Shown here: piece by piece, positions 1 to 64,000 of the stretch
Layout: every line of letters starts with the position of its first letter
Position numbering within the stretch: position 1 is the first letter of the stretch
NCBI RefSeq assembly: GCF_030295385.1
Contig: NZ_AP027079.1
Location: 62,001-126,000, forward strand
Reading direction: 5' to 3'
DNA from: Geothrix oryzae
Lineage (GTDB): Bacteria; Acidobacteriota; Holophagae; Holophagales; Holophagaceae
DNA: 64,000 bases
The notes under the pieces: generated by a model
What the model saw: only the letters and a program-made list of their open reading frames with translations
Told to the model about the DNA's origin: nothing
Databases searched by the model: none
Program-made: the position numbers and the translations under genes

Positions 1-654
1 GCCCCAGCCCGCTTCCAGGGTGGCGGCATCCGGCACCGCGCTCCCGCTCAGGAGGTAGGCGGGGAACACATAGCCCCCGGCGCCGGTGATGGAGACGAAG
101 CTCCGGGTGCTGCCCTTCAGCATCACGGGCAGATCCGAGGTCACCGTGAGCCCCCGGAGCACATCGCCCGCGGGGTTGAAGGCCGCATCCGCGAATCGGC
201 CCAGCCAGCCCGTCCCCGCGGGCACGGCGGCGCCCTGGCCCCAGAGGTCGATGGAGGTGAAATGCGAGAGATTCGGATTCGGCATGCCGATGCCGGGGAT
301 CCAGGCCACCCGCCCCAGGCCGTGCAGCTGATCCAGGCCCGTGAGGTCCTTGTTGAGGGCTGCGCCGCTGCCGAGATCCGTGAGCAGGGCCGGATCGGTG
401 ATGCCCAGGGTCGCCCGCTTCGCCTGGTACACGCTGAGATTGGCCCCGGCGTTGGGCGGCATGACATTCAGCCAGTCGTAGCCGCCGTCGATGTTCACGA
501 CGACGAGGATGGGCGCCGCCGGGAGGGGGGTGGGCGGCTGGCCGGAGGTGCCTCCGCCCCCGCTGCCCTTCCCCCCGCCTCCGCAGGCGCTGAGACCGGC
601 CAACGCGGCTCCGGTGGCGCCGAGGGTCTGGATGAACTCGCGTCGCGTGGTCAT
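1..654 (-). CDS. DUF1501-type secreted protein, C-terminus cut by window edge
   Basis: The 218 codons present run without a stop to the left edge, so only the N-terminal part is here. The protein begins MTTRREFIQ, a twin-arginine (RR) signal, followed by a hydrophobic stretch and a lipobox-like LSAC before a glycine-rich linker. It therefore probably leaves the cytoplasm through Tat and may be lipidated. The following text (VVVNIDGGYDWLN) resembles the start of DUF1501 proteins, a sulfatase-like family of unknown function. Proteins of this family commonly sit next to DUF1800 proteins, and here the DUF1800 gene lies 10 bp upstream on the same strand. The substrate is unknown. The family call rests on the N-terminus and the neighbour. 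Confidence 0.8.
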   Translation of the reverse strand, partial: MTTRREFIQTLGATGAALAGLSACGGGGKGSGGGGTSGQPPTPLPAAPILVVVNIDGGYDWLNVMPPNAGANLSVYQAKRATLGITDPALLTDLGSGAALNKDLTGLDQLHGLGRVAWIPGIGMPNPNLSHFTSIDLWGQGAAVPAGTGWLGRFADAAFNPAGDVLRGLTVTSDLPVMLKGSTRSFVSITGAGGYVFPAYLLSGSAVPDAATLEAGWG

Positions 655-664
655 GGCGCCCCCG

Positions 665-2323
665 TCAATAGAGCTGGCCCGAGGGCGAGCAGAGGATGAG
701 GAAGGCGAGTTCCCGCGCCTTCGTCTGTGAGGTCGCATCCCAGGTGAAGGCCGTGGGCCACAGCGCCGACAGCCAGGCGGCGGAGACCGACGCGGGGATG
801 GGGCCCGGCTGCAGCAGCGCCAGGAGGCGATCGAGGACGCCCTGGGCGCTGGTGGGGGCCGTGGGGAACCAACCCGTGGTGACCGCCGCGGGGAATAGCG
901 GGTACGAGGTGCCGTTGTAGCTTCGGGCTTCGCCCAGGGCCAGGGCGGCGGCGAGTTTGGTCCGATAGCGCATGGTGTTGCTGTTGAGCCAGGCGGCATG
1001 CTCCTTCCAGCCGTTGGGGCCGCTGGGATCGAGGAGCTTCATGCCGGCCTGATCGAGGGTGGTGGCGTTGTTGGTGAGGAGGCGCCAGGCCGGGAAGGCC
1101 TTCGGGGCCTGGGCCCCGCCGACGGCCAGAGAGGGGCAGAGGGCCCTGGCTCCTCGCACGAGCCACGAGATGGGGCCTTCGATGAGGGCGTACTGGTTGG
1201 CCGGATCGAAGAAGTACCGGGACTTCAGGAGAGTCTTCATGACGGCGCGGAGATCGAAGTTCGCCGCCTGGATCATGGCGGCCACATCGCTGAGGTCCTG
1301 GGCCGAGTAGGCCGGGGTGACGAAGTGGAGAAGCAGCCGCTTGGCCAGGAACTGCGCGCAGTTGACACCCCTGGCCGAAAGGATGCTGCGCAGGGCGTTC
1401 TCGCCCTTGGCCCAGCCGTTGGCTGTGGTGGTGATGTCGAGGGTCTGGCCGAAGAGGCTGATGGTGCCCGTGCCGTGCATGGAATAGGAGGCGGTCCGGG
1501 CCGTCCCGCTCCAGAGACGCGTATCCGGGGTGATGGCCGAGCCGTCGTAGACCTTGAAGCGGCCGTCCGCCGCGGTCTTCTGGGTGGGGTTGGCGGGGTT
1601 CGCGATGTAGTCGGCCTCGGCGAAGGTGAAGCTCCAGCCGCTGAGGGCCCGGGCGAGCTGCGTGATGTCGGTCTGGTTGTAGCCGTTGTCCGCGCCCAGG
1701 CTGTAGAGCTCCAGGACCTCCCGGGCGTAGTTCTCGTTGGGGATGTTCGATCCCGAGGCGTTGTTGAGCACGGAATCCAGCCAAATGCCCATGGCCGGAT
1801 CCTTGCTGACGGCAACGAGCAGGTCGTCGAACCGGCCCAGGCCGAGGCTGCGGAACAGCTGGATCTGCTTGAGCATCAGGGCCGCGTTGTTGACCTTGTG
1901 GAAGCCCGTGGCGAAGAGGTTGTGCCAGAAGAGCGCCATGCGCTCCTGGAAGGCGTAGGGATTAAACTGCATGCGCCAGAGGCAGAGGGCCTGAGCGGTG
2001 TTGAGGCTGTTCCGCCAGGCATCCGGCCCTTCCACGAGGAAGGCGTGGGGAGCGGGCACGGCCGGCACATCCACGCTTCCGGCGGTCGAGGTGTTGGCGG
2101 CCACGAGGGGTTCGGCCACCACATCGGCGGTGCCCAGGGCGGCGTTGAAGGCCGCGGGATCGTAGGCGGCGCCGGAACCATCGATCCAGGCGTCGATGGC
2201 GGTCCCGGGAGCTTGAAGCTGGAGGAGGGAGGCTTCCTCGGGGCTCAGGCCGAAGCCCGCGCGCCGGGCAAAGTGCTGGACATCCGCGGGGGTCCAGCTG
2301 GAAACGGGGGTGAGGTCGGCCAT
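665..2323 (-). CDS. DUF1800 domain-containing protein
   Basis: This 552-residue protein opens with the typical DUF1800 start: a WTPADVQHFARRAGFG segment, then a helical N-terminal region and the GNEN/NENYAREVLELYSLG core (NIPNENYARE). Family members are secreted or periplasmic, have no established enzymatic activity, and are usually encoded beside a DUF1501 protein, as here. No classical signal peptide is visible at the chosen ATG, so export may depend on the Tat-exported partner. The gene sits 6 bp after a small lipoprotein gene and 10 bp before the DUF1501 gene, so the three are probably one transcript. Confidence 0.9.
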   Translation of the reverse strand: MADLTPVSSWTPADVQHFARRAGFGLSPEEASLLQLQAPGTAIDAWIDGSGAAYDPAAFNAALGTADVVAEPLVAANTSTAGSVDVPAVPAPHAFLVEGPDAWRNSLNTAQALCLWRMQFNPYAFQERMALFWHNLFATGFHKVNNAALMLKQIQLFRSLGLGRFDDLLVAVSKDPAMGIWLDSVLNNASGSNIPNENYAREVLELYSLGADNGYNQTDITQLARALSGWSFTFAEADYIANPANPTQKTAADGRFKVYDGSAITPDTRLWSGTARTASYSMHGTGTISLFGQTLDITTTANGWAKGENALRSILSARGVNCAQFLAKRLLLHFVTPAYSAQDLSDVAAMIQAANFDLRAVMKTLLKSRYFFDPANQYALIEGPISWLVRGARALCPSLAVGGAQAPKAFPAWRLLTNNATTLDQAGMKLLDPSGPNGWKEHAAWLNSNTMRYRTKLAAALALGEARSYNGTSYPLFPAAVTTGWFPTAPTSAQGVLDRLLALLQPGPIPASVSAAWLSALWPTAFTWDATSQTKARELAFLILCSPSGQLY

Positions 2324-2329
2324 GGGATC

Positions 2330-2809
2330 CTAGTTGTTGGGGGCCCCGGCGCTGATCCAGGCCGAGAGCGTGTCCACGGTGGGCTGACAGAGGTTGGGCG
2401 CCCCCTGGGGCATGCGCGTGCCATATCCGGATCCCCCCGGCTGGTCCTTGGTGACCTTCTCCAGGATCCAGGAATGGGCGGGATCGCCGGGTTTCACGCG
2501 GAGCCAGCCTGCGGGGGCGCTGGCGGGAACGACATTGACCAGCTGGGCGTAGACCTCAGCCGCGGTGCCGGAAAAGGTCGCGTGGCCCGTGGGGGAGGCG
2601 CCGCCGTGGCAGCTGGTGGCGGCCGCCCCGCAGCTGCTCTGCAGGGCCGGAACCAGGTCGCCCGCGAAGGAGGGGTTGGGCTTGGCCACGGAAATGGGGC
2701 AGGTGGTGGGCGTGGGGACCGGCGCCGCGACCACCGGGGTGCCTCCCCCACCTCCCCCGCCGCAAGCGGCCAACAGGACGAGGGCGACCAGGGGGAAGGT
2801 CTGGCGCAT
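2330..2809 (-). CDS. small lipoprotein with cytochrome-like C-terminal domain
   Basis: The 159-residue product has a lipoprotein signal peptide (hydrophobic stretch, then LLAAC at residues 11-15) and a run of seven glycines. The mature part resembles the short c-type-cytochrome-like domains common in secreted proteins of Planctomycetota, Myxococcota and Acidobacteriota, with a Cys...SCHGG segment, a KPGDPAHSWI segment, RMPQGAP and a final WISAGAPNN. The haem-binding CxxCH spacing is not met: the first cysteine lies seven residues before the CH. Covalent haem attachment is therefore doubtful. First gene of the DUF1800/DUF1501 cluster. A TTGACC element lies about 50 bp upstream and may be part of its promoter. 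Confidence 0.8.
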   Translation of the reverse strand: MRQTFPLVALVLLAACGGGGGGGTPVVAAPVPTPTTCPISVAKPNPSFAGDLVPALQSSCGAAATSCHGGASPTGHATFSGTAAEVYAQLVNVVPASAPAGWLRVKPGDPAHSWILEKVTKDQPGGSGYGTRMPQGAPNLCQPTVDTLSAWISAGAPNN

Positions 2810-2956
2810 GGGGCTCCGGGAAGGTGTGGATCCAGGATGGACGGGCCCGGAGCACGGTCAAGGTCCAAACAGGTAATTTCCCCTAGACCGAAGGGTGGAT
2901 GGAGACGGGATCCATGGATGGAATGGCCTTGCGCTATCCTCGATTCGGAGGTTGCC

Positions 2957-3304
2957 GTGCCCCTGGATACCCAGACTCCCCTCTATGTGGGGGAGCGCCT
3001 GCGAGACCTGATCCTGTGCTACGCCGGGCCCTGGGCCTTCCTGCCCTACATGCGCAACCGGGAGGACTCCGAGCTGCTCTGGCACGCTCGACAGGGCGTC
3101 ATCCTGGCCTTCGCGGAATGTGCCGTGACCCTGGCCATGGTCATCATGGGGCTGTTCCCCATCTTCGGACCGGTCTCGGTGCGCTTCTTCCTGCCCCTGT
3201 GGCTGCTCTGGTGCTTGGGCATGTCCGTTACGAGCATCCTGCAGGCCACCAAGGGCAAGAAGCACCGCATTCCCGTGATCCACCAGTTCGTGGATTACCT
3301 GTAG
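2957..3304 (+). CDS. small integral membrane protein (DUF4870-like)
   Basis: I chose the GTG start because GGAGG lies five bases upstream and a TATCCT -10-like box lies at 2935-2940. An ATG at 2918 would add 13 residues. The 115-residue product has an N-terminal polar segment with an RLRDLILCYAGPWAFLPYM motif, a charged stretch (RNREDSELLWHARQG) and two membrane segments at about residues 48-65 and 75-92. The layout 'few charged residues, HARQG, two helices' resembles DUF4870/YtpI-type small membrane proteins. No function can be assigned. It is transcribed alone and is closed off by a strong terminator. Confidence 0.75.
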   Translation: MPLDTQTPLYVGERLRDLILCYAGPWAFLPYMRNREDSELLWHARQGVILAFAECAVTLAMVIMGLFPIFGPVSVRFFLPLWLLWCLGMSVTSILQATKGKKHRIPVIHQFVDYL

Positions 3305-3347
3305 CTGTCCGGGGGTCCCGCGCTGCGCGCACACCCCCGGGACCCCC

Positions 3348-3380
3348 GAGCAGAATCGCGGCCTAGCCGCGCTTCTGCTC
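3348..3380. terminator. bidirectional hairpin terminator
   Basis: A near-perfect inverted repeat (GAGCAGAA, one mismatch, CGCGGC, loop CTA, mirror arms) lies between the convergent ends of the small membrane protein gene and queA. A second inverted repeat, GGGGGTCCCG at 3311-3320 with its complement at 3338-3347, precedes it. There is no long T-run, but the symmetry and location fit termination from both sides. Confidence 0.75.
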
Positions 3381-3391
3381 CTCCCCCCTGA

Positions 3392-4456
3392 TCAGCCGGA
3401 GCGGCGGGCGTTCAGGATCAGCATGGCGTCGCCGTAGCTGAAGAACCGGTAGCGCTCGCGCACGGCCTCGGCGTAGGCGGCGCGGGCGAGGTCGACGCCC
3501 AGCAGGGCCGACACCAGCACGAACAGGGTGCTCTCCGGCAGGTGGAAGTTGGTCAGCAGGTGGTCCGCGGTGCGGAGCCGGTGGCCCGGCGTGATGAAGA
3601 GGCGGGTGGCGCCTTCTCGCGTGAGCCGCGCGCCGTCCCAGGCTCCTTCGAGGGTGCGCAGCGAGGTGGTGCCCACGCAGAGGACGGGGCGGGAGCGGTC
3701 GCGGAGCACGGGTTCAAGGATGGCCGCCGTGGCGGCGGGAATCTCGAAGCGCTCCTCGTGCATGGCGTGATCCTCCAGGCGCTCGGCGGTCATGGGGCGG
3801 AAGGTGCCGAGGCCCACATGGAGCCGCACGGGATGCCAGCCGCAGCCCCGGGTCTGGAGCGTGGCGATGAGCTCCGGGGTGAAGTGTAGGCCCGCCGTGG
3901 GGGCGGCCACCGCCTCGCCTTCCGGGGCGGCGAACACGGTCTGGTAGCGGGTCTCGTCCTCGCCATCGGCCAGGTGCTCGATGTAGGGCGGGAGGGGCAG
4001 GCGGCCGATGCGGTCGATCTCATCCCAATCCAGGTCGTGCTCGGCGTGGACCCGCACGGTCCGCAGACCCTCCGGCAGGGTGTCGAGGATGTCGAGCCGG
4101 GCCAGGGCCGCGCCGGAGGTCGGGTCCACCACGGTGGCCGAGGCGCCGGGTTTCAGGCGGGCTCCTGGTTTCACCATGGCCTCGAACCGACCCTGGCCCA
4201 GGCTGCGGAGCAGCAGGGCCTCGCCCGCGCCCCCGCCCGAGCGCTTCAGGAATAGCCGCGCGTGGCGGACCCGCACATCGTTCGGCACGCAGAGGCTCTG
4301 CGGGGGAACGAGCTCGGGCAGGTCGCGGATGGCGCGATGGGACCAGGTTCCGGTCCGCGCATCCACCACCAGCAGGCGGGCGCCGTCGCGGTCCGGCGCG
4401 GGGTGCTGCGCGATGAGGTCCGGCGGCAGGTCGAAATGGAAGTCGGATCGCTTCAT
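3392..4456 (-). CDS. queA: S-adenosylmethionine:tRNA ribosyltransferase-isomerase
   Basis: QueA transfers and isomerises the ribosyl group of S-adenosylmethionine onto 7-aminomethyl-7-deazaguanine at the wobble position of tRNA, giving epoxyqueuosine. The 354-residue length is normal. Clear family landmarks are the N-terminal FHFDLPPDLIAQHPAPDRDGARLL, LPLPPYI, a central APTAGLHFT segment, VGLGTFRP, and the C-terminal NFHLPESTLFVLVSALLG followed by YRFFSYGDAMLI. It is the last gene of the minus-strand run and follows the ABC exporter after 10 bp. No tgt or queuosine-synthesis genes are in the window. Confidence 0.97.
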   Translation of the reverse strand: MKRSDFHFDLPPDLIAQHPAPDRDGARLLVVDARTGTWSHRAIRDLPELVPPQSLCVPNDVRVRHARLFLKRSGGGAGEALLLRSLGQGRFEAMVKPGARLKPGASATVVDPTSGAALARLDILDTLPEGLRTVRVHAEHDLDWDEIDRIGRLPLPPYIEHLADGEDETRYQTVFAAPEGEAVAAPTAGLHFTPELIATLQTRGCGWHPVRLHVGLGTFRPMTAERLEDHAMHEERFEIPAATAAILEPVLRDRSRPVLCVGTTSLRTLEGAWDGARLTREGATRLFITPGHRLRTADHLLTNFHLPESTLFVLVSALLGVDLARAAYAEAVRERYRFFSYGDAMLILNARRSG

Positions 4457-4466
4457 GGGAGGGAGA

Positions 4467-6275
<1,809 letters not shown>

Positions 6276-6323
6276 GGTCAGTGACCAGCTTAGCCGCTCT
6301 GTCCGGCCCGGCCGCAGGGCGGG

Positions 6324-7136
6324 CTATTCGACCGTCACCGTCACGGTGCTCTTGCCGTCATCGAGGCTGAAGAGCTCGGTGCCCTTCGGGGCATTGAGGG
6401 CCTGGTCCATGAGGCGCTCCAGGTCCACCCCCTTCTTCTTCGCCTGGCGCATCTGCTCATCCGAGAGGTAGCCGCCCACGGCCCGGGCGAGGCCCAGGGC
6501 CAGGCGCACGGTGAGGGCCTCGGCCTTGGCGCGCTCCTTCACCCGCACCACGAGGAAGCGCCCCTGGGCGGGTCCGGTGGCCTGGGGTTGGACGCCCATG
6601 GCGAGGAGGGCCAGGCGGCAGGCTTCGGACGAGGCGTCCACCCGAAGGCCGGCCTGGAGCACCGGCAGGGCACGGGTGTCCCGGCGCTTGGCGAGCTGGA
6701 GGGCTGCGGCGATGCGGACTTCTTCGCGGTCGTCGGACAGGGCGTTGGCCAGGCCCGTGGTGGCGGCCGGGCTGTCCCATTGGCGGATGCCCCAGCAGCG
6801 CACGCGGTTCAGCCGGGCTTCCTTGCCCAGGAGGCGCTGGTCGGCGTGCTTGGTCAGGAACTCGGTGTAGGCCTCGGCGGCCTCGTCCCAGCGCTGGTCC
6901 TGCTCCAGGCTGGAGGCCAGCCAGTAGCGGGCGTCGGCGGCGCGGGAGGAGGCGGGGAAGTCGCGGATCAGCGCGCGGTAGACCAGGGAGGCTTCATACC
7001 AGCGCTGGGCGTAGCGGAGGTCCCGGCCCGCGCGGAAGAGGGCGTCGGCGGGGCTTTCCATCGCCACCAGGGCGAGGGGTTCCGGCGCCGCCGGAGCCAC
7101 CAGGGCCGGCAGGGCCAACAGGAGGGGCAGGATCAT
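6324..7136 (-). CDS. secreted TPR/HEAT-like protein of the sigma-factor cluster
   Basis: The start ATG overlaps the stop of the preceding gene (ATGA), which implies translational coupling and fixes the start. The 270-residue product begins with a short signal-like stretch (MILPLLLALPALVAPAAPEP). It then has tetratricopeptide-type helices (ALFRAGRDLRYAQRWYEA, ASRAADARYWLASSLEQ), a HEAT-like section (DDREEVRIAAALQLAKR), and a C-terminal region with a VKERAKAEA motif and a beta-rich STVTVTVE tail. It is probably a periplasmic scaffold or sensor working with the sigma factor and its membrane partner upstream. No enzyme motif is present. Confidence 0.82.
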   Translation of the reverse strand: MILPLLLALPALVAPAAPEPLALVAMESPADALFRAGRDLRYAQRWYEASLVYRALIRDFPASSRAADARYWLASSLEQDQRWDEAAEAYTEFLTKHADQRLLGKEARLNRVRCWGIRQWDSPAATTGLANALSDDREEVRIAAALQLAKRRDTRALPVLQAGLRVDASSEACRLALLAMGVQPQATGPAQGRFLVVRVKERAKAEALTVRLALGLARAVGGYLSDEQMRQAKKKGVDLERLMDQALNAPKGTELFSLDDGKSTVTVTVE

Positions 7137-7825
7137 GCGTCCTCTCCCCTCAGGCGGCGTTCCATGCGTTCGGCCTGGGTCTCCAGGTTGTGGGCGGCGG
7201 CCCACTGGCGGAGTTCCTTGGCGCGCTCGACGCTGAGGCAGTTGTCCTCGAAGGCCACTTCGGAGAGCCAGGTATGCAGCGTGGCGCGGATGGCCTCGGC
7301 CTCCTTGAGGGGGGCGCCCTGGGCGGCGAGCTGATGGCTGGCTTCCAGGAGGGCCACGGCCATCTCGCGCTCCTGGCGGCGGTCCTCCTCGCCCTTCTTG
7401 CATAGGGTGGGATTCTGCTCAAAGTCCTGGAGCAGGGTGGTGCTCTGTTGGAAGAAAGCGATCCAGGCGCGGTCCTGGGTGCGCTTCTGGGCCAGCTGCT
7501 CGAGGCGCGCGGTGTCGCGGGCCAGGGCCTGCAGGCTCCGGGTGCGCTGGAGGGTGGCGACGGCGGGAATCAGGGCCACCAGGAGGACGGCGGCGGCGGC
7601 CAGGGTCCAGGAGCCGGTCCAGCGGGTGCGCTGGGCGGGGGCCAGGTCCGCCGCCAGGGCGGGGCCGTGGCTCCGGAGGGCCAGGTGGAGCTCCAGCAGG
7701 TCGGCCAGCTCGGCCTGCCGCGCGGGGTCCTCGGGCCAGAGCTCGGGCTGGTCGAGGATCTCGAAGCACCGGGCCTCGTCTTGGAGGCGGGGGTCGGGGC
7801 GGTTGGAGTCGGGGGCGGGGGTCAT
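7133..7825 (-). CDS. single-pass membrane protein, putative anti-sigma factor
   Basis: This 230-residue protein has a cytoplasmic acidic N-terminal segment (about 1-70), one membrane helix at about 73-92 (WTLAAAAVLLVALIPAVATL) and a long helical, probably coiled-coil, periplasmic part with two cysteines. It overlaps the ECF sigma factor gene by four bases and is followed by the TPR gene with the same overlap. Position and topology match anti-sigma factors, which hold an ECF sigma at the membrane. No zinc-binding HxxxCxxC motif is visible, so the assignment rests on context and topology. It could instead be a heavy-metal-sensor-like periplasmic protein. Confidence 0.72.
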   Translation of the reverse strand: MTPAPDSNRPDPRLQDEARCFEILDQPELWPEDPARQAELADLLELHLALRSHGPALAADLAPAQRTRWTGSWTLAAAAVLLVALIPAVATLQRTRSLQALARDTARLEQLAQKRTQDRAWIAFFQQSTTLLQDFEQNPTLCKKGEEDRRQEREMAVALLEASHQLAAQGAPLKEAEAIRATLHTWLSEVAFEDNCLSVERAKELRQWAAAHNLETQAERMERRLRGEDA

Positions 7826-8418
7826 GGCTGGGGTCCGAGGGTCTTGCGGAGCTTCTGGAGACTTTGGAAGAGCGTGGCTTTGACGGTGCCTTCGGCGCAG
7901 CCCAGATCCAGGGCGATCCGCTTCACCGGATGTTCATGCACGTAGTAGGCGAGAACCATGGCCCGCTGGCGGGGGGTGAGTCCGTCCAGAGCCCCGCGAA
8001 GGGCCTGGAGCCGTCGGCTTTGGTCCACGGATTCCCAGGGTGAAGCCTGGTGGGGGTCCGGTGCGTCAAAGGTCTCGGGAGGGGATACCTCTCGCCCTCG
8101 TCTACGCAGATGGTCCGTCGCCGCATTAGCCGCCAGCGTAAAAAGCCAGGCGGCCACCGGGCGACCGTCCTCAAACCGTTGGCAATGCTGGAGGCATTTG
8201 AGGAAAACCTCCTGGGCCAGCTCCTGGACGACCCCGGCTTCACCTTGGAGGCGACGGTGCAGGAAGGCGCAGAGCGGCCGCTCGAAGCGGGCCATGAGGT
8301 GGGCCAGGGCCTCCTCGCGTCCGGCCTTGAGCTGGGCCATCCAGTATTCGGGGGACTCCGCCTCCGGCCCGGCGGGTTCGCCGCCGGGACCCTGGGACAG
8401 GGGCAGGACCACGCTCAT
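7822..8418 (-). CDS. ECF-type RNA polymerase sigma factor
   Basis: The 198-residue protein has the two domains of extracytoplasmic-function sigma factors. Region 2 (about residues 35-105) carries VQELAQEVFLKCLQH and AWLFTLAANAATDHLRRR. Region 4 (about 140-195) has LTPRQRAMVLAYYVHEHPVKRIALDLGCAEGTVKATLFQSLQKLRK, a helix-turn-helix that reads -35 DNA. It is predicted to direct RNA polymerase to a small stress or envelope regulon, with the next gene as the likely negative regulator. Its start codon overlaps the stop of a five-codon mini-ORF that in turn overlaps the stop of the upstream lipoprotein gene. Confidence 0.93.
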   Translation of the reverse strand: MSVVLPLSQGPGGEPAGPEAESPEYWMAQLKAGREEALAHLMARFERPLCAFLHRRLQGEAGVVQELAQEVFLKCLQHCQRFEDGRPVAAWLFTLAANAATDHLRRRGREVSPPETFDAPDPHQASPWESVDQSRRLQALRGALDGLTPRQRAMVLAYYVHEHPVKRIALDLGCAEGTVKATLFQSLQKLRKTLGPQP

Positions 8419-8428
8419 GCCGCCACGC

Positions 8429-9439
8429 TCATGCCTTGGGGCCTCCGGTCGGGAGGCGGAAGGAGAAGCCCGGCTGGCCGAGCTTTTCCATCACCAGCTT
8501 GAGCTGGTCAGGCGTGAGGGTGCACCGCAGGCCCACCCGGCGCTTCTCCTGGAGAAGCTCGGGGGTGGAGCCCGGCGTGGCCTGGACCGCGTTGGCGGCG
8601 GCGACCAGGCGCTGGAGCCAGGGCGTGACCTGGTTGATGCCCTCGGGCGTGCCGGCCAGGGCCAGCTCGAAGCGGATGGGCTGGTCCTTCTCGGTGGCCG
8701 GCGTGATGCTCCAGAAGAGGGCGTTGACCCCCTGGGGCAGATCCTTGATGAAGGTGCTCTCCAGGTTCTGGCGCAACCCGCCCAGCAGGGTCTCCGGCTG
8801 GAGGTAGCCCTGGAAGGGGGCGCGGGCGCTGATCCACTCGGCGGCAAGAGCCGCATCGGGCAGGGCGGCCAGGCTGCCCCGCGTGGCCATGCGGTTGAGG
8901 GCCTCGAGGGAGCCGATCCAGACCTGGCCCTGCTCGTCGCTGGCGGCGCGGATGTGGGCCTTCGTCCCCTGGGTTTCAATGTCGAGGATCACATGGAGGG
9001 GCCAGTCCCGGCCCTGCAGGCGCAGGCTGCCCTCCTGGGGGAAGGATTCGGCCAGGGCCGAGACCAGGGCGGTGGGGTCCTTGAACTGGTTGAGCTGGAT
9101 GAGGACATGCTCCAGGCCCTTCTGGAGGTTGTCTTCGCCCTTTTGCGGCATGCCGATGACATGGAAGGTCACCCGCCCGGTTTCGTTGCGGGGATTGATG
9201 CGGGCCTTCTGGAGGAAGAGGTCCAGGGCCCGTTCCACCATGGGATCCCGGGAGATCAGGGACTGGACATCCTTGTGGGTCAGCACCCAGCCGGCCTCGC
9301 CGGAGAAGGCCGCGAGGCTGTCGGCCGGGGCGGCCTGCACCCAGCCCGGCACCCGGGGTTTGGGCCGGCAGGAGGTGGCGAAGGGAAGGCAGATCAGAGC
9401 CACCGCGGCGGGGATCAGAAAAGCGGCGGGGCGTCGCAT
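8429..9439 (-). CDS. putative lipoprotein of unknown function
   Basis: The chosen ATG has AGGAG six bases upstream. A start 11 codons earlier is possible but has no such site. The 336-residue protein begins with a lipoprotein signal (MRRPAAFLIPAAVALICLPFATSC), so Cys24 should be lipidated after cleavage. The mature part has a WVQAAPADSLAAFSGEAGWVLTH opening and alternating strands and helices. I do not recognise a family. The opening recalls DUF3352-like proteins, but this is weak. It lies between the repeat-protein gene and the ECF sigma gene on one probable transcript. Confidence 0.78.
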   Translation of the reverse strand: MRRPAAFLIPAAVALICLPFATSCRPKPRVPGWVQAAPADSLAAFSGEAGWVLTHKDVQSLISRDPMVERALDLFLQKARINPRNETGRVTFHVIGMPQKGEDNLQKGLEHVLIQLNQFKDPTALVSALAESFPQEGSLRLQGRDWPLHVILDIETQGTKAHIRAASDEQGQVWIGSLEALNRMATRGSLAALPDAALAAEWISARAPFQGYLQPETLLGGLRQNLESTFIKDLPQGVNALFWSITPATEKDQPIRFELALAGTPEGINQVTPWLQRLVAAANAVQATPGSTPELLQEKRRVGLRCTLTPDQLKLVMEKLGQPGFSFRLPTGGPKA

Positions 9440-9481
9440 GGGGGCTCCTGGACTTGGGCTACGGGATCGCACTGGGAGCGT

Positions 9482-11266
9482 TTACCCGAGGGTCCGAAGG
9501 GCGGCGGGAAGATGGGGGCTGCGGAGCAGCTGCTGCTGCTCCGCCTCGGACAGCAGGCCCCAGATGCGGACGGAGGCCTCCCGGGGGGTCTTCGGGTTGA
9601 GCAGCAGCTCCGACATGATGGCGGCGTGGGCCATGAGCACGGGATGGCCCGCGATCTGCTCCAGCACGGCGCGCGGGGTCAGCTTGTTGCGGGCGAGCCG
9701 GAGGAGGACGCCCGGGTCGAGCTGGCGGTCGGACACCATCCGGCGGAGCGTCTCCTCGTCCTGGAGCACCTCCTGGGGCAGGTGGCGCATGAGTTCGCCA
9801 CCGGAGGTGCGAAGCGCCGCGATGCGGTCGGGGATGTCGAGGGAGAGGTAGAGGTTCCGCAGGGATTCCAGGGCTCGCCGCTTGACTTCCAGGTGAAGGA
9901 GCCGCGGGTCGCGCAGGATCTCGAGGGCGGGCTTCAGGCCGGGGAGGTGCGCCATCAGCCGCAGGGCCGTGGCTTCCGTCAGGTGGGGCTGGTGGATCAG
10001 GGCCTCGGCCACCAGGGGCTCCGCGGACCAGGCCGGGTGCGCGGCCACGAGCTCGGCCCGGTTCTGGTCGAACGAGGGCAGGGTGGAGGCCAGCAGGCGG
10101 GGCGTGAGGGCCGGGTTTTCCAGGGCCAGGCGGAACACCTGGGGATCCGGATCCTTGAGGATCTGGCTGATCTGGTCCTCCTGGGTGGCCTGGGTGGCGA
10201 GGAAGACCCGCTCCTCCATGGTGGCCCAGCGGCCCTCTTCGCCCCGTTCCGGCAGGGCCGAGGAGAGCCCGGACTGCTGGCGCTGCAGGCGGTCGTAGAA
10301 GTACTTCACCACCCGGAGCAGCTGGGGCGACTGCCGCTTGGCCCAATAGGTGATGAATTGGTACTCGCCCTCCTCCAGCTGGGTGAAGTAGCTCACGATG
10401 CGGCGGAGGGCGGCCCGGCTGCGGGCCCCGCGCTCCAGGGCCGCCACGAGGTGTCCTGAAAGGGCCAGGCGCCGGGAGAGTTCCGGCGGGCAGCCCGGGG
10501 CGTCCTGCAGGCTGTCCCGCACGGGTTCCCGGAAATACCAGCGTGCCTCGGCGTAGACCTCCTCGAAGAACCCGGGATCGGCGCTCTGGGCCAGGGCCCG
10601 GCACACCAGGTCCTCGGAGACCAGCGGATTCTGGAGGGCCGCCAGGCGCAGGTCGGCGTCGGGGTCCACGAGGAAGCCCAGCAGCTCGTCCGGCTGGGCC
10701 GTCTGCTTGGCCCGGGCCAGGCGGTCCTCCTTGTGCAGGCCGCGGCCCGAGGCCTGGGGGGGCAGGGCGGCGGGCGGGGCCGTGAGGGCATCCCAGTCCG
10801 GGTGTTCCGGAGGAAGGGGGGGCAGCTCCTGAGTGTTCCCCGTGGCCGAAACGGTCTTGGCCAGCTGTTTGGCCAGCAGCTTGGCCACGGGCTTGAGGGG
10901 GGGGCTCAGCTGCGAGTAGAGGGTCTTCACGGCCTCCGAGCGCTCGTCCTTCTCGGCGGCGGGGGCCTGGTCCATCTCGCGCATCTGGTCGAAAAGGGAG
11001 ACCACCATCTCCAGATCGCGGCGGATGGCTTCGGGGGTGGCCTCATTCTCGGCGAGGCCCAGGAGGATGGGCCAGTGGGCCAGCCAGTGGGGCGTGCGGG
11101 CCATGAGGGTTAGCAGGCGCGGCGAGGCGAGGGAGCGGGCGAGGCCCTCCAGCATGTGCACCTGGCTGTCCGTGGGCAGCTGGGGCCGCACCAGGGCCAG
11201 ATGGCGGAAGTGGATCCGTTCGGATTCTGCGAGGCTGGCGAGGAACGCGCCTTCCGCTTCCGACAC
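9482..11266 (-). CDS. HEAT/armadillo-like helical repeat protein
   Basis: GTG start with GGAGG four bases upstream; the reading frame is open further upstream, but that part is antisense to the HisA-like and rnc genes. The 594-residue soluble protein has no signal peptide and no membrane segment. It is made almost wholly of short helical units with recurring 'dPdLRLAALQNPLVSEDLV', 'DPQVFRLALENPALTPRLL', 'DPRLLHLEVKRRALESL' type segments, which look like HEAT or leucine-rich-variant repeats. These usually bind proteins. No catalytic motif is seen. It follows the HisA-like gene by 11 bp and is probably co-transcribed. Confidence 0.8.
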   Translation of the reverse strand: MSEAEGAFLASLAESERIHFRHLALVRPQLPTDSQVHMLEGLARSLASPRLLTLMARTPHWLAHWPILLGLAENEATPEAIRRDLEMVVSLFDQMREMDQAPAAEKDERSEAVKTLYSQLSPPLKPVAKLLAKQLAKTVSATGNTQELPPLPPEHPDWDALTAPPAALPPQASGRGLHKEDRLARAKQTAQPDELLGFLVDPDADLRLAALQNPLVSEDLVCRALAQSADPGFFEEVYAEARWYFREPVRDSLQDAPGCPPELSRRLALSGHLVAALERGARSRAALRRIVSYFTQLEEGEYQFITYWAKRQSPQLLRVVKYFYDRLQRQQSGLSSALPERGEEGRWATMEERVFLATQATQEDQISQILKDPDPQVFRLALENPALTPRLLASTLPSFDQNRAELVAAHPAWSAEPLVAEALIHQPHLTEATALRLMAHLPGLKPALEILRDPRLLHLEVKRRALESLRNLYLSLDIPDRIAALRTSGGELMRHLPQEVLQDEETLRRMVSDRQLDPGVLLRLARNKLTPRAVLEQIAGHPVLMAHAAIMSELLLNPKTPREASVRIWGLLSEAEQQQLLRSPHLPAALRTLG

Positions 11267-11277
11267 GATCCCTCCGT

Positions 11278-11994
11278 TCAGGCGCAGGCGGCTTGGAGGA
11301 GGGCCAGGAGTTCCGGATCTTCCCGGAAGAGCAGGGCGTCCACCAGGGCGCCCTTGAGCCCCTGGTGGGCATGGACCGCCGCGAGGTGGCGCGGGGAGGT
11401 GATGCTGCCGCCCATGACCACGGGCAAGCCCGTCGAGGAGGCCAGCAGCTGCGCCGTCTCGAAATCGGGATCCGAGCCGGGATCCTCGGGAATGTCCACG
11501 AACAGCAGGCGCCGGAACCCGTAGGCCTTGGCCCGGAGGGCCAGGTCCTGGGCGCTGAGGGCCGAGGCATCCACCCAGCCCGAGCGATGGACCTTGCCCC
11601 CCCGGGCGTCGATGGCCGCGGTGAGGAAGGGTTGGAACCGCGCCATCAGCTGCTCGGCCACCATGGGGGACTTGTGGAGGATGGTGCCGGCCACCAGCCA
11701 GGCGGCGCCCAGGTCGATGAAGAACTGGGCCTGGTCGGAGCTGCGGATGCCGCCGGCCACCTGGATGCAGACCTTGCGGTCCCGGGCGTGGCAGCGCTGG
11801 AGGATCTGGGCGATGAGGTCGCGGTTGTTGCCCTTGCCCATGGCCGCGTCCACATCCACGAGGGCCATGCGGGTGGTGCCCTCGTCGAGGAGCCGGGCCG
11901 CGAGATCCAGGGGCGCCTCCGCGCACGGATCTCCGTCCCCCGTGGTGGGGACCACACGGCCGTGCTGGAGGTTCAAAGTCGGGTAGATCTTCAA
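11278..11994 (-). CDS. HisA/HisF-family TIM barrel lacking the first catalytic Asp
   Basis: The 238-residue product has the fold and length of HisA, the isomerase that opens ProFAR to PRFAR in histidine synthesis. It retains the phosphate-binding segments QVAGGIRSS and VMGGSITSP, the VDVDAA strand and the second Asp region AIDARGGKVHRSGW. The normal N-terminal (P)A(I/L)DL catalytic Asp8 is Asn8 here (PTLNLQHG), and the usual DGT loop reads DPG. The start is TTG at 11994; no better start gives a HisA-like N-terminus. It lies between rnc and a repeat protein, not among histidine genes. I infer a paralogue with altered or no isomerase activity. Confidence 0.85.
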   Translation of the reverse strand: MKIYPTLNLQHGRVVPTTGDGDPCAEAPLDLAARLLDEGTTRMALVDVDAAMGKGNNRDLIAQILQRCHARDRKVCIQVAGGIRSSDQAQFFIDLGAAWLVAGTILHKSPMVAEQLMARFQPFLTAAIDARGGKVHRSGWVDASALSAQDLALRAKAYGFRRLLFVDIPEDPGSDPDFETAQLLASSTGLPVVMGGSITSPRHLAAVHAHQGLKGALVDALLFREDPELLALLQAACA

Positions 11995-12044
11995 GCGTAC
12001 ACCCCGGTAGACCGGCAGAGGGGAGTGTAACGCAAGGCTTGGGC

Positions 12045-12752
12045 CTATGTGGATCCCGTGAGCAGATCCAGGAGCCGCCGGGCGGCATCCCCTTCGGCCC
12101 GCTTGCGGGAGGGGCCACAGGCCTCGGCCTGGAGCGCGCCCACCTCGGCGCGCACCGTGAAGCGCGGCGCGTGGCCCGGGCCCGACTGGGACACCTGGGT
12201 GTAGACGGGCGCGGGGCGGCCCAGGCGGGCGGCCGTCTCCTGCAGGGTGGTCTTGGGATCCAGCCGGGCCCAGGCCTCGGGGGCGGCGGACCGGATGGGC
12301 CCGAGGAACCGCGCCTCCACCAGGGCCAGGACGACGGCCGTACCATCCTGGCCCGAGGCCTGGGCATCCAGGAACAGGGCCGCAAGAATGGCCTCCAGGG
12401 CGTCGGCCAGGGGCTTGGGCCCCATGGGCGGGGCCTTGCGCGGGTGGGTGGCGGTGAGGGCGCGGTCCAGGCCCAGGTCGAGGGCCCACTCGTGCAGCGA
12501 GTCCGTGCGCACGAGGACGCCGCGGAACTTGCTCATGGGACCCTCCTGCCAGTCCGGGCGCTCCCGGTGCAGCAGGAACGCCACGGCGAAATTGAGGAGG
12601 GCGTCCCCCAGGAACTCCAGTCGCTGGTTGTCCCGGCCCTTGGAGGCGGAAATGTGGGTCAGCGCCTCCTGGAGCAGGGCGCGGTCCGCAAAGGGGTGGC
12701 CCAACCGGGCCTCCAGATCGCTCAGGCTGTCGGGGCGTCGGGCCGTGGTCAA
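12045..12752 (-). CDS. rnc: ribonuclease III
   Basis: RNase III cuts double-stranded RNA in rRNA and mRNA processing. The 235-residue protein has the nuclease signature NQRLEFLGDALLNF, the second acidic site DALEAILAALFLDA, and a C-terminal dsRNA-binding domain (about residues 165-235, with GPSRKRAEGDAARRLLD). The start is TTG: its TTG shares two bases with the TGA stop of the kinase gene (TTGA), and GGAG lies eight bases upstream. Translation is thus probably coupled to the kinase. Confidence 0.95.
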   Translation of the reverse strand: MTTARRPDSLSDLEARLGHPFADRALLQEALTHISASKGRDNQRLEFLGDALLNFAVAFLLHRERPDWQEGPMSKFRGVLVRTDSLHEWALDLGLDRALTATHPRKAPPMGPKPLADALEAILAALFLDAQASGQDGTAVVLALVEARFLGPIRSAAPEAWARLDPKTTLQETAARLGRPAPVYTQVSQSGPGHAPRFTVRAEVGALQAEACGPSRKRAEGDAARRLLDLLTGST

Positions 12753-14434
12753 TTCGCCAGCTCCGGGGGGAGCTTCCGGTTGAGCCGGGCCTTGTTGAAC
12801 GCGGTCCTGAACCGGATGTTGCGGGTCATCTGCCCCACGAGCCCCTGCTGCCGGGCTTCGCGGACCTCCTGGACGAACTCGGCCGTGCGGCCCTGTTCCC
12901 ACAGCACCGCCGCCAGCCACGCACGGGCGTTGGCATTGGTGGGATCCGCCTTGAGGGCCTGCCGGAAGCCGTGGACGGCCTTGTCGGGCTGGCTGTCGGC
13001 CAGCTGGATGGCCTCGCTGAGGGACACATGCCCGAGGTTCATGCGCTCGTGGGTCTCCAGCTTGTCGAGCTTCTCAGGCTGGTACCGCTCGGGCTGGTCG
13101 ATGACCCGGGGTTCCTCCGCCTTGCGCTCCGCCACGCGGGGTTCGGAGGATCTGGCGGCGGGGCCGGAGGGCTCGCCGATCCCGGAACTGGCCTCGGGGT
13201 TAACCCCGGAGCTGGGCTTGGCCTGGAGCGCGGGGGCGGCTTTGGCGCCCGGGCCGGAGGTGGCCGTGCGGGGGGCCGGATCGGCCTTTGGATCGACGGG
13301 GGGGGTGGAAGGCAGGGCCGCTTCCGGGGCCGGGGCCTCGGGGTGGCCGCTCCGCAGCGCCCACCAGCCTGCGCCGCCGGCGCCGGCCAGGACGAGGGCG
13401 GCAAGGCCGATCCAGAGACCCCGCTTGTTACTGGCGGTGGGGGGAGGCGCCATCGGGGCGGAGGTTGGCGGTACGGAGGTCGCGACGGGCGTGGTCAGGA
13501 CTACCGGGGCCTGGACGGTGGGAGCCGAGGTCGGGGAGGTCGCCGCGGCCCGGGCCGGAGCCGTGGGGGCGGAGGTCTGGAGGAGGGAGGTGGCCTCCTC
13601 CACCTGACCCTGCCAGGAGGGATCCTTGGCCGAGCGCAGGGCCTTGGCGAGGTCCTCGGCCGTCTGGAACCGCTCGTCGGGGTTCTTGGCGAGGGAGCGG
13701 TCCAGCACCGAGCGGATGGCGGGGCTGAGGCCGCGGAGCTTCTCGACCTCGATGGGCTCGGGCTCCTCATTCACGATCTTGTACAGCACGGTGGGGGTGG
13801 TGTCGCCGGCGAAGGGCTTGCGGCCGCTCAGGCACTCGTAGAGCATCACGCCCACGGCGAAGAGGTCGCTGCGGGGATCGGGCTTGCCGGTGCGGATGTA
13901 TTCCGGCGCCATGTAGCTCACCGTGCCCATGACCATGCCCGTGGCGGTCATGTCGGAGTTGCTGATCTTGGCCACGCCGAAATCCATGACCTTGGCGTGG
14001 AGCCGCCGCCCGTCCTGCTGCACGCGAACATTGGTGGGCTTGATGTCGCGGTGGACGATGTGCTGGCGGTGGGCGAAGCCGAGGCCGTCGCAGACCTGGG
14101 CCAGCACCTCGAGGGCCTCGGAGCGCGTGAGGGACTGCTCCTGGAGCAGCTCGTCCAGGTCGTGCCCCTTCACGAATTCCATGGCGATGTAGAGCACGCC
14201 CTGGTCCTCGCCGAATTCGTAGATCGTCACCAGGTTCGGGTGGTTGAGCACGCCGGCGGCCCGGGCCTCCCGGGCGAAGCGCTCCTTGGCCTCCCCGCCC
14301 TGCGCGGCCGCGGGGAGGATGGTCTTGATGGCCACTTCGCGGCCGATGGAGGGATCCACGCCGAGGTAGACCTCGCCCATGGCGCCATTGCCCAGCACGC
14401 GCTTGATCTCGAATTTGCCGAGCTTCTCGAACAT
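12749..14434 (-). CDS. membrane-anchored Ser/Thr protein kinase with C-terminal TPR-like region
   Basis: The 561-residue protein starts MFEKLGKFEIKRVLG, a typical kinase N-terminus; upstream in-frame codons overlap its promoter. The kinase domain (about 8-270) has the glycine loop GNGAMGEV (15-22), Lys37 in VAIK, the catalytic loop HRDIKPTN (128-135) with Asp130, and DFG (151-153). A Pro/Ala/Thr-rich linker follows, then one membrane helix at about 339-360, another low-complexity Pro/Ala segment, and a C-terminal helical TPR-like region (about 455-555). It is a Hanks-type receptor kinase with an outer TPR domain. It is first in the operon with rnc. Confidence 0.95.
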   Translation of the reverse strand: MFEKLGKFEIKRVLGNGAMGEVYLGVDPSIGREVAIKTILPAAAQGGEAKERFAREARAAGVLNHPNLVTIYEFGEDQGVLYIAMEFVKGHDLDELLQEQSLTRSEALEVLAQVCDGLGFAHRQHIVHRDIKPTNVRVQQDGRRLHAKVMDFGVAKISNSDMTATGMVMGTVSYMAPEYIRTGKPDPRSDLFAVGVMLYECLSGRKPFAGDTTPTVLYKIVNEEPEPIEVEKLRGLSPAIRSVLDRSLAKNPDERFQTAEDLAKALRSAKDPSWQGQVEEATSLLQTSAPTAPARAAATSPTSAPTVQAPVVLTTPVATSVPPTSAPMAPPPTASNKRGLWIGLAALVLAGAGGAGWWALRSGHPEAPAPEAALPSTPPVDPKADPAPRTATSGPGAKAAPALQAKPSSGVNPEASSGIGEPSGPAARSSEPRVAERKAEEPRVIDQPERYQPEKLDKLETHERMNLGHVSLSEAIQLADSQPDKAVHGFRQALKADPTNANARAWLAAVLWEQGRTAEFVQEVREARQQGLVGQMTRNIRFRTAFNKARLNRKLPPELAN

Positions 14435-14471
14435 GAAAGGAGACCCCTGGGCATGGAGTGGTTGGAGGGAC

Positions 14472-14500
14472 AGCATAGGTCCACTCCTGATCCGGGCCAA
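14472..14500 (-). promoter_or_regulatory. sigma-70-like promoter for the kinase-rnc operon
   Basis: On the minus strand TTGGCC is separated by 17 bases from TATGCT. This is a good match to the housekeeping -35/-10 pattern. Transcription would begin near 14465, giving a leader of about 30 bases before the kinase ATG at 14434 and supporting that start. Confidence 0.6.
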
Positions 14501-14594
14501 GGGACTTGGGATATTTCGGCATCCCCCAGCCCGTTTCCGACTGGCATCCTGGCGCGGAACATGCAAACTTGGATGCAATCCACCCGGAGCCCCG

Positions 14595-15986
14595 GTGACC
14601 GAAGTCCGTCTCCGCCATTTTCTGCCGGCCCTCATGGGGTCCCTGCATCAGCAGCGGGCCGAAGGGGAGCTTGTACTCGAGCAGAACGACGGCACGCGCC
14701 GGCTGTACTGGGCGGGGGGCGACCTGGTGAACCTCCGCAGCGACGCGGTGGGCGAGCAGTTCGGCAATTTCCTCATCCGGCGGGGCGTGCTGGACATGGC
14801 TTCGCTCAAGGAGCTGCTGGCCGATGGCGAAGGCTCCCGCATGGGCGATCGCGTGGTGCAGTGGGGCCTCATGACGGTCGCCGAGCGGGACGATCGCCTG
14901 CATGAGCTGATGGGCTCGGTGCTGCTCCACGCCATGGAGCATCCGATCCTTAAGATGACCTGGAATCCAGGGGCGCTGGACCAGAGCCTCACCGGCGAGT
15001 TCCAGTTCCGGCCGGACCACCGCCGGCTCGTGTGGGATACCTTCCAGAATGCCAAGATCGACCGCGAGCTGGTGGAGATGTTCCGCAGCGAACCGGGTTG
15101 GCGCTGGGAGGCGCGGCCGGATCTGCTGGAGGCCCTGAGTGATCTGCCCCTGACGCCCACCCTCGCCTACGCGCTGTCCCTGCTGGGCCATGAGTCCTTG
15201 GGCTACGAAACCATCGGTTCCCTCTCAAGCCTGCCCGCGGACGAGGCCGCCCGTCTGGTGGCCACGCTGTGGGCCCTGGGGGGGCTGACCCTGGTGAAGG
15301 GCGAACTGCCGCTCGTGCCCAAAGAGGAGCCGCCGCCGGTCCTCCTCGAACCCGAGCCCGAAGTACCGGAACCCATCCTGCTGGAGCAGGACGACCTGGT
15401 GTTCGAGTCCAGCCCCGAGCCCGCGCCCCTCCCGCCGCCAACGCCTTCTTCGCTTCCCCCTTTGTCGGATGCGCTGGACCAGGTCTTCGCGGAGCCGGCG
15501 CCCAGCCTGCCGCTGCTGCCCTCTGCGGCGGAAGAAGAAGCCCTGTCGCCCGCCGAGCGGGCTCACCGGCTGGTGATCAAGGCGAAGTCCTACATGATGC
15601 AGGCCCGGACGAGCGAAGCGATCCGCGCCCTGGAGCAGTCCATCAAGCTCGATGGGGACTCGGCCTCGGCCTACGAGGCCTGGCTCCTGCTGGGGCGGCT
15701 TCGGATCGGCAATCCCGCCTGGTCCACTCGGGCGGTCGAGGCTCTGCAGGTGGCGTCCCGCATCAACCCCCGCGCGGCTGAGCCCTGGGCCCTCATGGGC
15801 GAGCTCTACCACCGCAAGGGCTTCCAGGCCAACGCCCAGGGCTGTTTCCGGCGCGCCCTGGAACTGGATCCCTCCGTGGCCGTGCCCTCCGACTACGGTG
15901 GAGATGATGGTTCCGGCCCGTCCGCTCGAGAAGGCCACGGCCTCATGGGCAAGCTGAAAGCCATGCTGGGGCGGGAGAAGGGCTGA
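14595..15986 (+). CDS. DUF4388 (PATAN-like) protein with C-terminal TPR
   Basis: The GTG at 14595 has GGAG five bases upstream. The 463-residue protein begins with a DUF4388 module (about 1-95: LRHFLPALMGSLHQQRAEGELVLEQ..RLYWAGGDLVNLRSD), a domain found in signalling proteins of gliding and flagellated bacteria. A middle helical region and an acidic Pro/Glu-rich linker (about 235-315) follow. The C-terminus (about 320-430) has TPR-like repeats (AKSYMMQARTSEAIRALEQSI, ALMGELYHRKGFQANAQGCF). It is divergent from the kinase operon across a 160-bp gap, so a regulatory link is possible. No catalytic site is present. Confidence 0.88.
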   Translation: MTEVRLRHFLPALMGSLHQQRAEGELVLEQNDGTRRLYWAGGDLVNLRSDAVGEQFGNFLIRRGVLDMASLKELLADGEGSRMGDRVVQWGLMTVAERDDRLHELMGSVLLHAMEHPILKMTWNPGALDQSLTGEFQFRPDHRRLVWDTFQNAKIDRELVEMFRSEPGWRWEARPDLLEALSDLPLTPTLAYALSLLGHESLGYETIGSLSSLPADEAARLVATLWALGGLTLVKGELPLVPKEEPPPVLLEPEPEVPEPILLEQDDLVFESSPEPAPLPPPTPSSLPPLSDALDQVFAEPAPSLPLLPSAAEEEALSPAERAHRLVIKAKSYMMQARTSEAIRALEQSIKLDGDSASAYEAWLLLGRLRIGNPAWSTRAVEALQVASRINPRAAEPWALMGELYHRKGFQANAQGCFRRALELDPSVAVPSDYGGDDGSGPSAREGHGLMGKLKAMLGREKG

Positions 15987-16009
15987 CGGGGTCCTTGGGT
16001 CAGGCTGCG

Positions 16010-19000
16010 TCAGGCCTGGGCGAGGGATCGGCGAGCCTGTGAAAACTTGAGTCCCGCCAGACTGCAGAGTCCGGCGGTGGCTCCCCGGCCGGGGGGGATC
16101 GATTCGCGGATGAGGTAGGGCTTCAGGGTTCCCTCCAGATCATCGCCGGGGCCGAGGATGAAAATGTCGGGGAAATCCGTGCGGCCCATCTTCTGGGCCA
16201 CCGCGACCACCCGTTGTTCCGCTTCGGCCACGCTGAGGCCTGCCCCTTCCATCGACGGCAGCAGGAGGAGCGCCACGGGATCGCCTGGCGTGAAGGCCAT
16301 CAGGTAGCTCACCACCACTTCGACCCAGCCGGATTGTGTCCAGTCGGGGGTGAAGAGGAGGGCGGTGGCCACTGGGGCGGAAGGCGGTGGCGCCTCGGCC
16401 CGGAAGCGCAGCGGCTGGCGTGCGGCGAGGGTGCGGATCCGTTCGGCCACCCGCTCGACCGGCCCTTCCCAACCTAGGTTCGCTTCTGCATAGGCCCGGG
16501 CCAGGGCGCCCTTGGCCCGGGCCTCCTCGGGATGGAGGGCCACGCTGGACAGGCATCCGGCTAGAAAGGCCTCGTCGGGCTCTTCCAGCCAGAAGCCCGA
16601 GGGACCCGGCAGGAGGTCGTCCACGCGGGGGATGGCGAGGGGCTGGCTGGGAATCCGATACGCCCAGTCGCCCTGGGTGAAATCCATGGCCGCCCCTCGG
16701 CCCGTCACGACCACGGGCAGGCCGCTGGCCATGGCCTCGGCGATGGGCAGCCCGAAGCCTTCGCCCCGATAGGGCATCACGAAGGCGTGGCAGCTTCGGT
16801 AGAGGGCCGACAGGTCGGCCTCGGAGAGGTCCTGCTGAAGGAACTCCACCTCCGGGGCCAGGGGGTCGGCCTGGAGGGCTTCCAGCTGTGACTGGAGTTC
16901 GGAGCCGCTGTAGACGCCTCCGCCCTGGGCCTTGATGACCAGGCAGACGCCATCGGCCGCGGTGAAGGCCCGGCGGTAGGCCCGGAGGAGCACATCGAAG
17001 CCCTTGCGGTAGATGGCGCCGCCCACATACAGGAAGCGGAAGGGCTTTCGCGTCTTCAGGGGGAATCCGGGGCCTTCGGGACAGAACCGAGTGGTGTCCA
17101 CGCCCAGGGAGATGACCACCACCTTGTCTTCCGGCACGCCGCTTTCGAGGTAGCGATCGCGTAACCAGGAGGTGTAGACCCAGATCTCGTCCACGGCTTC
17201 CACCATGGGGCGGATCCAGGCCTGGGGGAGGCCGCCGAACTCCCAGGGCTGGATCATGACCCAGCAACCCGACCGCGGCGGGGAGAAGCGGGGCGGCCAC
17301 TGATGGCGGACATGGACGCGCACGGGACCCGCTGGCGGGTGATTCACGCGTGCAGCCAGGGGCAGGAAGGCGGGGTGATCCTCGGGACGGAACTGATCGG
17401 CTTCATAGGGGACCAGGCACAGGTCCAGGCTCTCGTCGCGTAGCAGGCCGAGGCTGATCTGGCGGTTCACATGCGCCAGGCTGTGCCACACGAACTGGGA
17501 TCCTTCCCACACCACGGAAGGGGACGCGTCCTCCGGGGCAAGGCCTTCGCGATCCGTGGAGGGGGCCGCTTCCCAGAGGCCCTTCCAGACCCTCAGGGTC
17601 TCCCTGGCCACGGATTCCCAGCTGAACCGGCCGGCCTGGACCGCCCCCCGGACCTTCAGGCCCTGCCGCAGGGACTCGTCCCCGAGCAGCGTGAGCATGC
17701 CCTTGGCCAGGGCCACGGCATCGCCGGGAGGGATCATCAGCGCGGCATCGCCGGCCACCTCGGGCAGTGAACTCGAGGTGGTGGTGATGACGGGGCACCC
17801 GCAGGCCATGGCTTCCAGCACGGGGAGGCCGAACCCTTCATAGTCCGAGGGGAACAGCAGGGCCGTCGCCGAGCGGTAGAGGCATTCCAGTTCGACCCTG
17901 GGCAGGAATCCGGTAAAGACGACGCTCTGGACGCCCTGCGCGCGAAGCCGATCCCGCCAGGCCCGTGCGGCGGGGCTGTCGAGGCTTCCCACCACGACCA
18001 GCTGTACCACCTGGGACCGGCGGATCTCCGCAAAGGCCTGGAGGCTGAGGTCGAACCGCTTATGGTCATCCAGGGCCCCCACCACGAGGAAGAAAGGGCC
18101 CTCGAGCCCCCACTCCGTCCGGACCTTCTGGATGGTTTCAGGAGAGACGGGGGGCCCCGAGTGTTGATTGAGGCCTGCCAGAATGGCGTCCAGGCGGGCC
18201 TCCGGCAGACTCAGGTGGGCGATGAGATCCTGGCGGGTATGTTCGGAGCAGGTGAGGATCTGCGCGCGGCTCTGCTTCAGCGCCTCGAGGCGTTCTGCAT
18301 ATTCTTCCTGGAGGTCCTGGGGCCAGCGATCCAGGTAGCGCTCCCGGAGGAGGAGGGGGATCAGGTCATAGAAGGTGACGGTGAGGGGCGTTCTCGCCGG
18401 GAAGGCGGGGCCTACCAGGACGGGGTTGGGCACGAAAAGGAGATCGGGTACATGGACGAGGTCGTGGTCCTCGGCCCGGAAGGTCCCGAAGGACGAGAAC
18501 TCGAGGTTGGGAAGGCACCGGAGGCGGTCCAGGGCCCAGTTCGAAAGCTCTGGCGCGTCCAGGAAGAGGCGGTAGCGCCAGTGGGGTGTGAGCGCGGCGA
18601 GGGCCTGGAGGTGGTGGAGGGTGTAGTGGCCGATGCCCTGCTGGGTGGATCCCAGGTTGGCGAGCGTGCGGCCATCCACACCGATGGTGCGCTCCCAGGA
18701 GTTGGCCTCGGCCCGGGGATGGGTGCGGACGGAACCTTGGGGCCGCCGACCCGTCGCGACCCAGTGCCGGTACCACCGGCCGTCCAACACCACGGCCATC
18801 AGGTCGCGGGTGCTTTCCTCCCAGGTCAGGCGCCGGATTCCGCGTGAGTCGGGCGCGCGGGTTTCCGCGGCGAGCGCCAGCCACTCCGCCACGCGATCAG
18901 CCAGAGCCTCGGGATCCGGTCCCGAGAAGTAGAAGGCGCCTTCTCCTGCGACCTCACGGAACACGGGGATGTCCCGGGCCAGGAGGGGGAGGCCGTGCTG

Positions 19001-19996
19001 GGCGGCCTCGATCAAGGGAAGGCCGAACCCCTCGCCTTCGCTGGCCGCGATGAGGCAGTCGGAGGCGTCGTAGAGCTGTTCGAGGTATTCGTCACTGGCA
19101 CCCTCGACCCAGAACAGGCGCCGATTCCGCTCCGGGTGATGAGTGCGGAGGCGGTGGACCAGCTTCTCCACGGACCAGCCCTCGCCTCCCACGAACAGGA
19201 GGTTCGCGTCCACCCCTCGGGCCCAGAGCCGATCAAAGGCCTCCAGCACCTGCCGATGCCCCTTCCGCGGTTCCAGCGTGGCCACCATCAGGAAGGTGGG
19301 GCGCTGCCGGAGCTCCGTGAGCAGCCCCTCGGCCTCTGGGGGGATCCCGCGGCTGGGCAGGAAGGCCCCCAGGTCGGCCCCCAGGTGGAACCACCCCACG
19401 GGAAGAGGTGTCTTCCGTCGGGGGCCGTGGGCCTCGAGCCAGGCCAGCGCCTCATCCGCCACGGCTTTGGAAATGCAGATGAGCCCATCCATCTCGGCCA
19501 GCCGCGAAAGCCACGGGGCGTGGAGGAGGGCCGAACCCTGGCCCGGGAAGGCGTGGGGGAGAAGGATGGGGAGCAGGTCATAGACGAGAGAGCAGACCCG
19601 GACCCCGGCCCGTCGAAGGGCCTGGAAGGTCTCGGGCTGGATCAGGACTGCCTCATGGTTGAGGTCGAGGCCGAGGAAAACATCCCCCCGCGTGGCGGTC
19701 ATGGGTTCGTCCTGGGCATCGGGCCCCTGGCCGAGGCGATGCAGGAACTGGCGTGCATAGAGGAACCCGGGCCGTTCGGGGTGGGCGTAGACGGGCTCGA
19801 CCTGGAATCCAGCCGGGGGGTGCGCCAGAAGCTCGCGCATGACATTCCGCACGACCCGTTGGATTCCCGTTTTCCGGTCGTAGAGGGCCAGGTTGGTTAC
19901 ATCGACCAGCAGTTGGCGAGGAGCCGGCGGCGCCCCCCTCCCTTCGCGGCGGGAAGCGTCTGCGCGGGGGCTGGCGGAATGGCGGGGTTTGGCCAT
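16010..19996 (-). CDS. giant protein with three GT-B (family 4) glycosyltransferase modules
   Basis: At 1328 residues this is far longer than a normal GT4 enzyme (about 350-400). Three modules follow one another, each with the GT4 sugar-nucleotide motif E-x7-E: Glu322/Glu330 in module 1 (about 28-405), Glu720/Glu728 in module 2 (about 437-810), and Glu1079/Glu1087 in module 3 (about 828-1195). A further 120-residue tail (about 1205-1328) is unassigned. Each module also keeps a lysine-containing donor segment (EPRKGH, DDHKRF, IYRKGF). It probably adds several sugars in sequence to one acceptor in the cytoplasm. The neighbouring GT2 gene and the flagellin operon suggest the filament as target, which is inference. 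Confidence 0.93.
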   Translation of the reverse strand: MAKPRHSASPRADASRREGRGAPPAPRQLLVDVTNLALYDRKTGIQRVVRNVMRELLAHPPAGFQVEPVYAHPERPGFLYARQFLHRLGQGPDAQDEPMTATRGDVFLGLDLNHEAVLIQPETFQALRRAGVRVCSLVYDLLPILLPHAFPGQGSALLHAPWLSRLAEMDGLICISKAVADEALAWLEAHGPRRKTPLPVGWFHLGADLGAFLPSRGIPPEAEGLLTELRQRPTFLMVATLEPRKGHRQVLEAFDRLWARGVDANLLFVGGEGWSVEKLVHRLRTHHPERNRRLFWVEGASDEYLEQLYDASDCLIAASEGEGFGLPLIEAAQHGLPLLARDIPVFREVAGEGAFYFSGPDPEALADRVAEWLALAAETRAPDSRGIRRLTWEESTRDLMAVVLDGRWYRHWVATGRRPQGSVRTHPRAEANSWERTIGVDGRTLANLGSTQQGIGHYTLHHLQALAALTPHWRYRLFLDAPELSNWALDRLRCLPNLEFSSFGTFRAEDHDLVHVPDLLFVPNPVLVGPAFPARTPLTVTFYDLIPLLLRERYLDRWPQDLQEEYAERLEALKQSRAQILTCSEHTRQDLIAHLSLPEARLDAILAGLNQHSGPPVSPETIQKVRTEWGLEGPFFLVVGALDDHKRFDLSLQAFAEIRRSQVVQLVVVGSLDSPAARAWRDRLRAQGVQSVVFTGFLPRVELECLYRSATALLFPSDYEGFGLPVLEAMACGCPVITTTSSSLPEVAGDAALMIPPGDAVALAKGMLTLLGDESLRQGLKVRGAVQAGRFSWESVARETLRVWKGLWEAAPSTDREGLAPEDASPSVVWEGSQFVWHSLAHVNRQISLGLLRDESLDLCLVPYEADQFRPEDHPAFLPLAARVNHPPAGPVRVHVRHQWPPRFSPPRSGCWVMIQPWEFGGLPQAWIRPMVEAVDEIWVYTSWLRDRYLESGVPEDKVVVISLGVDTTRFCPEGPGFPLKTRKPFRFLYVGGAIYRKGFDVLLRAYRRAFTAADGVCLVIKAQGGGVYSGSELQSQLEALQADPLAPEVEFLQQDLSEADLSALYRSCHAFVMPYRGEGFGLPIAEAMASGLPVVVTGRGAAMDFTQGDWAYRIPSQPLAIPRVDDLLPGPSGFWLEEPDEAFLAGCLSSVALHPEEARAKGALARAYAEANLGWEGPVERVAERIRTLAARQPLRFRAEAPPPSAPVATALLFTPDWTQSGWVEVVVSYLMAFTPGDPVALLLLPSMEGAGLSVAEAEQRVVAVAQKMGRTDFPDIFILGPGDDLEGTLKPYLIRESIPPGRGATAGLCSLAGLKFSQARRSLAQA

Positions 19997-20065
19997 GGGG
20001 AACCTAGCGGATGGGGGCGGTGGGCCCAGGCCGGGCCATCGGAGGAAGGACGCGCGCGGCTTGGC

Positions 20066-21385
20066 TCATGCCCGGCGGGTTAGATCGTTTCGAAGGCGCA
20101 GGAGCCCCGCGTGGTCCGGAACGATCCGGAGGCCCTGCTCCAGGAAGGCCAGGGCGCGATCGGACTGCCCCTGGGCCAGCATCCCCACCGCGGCCAGCCA
20201 GTGCCAGATGCCTTCGCCCCCGTTGGGGCAGACCTGGAGGGCCTCTTGGGCGTCCCTGGAGGCCAGCTCGTTCTGTTGGCTGTCCAGGTCCAGCTTGATC
20301 AGGGCCCGGTACAGGCGCTCGTTCGCGGGGCTGTGCCCGAGGCCGTCCCGCAGTGTCGCCCGGGCCCTGTCGGGCCAGCCCGCCTGGTGCTCGAGGCTGG
20401 AGAGCAAGTGCACGGACGGGGCGAAGCCGGGGTTGGAAGCGATGGCCTTCTTCAGGGCCTCCATGGCCTCCCTGGGGCGCTGGACCGCTACGAGGGCCAG
20501 CGCCTGGACATGGCGCGCCAGCGTGTTGCGCGGCTCAGAGCGCAGCACACGCTCCAGGAGGGGCAGGGCTTCGGCTGGATTTCCCAGGTTCAGCCGGGCT
20601 TCCGCGGCGGCGATCAGCACGAAGGCGGGAGGGTGCTTCTCCAGCTTCTGGAAGGCCCTGAAGGCCTTGAGGACCAGCTTCCAGTCCTCCAGCATCTTGG
20701 CCTGCATGAGCAACAGGAATTGTGCGTGGGCATTGCCGGGCGTCCGCGCGGCTTCCTGCTCGGCAATGGCCAGGTACAGGGGCTGCTTGGACCGGTCGTA
20801 GTCCGTGGCGAGCTTCCCATAGTGATGGATGACCGCGGGACAGGTTCCCACGGGGAGCCCCTTCGCCTGGAAATACCCATCCAGGATCTCGTGGATGGCT
20901 CCCCGAAAGGCCAGGTCCGGGAAGTTCCGGCAGAGGCGCAGCAAGGGGACATCCACGAAGTAGGAACAGGAGGAGCCCTCGGTGTACGAAGATGTATTCT
21001 GGCTGGGCACCTGGTCGAAGCAGAGCACATCTCCCGTGGGCACATAGCTTCGGACGGGCAGGCAAAATGCCGGGGCGCTCCCGGACTGGAGGGCGTCCCG
21101 GATCACCGCGTGGTCCGTCCGGTCCACGGCCTCATCGGCGTCCAGCACCAGCACCCATTCCTGGGTGCAGAGGCCGAGGGCGGCGTTTCTCGCGGCGGCA
21201 AAGTCGTTGCACCACTGGAAGTGGCCGATTTTGGAACCAAAGGACGAGGCGATCTCGAGGGTGCGGTCCGTCGACCCCGTGTCCAGGATCACGATCTCAT
21301 CAACCAGGCCCTCGATCGAGCCCAGGCAGTGGAGGAGGTTGGCCTCCTCATTCTTGACGATCATGGCCAGCGACAGCGTGGGCAT
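20066..21385 (-). CDS. family 2 glycosyltransferase with TPR tail
   Basis: The 439-residue product starts MPTLSLAMIVKNEEANL, the standard opening of the SunS/WaaE-like GT2 group. The DxD-type motif is LVLDADEAVD and the fold continues to about residue 230. The rest (about 250-435) is TPR-like (AEARLNLGNPAEALPLLERVL, LVAVQRPREAMEALKKAI). Such GT2-TPR enzymes glycosylate proteins or peptides; in other flagellated bacteria similar genes modify flagellin. It lies 172 bp upstream of fliC on the opposite strand and 69 bp from the triple-module glycosyltransferase. Confidence 0.92.
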   Translation of the reverse strand: MPTLSLAMIVKNEEANLLHCLGSIEGLVDEIVILDTGSTDRTLEIASSFGSKIGHFQWCNDFAAARNAALGLCTQEWVLVLDADEAVDRTDHAVIRDALQSGSAPAFCLPVRSYVPTGDVLCFDQVPSQNTSSYTEGSSCSYFVDVPLLRLCRNFPDLAFRGAIHEILDGYFQAKGLPVGTCPAVIHHYGKLATDYDRSKQPLYLAIAEQEAARTPGNAHAQFLLLMQAKMLEDWKLVLKAFRAFQKLEKHPPAFVLIAAAEARLNLGNPAEALPLLERVLRSEPRNTLARHVQALALVAVQRPREAMEALKKAIASNPGFAPSVHLLSSLEHQAGWPDRARATLRDGLGHSPANERLYRALIKLDLDSQQNELASRDAQEALQVCPNGGEGIWHWLAAVGMLAQGQSDRALAFLEQGLRIVPDHAGLLRLRNDLTRRA

Positions 21386-21458
21386 GCCCCATTGGAGCCC
21401 GGCTGGCCCCCGGCGGCAATAGGATGGGCGCCGTTCCCCGGGGCCCCTCAAAAAAAGT

Positions 21459-21485
21459 TAAAGGTTTTTCGACCCCGGCCCGAAA
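21459..21485 (+). promoter_or_regulatory. sigma-28 (FliA)-like promoter of fliC
   Basis: TAAAGGTT, 11 bases, GCCCGAAA: seven of eight bases agree with the -35 (TAAAGTTT) and five of eight with the -10 (GCCGATAA) of flagellar sigma-28 promoters, at the canonical spacing. It leaves a leader of about 65 bases before the flagellin ATG. Late-class flagellin expression fits. Confidence 0.6.
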
Positions 21486-21557
21486 GGGAGAAAGTCGGGG
21501 GTTCCCCCCACACAACTTGGTGGCACGGATGCCGCCGTTTGCATCACGGAGGATGCT

Positions 21558-22283
21558 ATGTCAGTTCTCAATAACGTTGCCGCCCTGGGCGCTGCCCGTC
21601 AGATCGGCGTCACCAGCCTCAACCTCCAGAAGACCGTGGAGCGCCTCAGCACCGGCAAGCGCATCAATCGCGCGAACGACGACGCCGCCGGCCTGTCCAT
21701 CGCCAACACCCTGGGCGCCGACGCCCGGGTCGCCACCCAGGCCTCCCGGAACGCCATGGACGGCTACTTCCAGGTCCAGACCGCGGACTCCTACATGGAA
21801 GAGGCCACGGCCCTCGCCACCCGCGCCGCTGAGCTGGAATCGGCCTACAAGGGCGCCGACACCGCCGGCAAGACCGCGATCGACGCCGAGTACAAGACCA
21901 TCGGCGATGCCATCACGAAGTTCGATGGCCAGCGCGCGACCATCACCGCCGATGCCGGCGTCTACGGTTCGGTCACCGCCACCAAGACGGCCGTCACCGC
22001 CCTCGCCGCCTCCGCGGCCAGCGGCAATGCCGCCACCGTCCTGGCGGACATCGCCAAGGAGCGCGGCAACTACGGCGCCGTCATGACGCAGCTGCAGAGC
22101 TACGGCAACTCGCTCGCGACGATCTCCGAGAACAAGACCGCCCAGTACGACCAGATCATGGGTGCGGATATCGGCGCCGAAGTGGTGAAGATGTCCAAGT
22201 TCCAGATCCTGAACCAGGCGGGCATCAGCGCCCTGAGCCAGGCCAATTCGGCCGGCCAGTCCGTCCTCGCGCTCCTTCGCTAG
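21558..22283 (+). CDS. fliC: flagellin, short form
   Basis: At 241 residues this flagellin consists essentially of the conserved D0/D1 ends. The N-terminal half has LNLQKTVERLSTGKRINRANDDAAGLSIA and the C-terminal half ends SALSQANSAGQSVLALLR, with only a short Ala/Thr-rich stretch between (about 85-165). No large outer D2/D3 domains are present. It is secreted by the flagellar type III apparatus and polymerises into the filament. GGAGGA lies five bases before the ATG. The Thr/Ser residues in the middle are plausible O-glycosylation sites for the adjacent transferases. Confidence 0.97.
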   Translation: MSVLNNVAALGAARQIGVTSLNLQKTVERLSTGKRINRANDDAAGLSIANTLGADARVATQASRNAMDGYFQVQTADSYMEEATALATRAAELESAYKGADTAGKTAIDAEYKTIGDAITKFDGQRATITADAGVYGSVTATKTAVTALAASAASGNAATVLADIAKERGNYGAVMTQLQSYGNSLATISENKTAQYDQIMGADIGAEVVKMSKFQILNQAGISALSQANSAGQSVLALLR

Positions 22284-22297
22284 TAGGGATGGCTGAT

Positions 22298-22334
22298 CAT
22301 TCGGGGGGGCAGGTCAAACCTGCCCTCCCGAATG
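22298..22334 (+). terminator. hairpin between fliC and flaG
   Basis: CATTCGGG...GCAGGT pairs with ACCTGCCCTCCCGAATG around a short loop, giving a long stem with one bulged base. There is no T-run, so it may partly terminate the fliC message or stabilise its 3' end rather than fully separate fliC from flaG. Confidence 0.6.
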
Positions 22335-22352
22335 TCAGCTGAGGAGGCTGAA

Positions 22353-22745
22353 ATGGCCGATCTCATCACCCCCACAGGCAGCTTGGCGGCCGGCGTTCAG
22401 GCGGTTTTTTTCAACGCTCCGAAGGCCCAGCCGGTCTCAGACCGACCCGCCCAAGTTGACGAACCCCGGCCCGCACAGCCGGGAACGGGGAACCCAGGTG
22501 CACCCGCGATGACGCTTGATCGGGCCGTGGAGGCCTTGCAGGCGCATGTCCAGCAGTCCTCGTCGGAACTCCGGTTCCTGGTGGACAAGGGCACGGGAAA
22601 AATGTATTTCAAGGTCGTCGACCACTCCACCGGAGAGGTCATCCTTCAGATTCCCTCCGAGGAGGTTCTGGGAGCGGCGAGGAAATTGCGTGAGATGGCC
22701 GACGCCAAGACCGCCGCTGGCATCCTGGTGGACCAGAAGGGCTGA
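22353..22745 (+). CDS. flaG: FlaG-family flagellar protein
   Basis: The ATG at 22353 has GAGGAGG five bases upstream, better than the alternative start seven codons earlier. The 130-residue protein has a disordered Pro-rich N-terminal half and the FlaG core at about 60-130: LRFLVDKGTGKMYFKVVDHSTGEVILQIPSEEVL. FlaG proteins affect filament length in other bacteria. Its place between fliC and fliD is the usual one. Confidence 0.92.
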   Translation: MADLITPTGSLAAGVQAVFFNAPKAQPVSDRPAQVDEPRPAQPGTGNPGAPAMTLDRAVEALQAHVQQSSSELRFLVDKGTGKMYFKVVDHSTGEVILQIPSEEVLGAARKLREMADAKTAAGILVDQKG

Positions 22746-22769
22746 GCCCTGCTGGGAGGGAGGTATTCC

Positions 22770-24230
22770 ATGGCATCATCATCGGTCAGTTTTTCGGGCA
22801 TCTTTTCGGGCGTCCAGACGGATCAGCTGGTGACGGCCATCCTCCAGCAGGAAAGCCTCCCACTGCAGCGCTTGCAGGCTAGGCAGGCGGCCAACACCAA
22901 GCGCACCACTGCGCTGACCACCATGAGCAGCAACCTGGCGGCCCTGGGTTCCAGCCTGGCGGCCCTCAGCGCAACGAGTTTCGATGCCCGGAGCGTCGCG
23001 AGCTCGGATCCCAACGGCACTTATGTTTCGGCGACCGCTTCGGGGGCCGCCGTAGGCAGTTATGACCTCCGGGTCACCCAGGTCGCCACCCGGGCCCGGA
23101 TCTCGCCAGCCCAGGGCCCGGATCTCGGGGGGCCCACCAACACGATGGCGGTCACCAACCCCCAGACCACCGCGATCTTCGCCCCGGGAAGCACGGAGAG
23201 CTTCGGCATCCGGGGGACGGATGGCGTGGTTCACACCTTCTCGCTCACCGATCCGGCCCAGAACAACCTCAATGCCTTGCGGGATGCCATCAACGCCTCC
23301 GGCGCGGGCGTGACCGCCGCGGTGGTCAACACGGGATCGGGCTCGACGCCTTACCAGCTGGTGCTGACGGCCCAGGACACCGGGACGGGCTCCACGCAGG
23401 GGGTGATCACCTTGGCGGACCTGACGGCCGGGGGTTCCACGAACACCATCGGCATCACCGCCTCCGCCGACCCCGTGACGCTGGCGGGCGGACTGCAGTC
23501 GCCCGCGGCGGTGGACGCCCTCTTCACCTTGAACGGCGTGTCGCTCACCCGGAAATCGAATGTGGTGACCGATGCGGTGGACGGGATGACCTTCACCCTC
23601 AAGCAAGGCGGTCAGACGGGCAGCACCACCCTGACGGTGAGTCAGGACAAGTCCGCCATCACGACGGCCATGCAGGATGTGGTGAGCAAGTACAACACCC
23701 TGCTCCAGGCCTACAAGGCGGCCACGGCCGTGACCAAGGACAGTTCCGGCAACAAGACCGCGGGCGTGCTGACGGGGGACGGGCAGACCCGCGCCATCAT
23801 GCAGCAGGTGCGGGCCGCCCTCACGGGGGTCGCCACGGGGCTGCCCGGTGGCGCGACGCTCACGGCACCTTCGACCGTGGGTCTTAAGACTGGAGCCGAC
23901 GGAACCCTCTCTCTCGATGTCACGGCTTTCCAGAAGGCCTTGGACACGGATCCGGCCGCCGTCAAACAGATCTTCACGAATGCGGCTGGTGGCGGCGTGG
24001 CCCAGGTGACCGGGAAGACCATCACCGACATCACGGCCGCCGTCACGGGCAGCCTGGCCCAGGACATGCAGCAGATCACCCTTCAGAACCAATCCCTGAC
24101 CTCCCAGATCAGCACCTGGCAGTCGCGGATGGATCGCCGGAAGGCCGTGCTCACCGCGCAGTTCGCCCGGATGGAGTCGGCGGTGTCGCAGCTTCAGGGG
24201 TCCGCCACCGCGCTTTCCAAGCTGAGTTGA
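22770..24230 (+). CDS. fliD: flagellar filament cap protein FliD (hook-associated protein 2)
   Basis: The 486-residue protein is of usual length. The N-terminal segment (SGVQTDQLVTAILQQESLPLQRLQ) and the C-terminal coiled coil (about 430-486, TLQNQSLTSQISTWQSRMDRRKAVLTAQFARMESAVSQLQ) are typical of FliD. A central domain (about 130-330) carries repeats of the flagellin-hook type. FliD caps the growing filament and folds exported flagellin subunits. It lies 24 bp after flaG and is followed by fliS. Confidence 0.97.
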   Translation: MASSSVSFSGIFSGVQTDQLVTAILQQESLPLQRLQARQAANTKRTTALTTMSSNLAALGSSLAALSATSFDARSVASSDPNGTYVSATASGAAVGSYDLRVTQVATRARISPAQGPDLGGPTNTMAVTNPQTTAIFAPGSTESFGIRGTDGVVHTFSLTDPAQNNLNALRDAINASGAGVTAAVVNTGSGSTPYQLVLTAQDTGTGSTQGVITLADLTAGGSTNTIGITASADPVTLAGGLQSPAAVDALFTLNGVSLTRKSNVVTDAVDGMTFTLKQGGQTGSTTLTVSQDKSAITTAMQDVVSKYNTLLQAYKAATAVTKDSSGNKTAGVLTGDGQTRAIMQQVRAALTGVATGLPGGATLTAPSTVGLKTGADGTLSLDVTAFQKALDTDPAAVKQIFTNAAGGGVAQVTGKTITDITAAVTGSLAQDMQQITLQNQSLTSQISTWQSRMDRRKAVLTAQFARMESAVSQLQGSATALSKLS

Positions 24231-24283
24231 ACTTGAGTTCGTCCGGGCCCGGACCGATGAGAATCTGAAGGAAGGCGTTCCCC

Positions 24284-24712
24284 ATGACTCCTTATAGCCG
24301 CGCCACTGATCAGTACCTTGCCCAGAAGGTCATGGGCGCTTCGCCGGAACAGCTGGTCGCCATGCTGCTCGAAGCCGGGCAGCGGTACCTGCTCAAGACC
24401 GTGCAGGCCATGGGCCGGCGCGATTGCCCGGGCCAGGCCCAGGCCACGGACCGGGTCTTCGCCATCCTCCAGGAGCTGACCCTGCGCCTGAACCGGGAAG
24501 AAGGCGGGGAACTGGCCACCAACCTCCTCCGCACCTATGAATGGTGGGGTCGGGAACTGATGCAGGCGAACATGAAGCGGCAGCCCGAGAGGCTGGAGCG
24601 CATCAGTGAGCAGATGGGCGACCTGAAGCAGACCTGGGAGCAGCTGCATCAGATGAAGGTGGGCGCTGCTCAGGCCCAGACGCCCTTTCTGACCGGGGCC
24701 CTCGCGGGATGA
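24284..24712 (+). CDS. fliS: flagellin export chaperone FliS
   Basis: This 142-residue cytoplasmic helical protein has the family pattern: an N-terminal SPEQLVAMLLEAGQRYLLKTVQAM helix, then a VFAILQELTLRLNREEGGELATNLLRTYEW core. FliS binds the flagellin C-terminus to prevent early assembly. It overlaps the next gene by four bases (ATGA). Confidence 0.95.
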   Translation: MTPYSRATDQYLAQKVMGASPEQLVAMLLEAGQRYLLKTVQAMGRRDCPGQAQATDRVFAILQELTLRLNREEGGELATNLLRTYEWWGRELMQANMKRQPERLERISEQMGDLKQTWEQLHQMKVGAAQAQTPFLTGALAG

Positions 24713-25008
24713 GCGACGCCCTGGTACTTGGGCTGGTGGAGGAGCTGGAGGGCGTGCTCGCCGATCCGGCCTGGGTTGCCGATCCGGAGTTCCTGCTCGG
24801 ATGGAACCAGCGGTTCGCGGAAGCCACGGCCCACGCCGAGCGCGGGTCAGAGTGGCCGGAGATCCTCAAGCGCGCCCATGCGTTGGGCGATCGGGTGCAT
24901 CCGGTCGTCGACCGGTTGACCAAGGACATGGATGCGATCCGGCGCGAGCTCACGGAGCAGGAGCGCGGCCAGCGGGCGCTCAAGGGATACGGCGCCAGCG
25001 CCCGCTAA
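24709..25008 (+). CDS. FliT-like small helical protein
   Basis: This 99-residue, wholly helical and charged protein is translationally coupled to fliS (ATGA overlap). FliT, the chaperone of the cap protein FliD, usually lies at this spot and has this size, and the C-terminal DRLTKDMDAIRRELTEQERGQRALKGY helix resembles it. Sequence similarity is too weak for a firm name. The gene ends five bases before the convergent upp gene. Confidence 0.75.
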   Translation: MSDALVLGLVEELEGVLADPAWVADPEFLLGWNQRFAEATAHAERGSEWPEILKRAHALGDRVHPVVDRLTKDMDAIRRELTEQERGQRALKGYGASAR

Positions 25009-25013
25009 GGGCC

Positions 25014-25640
25014 CTACGCCGTTCCGAACAGCCGGTCGCCTGCATCGCCCAGGCCGGGGAGGATGTAGCCCTTGTCGTTGAGCTGGCGGTCCACGGCGCC
25101 CACGACGATCTTCAGGTCGGGATGGTCCGCGTGCAGGCGCTCGAGACCCTCGGGGGCGGCGAGCAGCGCGACGAGGGTGAGGTTCACCGCGCCGGCGCTC
25201 TTGAGCTGCCGTACGGCTTCTGAGGCGCTGCCGCCCGTGGCGAGCATGGGGTCGAGCACGAAGACGGGGCGCGCCTCGAGCATCGGCGGGAAGTTCCGGT
25301 AGTAGGGCACGGGCACCAGGGAATCGTGATCGCGGTATAGGCCTAGGTGGCCGACCTTGGCCGTCGGGAGCAGCTGCAGGAAGGACGGCAGCAGGCCGAG
25401 CCCCGCGCGCAGCACGGGAACCAGCACCAGGTCCAGTGACTTCAGGCGGAGCGTGGTGGTGCGCTCCAGCGGCGTTTCCACGACCACGGATTCGACGGGA
25501 AGGTCCCGCGTCGATTCGACCGCGAGGATCAGGCCGACCTCTTCGATCAGCGCGCGGAAGAGGCTCCCGGGCGTCTTGCGATCACGAATGAGAGAGAGCT
25601 TGTGGTGGACGAGGGGGTGGTCAAGCACATGGATCGTCAT
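25014..25640 (-). CDS. upp: uracil phosphoribosyltransferase
   Basis: The enzyme salvages uracil: uracil plus PRPP gives UMP. The 208-residue length is exactly that of the family. It has the N-terminal DHPLVHHKLSLIRDRKTP, the VLRAGLGLLPSF segment, the PRPP-binding DPMLATGGSA, and the C-terminal KGYILPGLGDAGDRLFGTA uracil-binding region. The start chosen (MTIHVLDHP) matches the family N-terminus. It is transcribed towards the flagellar genes and appears monocistronic. Confidence 0.97.
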   Translation of the reverse strand: MTIHVLDHPLVHHKLSLIRDRKTPGSLFRALIEEVGLILAVESTRDLPVESVVVETPLERTTTLRLKSLDLVLVPVLRAGLGLLPSFLQLLPTAKVGHLGLYRDHDSLVPVPYYRNFPPMLEARPVFVLDPMLATGGSASEAVRQLKSAGAVNLTLVALLAAPEGLERLHADHPDLKIVVGAVDRQLNDKGYILPGLGDAGDRLFGTA

Positions 25641-25963
25641 GGGTGCCTCGGCGATTTCCGGCGGGGTTCCACGGGCCGCATTCACGGCGCCGCAGGGGTG
25701 ATGGATGGCGCGAGTTGAAGCCTAACAGGAGGAGCCTGCGACCCGCGGCACGAAGCGGAACCACTCGCCCGCGGTGCGTTCCGGCGGTTTCCGGCCGGGG
25801 TCGGGACGAGGCTGGGGCGAGGTGATCGCGAGCCGCGAAGCGGGCGATGGTGCGGGTTTCAAAGTGTCAGTGCAAACCCGCGCATCGACGCGGCGTTGCT
25901 GGATCCAGCCGTGATCGTGCGGCTCGGATGGTGGAGAAGGCGGTTCGCCCGAGGAGGAAACGA
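25641..25963 (+). other. 323-bp stretch without a recognisable gene
   Basis: This part of the gap between upp and the TrpC-like gene is GC-rich like the rest. It holds no convincing ORF, tRNA, riboswitch or repeat that I can see. The upp promoter should lie in its left part. Confidence 0.5.
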
Positions 25964-26053
25964 ATGACCGTGGAGGGGGAGGTAGCGTCAAAAAAAATGA
26001 AGATTTTTGAGATTTCTCTGTTGACCTCATCCAGATCGCTGGTTTTATGTTGA
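25964..26053 (+). CDS. possible 29-codon leader ORF
   Basis: ATG at 25964 is preceded by GAGGAGG with a six-base spacer, one of the strongest ribosome binding sites in the window. The frame gives MTVEGEVASKKMKIFEIS and ends CL at TGA 26051-26053. It contains no tryptophan codon, so it is not a classical trp leader. It overlaps a promoter-like element at 26021-26051, so either the ORF or the promoter may be fortuitous. It could act as a leader peptide of the TrpC-like/H1 gene. Confidence 0.3.
   Translation: MTVEGEVASKKMKIFEISLLTSSRSLVLC
26021..26051 (+). promoter_or_regulatory. sigma-70-like promoter of the TrpC-like/H1-tail gene
   Basis: TTGACC is followed after 17-19 bases by TTTATG/TATGTT, set in an AT-rich island (about 25990-26060) that stands out from the GC-rich surroundings. 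Transcription would begin near 26058, about 70 bases before the ATG at 26127. Confidence 0.6.
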
Positions 26054-26126
26054 ATCAGAGGAAAAACGACCGATCATCTTCCCCATAGGGCCAACAGCGA
26101 GGTATCTGAGATTTGGAGCGTGGGAA

Positions 26127-27581
26127 ATGCTAAAGAAAGTCGCCATCTTCAAGGCCCTGGATGTGGAAATCAAGAAGCAGCGGGGCCCTGTGGCGGTGAA
26201 AGATGCCTACAAAGGTCATCATTCGTTGAAGGAAGAGCTTAGCCAGCCTGGAATCACCATCTTAGGTGAGGTAGCCGGGGGCGACCCCGGCCGCGGGCAG
26301 GTCCGGGAGGCCTACAAGGCCTCCACCCACGCCAAGAGCCTGGTCGAAAACGGGGCCCGGGCCCTGTCCGTAGCCACGGACAAGTTCCTCTACTACGGCG
26401 AGGATAAGCACCTCTCCGAAGTCCGGGGCCAGGTGAAGGTGCCCCTGATCCGCCGCGAGTTCATCTTCGAGGAGTACCAGGTCGAGGAGAGCAAGATCCT
26501 CGGGGCGGACGCCATCTTCCTGATGCCGGCCCTGCTGAGCGACGAGCGCCTCCAGGTGCTCCTGAAGTTCGCCACCAGCAAGGGTCTCGATGTCGTGGTC
26601 GAGGTGACCTCGGAGGCCGAGCTGCAGCGCGCCGTGGAAGCGGGCGCCGACATCATCTGCGCCGTGGGAAGGAACCTCGATACCTGGGCCGCCTCCTGGG
26701 ATCAGGCCGTGGCGCTGGTCAAGAAGGTGCCCAAGAGCTGCCTGAAGCTGGTCGAGGGCGGCATCCACCGGTTGGAGCAGATCAAGCAGATGGAGGCCCT
26801 GGGCGTCCATGGCCTGGTCATCGGCGATGCCCTTCTCGACGACTACTATCCCGGCAAGCGCCTGGCCCAGATCCTGGCCGGCGTGGAGCCCCCGAAAAAA
26901 GCCGCGAAGCCCAAGGGCAAGACCGGCTCTGCCGCTGAGGCGGCGCAAGCCCCCACGGCTGCATCTGCAGCCAAGGAACGCCCATCCACCCCGCGGAAAG
27001 ATGCGCCCGCACCTGGCATGAAAGATGCTAAGGACAAACCATCTTTCCGTACGACCCCTTCCAACCTCGCCCAAAAGGGCGCAAAGGAGCCACCCATGGC
27101 CGAACTGACCAACCTGGTCGCCCCCACCGAACCCGTCGCCGCCAAGAAGCCGGCGAAGAAGGCTGCCCCCAAGAAGAAGGCCGCCGCCAAGAAGCCCGCC
27201 GCGAAGAAGGCCGCGCCGAAGAAGGCCGCCGCCAAGAAGCCGGCTGCCAAGAAGGCCGTGAAGAAGGCCGCGCCGAAGAAGGCCGCCGCCAAGAAGCCGG
27301 CTGCCAAGAAGGCCGTGAAGAAGGCCGCGCCGAAGAAGGCCGCCGCGAAGAAGGCTGCGCCGAAGAAGGCCGCCGCGAAGAAGGCCGCGCCGAAGAAGGC
27401 CGCTGCCAAGAAGACCGTGAAGAAGGCCGCGCCGAAGAAGGCCGCTGCCAAGAAGCCGGCCGCGAAGAAGGTCGTGAAGAAGGCCGTGAAGAAGGCCGCG
27501 CCGAAGAAGGCCGCCGCCAAGAAGCCGGCCGCCAAGAAGGTCGTGAAGAAGGCTGCGCCGAAGAAGGCCGCCAAGAAGTAG
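26127..27581 (+). CDS. TrpC-like TIM barrel fused to a histone-H1-like basic tail
   Basis: This 484-residue protein has three parts. Residues 1-252 resemble indole-3-glycerol-phosphate synthase (TrpC): ITILGEVAGGDPGRG, LSVATDKFLYYG, PLIRREFIFEEYQ, VVVEVTSEAELQRA, VEGGIHRLEQI. By alignment from memory, the catalytic lysine of the 'EIKRASPS' loop is Ala50, the general-acid lysine of 'CKDF' is Arg110, and the 'NNR' asparagine is Gly181; Glu48, Glu159 and Glu210 remain. I therefore doubt that it makes indoleglycerol phosphate. Residues 253-323 are a disordered Ala/Pro/Lys linker. Residues 324-484 are a Lys/Ala/Pro tail with over 30 KK pairs, like the C-terminal tails of histone H1 and bacterial AlgP/HctB-type proteins, and should bind DNA or RNA. 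No trp genes are nearby. Fusion and function are inference beyond the motifs. Confidence 0.9.
   Translation: MLKKVAIFKALDVEIKKQRGPVAVKDAYKGHHSLKEELSQPGITILGEVAGGDPGRGQVREAYKASTHAKSLVENGARALSVATDKFLYYGEDKHLSEVRGQVKVPLIRREFIFEEYQVEESKILGADAIFLMPALLSDERLQVLLKFATSKGLDVVVEVTSEAELQRAVEAGADIICAVGRNLDTWAASWDQAVALVKKVPKSCLKLVEGGIHRLEQIKQMEALGVHGLVIGDALLDDYYPGKRLAQILAGVEPPKKAAKPKGKTGSAAEAAQAPTAASAAKERPSTPRKDAPAPGMKDAKDKPSFRTTPSNLAQKGAKEPPMAELTNLVAPTEPVAAKKPAKKAAPKKKAAAKKPAAKKAAPKKAAAKKPAAKKAVKKAAPKKAAAKKPAAKKAVKKAAPKKAAAKKAAPKKAAAKKAAPKKAAAKKTVKKAAPKKAAAKKPAAKKVVKKAVKKAAPKKAAAKKPAAKKVVKKAAPKKAAKK
27096..27581 (+). CDS. candidate internal in-frame start: stand-alone H1-like basic protein
   Basis: ATG at 27096 is codon 324 of the larger gene. 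AAAGGAG lies six bases upstream, a near-ideal ribosome binding site in a spot where chance occurrence is notable. Translation from here would give a 161-residue protein (MAELTNLVAPTEPVAAKK...) that is almost wholly AAKKPAAKK/AAPKK repeats. The codons just upstream are richer in A/T at third positions than the rest, as if they had once been intergenic. The smaller product would act as an abundant nucleoid or RNA-binding protein. Which product is made is not known. Confidence 0.45.
   Translation: MAELTNLVAPTEPVAAKKPAKKAAPKKKAAAKKPAAKKAAPKKAAAKKPAAKKAVKKAAPKKAAAKKPAAKKAVKKAAPKKAAAKKAAPKKAAAKKAAPKKAAAKKTVKKAAPKKAAAKKPAAKKVVKKAVKKAAPKKAAAKKPAAKKVVKKAAPKKAAKK
27140..27579 (+). repeat. internally repetitive DNA coding KKAAPKK/AAKKPAAKK units
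   Basis: About 440 bases consist of near-identical units such as AAGAAGGCCGCGCCGAAG and AAGAAGCCGGCTGCCAAG in changing order. Such DNA is prone to unequal recombination and to assembly errors, so the tail length may vary between strains. Confidence 0.85.
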
Positions 27582-27609
27582 GGCCAATCGGCTCATCCAA
27601 CCTGGCTAA

Positions 27610-28935
<1,326 letters not shown>

Positions 28936-28947
28936 GAGGTTCCGGGC

Positions 28948-29250
28948 ATGAATGCCAACTGGCTCCTGAAGTCCTCCACCCTGTGGGGCGTGCTGGGAGC
29001 CTCGGGCCTGCTCTCTCTGATGGCGCTGCTCTTTTCGGAGGGCGGCCTGCCCGAGTTGCGCAAGCGCGAGGCGGAGCTGGCCACCGCCCACGCCCGCCTG
29101 GTGGAGCTGAACCGGCGCAACCGGGAGCTGCTGGAGGAGGTCCAGCGTCTGGCGGCGAAGGACCCCGAGCTCATGGAAGCCCTGGCCCGCCGCCAGGGCT
29201 ACGCGCGCCCCGGCGAGACGGTCTACACCTTCCGCAACCGGGAGCGGTAG
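28948..29250 (+). CDS. FtsB/DivIC-family septum-formation protein
   Basis: The 100-residue product has one N-terminal membrane helix (about 11-30), a periplasmic coiled coil (about 37-66: ELRKREAELATAHARLVELNRRNREL) and the family ending ARRQGYARPGETVYTF. FtsB/DivIC proteins bridge early and late division proteins and activate septal peptidoglycan synthesis. The position after eno is the one seen for ftsB in many bacteria. AGGAGG lies seven bases before the ATG. Confidence 0.9.
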   Translation: MNANWLLKSSTLWGVLGASGLLSLMALLFSEGGLPELRKREAELATAHARLVELNRRNRELLEEVQRLAAKDPELMEALARRQGYARPGETVYTFRNRER

Positions 29251-29251
29251 C

Positions 29252-30055
29252 TTGGAACTGCATCTCGCCTCCGCCTCGGGCAATGTGTTCGGCTACCTCT
29301 GGGCCGATGAGGCTAAAGATTGTTCTGGCGAGGATTATGCAAAAATCCTCTGCCCGAGGGGGCACGGGTTCGGTTTAGATGGCCTTTTTTTGATGCAAAA
29401 GCCGGAATCGGGGTTCTGGCAGCTGGAGCACTGGGATACCGACGGATCTAAATCCTTTTGTTCCAATGGAAGCAGGGCGGCCATGGCCATCCCCGGAGCC
29501 CCGGAAGGCCCCCTGGTCGAAGCGCTCTCCAGTGGCGAGCGCATTCTCCTTCGTCGGGATGAATGCGGCGTCGGCATTCGCATGCCCGAGGGAAGGGGCT
29601 TCGGCCTGCGGCCCGTTCCCATGGCCACGGAAGGGCCCGCGGGCTTCGGCTGGATCGGCAACCCGCAGCTGGTCCTGCGCGTGCCGTCCGTGGCGGCGGT
29701 GGACCTCCCGGTCCTGGCGCCGCCGCTCCGCCATCACGCGGCCCTCGTCGGCGGCACCAATGTGAATGTGGTCGAGGTGGTCGCGCCGGGCGAGGCGCGC
29801 ATCCGTTCCTGGGAACGCGGTGTCGAAGGCGAAACGCTCTGCTGCGGAACGGGCAGCGCCGTCGCGGCGGCCTGGCTCACCCGGACGGAAGGCCCCGGCA
29901 CCTGGCGCCTGCACACGGCGGGGGGCGAGGTGGTCACGGTGAGCCTCACCCTGGATGCCGAGGGCGCGTGGCACGACTTGTGGCTTTCCGGCCCGGTCCG
30001 GCGGCTGGGGATCATCCATCCAGAACCCTCGCTCCTGCTGCGGATGCAACACTGA
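29252..30055 (+). CDS. dapF: diaminopimelate epimerase-like protein
   Basis: DapF interconverts LL- and meso-diaminopimelate for lysine and cell-wall synthesis. The 267-residue protein has both catalytic cysteines in context: FCSNGSRAAM (first Cys) and LCCGTGSAVAAAW (second Cys), and a DTDGS segment ahead of the first. The N-terminus departs from the usual HGLGNDF (ASGNVFGY), and CGNGAR is CSNGSR. It starts with TTG one base after the FtsB-like stop. Codons at about 29310-29470 are unusually A/T-rich for this genome. I am confident of the family but less sure that it is the main DapF. Confidence 0.85.
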   Translation: MELHLASASGNVFGYLWADEAKDCSGEDYAKILCPRGHGFGLDGLFLMQKPESGFWQLEHWDTDGSKSFCSNGSRAAMAIPGAPEGPLVEALSSGERILLRRDECGVGIRMPEGRGFGLRPVPMATEGPAGFGWIGNPQLVLRVPSVAAVDLPVLAPPLRHHAALVGGTNVNVVEVVAPGEARIRSWERGVEGETLCCGTGSAVAAAWLTRTEGPGTWRLHTAGGEVVTVSLTLDAEGAWHDLWLSGPVRRLGIIHPEPSLLLRMQH

Positions 30056-30067
30056 CAGCACCGGCAC

Positions 30068-30095
30068 TTCGCCGTGGAACCCGACCTGCTAGACT
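30068..30095 (+). promoter_or_regulatory. promoter-like element ahead of parA
   Basis: TTCGCC, 16 bases, TAGACT followed by GG. The same arrangement (TTCGCC, 16 bases, TAACCTGG) precedes the cation transporter gene at 34656. The start of transcription would be near 30102, about 68 bases before the parA ATG. Confidence 0.45.
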
Positions 30096-30169
30096 GGCGT
30101 GTTCCACACCCGAAGGGATGCCGAGATGCGTGGTTTGTCCAGCGCCAGAGCGATGATGAGGGCCGCCTG

Positions 30170-30949
30170 ATGCGAGCCCGGGTGGTGGCACTGGCCAATC
30201 AGAAGGGCGGGGTGGGCAAGACCACGACGGCCATCAACCTCGCGGCTTCGCTCGCGATGATGGAGAAGATGGTCCTGCTGGTGGACTTCGATCCCCAGGG
30301 CCACAGCACCACCGGCCTCGGGTTCCCCAAGCCGGATCACCGCGCCGGATCCTACGCGCTGATGAAGGGCGCTCCGGCCGAGGCCCTGGTGCTGAGCACC
30401 GAAGTCCCCATGATGCAGGTGATCCCCGCAGGCAAGGACCTGGCGCAGCTGGAGTTCGAGCTCTTCGAGCTGCCCCAGCTCCAGGTGCTGCGGCAGGGCC
30501 TCGCGCCGCTCATGGACCGCTTCGACTACATCCTCATCGATCCGCCGCCCAGCCTCGGCATGATCACCCTGAACGCCCTCACGGCGGCGGACGAGGTCAT
30601 CGTCCCCATGCCCTGCGAATTCTTCGCGCTCGATGGTCTGGCGGAACTCACCGAAACACTCCGGCGCATCCAGGCCGGTCCGAACCCGCGTCTCCGGCTC
30701 GGCGGCATCCTGCTGACCATGGCTGAGGAGCGGACCAACCTCGGGGCGGCGGTCGCCGCCGAAGTGCGCCACGCCTTCCCGGGCAAGGTCTTCCAGACCA
30801 TGATTCCCCGCAACATCCGGCTCGCCGAGGCACCCAGCCACGGCAAGCCCGTGGCCTTCTACGACCTGCGATCCAAGGGCGCCCAGGCCTACCTCAACCT
30901 CGCCAAGGAGTGGTTGGAGTTGGATGTGCCCGCGAGGAGGGAAGCTTGA
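30170..30949 (+). CDS. parA: chromosome partitioning ATPase ParA (Soj)
   Basis: This 259-residue Walker-type ATPase has the deviant Walker [19 protein letters not shown], an [18 protein letters not shown] switch, [11 protein letters not shown] and [19 protein letters not shown] chose the ATG at 30170 with GAGGG upstream; an in-frame ATG 32 codons earlier would give a non-family extension. ParA moves ParB-bound origin regions to the daughter cells. The stop overlaps the parB ATG by one base. Confidence 0.96.
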
Positions 30950-31815
30950 TGACCCAGCTGAAGCGCCCGGCCCTGGGCCGGGGACTGACCTCGCTCATGA
31001 GCCAGATGGCGCCGGACGATGCCAACCAGCGGGAGCTGCCCCTGGGCAGCTTGGTGCCCAACCGCGCCCAGCCCCGCACGCACTTCGACGAGACCGCCCT
31101 GGCGGAACTCGCCGAAAGCCTGAAGCAGCACGGCATGGTCCAGCCCATCGTCGTCCGCAAGGTCGGCGAGCAGTTCGAGATCATCGCCGGCGAGCGCCGC
31201 TGGCGGGCAGCCCGGAAGGCCGGCATCGCCATGGTGCCGGTGGTGATCAAGGAGGTCCCGGACGACCGCCTGCTGGAGTTCGCCCTGGTCGAGAACATCC
31301 AGCGCCAGGAGTTGAACCCCATCGAGGAGGCCACGGCCTACTGGCAGCTGGGGGAGCACCTCCGGCTCACCCAGGAGCAGGTGGCGGACCGCGTCGGCAA
31401 GTCCCGGCCCCAGGTCGCCAACACCCTGCGCCTGCTGCGCCTGCCGGCCGAGTTGAAGGAGGATGTCTCCCATGGCCGCCTCAGCACCGGCCACGCCAAG
31501 GTGCTGCTCGGCGTGGCGGATCCCCGCCTCCAGGAACAGCTCGCCCATGAGGTCGTGGAGCAGCAGCTGAGCGTGCGCGCCCTGGAGGCCCGCATCCAGC
31601 ACCTCCAGAAGCAGAGCAAGACGAAGGGCAAGAAGAAGCATCCCCAGGAGTTGTTCATCAAGGCCGCGGCGGAGGAGCTCACCCAGTCTTGGGGCACCCG
31701 CATCGAGATCAAGGCCAAGGGCAAGACGGGCACCCTGGTCATGCACTACGGCAGCGAAGGCGAGTTGGACCGCCTCTTCGAGGCCCTCAAGCACGGTCCG
31801 GCGAAGCGCCGCTAG
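30949..31815 (+). CDS. parB: chromosome partitioning protein ParB (Spo0J)
   Basis: The 288-residue protein has the N-terminal ALGRGLTSLM, the CTPase-clamp motif region GEQFEIIAGERRWRAARKAG and LVENIQRQELNPIEEA, the parS-binding helix-turn-helix (TQEQVADRVGKSRPQVANTLRLL) and a C-terminal dimer domain after a lysine-rich linker (KTKGKKKHP). The start (TGATG) is coupled to parA. I saw no exact TGTTTCACGTGAAACA-type parS site in the window. Confidence 0.97.
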   Translation: MTQLKRPALGRGLTSLMSQMAPDDANQRELPLGSLVPNRAQPRTHFDETALAELAESLKQHGMVQPIVVRKVGEQFEIIAGERRWRAARKAGIAMVPVVIKEVPDDRLLEFALVENIQRQELNPIEEATAYWQLGEHLRLTQEQVADRVGKSRPQVANTLRLLRLPAELKEDVSHGRLSTGHAKVLLGVADPRLQEQLAHEVVEQQLSVRALEARIQHLQKQSKTKGKKKHPQELFIKAAAEELTQSWGTRIEIKAKGKTGTLVMHYGSEGELDRLFEALKHGPAKRR

Positions 31816-31842
31816 CACCGTGTCCCAAGGTTAGGAGTCCCC

Positions 31843-32700
31843 ATGTCGTCCTGGTTCGTGAAGAAGCGTCAGCAGAAGACCGCCGTCGAGGAGAAGACCG
31901 TCCGCGTGCCCGAGGGCCTCTGGATCAAGTGCGAGGCCTGCAAGGAGTTGATCTACCGCAAGGAACTGGTCAACACCCACAATGTCTGCCCCAAGTGCGG
32001 CTACCACTTCCGCATCGGGGTGGATGAGCGGCTGGAGAACCTGCTGGACGAGGGCTGGACCGTCCTCTTCAGCCATCTGCGGAGCGGGGATCCCCTCGGG
32101 TTCGTCTCCACCAAGAGCTACAAGGATCAGCTGAAGAAGCTGGAGCAGGCCGGCCAGACTGAGGATGCCGTGGTCGTGGTGGAAGGCACCCTCTCGGGCA
32201 CCCCGGTGGTGGCCGCCGTCATGAACTTCGACTTCCTGGCCGCCAGCATGGGCAGCGTGGTGGGCGAGAAGATGAGGCTGGGGGCCGAGCGGGCCCTGGA
32301 GAAGCAGTGCGCCTACCTCATCGTGAGCTGCAGCGGAGGCGCCCGCATGCAGGAGGGCACCCTGTCGCTCATGCAGATGGCCAAGGTGAGCGCCGCCCTG
32401 GCCAAGCTCGACAAGGCCGGCCTGCCCTACCTCAGCATCCTGACCGATCCCACCACGGGCGGCGTGAGCGCGAGCTTCGCCATGCTGGGTGACCTGAACA
32501 TCGCCGAGCCCAAGGCCCTCATTGGTTTTGCCGGACCCCGCGTCATTGAGCAGACCATCAAGCAGAGCCTTCCCGAGGGTTTCCAGCGCTCGGAATTCCT
32601 TCAGGCCCACGGCATGGTGGACAAGGTGGTGAACCGCGATCACCTCAAGGATTTCATCGCCGCCTGCCTGGTGTGGATGATGCCTTCGCCCAGGGACTGA
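31843..32700 (+). CDS. accD: acetyl-CoA carboxylase carboxyltransferase subunit beta
   Basis: AccD with AccA transfers CO2 from carboxybiotin to acetyl-CoA, giving malonyl-CoA for fatty-acid synthesis. The 285-residue protein begins with the zinc ribbon (CEAC ... CPKCGYHF) and contains the crotonase-like core SCSGGARMQEGTLSLMQMAK, LTDPTTGGVSASFAMLGD and IGFAGPRVIEQTIKQSLPEGFQRSEFL. The 3' end overlaps the folC reading frame. Confidence 0.97.
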   Translation: MSSWFVKKRQQKTAVEEKTVRVPEGLWIKCEACKELIYRKELVNTHNVCPKCGYHFRIGVDERLENLLDEGWTVLFSHLRSGDPLGFVSTKSYKDQLKKLEQAGQTEDAVVVVEGTLSGTPVVAAVMNFDFLAASMGSVVGEKMRLGAERALEKQCAYLIVSCSGGARMQEGTLSLMQMAKVSAALAKLDKAGLPYLSILTDPTTGGVSASFAMLGDLNIAEPKALIGFAGPRVIEQTIKQSLPEGFQRSEFLQAHGMVDKVVNRDHLKDFIAACLVWMMPSPRD

Positions 32701-33929
32701 TGAACGGCGACCTGGACCTCGTCAACATTCCGCGCCTGCAGGAGCGGGGACACCTCGGCATCAAGTGCGGGCTGGAGAACATCCATGCCCTGCTGGATGG
32801 GCTGGGCCGCCCCGATGGGAACTACCCGGTCATCCTCATCGCGGGCACCAACGGCAAGGGCAGCACCGGGGCCTTCCTGGCGCACATGCTGAAGGCCGCG
32901 GGCTTTGTGGTGGGATGGACCACCTCGCCCCATCTGGTGGATGTCACCGAGCGCATCTGGGTGGATGGCGAGCCCATCGGCGCCGGCGCTTTGGAGCTGC
33001 TGCTGGGGGAGGCCTTCGAGGCCGAGGTCCGAGCCGGCCTCCAGGCCACCTACTTCGAACTGATGATCACGGCGGCCCTGTCGGCCTTCCGCATGACCGG
33101 CGTGGAAGTCGCCCTGGTCGAGGTGGGCATGGGCGGACGCTGGGATGCCACCAACGCCACGGACCCCCTTCTCACCGTGCTCACCAGCGTGGGCCTGGAC
33201 CACCAGCAGTACCTGGGCGACACCCGGGAGGCCATCGCCCGGGAGAAGCTCTGCACGGCCCGCGATGGCCGTCCCCTCGTGCTGGGACCCACCCTGGACC
33301 CCGCCTGGATCCGCCCCCTCCTCTCCAGCGAGCCCACCCTGCATCCCGCGCCCCACCTGGGGCCCGCCGACATCCGCTGGGACCATTCCCGGGTGGGTGA
33401 CAGGCGCGTGGGCCTGGCGGGACTCCACCAGCTGGACAACCTGGCCACGGCCTTCGAGGTGGTGCGCCAGCTCCAGGCCCTGGGCTTCCCCATTCCCGAC
33501 GACCGTCTGTGGTCGGGCGTGGCCGAGACCCGCTGGCCCGGCCGCCTCTGGAAGGTGCCGGGGCTCGAGGGCGTGTGGATGGACGGCGCCCACAATCCCG
33601 ATGGAGCCCGGGTGCTCGCGGACCATGCCCTGGCCTGCGGTGTGCGGCCCCACCTCTATTTCGGGGCCATGGGCGACAAGGACCTGGCGGGCGTGGCCGC
33701 GGAGTTGAAGCGGATGCGGCCCCTGTCGGTGTCGTTCATCCAAGGCGATGCCCCGCGGTACGCCACGGCTTCGGCCCTGGGGCAGGCCTGGGGGCTGGAG
33801 GCCCCGATGCTGACCCTGCGGCAGGCGGTGGCCCACCTGAAGGCGCCCTCCGACGCCCCGCGTCTGGTGACGGGCTCCCTCTACTTGGTGGGCGACCTGC
33901 TGCGCGAGCTCGGGATTCCCGCCCGCTGA
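32700..33929 (+). CDS. folC: folylpolyglutamate synthase/dihydrofolate synthase
   Basis: FolC adds glutamate to dihydropteroate and to folates. The protein (409 residues from 32700) has the ATP loop IAGTNGKGSTGAFLAHML, TTSPHLVDVTERI, VEVGMGGRWDATNAT, TSVGLDHQQYLG, and the ligase motifs MDGAHNPDGARV and ALDG-like FGAMGDKDLAGV. Two starts are possible: ATG 32673 (27-base overlap with accD) or ATG 32700, which overlaps the accD stop as TGATG and has AGGGA upstream; I prefer the latter. The accD-folC order is common. Confidence 0.93.
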   Translation: MNGDLDLVNIPRLQERGHLGIKCGLENIHALLDGLGRPDGNYPVILIAGTNGKGSTGAFLAHMLKAAGFVVGWTTSPHLVDVTERIWVDGEPIGAGALELLLGEAFEAEVRAGLQATYFELMITAALSAFRMTGVEVALVEVGMGGRWDATNATDPLLTVLTSVGLDHQQYLGDTREAIAREKLCTARDGRPLVLGPTLDPAWIRPLLSSEPTLHPAPHLGPADIRWDHSRVGDRRVGLAGLHQLDNLATAFEVVRQLQALGFPIPDDRLWSGVAETRWPGRLWKVPGLEGVWMDGAHNPDGARVLADHALACGVRPHLYFGAMGDKDLAGVAAELKRMRPLSVSFIQGDAPRYATASALGQAWGLEAPMLTLRQAVAHLKAPSDAPRLVTGSLYLVGDLLRELGIPAR

Positions 33930-33969
33930 CCGGACCCAAGTTTCGGGGCGCGCCGGCCGATGAGACGGT

Positions 33970-34638
33970 GTGCGACGAATTCTGCTGATGGCCTGCCTCG
34001 CGGGTGCCCTGGGCGCCCAGGCGCCGCACCGCATCCTCGCGGTGGAGCGCAAGGGGCTGCCCCCCTACGAAATCGCTGACCGCATCTACCGGCTGGAAGG
34101 CGGACAGGACCGCGGGCTTCGGGTGGGCCACCGCCTGGCCTTCCGCCGCCCGGGGGAAGCCAGGACGCTGGGGCATTTCCGGGTGGTCGAGGTGCGGGCC
34201 ACCGAGGCCGAGGCTCGCTTCGAGCCCGCCGGAACAGCCTATCCGCTGAAGGGGGATCTGGCCTGCCGCGAGGACCTGGCGGGCCTGCCGGTCCTCCCCC
34301 TCCCGGAGCCGGGACCGATCCCCGTCCCGGTCCACCCCGACCGGCCGGCAGGGCCGCCGCCGCAGGAAGGGGTGATCTTCTTCCTGCCCCAGCGCGCCGA
34401 CCTGAGCCCCGCCGGGCAGCAGAAACTGAGGACCTGGGTGGAGACCTGGGGCGCGCCGGGCCGCTGGGTCGTGCAGGTCCCCGCGACCAGGGCCCTCAAG
34501 CCGGCCCTTCAGAAACAGCGGACGGAGTCGCTGCTGGCCGGGTTGCGGGAGCTCGGCATCGAGCATCCGGTCGTGGAGACTGATCCGCGGACGGCGGACG
34601 GCAAGTACGATCCGGCCTGGATTCGCCACTGGGACTGA
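33970..34638 (+). CDS. secreted protein with degenerate OmpA-like C-terminus
   Basis: The 222-residue product starts with GTG and a short signal-like segment (MRRILLMACLAGALGAQA). The middle (about 20-95) is a small beta domain resembling SH3-type modules. After a Pro-rich linker (about 100-128) the C-terminal part keeps the OmpA-like pattern FFLPQRADLSPAGQQKLRTWVETW and RTESLLAGLRELGI. The NxRRA-type peptidoglycan-binding residues are not clear, so binding to peptidoglycan is uncertain. The GTG lies 41 bp after folC with a weak ribosome site. Confidence 0.7.
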   Translation: MRRILLMACLAGALGAQAPHRILAVERKGLPPYEIADRIYRLEGGQDRGLRVGHRLAFRRPGEARTLGHFRVVEVRATEAEARFEPAGTAYPLKGDLACREDLAGLPVLPLPEPGPIPVPVHPDRPAGPPPQEGVIFFLPQRADLSPAGQQKLRTWVETWGAPGRWVVQVPATRALKPALQKQRTESLLAGLRELGIEHPVVETDPRTADGKYDPAWIRHWD

Positions 34639-34649
34639 GGCGCTAACCT
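34622..34649 (+). promoter_or_regulatory. promoter-like element ahead of the CDF transporter gene
   Basis: TTCGCC, 16 bases, TAACCT followed by GG; the -10 lies seven bases before the ATG at 34656, so the message would be nearly leaderless. It overlaps the end of the preceding gene. Confidence 0.4.
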
Positions 34650-34655
34650 GGACCC

Positions 34656-35558
34656 ATGTCCTCCGGTTCCGCTCGTGCCGTCGCCCTCGCCCTCGTCGCC
34701 AACGGCGGGATCGCCGTCTCCAAGTTCGGGGTCTTCCTGCTCACGGGCAGTTCGAGCCTCCTGACCGAGGCCATCCACTCCACCGCGGACTGCATCAACC
34801 AGGCCCTGCTCTTCCTCGGCATGCGCCAAGGCGCCAAGCCCGCCACGGCCAAGCACCCTCTCGGGCATGGCCAGGCGGCCTTCGTGGCCAGCTTCCTGGT
34901 GGCCCTGCTGCTCTTCAGCGTGGGCGGCCTCTACTCCCTGGTGGAGGGCCTCCACAAGATCCGGCACCCCGAGCAGCCGCACCAGCTCGGATGGGCCGTG
35001 GCCCTGCTGGTCTTCGCCATCGGCCTGGAGGGCTGGTCCCTGCGCGGCGCCCTCCGCGCGGCCGGGCCCGAGCGGCGGGGGCGCTCCCTGCTGCGCTACC
35101 TGCGCCAATCCAGCAGCACCGAGCTGGTGGTGGTGCTGGCGGAGGACATCGCGGCCCTCCTGGGTCTGCTGTTTGCCCTGGCCGCCGTGCTGCTGACCCT
35201 GGTCACGGGCAACCCCGTGTGGGACGGCATCGGAAGCGTGGCCATCGGGCTCCTCCTCATCGCCGTGGCGGGCTTCGTCGGCGTGGAGGTGACCAGCCTC
35301 CTCCTGAACGAGGCGCCGCCCCTGGCATTGAGGGCGGCCCTCCGCGCCGCCGTGGACGAGGATCCGGCGGTGGACCGCGTGCTGAATCTGGTGGCCGTCC
35401 TCGTGGGGAGCGACCGTCTCATGGTGGCCCTGCAGGTGAAGTTCCGGGACCAGCCCAGCGGCACGGCCCTGGTGGCGGCCATCAACGCCCTGGAACGCCG
35501 CCTCCACGAGCGCTTTCCCCAGATTCAGCACCTCTTCGTGGAGCCCGACGAGGCCTGA
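34656..35558 (+). CDS. cation diffusion facilitator (CDF) transporter
   Basis: This 300-residue inner-membrane protein has about five or six helices and a C-terminal cytoplasmic domain. CDF landmarks are GSSSLLTEAIHSTADCINQALLFLG (HxxxD metal site in helix 2), KHPLGHGQAAFVASF and the second acidic site VLAEDIAALLG (helix 5). CDF proteins exchange Zn2+, Fe2+ or other divalent ions for protons. The metal is not determined from these residues. The C-terminal domain (about 220-300) has the usual ferredoxin-like fold pattern. Confidence 0.92.
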   Translation: MSSGSARAVALALVANGGIAVSKFGVFLLTGSSSLLTEAIHSTADCINQALLFLGMRQGAKPATAKHPLGHGQAAFVASFLVALLLFSVGGLYSLVEGLHKIRHPEQPHQLGWAVALLVFAIGLEGWSLRGALRAAGPERRGRSLLRYLRQSSSTELVVVLAEDIAALLGLLFALAAVLLTLVTGNPVWDGIGSVAIGLLLIAVAGFVGVEVTSLLLNEAPPLALRAALRAAVDEDPAVDRVLNLVAVLVGSDRLMVALQVKFRDQPSGTALVAAINALERRLHERFPQIQHLFVEPDEA

Positions 35559-35564
35559 GACCGA

Positions 35565-35999
35565 TCATTCCCCGATGATCTTAATAAGGATGCGCTTGTC
35601 CCGCCGGCCGTCGAATTCACCGTAGAAGATCTGTTCCCAGGTGCCGAAATCCAGATGGCCGCCCGTGATGGCCACCACCACCTCCCGGCCCATGATCTGG
35701 CGCTTGTGGTGGGCGTCGCCGTTGTCCTCGCCACTGCGGTTGTGGAGGTAGCCTCCCTGGGCGGGATCGGATCCCGGGTTGAAGGGCGCCAGCCGCTCCA
35801 GCCAACGGAGGTAATCCTGCTTGAGGCCGGATTCCTCATCATTGATGAACACGCTGGAAGTGATGTGCATGGAGTTCACCAGGCAGAGGCCCTCCTGCAC
35901 GCCGCTGGCCCGGACGGCGGCGGCCACTTCCTCCGTGATGTTCACGAAACCGGTCCGGCCGGGGATATGGAGCGTGAGGACCTTCCGATGGCTCTTCAT
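35565..35999 (-). CDS. YjbQ/UPF0047-family protein
   Basis: The 144-residue protein has the family motifs [38 protein letters not shown] and [25 protein letters not shown]. Members have weak thiamine-phosphate synthase activity reported in some bacteria, but the physiological role is unsettled. The His and Glu residues typical of the family are present. It is convergent with the CDF gene. A TATGCT box lies just before the ATG. Confidence 0.93.
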
Positions 36000-36016
36000 G
36001 GGCGAAGCATAACGAA

Positions 36017-36040
36017 AACCCCGGGCCGGAGCCCGGGGTT
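36017..36040 (-). terminator. intrinsic terminator of the PKD-protein gene
   Basis: A perfect 10-bp stem (AACCCCGGGC / GCCCGGGGTT, loop of four) lies 17 bases after the stop on the minus strand and is followed by TTTTCG. Confidence 0.75.
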
Positions 36041-36056
36041 CGTGGAATCGGGGGGA

Positions 36057-37916
36057 TCAGTAGCCGGCGATCTGGAAATCGTCGAAATTCACGCGGTTGG
36101 CGCTACCGTCGGTCTTGCGGACCTCGAACCGGATGGCGCCGGCCACATTGACGGTGAAGGTGGCGGTGGCGAGCGTGGTGGAGGTGGTGGTCACGGTGCT
36201 GCCGGCCTGGGCCCAGGTGGAGCCGCCGTTGGTGGAGTACCAGAGGCCCCAGGTGGAGTTGCCGTCGGTGCCGTACTTGGCATGCTTGAGGGAGACGGTC
36301 TTGGCCCCGGTGGGGAAGGTGAAGCCCATGGTCACCTTGCCGCTGTTGCGGACGCGTACGCTCTGGGCGCCGGCCTTCCGGTCGCTGGTGGTATTGCCCA
36401 GGAGGGCGTCATCCAAGGTCCAGGTACCGGTGGCCAGGGCGACCGTGCCGAGGGCGTAGGCGCCCTTGGTGCCGGTGTTGAAGGCCTCGGTCAGGCTGGA
36501 TCCGGCGCTGGCGGTGAAGGCCGCCGCGAGGGTGTGGTTGGCCGTCACATTGCTGAAGGTGTAGGTGCCGAGGGCCCCCTGGTTGACGCCATCCACGGTG
36601 ACGCTGCTGATCACATAGCCCGCGGCCGGGGAGATGGTGAAGGTCTGGCTTCCGCCGTTCGCCACGCTGACGGCACCCGCCGGGCTGATGGTTCCGCCCG
36701 GGCCGGCGCTGGCGGTGAGGGTGAAGGAGGCGGCGTTCACGGTGATGGTGCGGGTGGCCGAAGCGGACTGCCCCTGGTTGCTGGTGGCCGTGAAGGTGGC
36801 CGTGTAGTTGCCGGCCGTGGGGTAGGTGTGGCTGACGGGGCCGAGGGCCGTGGCGGTACCGCCGTCTCCGAAGGCCCAGCTGTAGCTCAGGGTGCTGCTG
36901 TCTGAGATGCTGGCGCTGCCCTGGAAGGTCACCGCGCCTCCCGCGGTGATCGTCGGATTGGAGGCGGGGGAGACGATGCCCACCACCGGGACCGGAGCGC
37001 TGGTGGCCCCCGCCAGGTAGGTGGTGGCGTTGAGGAAGAAGGCCCGGTTGCTGTTGAGGGTGTAGCTGTTGTGGAGGGCCTTGCCGGAAGTGCTGGTGGT
37101 ACCGTCATCGGCCGGGGCGCTGTCGCTGATGGCCACCACCCGGCCGGCCCCCACGGTGCAGGTCACGATGAAGGAGCCGGTGTCTCCCGACACCTGGGTG
37201 TGGAGGATCTCCTGGACATTCGGGTTCTGGGCGGGGTTGAGGTTCAGGTAGGAGTAGGAATGGAAGTCCATCAGGCCCAGCGAGCCGTAGGTCCCGTGGA
37301 TGATGGCCTGCTCGGCGGGGCTGGTGCCCAGGGCGAAGGCCGTGCTGGTGGTGTTCGCCAGCGCATCACCCGGCCCGTGTCCGGGCACGAAGGTGAAGCC
37401 GTAGGGATTGCCGCCGTTCACCGCCACCAGATCGTTGAACACCGTGTAGGCATCCGTGCCGCCCGTGCCGCTGTAGCGGATGGCGCCGGGGTGGTTGCCG
37501 ACCATGAAGAGGCCGCCGCCGTTTTGCACGAAGGTGAAGATGGCCTGCTTCTCGGCGGCGGTGAACTTCAGGTAAGGCTCGGGGATGACATAGACCGCGT
37601 AGTTGCTCAGGTCCTGGGGATTGGTGGCATCGCCGTAGGTCACGCGCCCCGCGGGTGGGAGCGTCTGCACCGCATACCCGGCCTTGAAGAGGTCGAAGCC
37701 CCAGGCGCTGATGCCGCCGTTCCAGTCCGCTTCGGAGGCGGGCGCGGCGGGGCTGGGGTTGGGCTCGCTGCCGGAGCAGATCACCCACTCGGCCGAGGTG
37801 CCGGCTTCTTCGTGCCGGGTGTGGTCGAAGAGGACTTTTTTCGGAGTCTGGGCCTCCAGGGCCAGACCTAGGCCCAGGGCCAGGGCCGGGATCAACAGGA
37901 TGCGGAACGCGCGCAT
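36057..37916 (-). CDS. secreted multidomain protein: class-I GATase-like N-terminus, PKD, InlB-like repeat
   Basis: The ATG at 37916 with GAGG upstream opens a 619-residue protein with a signal peptide (MRAFRILLIPALALGLGLALEAQ). The N-terminal ~300 residues (LFDHTRHE, YVIPEPYLKFTAAEKQAIFTFVQNGGGLFMVGNHPGA) resemble DUF4350/ThuA-type glutamine-amidotransferase folds. A PKD domain follows (about 340-420, WAFGDGGTATALGPVSHTYPTAGNYT), then a divergent InlB B-repeat (about 424-497) and a jelly-roll-like C-terminus (about 500-619). PKD and InlB-like units mediate protein or sugar binding outside the cell. Sequences of this kind occur in secreted glycan-active proteins. The substrate is not known. 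Confidence 0.85.
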   Translation of the reverse strand: MRAFRILLIPALALGLGLALEAQTPKKVLFDHTRHEEAGTSAEWVICSGSEPNPSPAAPASEADWNGGISAWGFDLFKAGYAVQTLPPAGRVTYGDATNPQDLSNYAVYVIPEPYLKFTAAEKQAIFTFVQNGGGLFMVGNHPGAIRYSGTGGTDAYTVFNDLVAVNGGNPYGFTFVPGHGPGDALANTTSTAFALGTSPAEQAIIHGTYGSLGLMDFHSYSYLNLNPAQNPNVQEILHTQVSGDTGSFIVTCTVGAGRVVAISDSAPADDGTTSTSGKALHNSYTLNSNRAFFLNATTYLAGATSAPVPVVGIVSPASNPTITAGGAVTFQGSASISDSSTLSYSWAFGDGGTATALGPVSHTYPTAGNYTATFTATSNQGQSASATRTITVNAASFTLTASAGPGGTISPAGAVSVANGGSQTFTISPAAGYVISSVTVDGVNQGALGTYTFSNVTANHTLAAAFTASAGSSLTEAFNTGTKGAYALGTVALATGTWTLDDALLGNTTSDRKAGAQSVRVRNSGKVTMGFTFPTGAKTVSLKHAKYGTDGNSTWGLWYSTNGGSTWAQAGSTVTTTSTTLATATFTVNVAGAIRFEVRKTDGSANRVNFDDFQIAGY

Positions 37917-38064
37917 GGTCACCTCATGGAAAGGAAGGATTCCACCCCATTCCACCCGCCCCGGGCGTGACCGCGAGGTGAATTCGGCGGTCTTAACAAC
38001 AATTAACATCCGGGCCCTTCCGGTACCTCCAGGGCACACTGGTGGAACCCTTCCAGGACCCGAC

Positions 38065-39117
38065 ATGCTCCTCGTTCCCGCCCTCCTTCTCCTCCTGCAG
38101 ACGCCCGTGCCCGCCCCGGCCGCGACCCCGCCGCCGGATCCCGTGCCGCCCGCGCGCATCGAGCTGACCACGCCCTTCCCGGTGCACCTCGGAAGCGTGG
38201 GGCCGCGCGAGGTCCGCGAGGCGGTCTACGGCATCAAGAGCACCCACGACCGGCCCTTCCACCTCCGCGTGCTGGATCTTTCCCTCGGCCTGAGCCTGGA
38301 GGGGGACCAGCTGGCCGCGCCCCTGCAGCCGGGCGAAGTCCGCCTGGTGAAGGTGAAGGTGGATCCGACGGGCCTGCTGGGCTTCATCAAGGGGGCGGTG
38401 CGCCTGGGCACGGACGACCCCGGGCAGCCCAACTACATCCTGCGCTATGACATGATCGTGCGGCCCGAGGCGTCCGTGGATGCCGAGCGGAAGACCCTGG
38501 GCGAGGTGGCGCCCCACGAGAGCCCGGAGCTCCGCTTCCATTTCCGCCGCGAGGGCGGTGATCCCCTCAAGCTGGTGCTGGCCTCCGAGCTCCCGCCCCA
38601 CCTCGAGGCGGAGCTGATCCACGAGGGCGAGACCGGGGACCTGCGCCTGACCCTGCGGCCCGGCAGACTCCAGCCCGGCGTGACGGCGGGGCTGGAGGTG
38701 CTGAAAGTGGCCACCAACGCGCCCAAGCAGCCCTTGTTCGCCCTGTATGTGGACTGGCGGATCGTGCAGCCGGTGATGGCCAGCCCCTCGCGCCTGGTAT
38801 TCACGGACCCGAAGACCACGCTTCTGAGTGTGGAACTGACGGCGCGCGACGGCCGACCCTTCCGCGTGCTGAAGGCCGAGATCGAAGGACAGGGCTTCAG
38901 CCTGCTGGACGGCCCGGGGCCGGAAGCCGCCCGCCAGGTGCTGAGGATCCGCCGCACGGGCCACACGGCGGAAGCCATGCTGGTGCTCCAGTGCTCCAAC
39001 CTGGAGGTGCCCCTGAAGGTGCCCCTGCGCTATCTGGATCCGAAGGCACGACCGGCGAAGGGGGCCGCGCCGGTCCCGGCCCCGGCGGAAGACGCAGGGC
39101 CGCGGCACAGGCATTGA
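38065..39117 (+). CDS. secreted DUF1573-like protein
   Basis: The 350-residue product starts with a short signal-like segment (MLLVPALLLLLQTPVPAPA). It has three beta-sandwich-like sections with HLGSVGPREVREAVYGIKSTHDRPFHLRVLDL, KVKVDPTGLLGFIKGAVRLGTDDPGQP and RLVFTDPKTTLLSVELTARDGRPFRVLKAEIEG. The pattern matches DUF1573, an Ig-like fold in periplasmic proteins. No catalytic residues are evident. It is divergent from the PKD-protein gene across about 150 bp that contain an AT-rich palindrome-like stretch (about 37995-38010). Confidence 0.8.
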   Translation: MLLVPALLLLLQTPVPAPAATPPPDPVPPARIELTTPFPVHLGSVGPREVREAVYGIKSTHDRPFHLRVLDLSLGLSLEGDQLAAPLQPGEVRLVKVKVDPTGLLGFIKGAVRLGTDDPGQPNYILRYDMIVRPEASVDAERKTLGEVAPHESPELRFHFRREGGDPLKLVLASELPPHLEAELIHEGETGDLRLTLRPGRLQPGVTAGLEVLKVATNAPKQPLFALYVDWRIVQPVMASPSRLVFTDPKTTLLSVELTARDGRPFRVLKAEIEGQGFSLLDGPGPEAARQVLRIRRTGHTAEAMLVLQCSNLEVPLKVPLRYLDPKARPAKGAAPVPAPAEDAGPRHRH

Positions 39118-39123
39118 TCCAGA

Positions 39124-39147
39124 CCCGAACCCAGGTCTGAGTTCGGG
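39124..39147. terminator. hairpin between convergent genes
   Basis: CCCGAAC and GTTCGGG flank a ten-base loop that itself contains CAG..CTG. It sits exactly between the DUF1573-like gene and the convergent protease gene. No T-run. Confidence 0.5.
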
Positions 39148-39149
39148 AA

Positions 39150-40316
39150 TCAGAGGCTGGTCGGGACGGCCTTGCTGCCTTTGAGGCGGAGGGTGACCTT
39201 GATCACCTGGCCCTCCCGCAGGACATCGAAGACGACCTCGTCGGCGGGGGGCTCCAGCTCGAGCATGGCCAGGAACTGGCCCTCGTTCTCGATGACCCGG
39301 CCCTGGTAGGCCAGCAGGATGTCGCCCATGGTCTTCACGCGCCCATCCGCATCCACTTCCAGCGGGCGGAGCCCCGCCCGGCCGGCGGGTGAATCCGCAT
39401 CCACCTCTTTCACCACCAGGCCGCGGGTGATGCCGAAGACCCGGTGGGCCTCGTAGGCGAGAAGGGCGACGAAGCCCATGCGGGGGGGTTCCAGGCGGTC
39501 CCGGGCGATGAGCTTTGGCACGATGTCGTTGAGGGTGTCGACGGGGATGGCGAAGCCGATGCCCACGGAGGCCCCCGTGGCCGCGGCGATGGCGGTGTTC
39601 ATGCCCACCAGGCGGCCGGTGCTGTCAAGGAGCGGGCCGCCGGAGTTGCCGGGGTTCACCGCGGCGTCCGTCTGGATGGCGTTCAGGATCCGCGTGTTGT
39701 AGCCCGTGTCGATCCCCCGGCCCAGGGCGGAGATGACGCCCTTGGTCAGCGAGTGGTCCAGGCCGAAGGGGTTGCCGATGGCCATGACGGATTGGCCCAC
39801 CTGCAGGTCGTGGCTGCGGCCGATGGGGATGGGCCGCATGGCTTCCAGGGGCGCGAAGACCTGGAGCACGGCGATGTCGAGGGCGAAGCTGGTGCCGATG
39901 ACCCGGCCCTTGTAGGTCTTCCCGTCCGCCAGCGTGACCTCCACCTCGTCCACATCGCGGACCCGCCGTCCGCCCTCCTCCACGGTGATGACATGGTGGT
40001 TGGTGACCACATGGCCCCACTCGTCCCACACGAACCCGGTGCCCGTGCCCGTGGGAACCTTGGTGATGTCCAGCGTCCGCGGGTCCTGCGCGGGGGCGAT
40101 GGCCGAGACATAGACCACGCTGGGCTTGGCCTCCTTGAAGCGCCGGATCGTGTTCTTCTCCTCGGCCCCCAGCGGCGCCCTCTGGGTCACGACGCGGGGT
40201 TTCGCGTGGGCACGGAAGCGCTGGATCGTCGCATCCTCCGTGGGGGCGGATTTGGGAGGCTCCTGGGCCCCGAGGAGGGTGGTCAGGAGGAGGAGGGTGC
40301 AGGACAGGCGGATCAT
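39150..40316 (-). CDS. periplasmic S1C serine protease with PDZ domain (DegP/HtrA-like)
   Basis: The 388-residue protein has a signal peptide (MIRLSCTLLLLTTLLGAQ). The trypsin-like domain carries the triad His108 (TNHHVI), Asp147 (ALDIAV) and Ser225 (NPGNSGGPLLD). A PDZ domain follows at about 280-370 (RMGFVALLAYE..., ADSPAGRAGLRPLEVDADGRVKTMGDILLAYQG). HtrA proteases degrade misfolded periplasmic proteins. Only one PDZ domain is present, as in DegS-type proteins, but there is no membrane anchor. TAATCT at 40331-40336 and GGAGG precede the ATG. Confidence 0.94.
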   Translation of the reverse strand: MIRLSCTLLLLTTLLGAQEPPKSAPTEDATIQRFRAHAKPRVVTQRAPLGAEEKNTIRRFKEAKPSVVYVSAIAPAQDPRTLDITKVPTGTGTGFVWDEWGHVVTNHHVITVEEGGRRVRDVDEVEVTLADGKTYKGRVIGTSFALDIAVLQVFAPLEAMRPIPIGRSHDLQVGQSVMAIGNPFGLDHSLTKGVISALGRGIDTGYNTRILNAIQTDAAVNPGNSGGPLLDSTGRLVGMNTAIAAATGASVGIGFAIPVDTLNDIVPKLIARDRLEPPRMGFVALLAYEAHRVFGITRGLVVKEVDADSPAGRAGLRPLEVDADGRVKTMGDILLAYQGRVIENEGQFLAMLELEPPADEVVFDVLREGQVIKVTLRLKGSKAVPTSL

Positions 40317-40406
40317 GGGGGCTCCCTCCGAGATTATGCGGCCTTGCCTCCGTCTGCGCCTTCACCGCGGTGAGCCGCGCCAAACCTTGTAACCTGGAGC
40401 CATCCC

Positions 40407-41915
40407 ATGTCTGATTCCACCCGCTCCCGCCACTCGACGCTCCTGCTGGGCCTGGCCTTCCTCCTCCTGCTGGGATTGGGCTCGGGCGCGGCCTGGCTCA
40501 TCGCCCGCGGCAACCTTCGCGGCCCCTTCAGGGTGCTGCTGATCTCGCCGCCCCCGGGCCCCGGTTCGGGTCTGGACGCCGCCCAGTGCCGCGCCATCGG
40601 GGCCCTGGTCCAGGACCACCTGGAGCAGCTCGGCGGCCTGGCCATCACGAGCGCCACCAGCGTGCCCGAGGATCTGGAGGGCCTCCGGGCCCATCCCCAT
40701 ACCCTGGCCATCCTGCTGGAGCCGTCCCGCCAGGGGGAGTCGCTGACGCTGGCCTACCGCCACGCCGGGGTGGAACGCCCGGTGGGGACGCCCCTCGCCT
40801 GGGTCCGGCACGAGGCCCAGTCCCTGAGCCCTTCCGCTGCCTTCGAGGGTTTTCTCCGCGGGTTTCCGCGGACACTCCAGACCCAGGGTCCCCGGTTGTG
40901 CCCCCAGGCGCCCGCGGCCTTCTGGGATCTGATCCAGGCGGGGGCGTGGCGCCTCCAGAACGATCATCTGGACGAGGCCATGGCCCTCGCGGACCAGGTC
41001 GCGGCACGGGAACCGGACTGCGCCAGCGCCTGGATCCTCGTGGGCAACCTCCGGTACCGCCGGATGCTCAACAATCCGGCGGCCTTCCGGAAGGAGCAGG
41101 CAGAGGCGGAGGCCCTGCTCCTGCGCGGCCTCGAGTTGGCCCCGGGCCATCCTCGGGCCACCTTCCTGCTGTCGCTCCTCAAGGCCGACAGCGGCAACCA
41201 GGCCGATGCCCTCAACCTGCTCCTGCAGGCCCGGCGGCGCCAGCCGCACAATCCGACCCTCCTGACGGGCGTCGCCTACGCGGCCCGGGGAGCGGGCCTG
41301 CTGCCCTTCTCCCGCCGGGCCATGGCGTTGCGGGACGAGCTGGCCCTCGCCAAGATCCAGCCCCAGGCCGTGGACATCACCTGCCTGTACACGGGAGAGA
41401 TCCAGCGCTTCGAGGCGAGCCTTCAGGAACAGCCGGGTCACCTGCGCAGCACCTCCGGGGTGCTCCCCTTCTACCGCGGCTACCTGGCCCTGGTGCGGGA
41501 TGACCGGGCGCTGGCGCAGCAGGAGTTCGCCGCCGCCGCGGCCCTGTCCAGGGGCTACCCGAACATCCTTCGGTTGAGCCAGATCTACGGTCTGATCCTC
41601 TCGGGCCGGAAGGACGAAGCCTGGAAGAAGCTGCGGGAGTACGACCAGGAGCGCATCGGCATGCGTGAGCCCGACGGAGAGTTCACACTGCGGCTGGCGG
41701 AGGCCTACGCCATGCTGGGCGACCGGGCCAGCGCCATGGACATGGCGGGCCGGGCCTTCGCCCGAGGCTTTGGTTGCACGGCCTGGTACGAGCGCAGCCC
41801 CATGCTGGAGTCCCTGCGGGGCCTGCCGAAGTGGAAGGCCCTGCTGCAGCACCTGAGGGAACGCCAGTCCCTCATGGAGGAACGCTTCCCCATCGGGCTG
41901 CTGGAGGACAACTGA
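40407..41915 (+). CDS. membrane-anchored TPR protein of unknown function
   Basis: The 502-residue protein has one N-terminal membrane helix (about 11-32), a short extracytoplasmic alpha/beta segment (about 40-160, VLLISPPPGPGSGLDAAQCRAI...) and then TPR-like helical repeats (LADQVAAREPDCASAWILVGN, AEALLLRGLELAPGHPRATFLL, GYLALVRDDRALAQQEFAAAAAL). Such proteins act as assembly scaffolds. No enzyme motif is present. The segment around 40-130 has a Rossmann-like pattern similar to adenylate-cyclase-associated TolB-like N-terminal domains, but this is weak. TAACCTGG lies 11 bases before the ATG. Confidence 0.78.
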   Translation: MSDSTRSRHSTLLLGLAFLLLLGLGSGAAWLIARGNLRGPFRVLLISPPPGPGSGLDAAQCRAIGALVQDHLEQLGGLAITSATSVPEDLEGLRAHPHTLAILLEPSRQGESLTLAYRHAGVERPVGTPLAWVRHEAQSLSPSAAFEGFLRGFPRTLQTQGPRLCPQAPAAFWDLIQAGAWRLQNDHLDEAMALADQVAAREPDCASAWILVGNLRYRRMLNNPAAFRKEQAEAEALLLRGLELAPGHPRATFLLSLLKADSGNQADALNLLLQARRRQPHNPTLLTGVAYAARGAGLLPFSRRAMALRDELALAKIQPQAVDITCLYTGEIQRFEASLQEQPGHLRSTSGVLPFYRGYLALVRDDRALAQQEFAAAAALSRGYPNILRLSQIYGLILSGRKDEAWKKLREYDQERIGMREPDGEFTLRLAEAYAMLGDRASAMDMAGRAFARGFGCTAWYERSPMLESLRGLPKWKALLQHLRERQSLMEERFPIGLLEDN

Positions 41916-41933
41916 CCCGAAGGAAAGCATCCC

Positions 41934-41962
41934 TTCGGCAGGATCAGGGGCCCCGGTAGACT
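41934..41962 (+). promoter_or_regulatory. promoter-like element ahead of icmF
   Basis: TTCGGC, 17 bases, TAGACT followed by GG. Transcription would begin about 20 bases before the icmF ATG at 41988. Confidence 0.4.
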
Positions 41963-41987
41963 GGGGCTTCGCCCGATTGGGGGGGTT

Positions 41988-44900
41988 ATGTCCACACTCA
42001 CCGCATCCGAGACCACCGCCGTCCTGCCCGAAGGCTATCTGCCCCGCCACAAGGTGCGCTTCGTCACCGCGGCCAGCCTCTTCGACGGGCACGACGCCAG
42101 CATCAACATCATGCGGCGCATCCTCCAGGCCACGGGCTGCGAGGTGATCCACCTGGGGCACAACCGCTCTGTGCTGGATGTGGTGGAGACGGCCATCCAG
42201 GAGGATGCCCAGGGCATCGCGGTGTCCAGCTACCAGGGCGGCCATGTCGAGTACTTCAAATACATGGTGGACCTGCTGCGGGAGCGCGGCGCGGGCCACA
42301 TCCAGGTCTTCGGCGGTGGCGGCGGCGTCATCTCGCCGGAGGAGGTCCGGGAGCTGGAAGCCTATGGCGTGGCCCGCCTCTACAGCCCCGAGGATGGCCG
42401 CCACATGGGCCTGCAGGGCATGATCGACGACATGGTGCGCCGGTGCGACATCGACCCCCGCACCACCCCCGAGTTCCATCGCCTGGCCCGCCGCATCACC
42501 CGGATCGAGCTCGGCGACGCCAGCGCACTTCCCGCGGGCCACCCGCCCCAGGCGACGGCGGTCCTCGGCATCACCGGCACGGGCGGCGCGGGCAAGTCCT
42601 CGCTCATCGACGAACTGTTGCGGCGCTTCCTGGTGGATTTCCCGGACAAGCGGGTGGCCGTGCTCAGCGTCGATCCCACCAAGCGCAAGACCGGCGGTGC
42701 CCTGCTGGGCGACCGCATCCGCATGAACTCGCTGTACCACCCCGAGCTCCGCGACCGGGTCTTCATGCGGAGCCTCGCCACCCGCAGTGCGGCCCACCGC
42801 GCCACCAGCGAGGCCCTGGTGGCCAGCATCGCCGCCGCCAAGGCCGAGGGGTTCGACCTGGTGATCGTGGAGACCGCGGGCATCGGCCAGAGCGACAGCG
42901 AGATCTCGGACCTGGTGGATCTGTCCATGTATGTGATGACGCCGGAATACGGCGCCGCCAGCCAGCTCGAGAAGATCGACATGCTGGATTTCGCCGACCT
43001 CGTGGTGCTGAACAAGGCGGACAAGCGCGGCGCCGAGGATGCCCTGCGCGATGTGCGCAAGCAGTACCAGCGGGCCCACAAGCGCTTCAGCGAGCCGGCG
43101 GAGGAGATGCCGGTCTATGCCACCTGCGCGAGCCAGTTCAACGACCCCGCCACCAACTGGCTCTTCGTGAACCTGGTGAAGACCATTGCCGCGAAGTCCG
43201 GGCTGGACTGGGCCTCGAGGCTCGAGGCCCAGGCGGGGAATCCCCGGCGCGCCGCCATCATCCCCCCGGAGCGCGTGCGCTACCTGGCCGAGATCGCCGA
43301 TGCGGTGCAAGGCTACAAAGCCTGGGCCCGCCGCCAGACGGAGACCGCGGAGCTGGCCCACGCCCTGTGGACGAGCCTCGTGGCCCTGGGCGACAAGGTG
43401 CCCCCGGCGGGCAGCTTCTACGATGCCGCCCACCTCGTGGAACCCGCCGAAGGGGACCAGGGCGTGGCGATCCTGCTGCTCCGCCAGCGCTACCAGGAGC
43501 ACCTGGGAGAACTGCACGCCGAAAGCCGCCGCCTCATCCGCGACTGGTCGGAATTGAAGCGCAGCTACACCGAGCCGGAGAATATCTATGTGGTGCGCGG
43601 CAAGGAGATCCGCACCGCGAACTATACGGTGTCCCTCAGCGGTACCCTGGTGCCGAAGGTCGCCCTGCCGCCCCAGTCGGGCTGGGGCGAGCTGCTGCGC
43701 TGGCAGCTGCTGGAGAACCTGCCGGGTCGCTTCCCCTTCACGGCCGGCGTCTTCGAGTACAAGCGCGTGGGCGAGGATCCCACCCGCATGTTCGCGGGCG
43801 AGGGCACGCCCGAGCGCACCAACAAGCGCTTCCACTTCGTGAGCAAGGGCCAGCCGGCCGTGCGCCTGAGCACCGCCTTCGACAGCGTCACCCTCTACGG
43901 GGAGGATCCCCACGGCCGCCCCGACATCTACGGCAAGGTGGGCAACAGCGGCGTGTCCGTCTGCACGGTGGACGACGCGAAGAAGCTCTACTCGGGCTTC
44001 GACCTGCTCTGCCCCACGACCAGCGTGAGCATGACCATCAACGGCCCCGCGCCCACCATGCTGGCCTTCTTCCTCAATGCGGCCATCGACCAGCGGGCCG
44101 AGGCCTGGCTGAAGGAGCACGGCCAGCTCGAGGCGGCCCAGGCGAAGATCGAGGGGATGTACGCGGCGAAGGGCCTGGCGCGCCCCCGCTACGAAGGCGC
44201 CCTGCCCGAGGGCAACGACGGCCTCGGGCTCGCCTTGCTGGGCGTCACCGCGGACGAGATCCTGCCGCCGGAGGTCTATGCGAAGCTCCGGACAGAGGCC
44301 CTTCAGACCGTGCGCGGCACGGTGCAGGCGGACATCCTCAAGGAGGATCAGGCCCAGAACACCTGCATCTTCAGCACGGAGTTCAGCCTCAAGGTCATGG
44401 GGGACATCCAGTCCACCTTCATCGAGGAGAAGATCCGCAATTTCTATTCCGTGAGCATCAGCGGCTACCACATCGCCGAGGCCGGGGCGAACCCCATCAG
44501 CCAGCTGGCCTTCACCCTGGCCAACGGCTTCACCTTCGTCGAGTACTACCTCTCGCGCGGCATGCACATCGACGACTTCGCGCCGAACCTCAGCTTCTTC
44601 TTCAGCAATGGGCTCGATCCGGAATACAGCGTCATCGGCCGGGTGGCCCGGCGCATCTGGGCCGTGGCCATGAAGGAGAAATACGGCGCCAACGACCGCA
44701 GTCAGAAGCTGAAGTACCACATCCAGACCTCCGGCCGCTCCCTGCACGCGCAGGAGATCGACTTCAACGACATCCGCACCACCCTGCAGGCCCTCTACGC
44801 CATCTACGACAACTGCAACAGTCTGCACACCAACGCCTACGACGAGGCCATCACCACGCCCACCGAGGAGAGCGTGCGCCGGGCCATCGCCATCCAGCTC

Positions 44901-45410
44901 ATCATCAACCGCGAGCTGGGCCAGGCGAAGAACGAGAACCCGCTGCAGGGCGCCTTCTACATCGAGCAGTTGACGGAGCTGGTGGAAGAGGCCGTGCTGC
45001 TCGAGTTCCGCCGCATCGCCGACCGCGGCGGCGTCCTGGGGGCCATGGAGACCATGTACCAGCGGGGCAAGATCCAGGAAGAGTCCATGCAGTACGAGCA
45101 CCTCAAGCACAGCGGGGAGCTGCCCATTGTGGGTGTGAACACCTTCCTGAATCCCCAGCCGCCCGAGCTGGGCACGCCCGAACTGATCCGCAGCACCGAG
45201 GCGGAGAAGCAGCAGCAGATCCGGAACCTCGGCGCCTTCCATGCTCGCAACGCCGACCGGGCCCCCGCGGCCCTGAACCGCCTGAAGGACCTGGCCCGCG
45301 CCAACGGCAACCTCTTCGATGCCCTGCTCGACGCCGCCAAGGTCTGCAGCCTCGGCCAGATCAGCCAGGCCCTCTACGAAGTGGGCGGTCAGTACCGGCG
45401 GAACATGTGA
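41988..45410 (+). CDS. icmF: fused isobutyryl-CoA mutase IcmF (B12 domain, MeaB-like GTPase, mutase)
   Basis: IcmF interconverts isobutyryl-CoA and n-butyryl-CoA using adenosylcobalamin. At 1140 residues it has the full three-part architecture. The B12-binding domain (about 20-150) has DGHD (33-36), with His35 the likely cobalt ligand. The G-protein chaperone (about 190-420) has P-loop GTGGAGKS (197-204), ETAGIGQ and NKAD (342-345). A linker leads into the mutase barrel (about 560-1130, [36 protein letters not shown] near the C-terminus). The chaperone loads and protects the cofactor. The preference for isobutyryl-, isovaleryl- or pivalyl-CoA cannot be read from the sequence with certainty. 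Confidence 0.95.
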
Positions 45411-45429
45411 GCGACCGCCGGGTGGTGAA

Positions 45430-45450
45430 GCAGGCTGCAGGGCAGCCTGC
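45430..45450 (+). terminator. hairpin downstream of icmF
   Basis: GCAGGCTGC, AGG, GCAGCCTGC form a perfect 9-bp stem with a three-base loop, 20 bases after the icmF stop. No T-run follows, so termination efficiency is uncertain. Confidence 0.55.
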
Positions 45451-45490
45451 GAAGCCGGGACCCGGCGAGGAGCCTTATCATGGACTTCAG

Positions 45491-46351
45491 ATGGTTCGCG
45501 CTGCCCTGATCCTCGCCCTCGCTGCCCTGGCGCCCGCCCCGATGCTGGGTGCCAGGGCGCCGAAGGCCGGGCGGGCCTCTGCGAAGCCCGGCGTCACTTA
45601 CCTCTACACCTACTACGATCGGCAGGGCCGCCTGGTGATCAACAACCTCCCCCCCAGCTACATGAAGGGGCAGGGGCTGGTGCTGAAGCATGTGGGCGTG
45701 GGCAAGGTGCGGCTCGCGATCACCACCGCGGAGATGGCCCGGGCCCTCAAGAGCCCGGAGCTCATCGCGATGGTGGACGAGATCGCCTCGGCCGAAGGCG
45801 TGGACATGCACCTGGCCCGCGCCATCATCCAGGCCGAGAGCGCCTTCAACTACAAGGCCCGGTCCAAGGCCGGGGCCCTGGGCCTCATGCAGCTGATGCC
45901 CTCCACGGCGGAGCGCTTCGGCGTCGTGGATCCCTTCGATCCGCGCCAGAACATCTCCGGCGGCGTGAAATACCTCAAGTGGCTCCACGACTACTACCAG
46001 GGGGACCTCACTCGGGTGGTGGCGGCCTACAACGCCGGCGAGGGCGCGGTGAACCGCCACAAGGGCATCCCGCCCTTCCGCGAGACCCGGGCCTATGTCC
46101 CGAAGGTGCTGGATCTCTACCAGCGCAAGGCCGTGCAGCCCGATCCCAAGCTGGCGGGCAGCATGGGGCTGCTCCAGAAGGGCCGGGGCGGCTTCAAGGT
46201 CGAGGAGCAGAAGACTGTGCCGGAGCCCACGGTCCAGCAGCGGGCGGCCACGCGCATCTACCAGTGGACCGATGCCAACGGCCGGGTCCAGATCAGCGAT
46301 CAGCCTCCGCCCAAGGGCACCGCCAGCGTGAAATCCTTCGGGGAGCCCTGA
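45491..46351 (+). CDS. lytic transglycosylase (SLT family) flanked by DUF4124-like modules
   Basis: The 286-residue product has a signal peptide (MVRAALILALAALAPAPMLGA). A short DUF4124-like segment follows (YLYTYYDRQGRLVINNLPP). The Slt domain (about 105-220) has the catalytic-glutamate segment IIQAESAFNYKARSKAGALGLMQLMPSTAERFG and VAAYNAGEGAVNRHKGIPPFRET. A second DUF4124-like segment closes the protein (IYQWTDANGRVQISDQPPPKG). The enzyme cleaves peptidoglycan glycan strands with 1,6-anhydromuramic acid formation. Two flanking DUF4124 units are unusual. Confidence 0.92.
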   Translation: MVRAALILALAALAPAPMLGARAPKAGRASAKPGVTYLYTYYDRQGRLVINNLPPSYMKGQGLVLKHVGVGKVRLAITTAEMARALKSPELIAMVDEIASAEGVDMHLARAIIQAESAFNYKARSKAGALGLMQLMPSTAERFGVVDPFDPRQNISGGVKYLKWLHDYYQGDLTRVVAAYNAGEGAVNRHKGIPPFRETRAYVPKVLDLYQRKAVQPDPKLAGSMGLLQKGRGGFKVEEQKTVPEPTVQQRAATRIYQWTDANGRVQISDQPPPKGTASVKSFGEP

Positions 46352-46375
46352 CCGCGTCTCCGTGAGGGAGATAAA

Positions 46376-46750
46376 TCAGGTCCGGTTCGCCTCGCCATCG
46401 CGCACGAAGCTCTCCAGGGCAGCCAGACTCGCCTGGAAGGCGGCTTCCAGCCGCGCCGGCAGGTCCGCACCGGCATCCACGGAACCGCTGCGGCCCAGCT
46501 GTTCGAGTTCGGCGCCCAGGGTGCGGAGGGTCTTGGCGCCCAGGGCCCCGGCGCCCCCTTTGAGGGCGTGTCCGGCCCGGGAGAGCGCCTCGGCATCCTG
46601 CTGGGCGATGGCCTGGAGGATGGCCTGGATGCGACGGGGCGTGTCGTCCTGGAAGATGCCGATCATTTCCGACACCAGGCCATGGGCGCCATCGTCCAAC
46701 TCCACCAGGTTCTGAAGGGTGGTCAGGTCGAGGAGGTCGGATGGGACCAT
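46376..46750 (-). CDS. histidine phosphotransfer (Hpt) domain protein
   Basis: The 124-residue product is a single Hpt domain: a four-helix bundle with the phospho-accepting histidine in AGHALKGGAGALGAKTL. The first helix begins MVPSDLLDLTTLQNLVELD. The chosen ATG has GGAG eight bases upstream; a start 16 codons earlier lacks one. Hpt proteins relay phosphoryl groups between hybrid histidine kinases and response regulators. No kinase or regulator is next to it, so its partners are encoded elsewhere. Confidence 0.9.
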   Translation of the reverse strand: MVPSDLLDLTTLQNLVELDDGAHGLVSEMIGIFQDDTPRRIQAILQAIAQQDAEALSRAGHALKGGAGALGAKTLRTLGAELEQLGRSGSVDAGADLPARLEAAFQASLAALESFVRDGEANRT

Positions 46751-46844
46751 GGGAGACTCCAAGGTCCCATGCTGAGGCAGGCGGGTCCGTTCGTCCAACG
46801 GGATCCCGGGTGTCCCGGGGAACGCTTGGGGTTACGCTGGAAAC

Positions 46845-47318
46845 ATGACCGAAACAACGCCCATGACCCCGGCGGAGACCGCCCTCTCCCTGCTGTTCCG
46901 CAAGCTCCACCCCCACCTGGAGGATGCTGCGCACGCCCTGGCCCGGGGGGCCGCCCGGCGCGACCTGGAGCGCCTGCACCTGAAGCTGATCACGGCCCGC
47001 CTCAAGACGGTGGAGCTCCTCGAAGCCGCCACCGAGACCCTGCCGGAGGACGCCCCCCTGGCCGAGACGCTGGATACCCTGGCGGCCAACCTCACGCCCG
47101 TGGGGGAGAGCTACCGGCAGAGCCTCGTGCTCACCCAGCTCTGCCTGGAAGAGGCCCCGGCGGAGCTGCTGCCCCATGCGCCGGAGGGCTGCGTGGCCGG
47201 GTCGACCTGGGGGCCGCGGATGACGGATTTCCTCGCCCATCTGAAGGACCCCGACTTCCAGGCCCGGCGGCGCTGGGAGGCCGTAGCGGAGGACATCGGC
47301 GAGACCGAGGAGGAGTGA
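46845..47318 (+). CDS. small helical protein of unknown function
   Basis: The 157-residue protein is largely helical and acidic, without signal peptide or membrane segment. I recognise no family. It is divergent from the Hpt gene, with TTACGCTGG just ahead of its ATG resembling the recurrent -10 element. Coding is supported by the high G/C at third positions and the uninterrupted frame. Confidence 0.7.
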   Translation: MTETTPMTPAETALSLLFRKLHPHLEDAAHALARGAARRDLERLHLKLITARLKTVELLEAATETLPEDAPLAETLDTLAANLTPVGESYRQSLVLTQLCLEEAPAELLPHAPEGCVAGSTWGPRMTDFLAHLKDPDFQARRRWEAVAEDIGETEEE

Positions 47319-47332
47319 TCCCCCTCCGTCGG

Positions 47333-47370
47333 TTCAATAATTCATACTAATTTAGTCAAGATTGTGACCC
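47333..47370 (+). promoter_or_regulatory. AT-rich island with palindrome ACTAA-T-TTAGT ahead of the hemerythrin gene
   Basis: In an otherwise GC-rich region this stretch holds ACTAATTTAGT (47346-47356), an inverted repeat extended to ATACTAATTTAGTCAA. It could be the operator of an Rrf2-type or similar regulator plus promoter bases. The regulator is not identifiable here. Confidence 0.4.
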
Positions 47371-47431
47371 CCTTCACCGGCGAGGGATTCCAGAGTGGAG
47401 GTCCGGCCCGTCGGCCGGCTCTGGGGGATCC

Positions 47432-47851
47432 ATGAACCTCGACCGCTACCACGAGCAGCATGCGGACATCCGCCAGCAGGTGAAGGACCTGCAGCAGCGG
47501 ATCGAGCCCGAGGCCCTGGCCGCCGACCCCGGTGCCGCCCGGCAGAGCCTGGTGACCCTGGGCGCCCGGCTGAACATCCACCTCGCCTTCGAGGACACGG
47601 CCCTCTATCCGACGGTTCTCAAGCACCCCGACCTCCGGGTCCAGCAGCGGACCCGCCAGTACATGGAAGAGATGGGCGGGATCAAGGCGGCCCTGAAGGA
47701 ACACCTGCAGCGGTGGCTGTCGACGGGGCGCGTCCAGGCGGAGGCGCCGACCTTCCGGAAGGAAACGCTCGCGATCCTGCAGGCGCTGGGGGCCCGGCTG
47801 GAGGCTGAAGACCGAGACTTCTACCCGATGCTGGAGACGCTGGCCGTCTAG
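47432..47851 (+). CDS. hemerythrin-domain protein
   Basis: The 139-residue helical protein has the HHE-type iron ligands: His7/His10 in YHEQHADI, HLAFEDTALYP (His-x3-Glu), a middle histidine in KEHLQRW, and EAEDRDFYPML at the end. Hemerythrins bind O2 or sense it; related HHE proteins take part in nitric-oxide or iron responses. The AT-rich palindrome upstream suggests regulated expression. GGGGGA precedes the ATG. Confidence 0.9.
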   Translation: MNLDRYHEQHADIRQQVKDLQQRIEPEALAADPGAARQSLVTLGARLNIHLAFEDTALYPTVLKHPDLRVQQRTRQYMEEMGGIKAALKEHLQRWLSTGRVQAEAPTFRKETLAILQALGARLEAEDRDFYPMLETLAV

Positions 47852-47908
47852 TTAGACCTCGGCAATGAGCTCGATCTCGACCGGGGGCCCCGCTCCGCGA
47901 GCCAAAGG
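47852..47908 (-). pseudogene. 3' remnant of a second ridA-like gene
   Basis: On the minus strand this segment reads ...RGAGPPVEIELIAEV and TAA, the same nine last residues (VEIELIAEV) as the intact RidA at 48010-48384. Codons differ at several third positions and the stop differs (TAA versus TAG), so it looks like a diverged paralogue rather than a fresh duplication. The region just upstream does not continue in frame as a Rid domain. It ends at the stop of the hemerythrin gene. Confidence 0.5.
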
Positions 47909-48009
47909 CGAGTGGGAGCCCACGGCGGTGCCGTGGGCAATCGCGGGCAGCCAGGGCCGCGTGCGCCGAGGCGGAGCCGAGCGCCCAGCGGCCAAGGGAG
48001 GGGCTGGAT

Positions 48010-48384
48010 CTAGACCTCGGCGATGAGTTCGATCTCCACCTTGGCCCCGCGGGGGAGCGCCGCCACCTGCACGGTGCTGCGGGCGGGCTTGGCGCCGCCG
48101 AGCGCCTTCTCATAGACGGCGTTGAAGGCGGCGAAGTCGGCCATGTCGGTGAGGAACACGGTGGTCTTCACCACGCGATCCCAGCCGGTGTTGGCGGCGG
48201 CGAGGACGGCGGCGAGATTCTTCATCACCTGCTCAGCCTGGGGCTCGATGGAGCCCGTGACCATCTCCATGGTCTCGGGCACGAGGGGGATCTGGCCCGA
48301 GGTGAAGAGGTGGCCGCCGGAAATCTGGGCCTGGCTGTAGGGGCCGATGGCGGAGGGGGCGTTCGGGGTGCTGATGGTGCGCAT
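48010..48384 (-). CDS. ridA: RidA-family enamine/imine deaminase
   Basis: RidA hydrolyses reactive enamine/imine intermediates made by PLP enzymes such as threonine dehydratase. The 124-residue protein has the family pattern: NAPSAIGPYSQAQ, LFTSGQIPLVPET, QVMKNLAAVLAAANTGWDRVVKTTVFLTDMADFAAFNAVYEKALG, and ARSTVQVAALPRGAKVEIE with the catalytic arginine. TAGACTGG lies about 20 bases before the ATG. Confidence 0.95.
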   Translation of the reverse strand: MRTISTPNAPSAIGPYSQAQISGGHLFTSGQIPLVPETMEMVTGSIEPQAEQVMKNLAAVLAAANTGWDRVVKTTVFLTDMADFAAFNAVYEKALGGAKPARSTVQVAALPRGAKVEIELIAEV

Positions 48385-48405
48385 GGGAACTCCAGGAGAG
48401 CCAGT

Positions 48406-49383
48406 CTAGCTCTGACCGTTCTTTTTGCCCCAGCGTCGCTTTTTGTGGCGCCAGTTGCGGTTGGGGCGGGTGACAGAGGGAATGGGGGTGTCGAAAGGGG
48501 AGGCGGGCTGCTCGGGTTCGTCTTCGCCCTCGCCGTCATCCAACCGGCGGGGCCCCTCCTCGATCTGCTGCAGCACCCACTGGGCCGTGCGGTGCATGAG
48601 GGCGGCGAGGCAGAGGCTCGTCTCAATGCGGGCGTGGGGCAGGGGTCCCAGCTGGGTGAACACAGAGGGATCCGGCGGGATCACCCGCGGGATCCCGACC
48701 TCGGGCAGGGGCATGGGCAGGGCATCGTAGGCCTCGTCGGGCAGGCGCCGCCAGGGCTCGGGCTGGGCCTGTTCGCGACCGAGGAGGTCCGCCACGGTCT
48801 GCCGCTTTTTGGGCGGGCGACCCCGCTTCTTCGGAGCCGCCACGGCGGCGGCATCCAGGGCCGACTGGAGGGCCTGCATCACCTCGTCGCGGGTCTTGCC
48901 CCGCAGATCGAAGAGCAGCCAGGGATCGCGGTCCAGGGCTTCCGCCATCACATAGCAGACCGCCGCCACATGCTTGCAGGGGTTGGCCCAGTCCGGGCAG
49001 TCGCAGTGGGTCTGCAACTCCTTGGGCACGCGCGGGTAGAGGCTGGCGCCCGCCTCGCGGAAGGTCTCGTCCAGGCCCTGGGGCATCTCGCCCGCCAGCA
49101 GGGAGGCCACGAAGCGGCTCTCCTGTGCGATGCGGTCCAGGGCCTTCTCCCACTGGGTGGGGGTGAGGGCCGGCAGGCCGAGGGTCACATTGTAGGTTTT
49201 GCGCCCGTGGACGCGGGCCTGGATCTCGCCGGGCTGCACGCCGAAGTGCGACACATGGCCATCCTCCGCGTACTTCTTGCCGCGGGGCAGGCGGTTCTCG
49301 TAGTCATCCCCCAGCTTCTCGAGGCCCTGGATCCAGAGGCGGCCCCACCAGGTGGCGCCGAAGCGGTCGGCGTGGCTGATCAT
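48406..49383 (-). CDS. SWIM zinc-finger protein, partner of the SNF2 helicase
   Basis: The 325-residue protein has a SWIM domain at about residues 120-165: HCDCPDWANPCKHVAAVCYV (C-x-C ... C-x-H zinc ligands). The N-terminal part starts WWGRLWIQGLE, typical of bacterial SWIM proteins that accompany SNF2 helicases. A Lys/Arg-rich segment (KKRGRPPKKRQ, an AT-hook-like GRP core) lies at about 190. It overlaps the SNF2 gene by four bases. Such pairs occur widely; the DNA or protein target is not known. Confidence 0.92.
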   Translation of the reverse strand: MISHADRFGATWWGRLWIQGLEKLGDDYENRLPRGKKYAEDGHVSHFGVQPGEIQARVHGRKTYNVTLGLPALTPTQWEKALDRIAQESRFVASLLAGEMPQGLDETFREAGASLYPRVPKELQTHCDCPDWANPCKHVAAVCYVMAEALDRDPWLLFDLRGKTRDEVMQALQSALDAAAVAAPKKRGRPPKKRQTVADLLGREQAQPEPWRRLPDEAYDALPMPLPEVGIPRVIPPDPSVFTQLGPLPHARIETSLCLAALMHRTAQWVLQQIEEGPRRLDDGEGEDEPEQPASPFDTPIPSVTRPNRNWRHKKRRWGKKNGQS

Positions 49384-52300
49384 GGCGCCACCTCCTTGAC
49401 CTTGCGCCGGACGGGCTTGGGCTCTGACTTCGCCTCGGGCTCCTCGCCGTTGCCTTCATCGGGATCCAGCAGCTCGGCATCGGGATCCAGGGCGACCAGG
49501 CGGCGCAGCGCGTCGTCGTCCAGCTCGGTGAGCCAGCCTTCGCCGGTGCCCACCACGCGGTCCGCCAGGTCCCGCTTGGATTCCAGCAGAGCATCGATCT
49601 TCTCTTCCAGCGTGCCGATGGTGACGAGCTTGTGCACCTGCACATTCTTCGTCTGTCCGATGCGGTAGGTGCGGTCCGTGGCCTGGTCCTCAACGGCGGG
49701 GTTCCACCAGCGGTCGAAGTGGAAGACATGGGTGGCGGCCGTGAGGTTGAGGCCCACACCACCGGCCTTGAGGCTCAGCAGCAGCACCGGCGACGAGTCG
49801 GGATCCTCCTGGAAGCTCCGCACCAGTTCGTCGCGGCCCTCCCGGGTGGTCCCGCCATGGAGGAAGGGCAGCTCGAAGCCCAGGGCGTCCTGGAGGTGGA
49901 TCTGGAGGCGGTCGCCCATCTCCTTGAACTGGGTGAAGACCAGGGCCCGCTCGCCGGCTTCCACGACCTCCTCGAGCATCTCCGTGAGGCGGTCCAGCTT
50001 GCCGCTGCGGCCGCGGTAGGGGCCCTGGGCCTTCAGGAACTGGCTGGGGTGGTTGCAGATCTGCTTGAGGTGTGTGAGCAGGGCCAGGATGCGGCCCCGG
50101 CGCTCGATGCCGCTGACGGCGTCCAGCTCCTCGTCCATCTTCTCGACGCGGTACTGGTAGAGCTCGGCCTGCTCGCGGCTCAGCGTGGTGAAGACCTTCA
50201 TCTCCTGCTTCTCGGGCAGGTCCTGGATGATGGTCTTGTCGCTCTTGAGGCGGCGGAGGATGAAGGGGCCGATGCGCTGGCGCAGCTCGGCGGCGGCGTC
50301 GGGATCGCGGTACTTCTCGATGGGTGTCGCGAAGTGCTCCTTGAACTGGGTTTCGCTGCCGAGGTAGCCAGGCAGGCCGGCGCTCATGATCGCCCAGAGC
50401 TCCGTGAGGCGGTTCTCGATGGGCGTGCCGGTGAGGGCCAGCCGGAAGCTCCCCCGCAGCTTGCGGATGGCTTTGGCCTGGGCCGATCCGGCGTTCTTGA
50501 TGGCCTGGGCCTCATCGACCACCACCATCCCCCAGGCGCGGGAGGCGAAGGTCTCCTCCTCGCGGCGGACGACGCCGTAGGTGGTGAGCACCAGGGTGTG
50601 GGGCTTGAAGGTGGCGGGCAGGCGGTTCCGGTTGTTGCCGTGGTGGACGAAGACCGGCACGCTGGGGGCGAACTTGGCCAGCTCGCGCTCCCAGTTGCCC
50701 AGCAGGGAGGTGGGGCAGACCAGCAGGGTGGCGGGGCCGTGCTGGGGGCTCTGCTCCTGGCGGTGCAGCAGCAGGGCCAGCACCTGGATGGTCTTGCCGA
50801 GGCCCATGTCGTCCGCGAGGATGCCGCCCAGGCCGAGGCGGGACAGGCCCTCCAGCCAGGCGAGGCCGCGCAGCTGGTAGGGGCGCAGCTGGCCGTGGAA
50901 GGTGGCGGGCTGGGTGATGGGCTTGTCGGGGAGGACCTTCAGGTCGTCGAGGGCCGCGCCAAAGTCGCCGGCCACTTCCACCTCGATGGCCTCGCTCACG
51001 CCGGGGATGCGCGCGGTGCCGGTGAGGGCCGCGGCCAGGGCCTCGCCCTTGGTCATGCTCTCGAAGCCCGCACCCCGGCTGGCCTGGATGACCGTCGAGA
51101 TCTGCTTGAGGGTCTCGGGATCGAGGGCCACCCACTTGCCCTTCCAGGCCACCAGCGGGTGCTTGAGGCTCGCCATCTGGGCGAAGTCCTCCACGCTCAG
51201 CGCATCGTCGCCCAGCATGAGCGACCAGTCGGCGCTGACGCTGCCGTCGAGCCCGGCCTGGGCCAGGGGCTCGTCCTCCTCCACGCTGCGGGCGCCCAGG
51301 CGGACCTTCGCGCGCAGGCGCTTGGCCCCGCCGAAATCCGCCAGGTCCCCGGGGATGTGGACGAGGAAGCCGGCCTCCTTCAGTTGGGCGGCGCCGCGGG
51401 TGAGGAAGCTCCAGGCCTCCGTGGGCCTCAGCACCAGATCCTCGGGCCGCTGGCCGGAGAGGGCCCGCTCCAGGGCGGGGAAGAAGGGCACGGCGCGGGC
51501 CAGGCCGCGCAGCAGGGTCTGGCGGGCCTGAAGCACCTCGGGCTCGGTGGACGGCTCCCAGAGCCGGGCCACGCCCAGGTCGGTCCCGGCTTCCGTCTCC
51601 AGGCCCACCTTCAGGATCCAGCCCTCTTCCGCCAGCCGGTCCGCGTCCTGGACGGTCTGGTCGGCCGCGGGCACGGGCGGGGCTTCCAGCCGCAGGCTGG
51701 GGCGCACCCACTGGGGTCGCGCGCCCTCGCTCCACTGGGCCAGCTGCTCGCCCAGGGTGCGCTCGGTGATGCCGATGGTGGGGAATTCGGGCAGCTGGTG
51801 GGAGAGGGCCACCATGAGGCGCTCGTCCCAGGGCAGCCGGTCGCGCTTGTGGCCCCGGAGCCGGTGGATGAGGCCCAGGCGGGGGTCGTCCCCGGCCCGC
51901 AGGCCCCCGGCCACGAAGCGCATGATGAAGTCCGCGCCGTCCTCCAGGAAGGCCGTCAGCACGGCGTCGGCGGCGGGGGGCATGGCCAGGTCATCTTCGA
52001 TGTCGAAGGCATCCAGGTCGCCCAGGGCCACGGTCTTGGTGAAGGCCCAGGTGTCGTTCTCGGGGAAGGCCAGGGCCGCCGGGGGCATGGCCTCGGCGAG
52101 CTGGCGCAGGGCGGCCCGGTCGGAGGGGCTGGTGAGGCTCACGCCCCAGCGGGCCTTCCAGGGCTGGCCCTTGGTGTCCAGCTGGGGAAGGATGGCCCCG
52201 CGGACCACCAGCGACTGGAGCAGGCGCAGGGCCGTGGCCCAGTAGCGCAGGGTGGGGCCGGCGTTTCCGGGGTGGAGGGCCAGGGAGGACAGCCAGGGGT

Positions 52301-52517
52301 AAGCCCGCTGCCACCGCAGGGGCACGGCGTGCATCTCCACCAGGGTGGCGTCCGGCAGGAAGATCTGGGCCTTGGCTGGGGTGAGGCGCTCCCGGCCCTG
52401 GAGTTCGCCGGGCAGCGTGCGGAGGGCGCGCACCCACTCCGCGGCCCCAACGGCCTCGGGCATGCAGAGCAGGAAGCCCCGATCTTGGGGGCGGTACTGG
52501 ATGAAGGGGTTCAACAT
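49380..52517 (-). CDS. SNF2-family helicase/translocase
   Basis: From ATG 52517 the protein has 1045 residues; a TTG at 52586 would add 23 residues coded by repeat DNA. The N-terminal half (1-520) is the bacterial SNF2-associated region. The motor domain has Walker A DDMGLGKT (569-576), DEAQ in place of DEGH (668-671), LTGTPIENRL, and at the C-terminal lobe LKAGGVGLNLTAATHVFHFDRWWNPAVEDQATDRTYRIGQT. Swi2/Snf2 proteins translocate on dsDNA and displace bound proteins. The SWIM gene is co-translated. Confidence 0.95.
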   Translation of the reverse strand: MLNPFIQYRPQDRGFLLCMPEAVGAAEWVRALRTLPGELQGRERLTPAKAQIFLPDATLVEMHAVPLRWQRAYPWLSSLALHPGNAGPTLRYWATALRLLQSLVVRGAILPQLDTKGQPWKARWGVSLTSPSDRAALRQLAEAMPPAALAFPENDTWAFTKTVALGDLDAFDIEDDLAMPPAADAVLTAFLEDGADFIMRFVAGGLRAGDDPRLGLIHRLRGHKRDRLPWDERLMVALSHQLPEFPTIGITERTLGEQLAQWSEGARPQWVRPSLRLEAPPVPAADQTVQDADRLAEEGWILKVGLETEAGTDLGVARLWEPSTEPEVLQARQTLLRGLARAVPFFPALERALSGQRPEDLVLRPTEAWSFLTRGAAQLKEAGFLVHIPGDLADFGGAKRLRAKVRLGARSVEEDEPLAQAGLDGSVSADWSLMLGDDALSVEDFAQMASLKHPLVAWKGKWVALDPETLKQISTVIQASRGAGFESMTKGEALAAALTGTARIPGVSEAIEVEVAGDFGAALDDLKVLPDKPITQPATFHGQLRPYQLRGLAWLEGLSRLGLGGILADDMGLGKTIQVLALLLHRQEQSPQHGPATLLVCPTSLLGNWERELAKFAPSVPVFVHHGNNRNRLPATFKPHTLVLTTYGVVRREEETFASRAWGMVVVDEAQAIKNAGSAQAKAIRKLRGSFRLALTGTPIENRLTELWAIMSAGLPGYLGSETQFKEHFATPIEKYRDPDAAAELRQRIGPFILRRLKSDKTIIQDLPEKQEMKVFTTLSREQAELYQYRVEKMDEELDAVSGIERRGRILALLTHLKQICNHPSQFLKAQGPYRGRSGKLDRLTEMLEEVVEAGERALVFTQFKEMGDRLQIHLQDALGFELPFLHGGTTREGRDELVRSFQEDPDSSPVLLLSLKAGGVGLNLTAATHVFHFDRWWNPAVEDQATDRTYRIGQTKNVQVHKLVTIGTLEEKIDALLESKRDLADRVVGTGEGWLTELDDDALRRLVALDPDAELLDPDEGNGEEPEAKSEPKPVRRKVKEVAP

Positions 52518-52522
52518 GAAGG

Positions 52523-52550
52523 GGCTGTAGGCTGTAGGCAGCGGGCTGTG
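52523..52550 (+). repeat. four tandem heptamers (GGCTGTA type)
   Basis: GGCTGTA, GGCTGTA, GGCAGCG, GGCTGTG lie in the intergenic stretch between the SNF2 start and rpiB. Longer near-copies of a 22-base segment flank it: 52499-52520 and 52550-52572 (GGATGAAGGGGTT / GGATGAAAGGGTT). The whole gap seems built from short duplications. Confidence 0.75.
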
Positions 52551-52567
52551 GATGAAAGGGTTGAAGG

Positions 52568-52999
52568 ATGAAACTCGGATTTGCAAGCGATCATGCGGGG
52601 TTCGACCTGAAAGAGCGGCTCAAGACCTGGGCCCTGAGTCAGGGGCATGAAGTGGTGGATTTCGGCACGGATGGAACGGCCTCGGTGGACTACCCGGATT
52701 TCGCGCATCGGGCGGCGGAGGGCCGGGACCGGTGGGAACGCCTGGTGCTGGTCTGCGGATCCGGCATCGGCATCAGCATCGCGGCAAACCGCCATGCTGG
52801 CATCCGCTGCGCACTGGTGACCTCCCCTGAGCACGCGGCGCTGGCTCGGCAGCACAATGACGCGAACGCCATCGCTTTCGGCCAGCGGCTGACGGATCCG
52901 CTCAAGGCGGAATACTACCTCAAATCGTTCCTGGAAACACCTTTTGAAGGAGGGCGCCACCAGGGGCGGGTGGACAAGATCGAATGGAAGGGCTGCTGA
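52568..52999 (+). CDS. rpiB: ribose-5-phosphate isomerase B
   Basis: RpiB interconverts ribose 5-phosphate and ribulose 5-phosphate in the pentose phosphate pathway. The 143-residue length is normal. It has FASDHAGFDLKERLK, DFGTDGTASVDYPDFA, the active-site loop VCGSGIGISIAANRHAGIR and ARQHNDANAIAFGQR. It is co-transcribed with rph, whose ATG overlaps the stop (TGATG). A ribosome site GAAGG sits at the end of the heptamer-repeat region. Confidence 0.96.
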   Translation: MKLGFASDHAGFDLKERLKTWALSQGHEVVDFGTDGTASVDYPDFAHRAAEGRDRWERLVLVCGSGIGISIAANRHAGIRCALVTSPEHAALARQHNDANAIAFGQRLTDPLKAEYYLKSFLETPFEGGRHQGRVDKIEWKGC

Positions 53000-53721
53000 T
53001 GCGCGGGAATGGCGAGCTTCGAAGCCTGGTCTTTGAGACGGGCGTGCAGCTCCACGCGGCCGGCTCCTGCCTGGTGAAAGTGGGCCGGACCCATGTCCTG
53101 TGCGCCGCCAGCCTGGAGGCCAAGGTGCCGGGGTGGATGAAGGGACGGGGCACCGGCTGGCTCACGGCCGAATACGGCATGCTCCCCGCGGCCACGAACA
53201 CGCGGTCAGACCGCGAGGCCACCAAGGGGAAGCAGCAGGGACGCACCGTGGAGATCCAGCGGCTCATCGGGCGCAGCCTGCGGCAGGCGGTGGACCTGGC
53301 CGCCCTGGGCGAGCGCACCCTCTCGGTGGACTGCGATGTGCTGAACGCCGATGGTGGCACCCGCTGCGCGGCCATCACCGGCGCCTGGGTGGCCGTGGCG
53401 CTGGCGCTGCGGTCCCAGGGGCTGGAGGCGGCCCTGATCCGCCAGCTGGCGGCCGTGAGCGTGGGCCTCGTTGAGGCCGGCGAGGGCCGCCGGGGCCTGG
53501 TGCTGGACCTGGAATATGAAGAGGATCATCGGGCCGCCGTGGACTGCAACCTGGTGGCGGCGCGCCCGACGATGGGGGCGGGCGGGGACTTGATGCTGGT
53601 GGAATGGCAGGGCACGGGCGAGGGCCGCCCGTTCAGCCGGGCCGAGGCGGATGGCCTCGTGGACCTGGGGCTGGCCGGGTGCGCGACGCTCATGGAGGTT
53701 CAGCGGGCGGCCCTCGCATGA
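52999..53721 (+). CDS. rph: ribonuclease PH
   Basis: RNase PH trims tRNA 3' ends by phosphorolysis. The 240-residue protein begins RGNGELRSLVFETG and has THVLCAASLE, WLTAEYGMLPAATNTR, the phosphate-binding GRTVEIQRLIGRSLRQAVDL and SVDCDVLNADGGTRCAAITGAWVA. I prefer ATG 52999, overlapping the rpiB stop, to ATG 52984. Its own stop overlaps the start of the patatin gene (ATGA). Confidence 0.96.
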   Translation: MRGNGELRSLVFETGVQLHAAGSCLVKVGRTHVLCAASLEAKVPGWMKGRGTGWLTAEYGMLPAATNTRSDREATKGKQQGRTVEIQRLIGRSLRQAVDLAALGERTLSVDCDVLNADGGTRCAAITGAWVAVALALRSQGLEAALIRQLAAVSVGLVEAGEGRRGLVLDLEYEEDHRAAVDCNLVAARPTMGAGGDLMLVEWQGTGEGRPFSRAEADGLVDLGLAGCATLMEVQRAALA

Positions 53722-56522
53722 GGAGGGCGCGGCTGGCCCTGGGGCTTCCAGCCCTGGTGATCCTGGGGCTTCCAGCCCTGCTGGCGGGCCAGGTCGCGCC
53801 TGCAACGCCCCCTCCCACGCCTTCTCCGGCATCCGCTTCAGCCTCTCCTCTGGCGGCGGTCCCCGCGGAACCCCGGCGCATCGAAGTCACGGTGCAGCCC
53901 CCGGACATGGTGTTCCGCTTCGCGCCCCGGGTGGTGATCCCGGGCATGCCAAAGGTGGCCCTGGCCCTCAGCGGCGGCGGCGCCCGCGGGCTGGCCCACA
54001 TCGGCGTGATCCAGCGCCTGGAGGAGGTGGGGTTCCCCCTGGGCAGCGTCACGGGCACCAGCGCCGGGGCCCTGGTGGGCGCGCTCTACGCCAGCGGCTT
54101 CTCGGGGCGGGAGATCGAGGAGCTCTTCCGCAGCCGGGATCTCACCCGCGCCTTCCTGGAACCCCTGCTCCGCAACCCGGGCGAGACCCTGGGCGAGCAG
54201 GAGGAACACGAGTCCACCTTCCTGTCCATCGAGCGGCAGAAGGGCCAGACCACCCTGGCCCAGGGGCTGCGGACCGGCGCCGAGGTCCAGCGCACGCTCC
54301 AGGGCCTGCTGGCCCGGGGCGCCTACTTCTCCGGCGGGGACTTCGACCAGCTGCAGCGGCCGCTCCGCATCCTGGCCACGAATCTGGAAACCGGGCAGGG
54401 GCGGGTGTTCGGCAACGGCGACCTGGTGGAGGCCGTGCGCGCGTCCATGGCTGTTCCGGGAGGCTTCCGGCCCGTGATGATCGACGGCCAGCAGTATGTG
54501 GATGGCGCCCTGGTGGAGAACCTGCCGGTCTTCACGGCCAAGGAGGCCTTCCACCCCGATGTGGTCATCGCCGTGGACATCAGCTCGCCCCTGGAGCGCC
54601 GGCAGGCCACCAGCATCTTCTCCGTGGCCACCCGCAGCCTGGACCTGGTGGTGGAGCGCCGCCAGTGGGAAAGCCGCGCCGAGGCCGACTTCCTCATCCG
54701 CCCCGAGATCCGGGATGCGCCCTTCCTGGAGTACGGGGGCATGGCGCCCAAGCTGGTCCTCCAGGGGCGCGAAGCCTTCGACGCCCGCCTGGAGGAGCTG
54801 GGCGCCCTCCTGCGCCGGAAGGCCGGCGGGCAGGAGCTCGTGGCGGCGACCCGGGTCGTCTTCGAGAGCCCCTATCCCATCGACGCCTCCCTGGAGGGGC
54901 TGCTGGCCGCCACCTTGAAGCCCGGTGCGGAAGGCTACCGGCTCCTGGACATCCAGATCCTCCTCCAGCAGATCCTCGTCCACGGGCTGGCCCAGGATGC
55001 CTGGGCCACGGTGGATGCGGACCGGGTGCTGACCATCCACATGCGGCCCTATCCGGCCATGACGGAACTGCAGGTGGACGCCCCCGCCGCCTGGCTTCCC
55101 CTGGTCCACCAGGCCCTGGCCGAAGAAGTGAAGCTCGGCGCGCCCTTCAACCCCCAGGTATTCGGCGGCCAGATGTCCCAGCTGGTCTACCGCCTGCTCA
55201 TGGAGGGCAGCCCCCTGGTGGATGCCCGGGGATCCAGCTTCGATCCCGCGACCGGGCGCCTCCGGGTGGTACTCCAGGAACCCCTGATCACCCAGGTGGA
55301 GGTCTGGGCCGTGCCCGGCCCTCCTGTGGACGAAGCCCGCCTGCGGCGCCTGCTGGGCGAACTGGAGGGCCGGCCCTTCCGGCCCAGCGAGCTCCAGAAC
55401 CGCATCGCCCTGGCCGAGCACCGCCTGTATCTCTCCGTGCTGCACTACCTGATCCGCCCGGACGGCAAGGGAGGCTGCATCCTCACCCTGGTTCCCGTGC
55501 CCCAGCAGCGGGACCGGCTGGACATCTCCCTGGGCTACGAGACCACCCTGGGCAGCCAGCTGGGCCTGGCCTACCGGGCCCTCAACCTGGGCTTCCAGGG
55601 CACCGAGCTGAACCTGAGCGCCTCCCGCAACCGGCTGCAGGAACAGGCGAGCCTGTCCCTGCGCAGCCCCTTCGGTTTCGCCCCCGGTGCGGGCGTGGAG
55701 CTGACGGGGAACTACTGGCAGCAGCGCCTGGAACTGCCCTTGAACTGGACCTCCCCGGAGCTTCCCGGCGGGGGGCCGGGCGCCCGGATCAGCGCCTCGG
55801 ACCTGATCCTGCGGACCTACGCCGGGTTCAGCAACCTGGGCACCGGCAAAGTCAGCCTGGACCTGGGCCGCCGGGATGCGGCCTTCCGGGAGGCGGGGCT
55901 CCGCCAGACCCAGGCCCAGAACACCGCCTACCTGTCCGCCGAGTGGGACAACTTCGACCGCCATACGCTGCCCCGGGAGGGCCTGCTCCTGAGGGGGCGC
56001 TTCGGGGTGGGTGAGACCAAGGCCGGGGCGCTGCCCGCGGGCGACTTCCAGCAGGTCTATTTCCGGGCCCGGGGCGTCCACCCCTTCAATCAATTCCTGG
56101 GGGCCGACCTGGATCTGGAATGGAGCCAGGGCCGCCACCTGCCCCTGGACCGCTGGTGGGCCCTTGGCGGTCCCTCCTTCGTCATCGGCTCCCGGGCCGT
56201 GGGCTACTTCGCCCCCAACTTCGCCGCCGTGCGGTTCGGCGTGCCCTTCCGGGTCTACGCCGGGCTGGGGCTCACGCTGGAGGCGGTGCCCCGCTTCGAC
56301 ATGGCCTGGCTGTCCCGGGAGGCGACCAGCCTCTTCCGTTCGGACGCGAACCTCCGTCCCCAGGGGGCCGGCCTCATGCTGCGCACCACCCTGTCCAATT
56401 TCTATGTGGAAGTGTCCTACGGCTTCCTCCGGCAGCGGTCACCCCAGGAAACCGGGCAGGTCTCCGGCAGCTTCAATGTGCTCATCGGAACCCAGCCCTT
56501 CGATCTCTGGAAGCGCCGGTAG
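53718..56522 (+). CDS. patatin-like phospholipase with outer-membrane barrel (PlpD-like, type Vd)
   Basis: The 934-residue product has a signal segment (about 1-25) and a Pro/Ala linker. The patatin domain (about 75-300) has the oxyanion motif GGGARG (86-91), Ser115 in GTSAG and Asp262 in DGA. POTRA-like units follow (about 360-560). The last ~350 residues form a BamA/Omp85-type beta barrel ending ...GTQPFDLWKRR. This matches type Vd autotransporters, in which the barrel exports or anchors the lipase. The gene is coupled to rph (ATGA). Confidence 0.93.
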   Translation: MRRARLALGLPALVILGLPALLAGQVAPATPPPTPSPASASASPLAAVPAEPRRIEVTVQPPDMVFRFAPRVVIPGMPKVALALSGGGARGLAHIGVIQRLEEVGFPLGSVTGTSAGALVGALYASGFSGREIEELFRSRDLTRAFLEPLLRNPGETLGEQEEHESTFLSIERQKGQTTLAQGLRTGAEVQRTLQGLLARGAYFSGGDFDQLQRPLRILATNLETGQGRVFGNGDLVEAVRASMAVPGGFRPVMIDGQQYVDGALVENLPVFTAKEAFHPDVVIAVDISSPLERRQATSIFSVATRSLDLVVERRQWESRAEADFLIRPEIRDAPFLEYGGMAPKLVLQGREAFDARLEELGALLRRKAGGQELVAATRVVFESPYPIDASLEGLLAATLKPGAEGYRLLDIQILLQQILVHGLAQDAWATVDADRVLTIHMRPYPAMTELQVDAPAAWLPLVHQALAEEVKLGAPFNPQVFGGQMSQLVYRLLMEGSPLVDARGSSFDPATGRLRVVLQEPLITQVEVWAVPGPPVDEARLRRLLGELEGRPFRPSELQNRIALAEHRLYLSVLHYLIRPDGKGGCILTLVPVPQQRDRLDISLGYETTLGSQLGLAYRALNLGFQGTELNLSASRNRLQEQASLSLRSPFGFAPGAGVELTGNYWQQRLELPLNWTSPELPGGGPGARISASDLILRTYAGFSNLGTGKVSLDLGRRDAAFREAGLRQTQAQNTAYLSAEWDNFDRHTLPREGLLLRGRFGVGETKAGALPAGDFQQVYFRARGVHPFNQFLGADLDLEWSQGRHLPLDRWWALGGPSFVIGSRAVGYFAPNFAAVRFGVPFRVYAGLGLTLEAVPRFDMAWLSREATSLFRSDANLRPQGAGLMLRTTLSNFYVEVSYGFLRQRSPQETGQVSGSFNVLIGTQPFDLWKRR

Positions 56523-56557
56523 CAGCCCACCCGGGCTCCCGCCCGGGCTTCGGGCAG

Positions 56558-56580
56558 GCTCCGGGGCAGGTCCCCGGAGC
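56558..56580 (+). terminator. GC-rich hairpin after the patatin gene
   Basis: GCTCCGGGG, five bases, CCCCGGAGC form a perfect 9-bp stem. A second one, CCCGGGC/GCCCGGG, lies at 56530-56547. No T-run. Confidence 0.5.
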
Positions 56581-56686
56581 GGGCGGTCTGCATCCGGTGG
56601 TCTGTGATCCCCTGCACAGGGGCCCCCGGCGTCCCGGGCTGATAACCTGAAGTGCTGCGATTCACGCGCTCTTTGCCGAGGCCGCC

Positions 56687-58039
56687 ATGCGCTACCTGCC
56701 CTCTTCCCCTGTCGAGGATCGTGCCCTCCTGGACACCATCGGCGTCGCCCGCGCCGAGGAGTTGCTGGCGGGCATCCCGGAGGCCCTGCGGTTGAAGAGG
56801 GACCTGGACCTGCCCACCCAGGGCTCCGAGCAGGAAGTGGCCTGGGAGATGATGGGCCTGGCCAACAAGAACACCCGCTTCTGCGCCCAGTTCCTGGGGG
56901 CCGGCGCCTATGACCACTTCGTGCCCTCGGCCATCGATGCCATGGTGAGCCGCCAGGAGTGGTTCACGGCCTACACGCCCTACCAGCCCGAGATCAGCCA
57001 GGGCACGCTCCAGCACATCTTCGAGTACCAGACCCTCATCTGCGACCTCGCGGGTCTGGATGTGACGAATGCCAGCCTCTACGACGGCGGCACCGCCTGC
57101 GTGGAGACGGCCCTCATGGCCGTGCGCGTGGCGAAGAAGCGCAACACCGTCCTGGTGAGTCGCGGCCTGCACCCGCTCTACCGCGAGGTGCTCAAGACCA
57201 ACTTCGCGCCCCATGACGACCTCCAGCTGGTGGAGGTGGGCCTCAAGAACGGCGTCACCGACCTGGCCGACCTGCAGGCGAAGCTGAATGGGGATGTGGC
57301 CGCCGTGATGGTGGGCTACCCCAACTTCCTGGGCGCCGTGGAGGACCTGACGGCCCTGGCCGGCCCCGTCCACGCCGCCGGCGCCCTGCTGGTGAGCGTC
57401 ACCCAGGAGGCCCTGGCCTTCGGCTGGCTGGAGGCCCCCGGCAAGGCCGGCGCCGACATGGCCTGCGGCGAGGCCATGTCCTTCGGCAACAAGCCCACCT
57501 TCGGCGGCCCCTTCCTGGGCTTCCTCGCGGTGAAGGACGCCCACAAGCGCGAGATCCCGGGCCGCGTGGTGGGCCAGACCAAGGATCTGGAAGGCCGCAC
57601 GGGCTATGTGCTCACGCTGACGGCCCGCGAGCAGCACATCCGTCGCGACAAGGCCACCAGCAACATCTGCTCGAACCAGGGGCTCGTGGCCCTGCGCGCC
57701 AACATCTTCCTCCAGCTGGCGGGCCCCGAGGGCCTGCGCGGCCTGGCGGAGCAGAACGCCGCCAAGGCCCAGTACCTGCGCCAGCGCCTGCTGGAGCTGC
57801 CGGACATGGAGCCGGTCGACGACCCGCCCTTCTTCAACGAGTTCGTGCTGCGCTACCGGGGCGACATGGCGGCGCTGCAGGAGGCCTGCCTCGCGGAGAG
57901 CCTGCTGCCGGGACTGGACCTGGGCCGCTTCTACCCCGAATACGAAGGCTGCATCCTCTGGTGCGCCACCGAACTCCACACCCGCCGGATGATCGAGAGC
58001 CTCGTCGAAATCCTGGCCCGCGTCCCCGCCACCGTCTGA
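56687..58039 (+). CDS. gcvPA: glycine decarboxylase (P protein) subunit 1
   Basis: The split P protein decarboxylates glycine with pyridoxal phosphate in the glycine cleavage system. The 450-residue subunit 1 has MRYLPSSPVED, FLGAGAYDHFVPSAIDAM, AYTPYQPEISQGTLQHIFEYQT, LDVTNASLYDGGTACVETALMAV and GKAGADMACGEAMSFGNKPTFGGP. Subunit 2 follows after 10 bases. No gcvT, gcvH or lpd is present in the window. I looked for a glycine riboswitch in the 164-base leader and did not find its core. Confidence 0.97.
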   Translation: MRYLPSSPVEDRALLDTIGVARAEELLAGIPEALRLKRDLDLPTQGSEQEVAWEMMGLANKNTRFCAQFLGAGAYDHFVPSAIDAMVSRQEWFTAYTPYQPEISQGTLQHIFEYQTLICDLAGLDVTNASLYDGGTACVETALMAVRVAKKRNTVLVSRGLHPLYREVLKTNFAPHDDLQLVEVGLKNGVTDLADLQAKLNGDVAAVMVGYPNFLGAVEDLTALAGPVHAAGALLVSVTQEALAFGWLEAPGKAGADMACGEAMSFGNKPTFGGPFLGFLAVKDAHKREIPGRVVGQTKDLEGRTGYVLTLTAREQHIRRDKATSNICSNQGLVALRANIFLQLAGPEGLRGLAEQNAAKAQYLRQRLLELPDMEPVDDPPFFNEFVLRYRGDMAALQEACLAESLLPGLDLGRFYPEYEGCILWCATELHTRRMIESLVEILARVPATV

Positions 58040-58049
58040 GGAGATGGCC

Positions 58050-59579
58050 ATGTTTCTGCGTCAGCGCGAACCCCTCTCTTTCGATCGTTCCGTCTCCGGC
58101 AAGCGGGGCATGGATCTTCCCAAGCTCGATGTGCCCGAGGCCAAGGACACCCGTCCCGCCCACCTCAGGCGCAGCGGCTTCGACGCCCTGCCTGAGCTGA
58201 GCGAAGTGGAGGTCATCCGCCACTTCACGCGCCTCTCCAAGTGGAACTACGGCGTGGACGACGGCATCTACCCGCTGGGCTCCTGCACCATGAAGCACAA
58301 CCCGCGGCTCAACGAGAAGGTCGCCGGCCTGCCGGGCTTCACGGACAGCCACCCCATGGCCCCCGATGCGCTGGTGCAGGGCAACCTGGAGATGATCTAC
58401 ACCCTCCAGGAATGGCTGAAGGAGATCACCGGCCTGCCCGGCGTCACCCTCCAGCCCAGCGCCGGCGCCGCCGGCGAGCTGACGGGCGTCATGCTCATCC
58501 GGGCCTACCATGTGTCCAAGGGCGCCAAGCGCCGCGTGATCCTCATCCCCGACAGCGGCCACGGCACCAACCCCGCCACCGCCGCCATGGCCGGGTATGA
58601 AGTGGTCGAGCTGCCCTCGCTGCCGGACGGCACCATCGCCTTCGACGATGTGACCGATCCCGTGAACGGCAAGGTCCGCAAGGGCCTCAGGACGCTCGTG
58701 AGCGAGCTCGGCACCGAGATCGCCGGCGCCATGATCACGAATCCCAATACCGTGGGCGTCTTCGAGTACCGCTTCAAGGAGGTCAGCGACCTCCTGCACA
58801 GCGTCGGCGCCCTGGTCTACATGGATGGCGCCAACATGAACGCCCTGGTGGGCGTGGCCCGCCCGGGCGATTTCGGCGTGGATGTCATGCACCTGAACCT
58901 CCACAAGACCATGTCCACGCCCCACGGCGGCGGCGGTCCCGGCGCCGGCCCCGTCTGCTGCGGCGAGAACCTGATGCCCTTCCTGCCCGTGCCCGTCGTG
59001 GTGCGCGACACCGTGAAGGTGGGCGAGGGCGAGGTGCCCAGGCACTCGTACCGCTGGGACTGGAAGCGGCCCCAGAGCATCGGCAAAGTGCACACCTTCT
59101 ACGGCAACTTCGGCATCCTCGTCCGGGCGCTCACCTACTGCCTGAGCCACGGCTCCGACGGCCTGAAGGAGGCCACGCTCCGGGCCATCGTGAACGCCAA
59201 CTACATCCGTGCCCGGCTCAAGGGCGCCTATGCCCTGCACATCGATTCCCCGAGCCTGCACGAGGTGGTCTTCAGCGACACGCTGCAGGCCAAGCACGAT
59301 GTCCACACGCTCGACATCGCCAAGCGCCTCATCGACCACGGCTACCACCCGCCCACGATCTACTTCCCCCTGATCGTGCCCGGCGCGCTGATGATCGAGC
59401 CCACGGAAAGCGAAGACAAGGGCGAGCTGGACGCCTTCTGCGACACCATGCTCGCCATCGCGAAGGAGGCCGAGACCGACGCCGAGGCCCTGCACCAGGC
59501 GCCGACCCTCGCCCCCCTGCGCCGCATGGACGAGACCACTGCCGCCCGCAAGCCCGTGCTGCGGTGGGCCAAGGGCTGA
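58050..59579 (+). CDS. gcvPB: glycine decarboxylase (P protein) subunit 2
   Basis: This subunit carries the pyridoxal-phosphate lysine in the segment LNLHKTMSTPHGGGGPGAGP. Other landmarks are NYGVDDGIYPLGSCTMKHNPR, LQPSAGAAGELTGVMLIRAYH, DSGHGTNPATAAMAGYEVVE and PLIVPGALMIEPTESEDKGELD. I chose ATG 58050, six bases after GAGGAG; ATG 58044 lies directly on that site. The protein is 509 residues. A strong hairpin terminator follows. Confidence 0.97.
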   Translation: MFLRQREPLSFDRSVSGKRGMDLPKLDVPEAKDTRPAHLRRSGFDALPELSEVEVIRHFTRLSKWNYGVDDGIYPLGSCTMKHNPRLNEKVAGLPGFTDSHPMAPDALVQGNLEMIYTLQEWLKEITGLPGVTLQPSAGAAGELTGVMLIRAYHVSKGAKRRVILIPDSGHGTNPATAAMAGYEVVELPSLPDGTIAFDDVTDPVNGKVRKGLRTLVSELGTEIAGAMITNPNTVGVFEYRFKEVSDLLHSVGALVYMDGANMNALVGVARPGDFGVDVMHLNLHKTMSTPHGGGGPGAGPVCCGENLMPFLPVPVVVRDTVKVGEGEVPRHSYRWDWKRPQSIGKVHTFYGNFGILVRALTYCLSHGSDGLKEATLRAIVNANYIRARLKGAYALHIDSPSLHEVVFSDTLQAKHDVHTLDIAKRLIDHGYHPPTIYFPLIVPGALMIEPTESEDKGELDAFCDTMLAIAKEAETDAEALHQAPTLAPLRRMDETTAARKPVLRWAKG

Positions 59580-59594
59580 ACCGTACCGTGAACG

Positions 59595-59622
59595 GAGAAG
59601 GGCCCCGGTCGGGGCCCTTCTC
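59595..59622. terminator. bidirectional terminator between gcvPB and the Lrp gene
   Basis: GAGAAGGGCCCC, GGTC, GGGGCCCTTCTC form a perfect 12-bp stem, extended by GAAC/GTTC on the outside. It serves both convergent genes. Confidence 0.8.
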
Positions 59623-59625
59623 TGT

Positions 59626-60066
59626 TCAGCGCCGGTCGAAGCGCGGCGCCATCACCAGCAGGGTCTGGGTGGAGGCGATGCCGGGGAGCTTGGCCACTTC
59701 GTCGCGGATGCGGTTGAGGTCCTCCAGGCGCTCCGCCTCCAGCTGCAGCACCAGGTCGATGTCCCCGCTCACGCTGTCGGCCACCCGCACCTCGGGAAAG
59801 GCCTCCAGCATGCGCAGGGCCCGCTCGTGGCTGGGCCCGCTGCCGCGCACCAGCAGGTAGGCCCGCACGCCGGGCTTCGCCTCGAAGCCCAGGCGCAGCG
59901 TGTAGCCGAGGATGACGCCCTCGCGCTCCAGACGCTTGAGGCGCTCCTGCACGGCCGACCGCGAGAGGCCCACCCGGGCCGCCAAGGCCACCTGGGTGAG
60001 GCGGGCATCGGCGCCCAGCTCCGCGAGGAGGCGGCGGTCCAGGTCGTCCAGGTCGGGCTTGGGCAT
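59626..60066 (-). CDS. Lrp/AsnC-family transcription regulator
   Basis: The 146-residue protein has the N-terminal helix-turn-helix (LDDLDRRLLAELGADARLTQVALAARVGLSRSAVQERLKRLEREGVI) and the RAM effector-binding domain (VSGDIDLVLQLEAERLEDLNRIRDEVAKLPGI). Lrp/AsnC proteins bind short palindromes as dimers or octamers and respond to amino acids. The ATG could be 60066 or 60081. Its start overlaps a pair of palindromes also found ahead of the second S41 peptidase gene. Confidence 0.93.
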   Translation of the reverse strand: MPKPDLDDLDRRLLAELGADARLTQVALAARVGLSRSAVQERLKRLEREGVILGYTLRLGFEAKPGVRAYLLVRGSGPSHERALRMLEAFPEVRVADSVSGDIDLVLQLEAERLEDLNRIRDEVAKLPGIASTQTLLVMAPRFDRR

Positions 60067-60074
60067 CCCGCATT

Positions 60075-60108
60075 CTGGCATCCTGCCGGGAATCCGGCAC
60101 CCTGCCGC
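60075..60108. promoter_or_regulatory. tandem palindromes upstream of the first S41 gene
   Basis: Two 15-base units, CTGGCA-TCC-TGCCGG (60075-60089) and CCGGCA-CCC-TGCCGC (60094-60108), lie with centres 19 bp apart. The same arrangement with the same spacing is at 62192-62225. Fifteen-base palindromes suit Lrp-type dimers, and the Lrp gene starts inside the first unit. Confidence 0.6.
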
Positions 60109-60203
60109 CTACACGCCGGCAGGCCCTTCGCGAACCCTGGGGGATCGCGCCGGCCCTGGATCACGCCGATCACGCCGACCGCACCGATCCCCCGGAGACC
60201 CCC

Positions 60204-61121
60204 ATGCGCCCGACCCCCCTTCTGCTCTTGCCCGTCCTCGCGGCTGGACTCGCCGCGGCGGAACCCGCCCCCGTCTCCCTCACCGCGGACCGTCAGGCCC
60301 ACCTGGTGGCTCAGATCGCCGACCTCGTCCGCGACGAATACGCGTTTCCCGACCTCGCCGCCGTCGCCGCCGAGGGCCTGCGGCGGCAGGCGGGAACCCT
60401 TGTGGACTCCGGCTCCACGGACGCGAAAGCCTTCCTGGCCCGGGTCAACGGAGCCCTGCAGGCGCTCACCCGCGACAAGCACCTGAACGCGCGGATCCGC
60501 ATCCCCCGCTTCGATGTGCCGACCCCCAGCCTGGGCCTGCACTCGGTGACGCGTCTGGAGGACGGCCTGGGTTATCTGCGCGTAGACCGCTTCTTCCAGG
60601 CGGAGGAAAGCCGCGCCGCTTTCGATGCAGCCCTGGACCGGCTGGCGGGGTGTCGGGCCATGGTGATCGACCTGCGGGAGAACCGCGGCGGCGGTGACGC
60701 GAACGCCCTGCTGGCTTCCTACTTCCTGGCCCGGCGTACCCTCCTGAACCGGCTCGAGTGGCGCCGGCAGGAACCCATGGAGGCCTGGGCAGGCCCCTCC
60801 ACCCGGCCTGCCTTTGCGGAAATCCCCCTCTACATCCTGGTGGGGGGGACGACCTTTTCCGCCGGAGAGGCTCTGGCCTATGCGCTGCAGCAGCAGAAGC
60901 GGGCCGTGATCGTGGGCGAGACCACCAAGGGCGGCGCCAATCCCAACCGCTTCTTCCCCCTGGACCACGGCCTGGAGCTCTCCGTCTCCGTGGGCCGCAC
61001 GGTGAACCCCCTCAGCGGCACGAACTGGGAGGGCACAGGCGTGAAGCCGGATGTGGCCGTGCCCGCAGGAGAGGCCCTGGAGGCGGTGCGCCGCCTGTGG
61101 GCCGGGGTCGCGCGGCGATGA
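60204..61121 (+). CDS. S41-family peptidase, first copy
   Basis: The 305-residue protein has a signal peptide (MRPTPLLLLPVLAAGLAAAEP). An N-terminal helical region (about 25-90) resembles the Tsp N-terminal domain. The S41 core has LGYLRVDRFFQAE, MVIDLRENRGGGDANALLASYFL, the catalytic-serine segment GGTTFSAGEALAYALQQ and VGETTKGGANPNRFF. There is no PDZ domain. Family members are periplasmic or secreted proteases. It overlaps or is coupled to the following TolB-like gene. Confidence 0.93.
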   Translation: MRPTPLLLLPVLAAGLAAAEPAPVSLTADRQAHLVAQIADLVRDEYAFPDLAAVAAEGLRRQAGTLVDSGSTDAKAFLARVNGALQALTRDKHLNARIRIPRFDVPTPSLGLHSVTRLEDGLGYLRVDRFFQAEESRAAFDAALDRLAGCRAMVIDLRENRGGGDANALLASYFLARRTLLNRLEWRRQEPMEAWAGPSTRPAFAEIPLYILVGGTTFSAGEALAYALQQQKRAVIVGETTKGGANPNRFFPLDHGLELSVSVGRTVNPLSGTNWEGTGVKPDVAVPAGEALEAVRRLWAGVARR

Positions 61122-61183
61122 AGGCGAGGCGGCCGATCTTCCCGCGCGTGGTTGACCCCTTTGACCCTTCAGGCGAGCGGCCC

Positions 61184-62188
61184 ATGATCCGTGCCTTCCC
61201 GGCCCTTCCCTGGGTGGCAGGGAGCCCGCGCAGGCGGGCGCCGCGTCTCGTCGCGGGTCTGCTGCTCGCCGCATCCCTCGGCTGCGGGGGAGGCGGTGGA
61301 GGAGGCACTGGGACGGCTTCGGCGCCGCCTCCCCTCCCTCCGCCCACCTACGACCTGGTGTTCGACGGGCGGAACGGGGATGGGTCCCACCTGCTCTACC
61401 AGGTCCGGCCCGAGGGTGGCGCCCCCCAGGTGCTGGGCCTGGGGTACGGCGGCACGCGCCCCCACGCCCGCCCCGATGGCCGGGCCCTGGTGTACGCCAG
61501 CCTCCCCACGGACCTGGTTCCCGCCCAGCTCATGCTCGTGGACGACTTGACCCAGCCGGCGATCTGCCTCTCCACGGAAGCGGGCGTGGCCGAGCGGGAG
61601 GTGGTCTGGGCCCCGGATGGCCTGCGCCTCGCCTTCCACTCGCAGCTGGAGGATCCGGCCGGCGACATCTTCACGGCGGATCTGCGGGGCCGGAGCCTGG
61701 AGAACCGGCGCAACCTCACGCCGCGCCAGGCCGGCGACCCGATGATTTCGCCCGATGTCACGCCCGCCTGGTCGCCGGACGGCACGCGCCTCGCGTTCGC
61801 CTCGTACCGCCAGGGCAGCCCGGCCCTGTGGCTGATGAACGCCGACGGCAGCGGGGCCCGTCAGCTGACGCCCACCAGCAGCGTGTCGGGCGACTACTTC
61901 CCCACCTGGTCGCCGGATGGCCGCTGGATCGCCTTCCAGCGCCTCACGAGCGAGAGCGTCCAGATCGGCATCCTCCCGGCCGCGGGCGGAACGCCCACCT
62001 TCCTGCCCTTTGCGGGCAAGGCCTACGCGCCGGCCTGGTCCCCCGATGGTGGCTGGATCGCCTTCAGCGGCCTGGTGGACGGGGAGTACGACATCCACCT
62101 CCAGACGCCGGACGGCCGTGGCCTGCGGCGCATCCCGCGGGCCGGCGAGGACCGGGGCCCCAGCTGGATCCGGCGCGCGGACCCGTGA
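61184..62188 (+). CDS. TolB-like beta-propeller lipoprotein
   Basis: The product (334 residues from 61184) has a lipoprotein signal (RLVAGLLLAASLGC) followed by a glycine run. Repeated PD40/TolB motifs (VVWAPDGLRLAFHSQ, PAWSPDGTRLAFASYRQ, PTWSPDGRWIAFQRL, PAWSPDGGWIAFSGL) form a beta propeller. Start choice: ATG 61118 overlaps the S41 stop (ATGA) and would add 22 residues; ATG 61184 with AGGCGAG upstream gives a more normal signal peptide. It lies between two S41 peptidases and may present substrates or partners. Confidence 0.85.
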   Translation: MIRAFPALPWVAGSPRRRAPRLVAGLLLAASLGCGGGGGGGTGTASAPPPLPPPTYDLVFDGRNGDGSHLLYQVRPEGGAPQVLGLGYGGTRPHARPDGRALVYASLPTDLVPAQLMLVDDLTQPAICLSTEAGVAEREVVWAPDGLRLAFHSQLEDPAGDIFTADLRGRSLENRRNLTPRQAGDPMISPDVTPAWSPDGTRLAFASYRQGSPALWLMNADGSGARQLTPTSSVSGDYFPTWSPDGRWIAFQRLTSESVQIGILPAAGGTPTFLPFAGKAYAPAWSPDGGWIAFSGLVDGEYDIHLQTPDGRGLRRIPRAGEDRGPSWIRRADP

Positions 62189-62191
62189 ATT

Positions 62192-62225
62192 CCGGCAACC
62201 TGCCGGCCTTCCGGCACCCTGCCGC
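62192..62225. promoter_or_regulatory. tandem palindromes upstream of the second S41 gene
   Basis: CCGGCA-ACC-TGCCGG (62192-62206) and CCGGCA-CCC-TGCCGC (62211-62225), centres 19 bp apart. Nineteen bases (62210-62228) are identical to 60093-60111, and weaker similarity continues for about 25 bases. Confidence 0.6.
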
Positions 62226-62274
62226 CTAGACCGGGCGGCCCCTCGGCCGAAACCTGAAGGACTCCGGAGGCTCC

Positions 62275-63357
62275 ATGCGTCGCGCTCTGTTCGTCCTGCC
62301 CGCTCTGGTCCTGACCCTCGCCGCCCAGGAGGCCGCCGCCCCCGCCGCGCCCCCGGTCACGGCCGACCAGCGGAAGGCCGTGGTGGAGACCCTCGCCAGG
62401 GAACTGAAGGCCCGCTATGTCTTCCCCGAAGTCGCCGAGCAGACCGGCGCCGCGCTGAAGGCCAGGGCGGCCCAGGGTGCCTACGATGGGGCGGCCACGG
62501 CCCAGGCCTTCGCCGAGGCCCTCTCCAGGGACCTTCGGGAGGTGGGCCGGGACGGCCACTTCCGGGTGCGCTTCGATCCGGCCTTCAAGCCCGCGAGCGA
62601 CGACGACGACAAGCCGCCCACGCGCGACGAGGTGGCGCAGATGCGGCAGTTCTCCCAGCGGCGGGGCTTCGGCATCGCCAAGGTGGAGCAGCTGCCGGGC
62701 AATGTGGGCTACCTGGACATCCGGGGCTTCGGCCCCACGGAATTCGTGGGACCGGCCTTCTCCGCGGCCCTCTCGCTCCTATCGGGCACCGAGGCCCTCA
62801 TCCTCGACCTGCGCCAGAACGGGGGCGGCGATCCCGAGAGCGTGGCCTACCTCGTGAGCCACTTCTTCGAGGAGGGCGACACGCGGCACCTCAACTCCAT
62901 CTACAACCGGCCGAAGAACACGACGCGCCAGTACTGGACGACGGCGACCGTCGCTCCGCGCTACGGGAAGCCCGTCTATGTCCTCACCTCGGCCCGCACC
63001 TTCTCCGGCGGCGAGGAATGCGCCTACGACTTCCAGACCCAGAAGCGCGCGACCCTGGTGGGCGAAACCACGGGCGGCGGCGCCAACCCCGGTGGGGCGG
63101 TGCTCCTGGGCCACGGCTTCAATGCCTTCATCCCCACGGGCCGCGCCATCAATCCCGTCACCGGCACCAACTGGGAGCATGTGGGGGTGAAACCGGACCT
63201 GGCCGTGCCCGCCGCGGAGGCGCTGAAGGCGGCCCATGGGGCCATCCTCCGCGGCATCCTCGAGAAGGAGAAGGATCCCGACTACCGCAAGCGGCTGGAG
63301 GGCATCCTGGCCCGCGTGGAAAAGGGCGAGCCGGAACCCGTCCGCTACGCCCGGTAG
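62275..63357 (+). CDS. S41-family peptidase, second copy
   Basis: The 360-residue protein has a signal segment (MRRALFVLPALVLTLAAQ) and an N-terminal helical domain (about 27-90). The core has YLDIRGFGPTEFVG, LILDLRQNGGGDPESVAYL, the catalytic-serine segment ARTFSGGEECAYDFQ and VGETTGGGANPGG. Compared with the first copy it has a longer C-terminal tail (about 320-360) rich in Lys/Glu. No PDZ domain. Its 3' end overlaps the convergent ABC ATPase gene by 13 bases. Confidence 0.94.
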   Translation: MRRALFVLPALVLTLAAQEAAAPAAPPVTADQRKAVVETLARELKARYVFPEVAEQTGAALKARAAQGAYDGAATAQAFAEALSRDLREVGRDGHFRVRFDPAFKPASDDDDKPPTRDEVAQMRQFSQRRGFGIAKVEQLPGNVGYLDIRGFGPTEFVGPAFSAALSLLSGTEALILDLRQNGGGDPESVAYLVSHFFEEGDTRHLNSIYNRPKNTTRQYWTTATVAPRYGKPVYVLTSARTFSGGEECAYDFQTQKRATLVGETTGGGANPGGAVLLGHGFNAFIPTGRAINPVTGTNWEHVGVKPDLAVPAAEALKAAHGAILRGILEKEKDPDYRKRLEGILARVEKGEPEPVRYAR

Positions 63358-64000
63358 GTCTCCTCCGAGACCACGCGGCCCTCTTCAAGCTCGACGAGGT
63401 GCTCGCCGAAGGCCTCGGCGTCGCCGGGATCGTGGCTCACCACCACCAGGGGTAGGTTCTCCTGGGCGGCCAGGTCCTTCAGCTCGAGGCGCAGGCGGTC
63501 CCGCATGCGGTGGTCGAGGGCGGAGAAGGGCTCGTCCAGCAGCAGCAGGCGGGGCTTCGCAGCCAGGGCGCGGGCCAAGGCCACGCGCTGGCGCTGGCCG
63601 CCGGAGAGCTGGCCCGGGTGGGCCGCGGCGAAGCCCCCGAGACCCAGGCGGTCGAGCCAGGGCAGGGCCTGCGCCAGAGCGGCGCGGGAAGGGCGGCGCC
63701 AGGTGCGTGAGAAGCTGAAGGCCACATTCTCGGCGGCCGTGAGGTGCGGAAACAGCGCGTAGTCCTGGAAGAGGTGGCCCACTTCGCGGGCCTGGGGCGG
63801 GAGGTGCAACCCCGTGGCGCTGTCGAAGAAGGTGCGCTCGCCCAGCTGGATGCACCCGGCCTCCGGGCGCAGGAGGCCCGCGACGGCCCGGAGGGTGAGG
63901 CTCTTCCCGGCGCCTGAGGGGCCCGACAGCACCAGCGACCGGGCTGAGGTGGCGAAGGCCACTTCCAGGTGGAAGGGCCGCTCCCGACCCCGCAGGGTGC
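63345..64000 (-). CDS. ABC-transporter ATPase (ModC/CysA-like), 5' end outside the window
   Basis: The frame runs through the right edge without a start, so the N-terminus is missing. The 218 codons present have Walker A SGPSGAGKS, the Q-loop HLFQDYALFPHLTAAENVAFS, the signature LSGGQRQRVALARALA, Walker B LLLLDEPFSALD and the H-loop VVVSHD. The fold belongs to the molybdate/sulfate importer ATPases, but no permease or binding-protein gene is in view, so the substrate is open. Confidence 0.9.
   Translation of the reverse strand, partial: TLRGRERPFHLEVAFATSARSLVLSGPSGAGKSLTLRAVAGLLRPEAGCIQLGERTFFDSATGLHLPPQAREVGHLFQDYALFPHLTAAENVAFSFSRTWRRPSRAALAQALPWLDRLGLGGFAAAHPGQLSGGQRQRVALARALAAKPRLLLLDEPFSALDHRMRDRLRLELKDLAAQENLPLVVVSHDPGDAEAFGEHLVELEEGRVVSEETYRA

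Follow-up and report, generated by a model that had tools for sequence, protein, structure and literature searches.

A TrpC-type barrel with replaced catalytic residues joined to a histone H1-like tail, and a predicted nested gene for the tail alone, in Holophagaceae

Two known arrangements appear closest to the gene described here: an N-terminal domain that carries a KPAA-type tail, as in PhaF, whose N-terminal domain is a phasin, and a single gene that yields a protein together with its own C-terminal part, as with SpaO, whose short form arises from an internal start. According to PMC9239181, PhaF probably links granules to the nucleoid, and AlgP is described as having a helical N-terminal domain and a tail that is required for granule spacing, with KPAA tail fragments that bind DNA. 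Another DNA-binding protein built of lysine repeats is Hc2, with 165–237 aa and variation in size (PMC2848022). SpaO is reported to occur both at full length and as a shorter C-terminal version (PMC13059759), and Cas11b is described as a nested in-frame isoform (PMC11899642).

Here we analyze a gene within a 64,000-nucleotide stretch of the genome of Geothrix oryzae (the window; positions 62,001 to 126,000 of contig NZ_AP027079.1), which a sequence-only reading had described as a fusion protein.

Gene architecture, distribution and neighbourhood

The open reading frame at 26127–27581 on the forward strand comprises 484 codons and, as the sequence-only reading had recognized, joins in a single frame a TIM barrel of the indoleglycerol-phosphate synthase (IGPS, TrpC) type to a tail of lysine, alanine and proline. 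The barrel (residues 1–254, 26127..26888, with replaced catalytic lysines) is delineated by Pfam, an AlphaFold2 model, a structure match and residue comparison. Its residues 10–239 match the Pfam IGPS family (PF00218) with 164.5 bits against a cut-off of 27, and it falls below the NCBIfam equivalog cut-off for TrpC, the best-scoring model giving 178.3 bits against 260. AlphaFold2, with a 24-sequence alignment, returned a TIM barrel with a mean pLDDT of 85.4 and a pTM of 0.83, residues 1–23 and 259–262 being the low-confidence parts, and among solved structures those of IGPS enzymes match it best (3t55: Z 32.6, rmsd 2.3 over 249 residues). Lysine makes up 39%, alanine 39% and proline 11% of the last 161 residues, whose net charge is about +61; the protein contains 35 KK pairs, in agreement with the more than 30 claimed before, and 31 of them lie from residue 324 onward. 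The DNA coding for the tail is a tandem repeat with periods of 15, 30 and 57 (27137..27572, forward strand; Tandem Repeats Finder). Tail residues 338–482 match the histone H1-like HC2 family (PF07382) with 31.8 bits, below the cut-off of 40, and in a genome-wide HC2 search the tail reaches 38.6 bits, still short of the Pfam gathering score of 40.

Within the window's bacterial family, IGPS matches were found in 57 of 61 genomes, and 50 of the 61, the window's own included, carry such a barrel, at 52 loci that are related by descent, so that counts across them are not independent. In a set of 48 loci, which omits two whose contigs end before the tail (L068, L083) and two whose open frames are long, at 515 and 484 codons (L039, L061), a single reading frame covers barrel and tail without exception, and an eno-like gene comes next in all 37 loci that reach past the barrel-tail gene. 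Because of these two observations the fusion is not an artefact; stop-loss and assembly error are ruled out by the 48 in-frame loci, and nowhere among them do barrel and tail form the two separate genes that the sequence-only reading had set against its own proposal. No barrel match of the fusion type was obtained in the other 11 family genomes. The eno gene was sought in nine of these (all except G030 and G034): in G054, G059, G049, G007 and G029 the sequence begins 121–387 bases before eno, inside the KK-coding tail, so that the missing gene is explained by an assembly break at the repeat, presumably at contig ends, and in the other four eno gave no match (G050, G021, G027) or only a 61% one (G057).

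When 396 genomes of the phylum were searched with the barrel alignment, the matches listed included 35 of 39 family genomes, whose best matches score at least 453 bits except for one contig-end fragment (180 bits); the best listed match outside the family, at 164.5 bits, is in the range of ordinary TrpC. Two peptide patterns, applied to a genome collection of 84,980 species, retrieved 54 loci titled Geothrix, Holophagaceae, Holophagales or Acidobacteria/Acidobacteriota, plus, within that number, one labelled Deltaproteobacteria (L144) that is apparently family member G024. Among the matches listed and by these two patterns, the barrel-tail gene is found only in the window's bacterial family. 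Plasmid records yielded 73 matches, none covering more than 80% of the query; four of the five listed are annotated as TrpC and one has no listed feature. No paper on the barrel-tail protein was found among the literature matches listed, in a coverage mostly outside subscription journals.

The neighbouring genes, which we take by name to be enolase, upp, ftsB, dapF, parA, flagellin, FliD and FliS, form a partly conserved surrounding. The eno-like gene lies downstream on the same strand (27655..28935), followed in many loci by ftsB-, dapF- and parA-like genes. A divergent upp-like gene lies upstream (25014..25685, reverse strand) and is present in 43 of the 50 loci that reach that far; this neighbour had no match in L042, L065, L071, L083 or three reduced genomes. 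A GC-rich inverted repeat without a T run occupies 27614–27639, between the barrel-tail gene and eno, and similar inverted repeats were seen by eye upstream of eno in L148–L150. Beyond upp, the flagellin-, FliD- and FliS-like genes (21558–25008) vary strongly among relatives of the genus, with about 36–66% identity or no match, apart from the near-identical L055; the adjoining barrel and eno are at least 85% identical.

Barrel residues and the relation to TrpC

Positions 50, 110 and 180 of the barrel correspond to the catalytic lysine of the EIK motif, the lysine of the CKDF-type motif and the asparagine of the NxR motif of IGPS. They are lysine, lysine and asparagine in all 31 true TrpC sequences of the family and are replaced in all 47 relatives of the barrel (a comparison that omits L082, whose reading frame is broken in the N-terminal part), by alanine or serine at 50, by arginine (40), histidine (5) or glutamine (2) at 110, and by valine or leucine at 180. 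The loss of the catalytic lysines, which had been proposed from the single sequence, is hence fixed among the relatives, and the barrel probably lacks IGPS activity. The window barrel has Ala50, Arg110, Val180 and Gly181; the sequence-only reading had named Ala50, Arg110 and Gly181 as the changed residues, and these are as given, although the asparagine aligns with Val180 and Gly181 is the neighbouring position. Its three retained glutamates, Glu48, Glu159 and Glu210, are indeed present in the window, but only the first and the last are universal, residue 159 being glutamate in 45 relatives and glutamine in two. Invariant in all 47 are E48, R182, E210, G233 and D234, and G212 is kept in 44. 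We assume that R182, G212 and G233 are phosphate-side pocket positions of IGPS, and since part of this pocket is kept, it is possible that the barrel holds a phosphorylated ligand, as the sequence-only reading had suggested.

Barrel and TrpC are distinct paralogues of unequal conservation. The window's own genome contains a separate trpC with both lysines (L001), the complete gene that the sequence-only reading had proposed to look for, and the barrel is only about 24% identical to the TrpC of its own family. FastTree separated 47 paralogues and 31 TrpC (78 sequences, all from within the family, with no outgroup from beyond it) into two clades with a support of 0.87 and a stem of 1.6. The barrel has a dN/dS of 0.08 within the window's genus. 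In every one of the 276 pairs among the 24 genomes that have both, pairs that share ancestry and are not independent, it is better conserved than TrpC, with a mean similarity of 85% against 68%.

A TrpA search in ten genomes gave no match in five, namely G012, G016 and three reduced genomes (AT-rich, 0.9–1.2 Mb, one only 84% complete), and in each of these five the single IGPS-type match is the barrel-tail gene. This retention where TrpA is unmatched argues that the barrel is kept for a role other than tryptophan synthesis. In the window's own genome, no match to PRAI (TrpF) was obtained at E 0.001, though TrpA and TrpC were found; about 1.8 kb separates these two genes (G000:C1:1679097-1682290, outside the window), so that TrpF may be divergent or fused.

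A conserved internal start and the predicted free tail

Between barrel and tail lies a variable linker (residues 259–309, 26901..27053, forward strand), followed by codons 310–323 (27054..27095), which we regard as an internal translation-initiation region on account of their synonymous constraint. This region ends in a conserved Shine-Dalgarno sequence AAGGAG (27084..27089), 6 nt before an in-frame ATG at 27096, the whole arrangement occupying 27084–27098. When AAGGAG was sought no more than 14 bases from a start codon, 47 of 48 loci had it, all 47 at an identical distance, with ATG in 46 and GTG in one (L064); the remaining locus, L070, is complete and has neither the internal Shine-Dalgarno nor the start. 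The mean anti-Shine-Dalgarno pairing energy is −8.0 at the internal site, −7.4 at the main start and −2.9 at other in-frame ATGs, of which 3.7% (n = 135) pair as strongly as the internal site. The exact motif occurs once in the window's own genome; with up to two mismatches it occurs at 35 genome sites, compared with 18 for the reversed pattern.

Synonymous sites are nearly silent at this position. Over 46 loci (L082 and, for want of an internal start, L070 being omitted), synonymous differences in the nine codons preceding the internal ATG amount to 0.15 of the number expected, while the lowest value among 247 nine-codon segments of the barrel is 0.68. Within the genus, 25 loci from 24 genomes (two of the loci being from G060) have no synonymous difference in codons 310–323 over 3,224 pair-sites, against 0.42 differences per site in the barrel and 0.26 in the remaining linker of the same loci. 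The three AT-rich reduced genomes likewise have none in the 14 codons, compared with a barrel pS of 0.65, and two other genera have 14-codon pS values of 0.13 and 0.12 against 0.32 and 0.53 for their barrels, a weaker constraint. Such silence is unexplained by selection on amino acids and is explained by a translation start, although it could in principle serve another nucleic-acid function.

Other roles for the linker and the start region were considered. Two small hairpins beside the internal Shine-Dalgarno are predicted in most of 14 loci, whereas the RNAalifold consensus of 32 sequences retains the first alone, with columns 25–28 paired to 33–36, that is, four pairs with hardly any covariation; in the window this possible, unproven hairpin is GCCC-AAAA-GGGC (27069..27080, forward strand), upstream of the Shine-Dalgarno, and many relatives have a GNRA-type loop there. 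Folding energy near the site is not stronger than under synonymous randomisation at the 10% level in 12 of the 14 loci, only L069 (0.007) and L071 (0.075) falling below it, and Rfam gave no match around the internal start at the gathering threshold. As energies are ordinary, covariation is scarce and the second hairpin pairs in differing registers, an RNA switch is not claimed. Programmed frameshifting, which a Shine-Dalgarno plus structure could serve, was rejected since inspection by eye showed no slippery site and the tail is read in frame 0, and a promoter inside the linker was likewise set aside, the consensus scan of 25900–27750 having returned neither promoter nor terminator.

The linker, taken from residue 256 to the internal start, spans 49–75 codons in 11 different lengths among 46 loci and evolves rapidly (dN/dS 0.56 against 0.08 for the barrel within the genus), and its third-position GC in the window (26901–27095) is 0.62, compared with 0.87 and 0.95 for barrel and tail, respectively. 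In-frame stops are absent from all 46 linkers; each of the other two forward frames has stops in 35, and the three reverse frames in 21, 11 and 34. Because frame 0 is open throughout and the other frames are stopped, the long form appears to be under selection too.

The nested in-frame gene predicted from the internal ATG, composition and HC2 similarity (27096..27581, forward strand) would encode a free H1-like protein of 161 aa. In the 34 loci that have an internal start and a complete tail (among them L056, with an unread stretch in the tail), the predicted product has 29–211 aa and a charge of +17 to +76. The reduced genomes (L067, L069, L074) have only 29–33 aa after the internal start, yet the start is unchanged. 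In L070 and its congener L064 (genus g9) the tail is less lysine-dense and made of other repeats with acidic residues; together with the missing internal start of L070, this indicates that the nested gene can be lost. The tail of the barrel-tail gene is the sole HC2 match in the window's own genome, which speaks against a separate H1-like gene there; that genome also has five HU/IHF-type matches. Across eight genomes the HC2 gathering score is passed in two, both times through the tail of the barrel-tail gene, the relative G005 reaching 69.5 bits; two further weak matches (25.4 and 23 bits) lie elsewhere in G010 and one (12.2 bits) in G005. G009, G018 and the three reduced genomes have no HC2 match at all; there the barrel-tail gene's own tail, short or altered, also goes unmatched, so the HC2 model can miss such tails.

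Given the conserved in-frame start, the tail is very likely also produced free, and the description of a fusion protein, correct in that the fusion is real, overlooked the start at 27084–27098 and captured half of the output of the gene. The earlier proposal of a metabolite-sensing protein carried to DNA or RNA by its tail is supported in part, its sensing and binding roles being conjectural. Judging from sequence conservation, the gene very likely has two products, the barrel-linker-tail protein and the H1-like tail alone.

A proposed mechanism, its alternatives and known systems

We propose, with a probability of roughly two in three, that the gene has two products, that the barrel is an inactive IGPS serving as a ligand-binding or docking head which the H1-like tail parks on a polyanion, and that the free tail packs. 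Ribosomes starting at 26127 would make the 484-residue protein of barrel, flexible linker and H1-like tail, and those starting at the internal AAGGAG/ATG (27096) would make the 161-residue tail. In both forms the tail would bind DNA, or RNA or polyphosphate, through its charge; the free tail would pack or coat, and the long form would park its barrel there as a tether, the barrel having kept part of its old pocket and acting as a head that binds a ligand or docks a protein.

Other readings differ in what they make of the internal site or of the barrel. Shine-Dalgarno-like sites within genes can slow ribosomes, and the internal AAGGAG, about 65 codons past the end of the barrel, might mark a programmed pause giving the barrel time to fold ahead of tail synthesis, the full-length fusion being the only product. 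A pause needs no start codon, however, and 47 of 48 loci retain ATG or GTG at an unchanged distance, with the conserved stretch continuing towards it, which makes this explanation improbable. We give about as little credit to the converse, that the H1-like gene is real and only the separate halves matter, the fusion being a lost-stop by-product whose tail is cut off by proteolysis. The fast-evolving linker and its lower third-position GC would fit such a history, but if the fusion were harmful or neutral, at least one lineage should have broken it, and none of the 46 linkers has an in-frame stop where 35 have them in both other forward frames.

As for the barrel, its invariant residues (E48, R182, E210, G233, D234) and an evolution slower than that of TrpC, at a dN/dS of 0.08, would also suit an active enzyme with a new chemistry that the tail localises, rather than a binding head. 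This is a possibility to be entertained, though an unlikely one, as the variation at position 110 and the glutamine at 159 in two relatives are unusual for catalytic residues and there is no candidate substrate. That the barrel is simply TrpC and still makes indole-3-glycerol phosphate has the fold and a Pfam IGPS score over the cut-off in its favour and is scarcely credible in view of the loss of both lysines and the asparagine in all 47 relatives, the 178.3 bits where NCBIfam sets 260, and the persistence of the gene where TrpA is unmatched. Returning to the two-product proposal with its binding or docking head, a tentative and rather doubtful extension is that the retired enzyme senses a ligand or docks a partner on the chromosome, and that a ratio of free tail to barrel-tail protein set by translation couples metabolism, represented by the adjoining enolase, to nucleoid packing.

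The locus presents a family-wide case of a biosynthetic enzyme that has lost its catalytic residues, evolves under tighter constraint than the functional paralogue and carries a chromatin-like tail. A plain listing of open reading frames shows a single protein here, nested gene included; should the cell produce both forms, these bacteria have an H1-like protein that has stayed hidden because its start lies inside another gene. Synonymous silence before an in-frame ATG could be used as a signature to find other nested DNA-binding proteins.

Compared with IGPS/TrpC (PF00218), the barrel keeps the TIM-barrel fold, R182, F112, G233, E48, E210 and, in 45 of 47 relatives, E159; unlike TrpC, it is without Lys50, Lys110 and Asn180, carries a tail and is retained without a TrpA match. 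The tail shares with Hc2/HctB (PF07382) its short lysine-rich repeats, variation in size and a match to the HC2 profile, but in the window it scores under the Pfam cut-off, and its frame is nested in a larger gene. With SpaO and its short form, and with Cas11, the gene would have in common that one gene gives a full-length protein and its own C-terminal part, which is a prediction here; the proteins are unrelated, and the short form in this case would be H1-like. The head of AlgP and PhaF from Pseudomonas is not an IGPS barrel, and a nested start goes unmentioned for them in the passages of PMC9239181 considered, but both combine an N-terminal domain with a KPAA-type disordered tail, the tail encoded in the window having been compared by eye with the repeats described there, and they appear to be the nearest architecture for which data exist.
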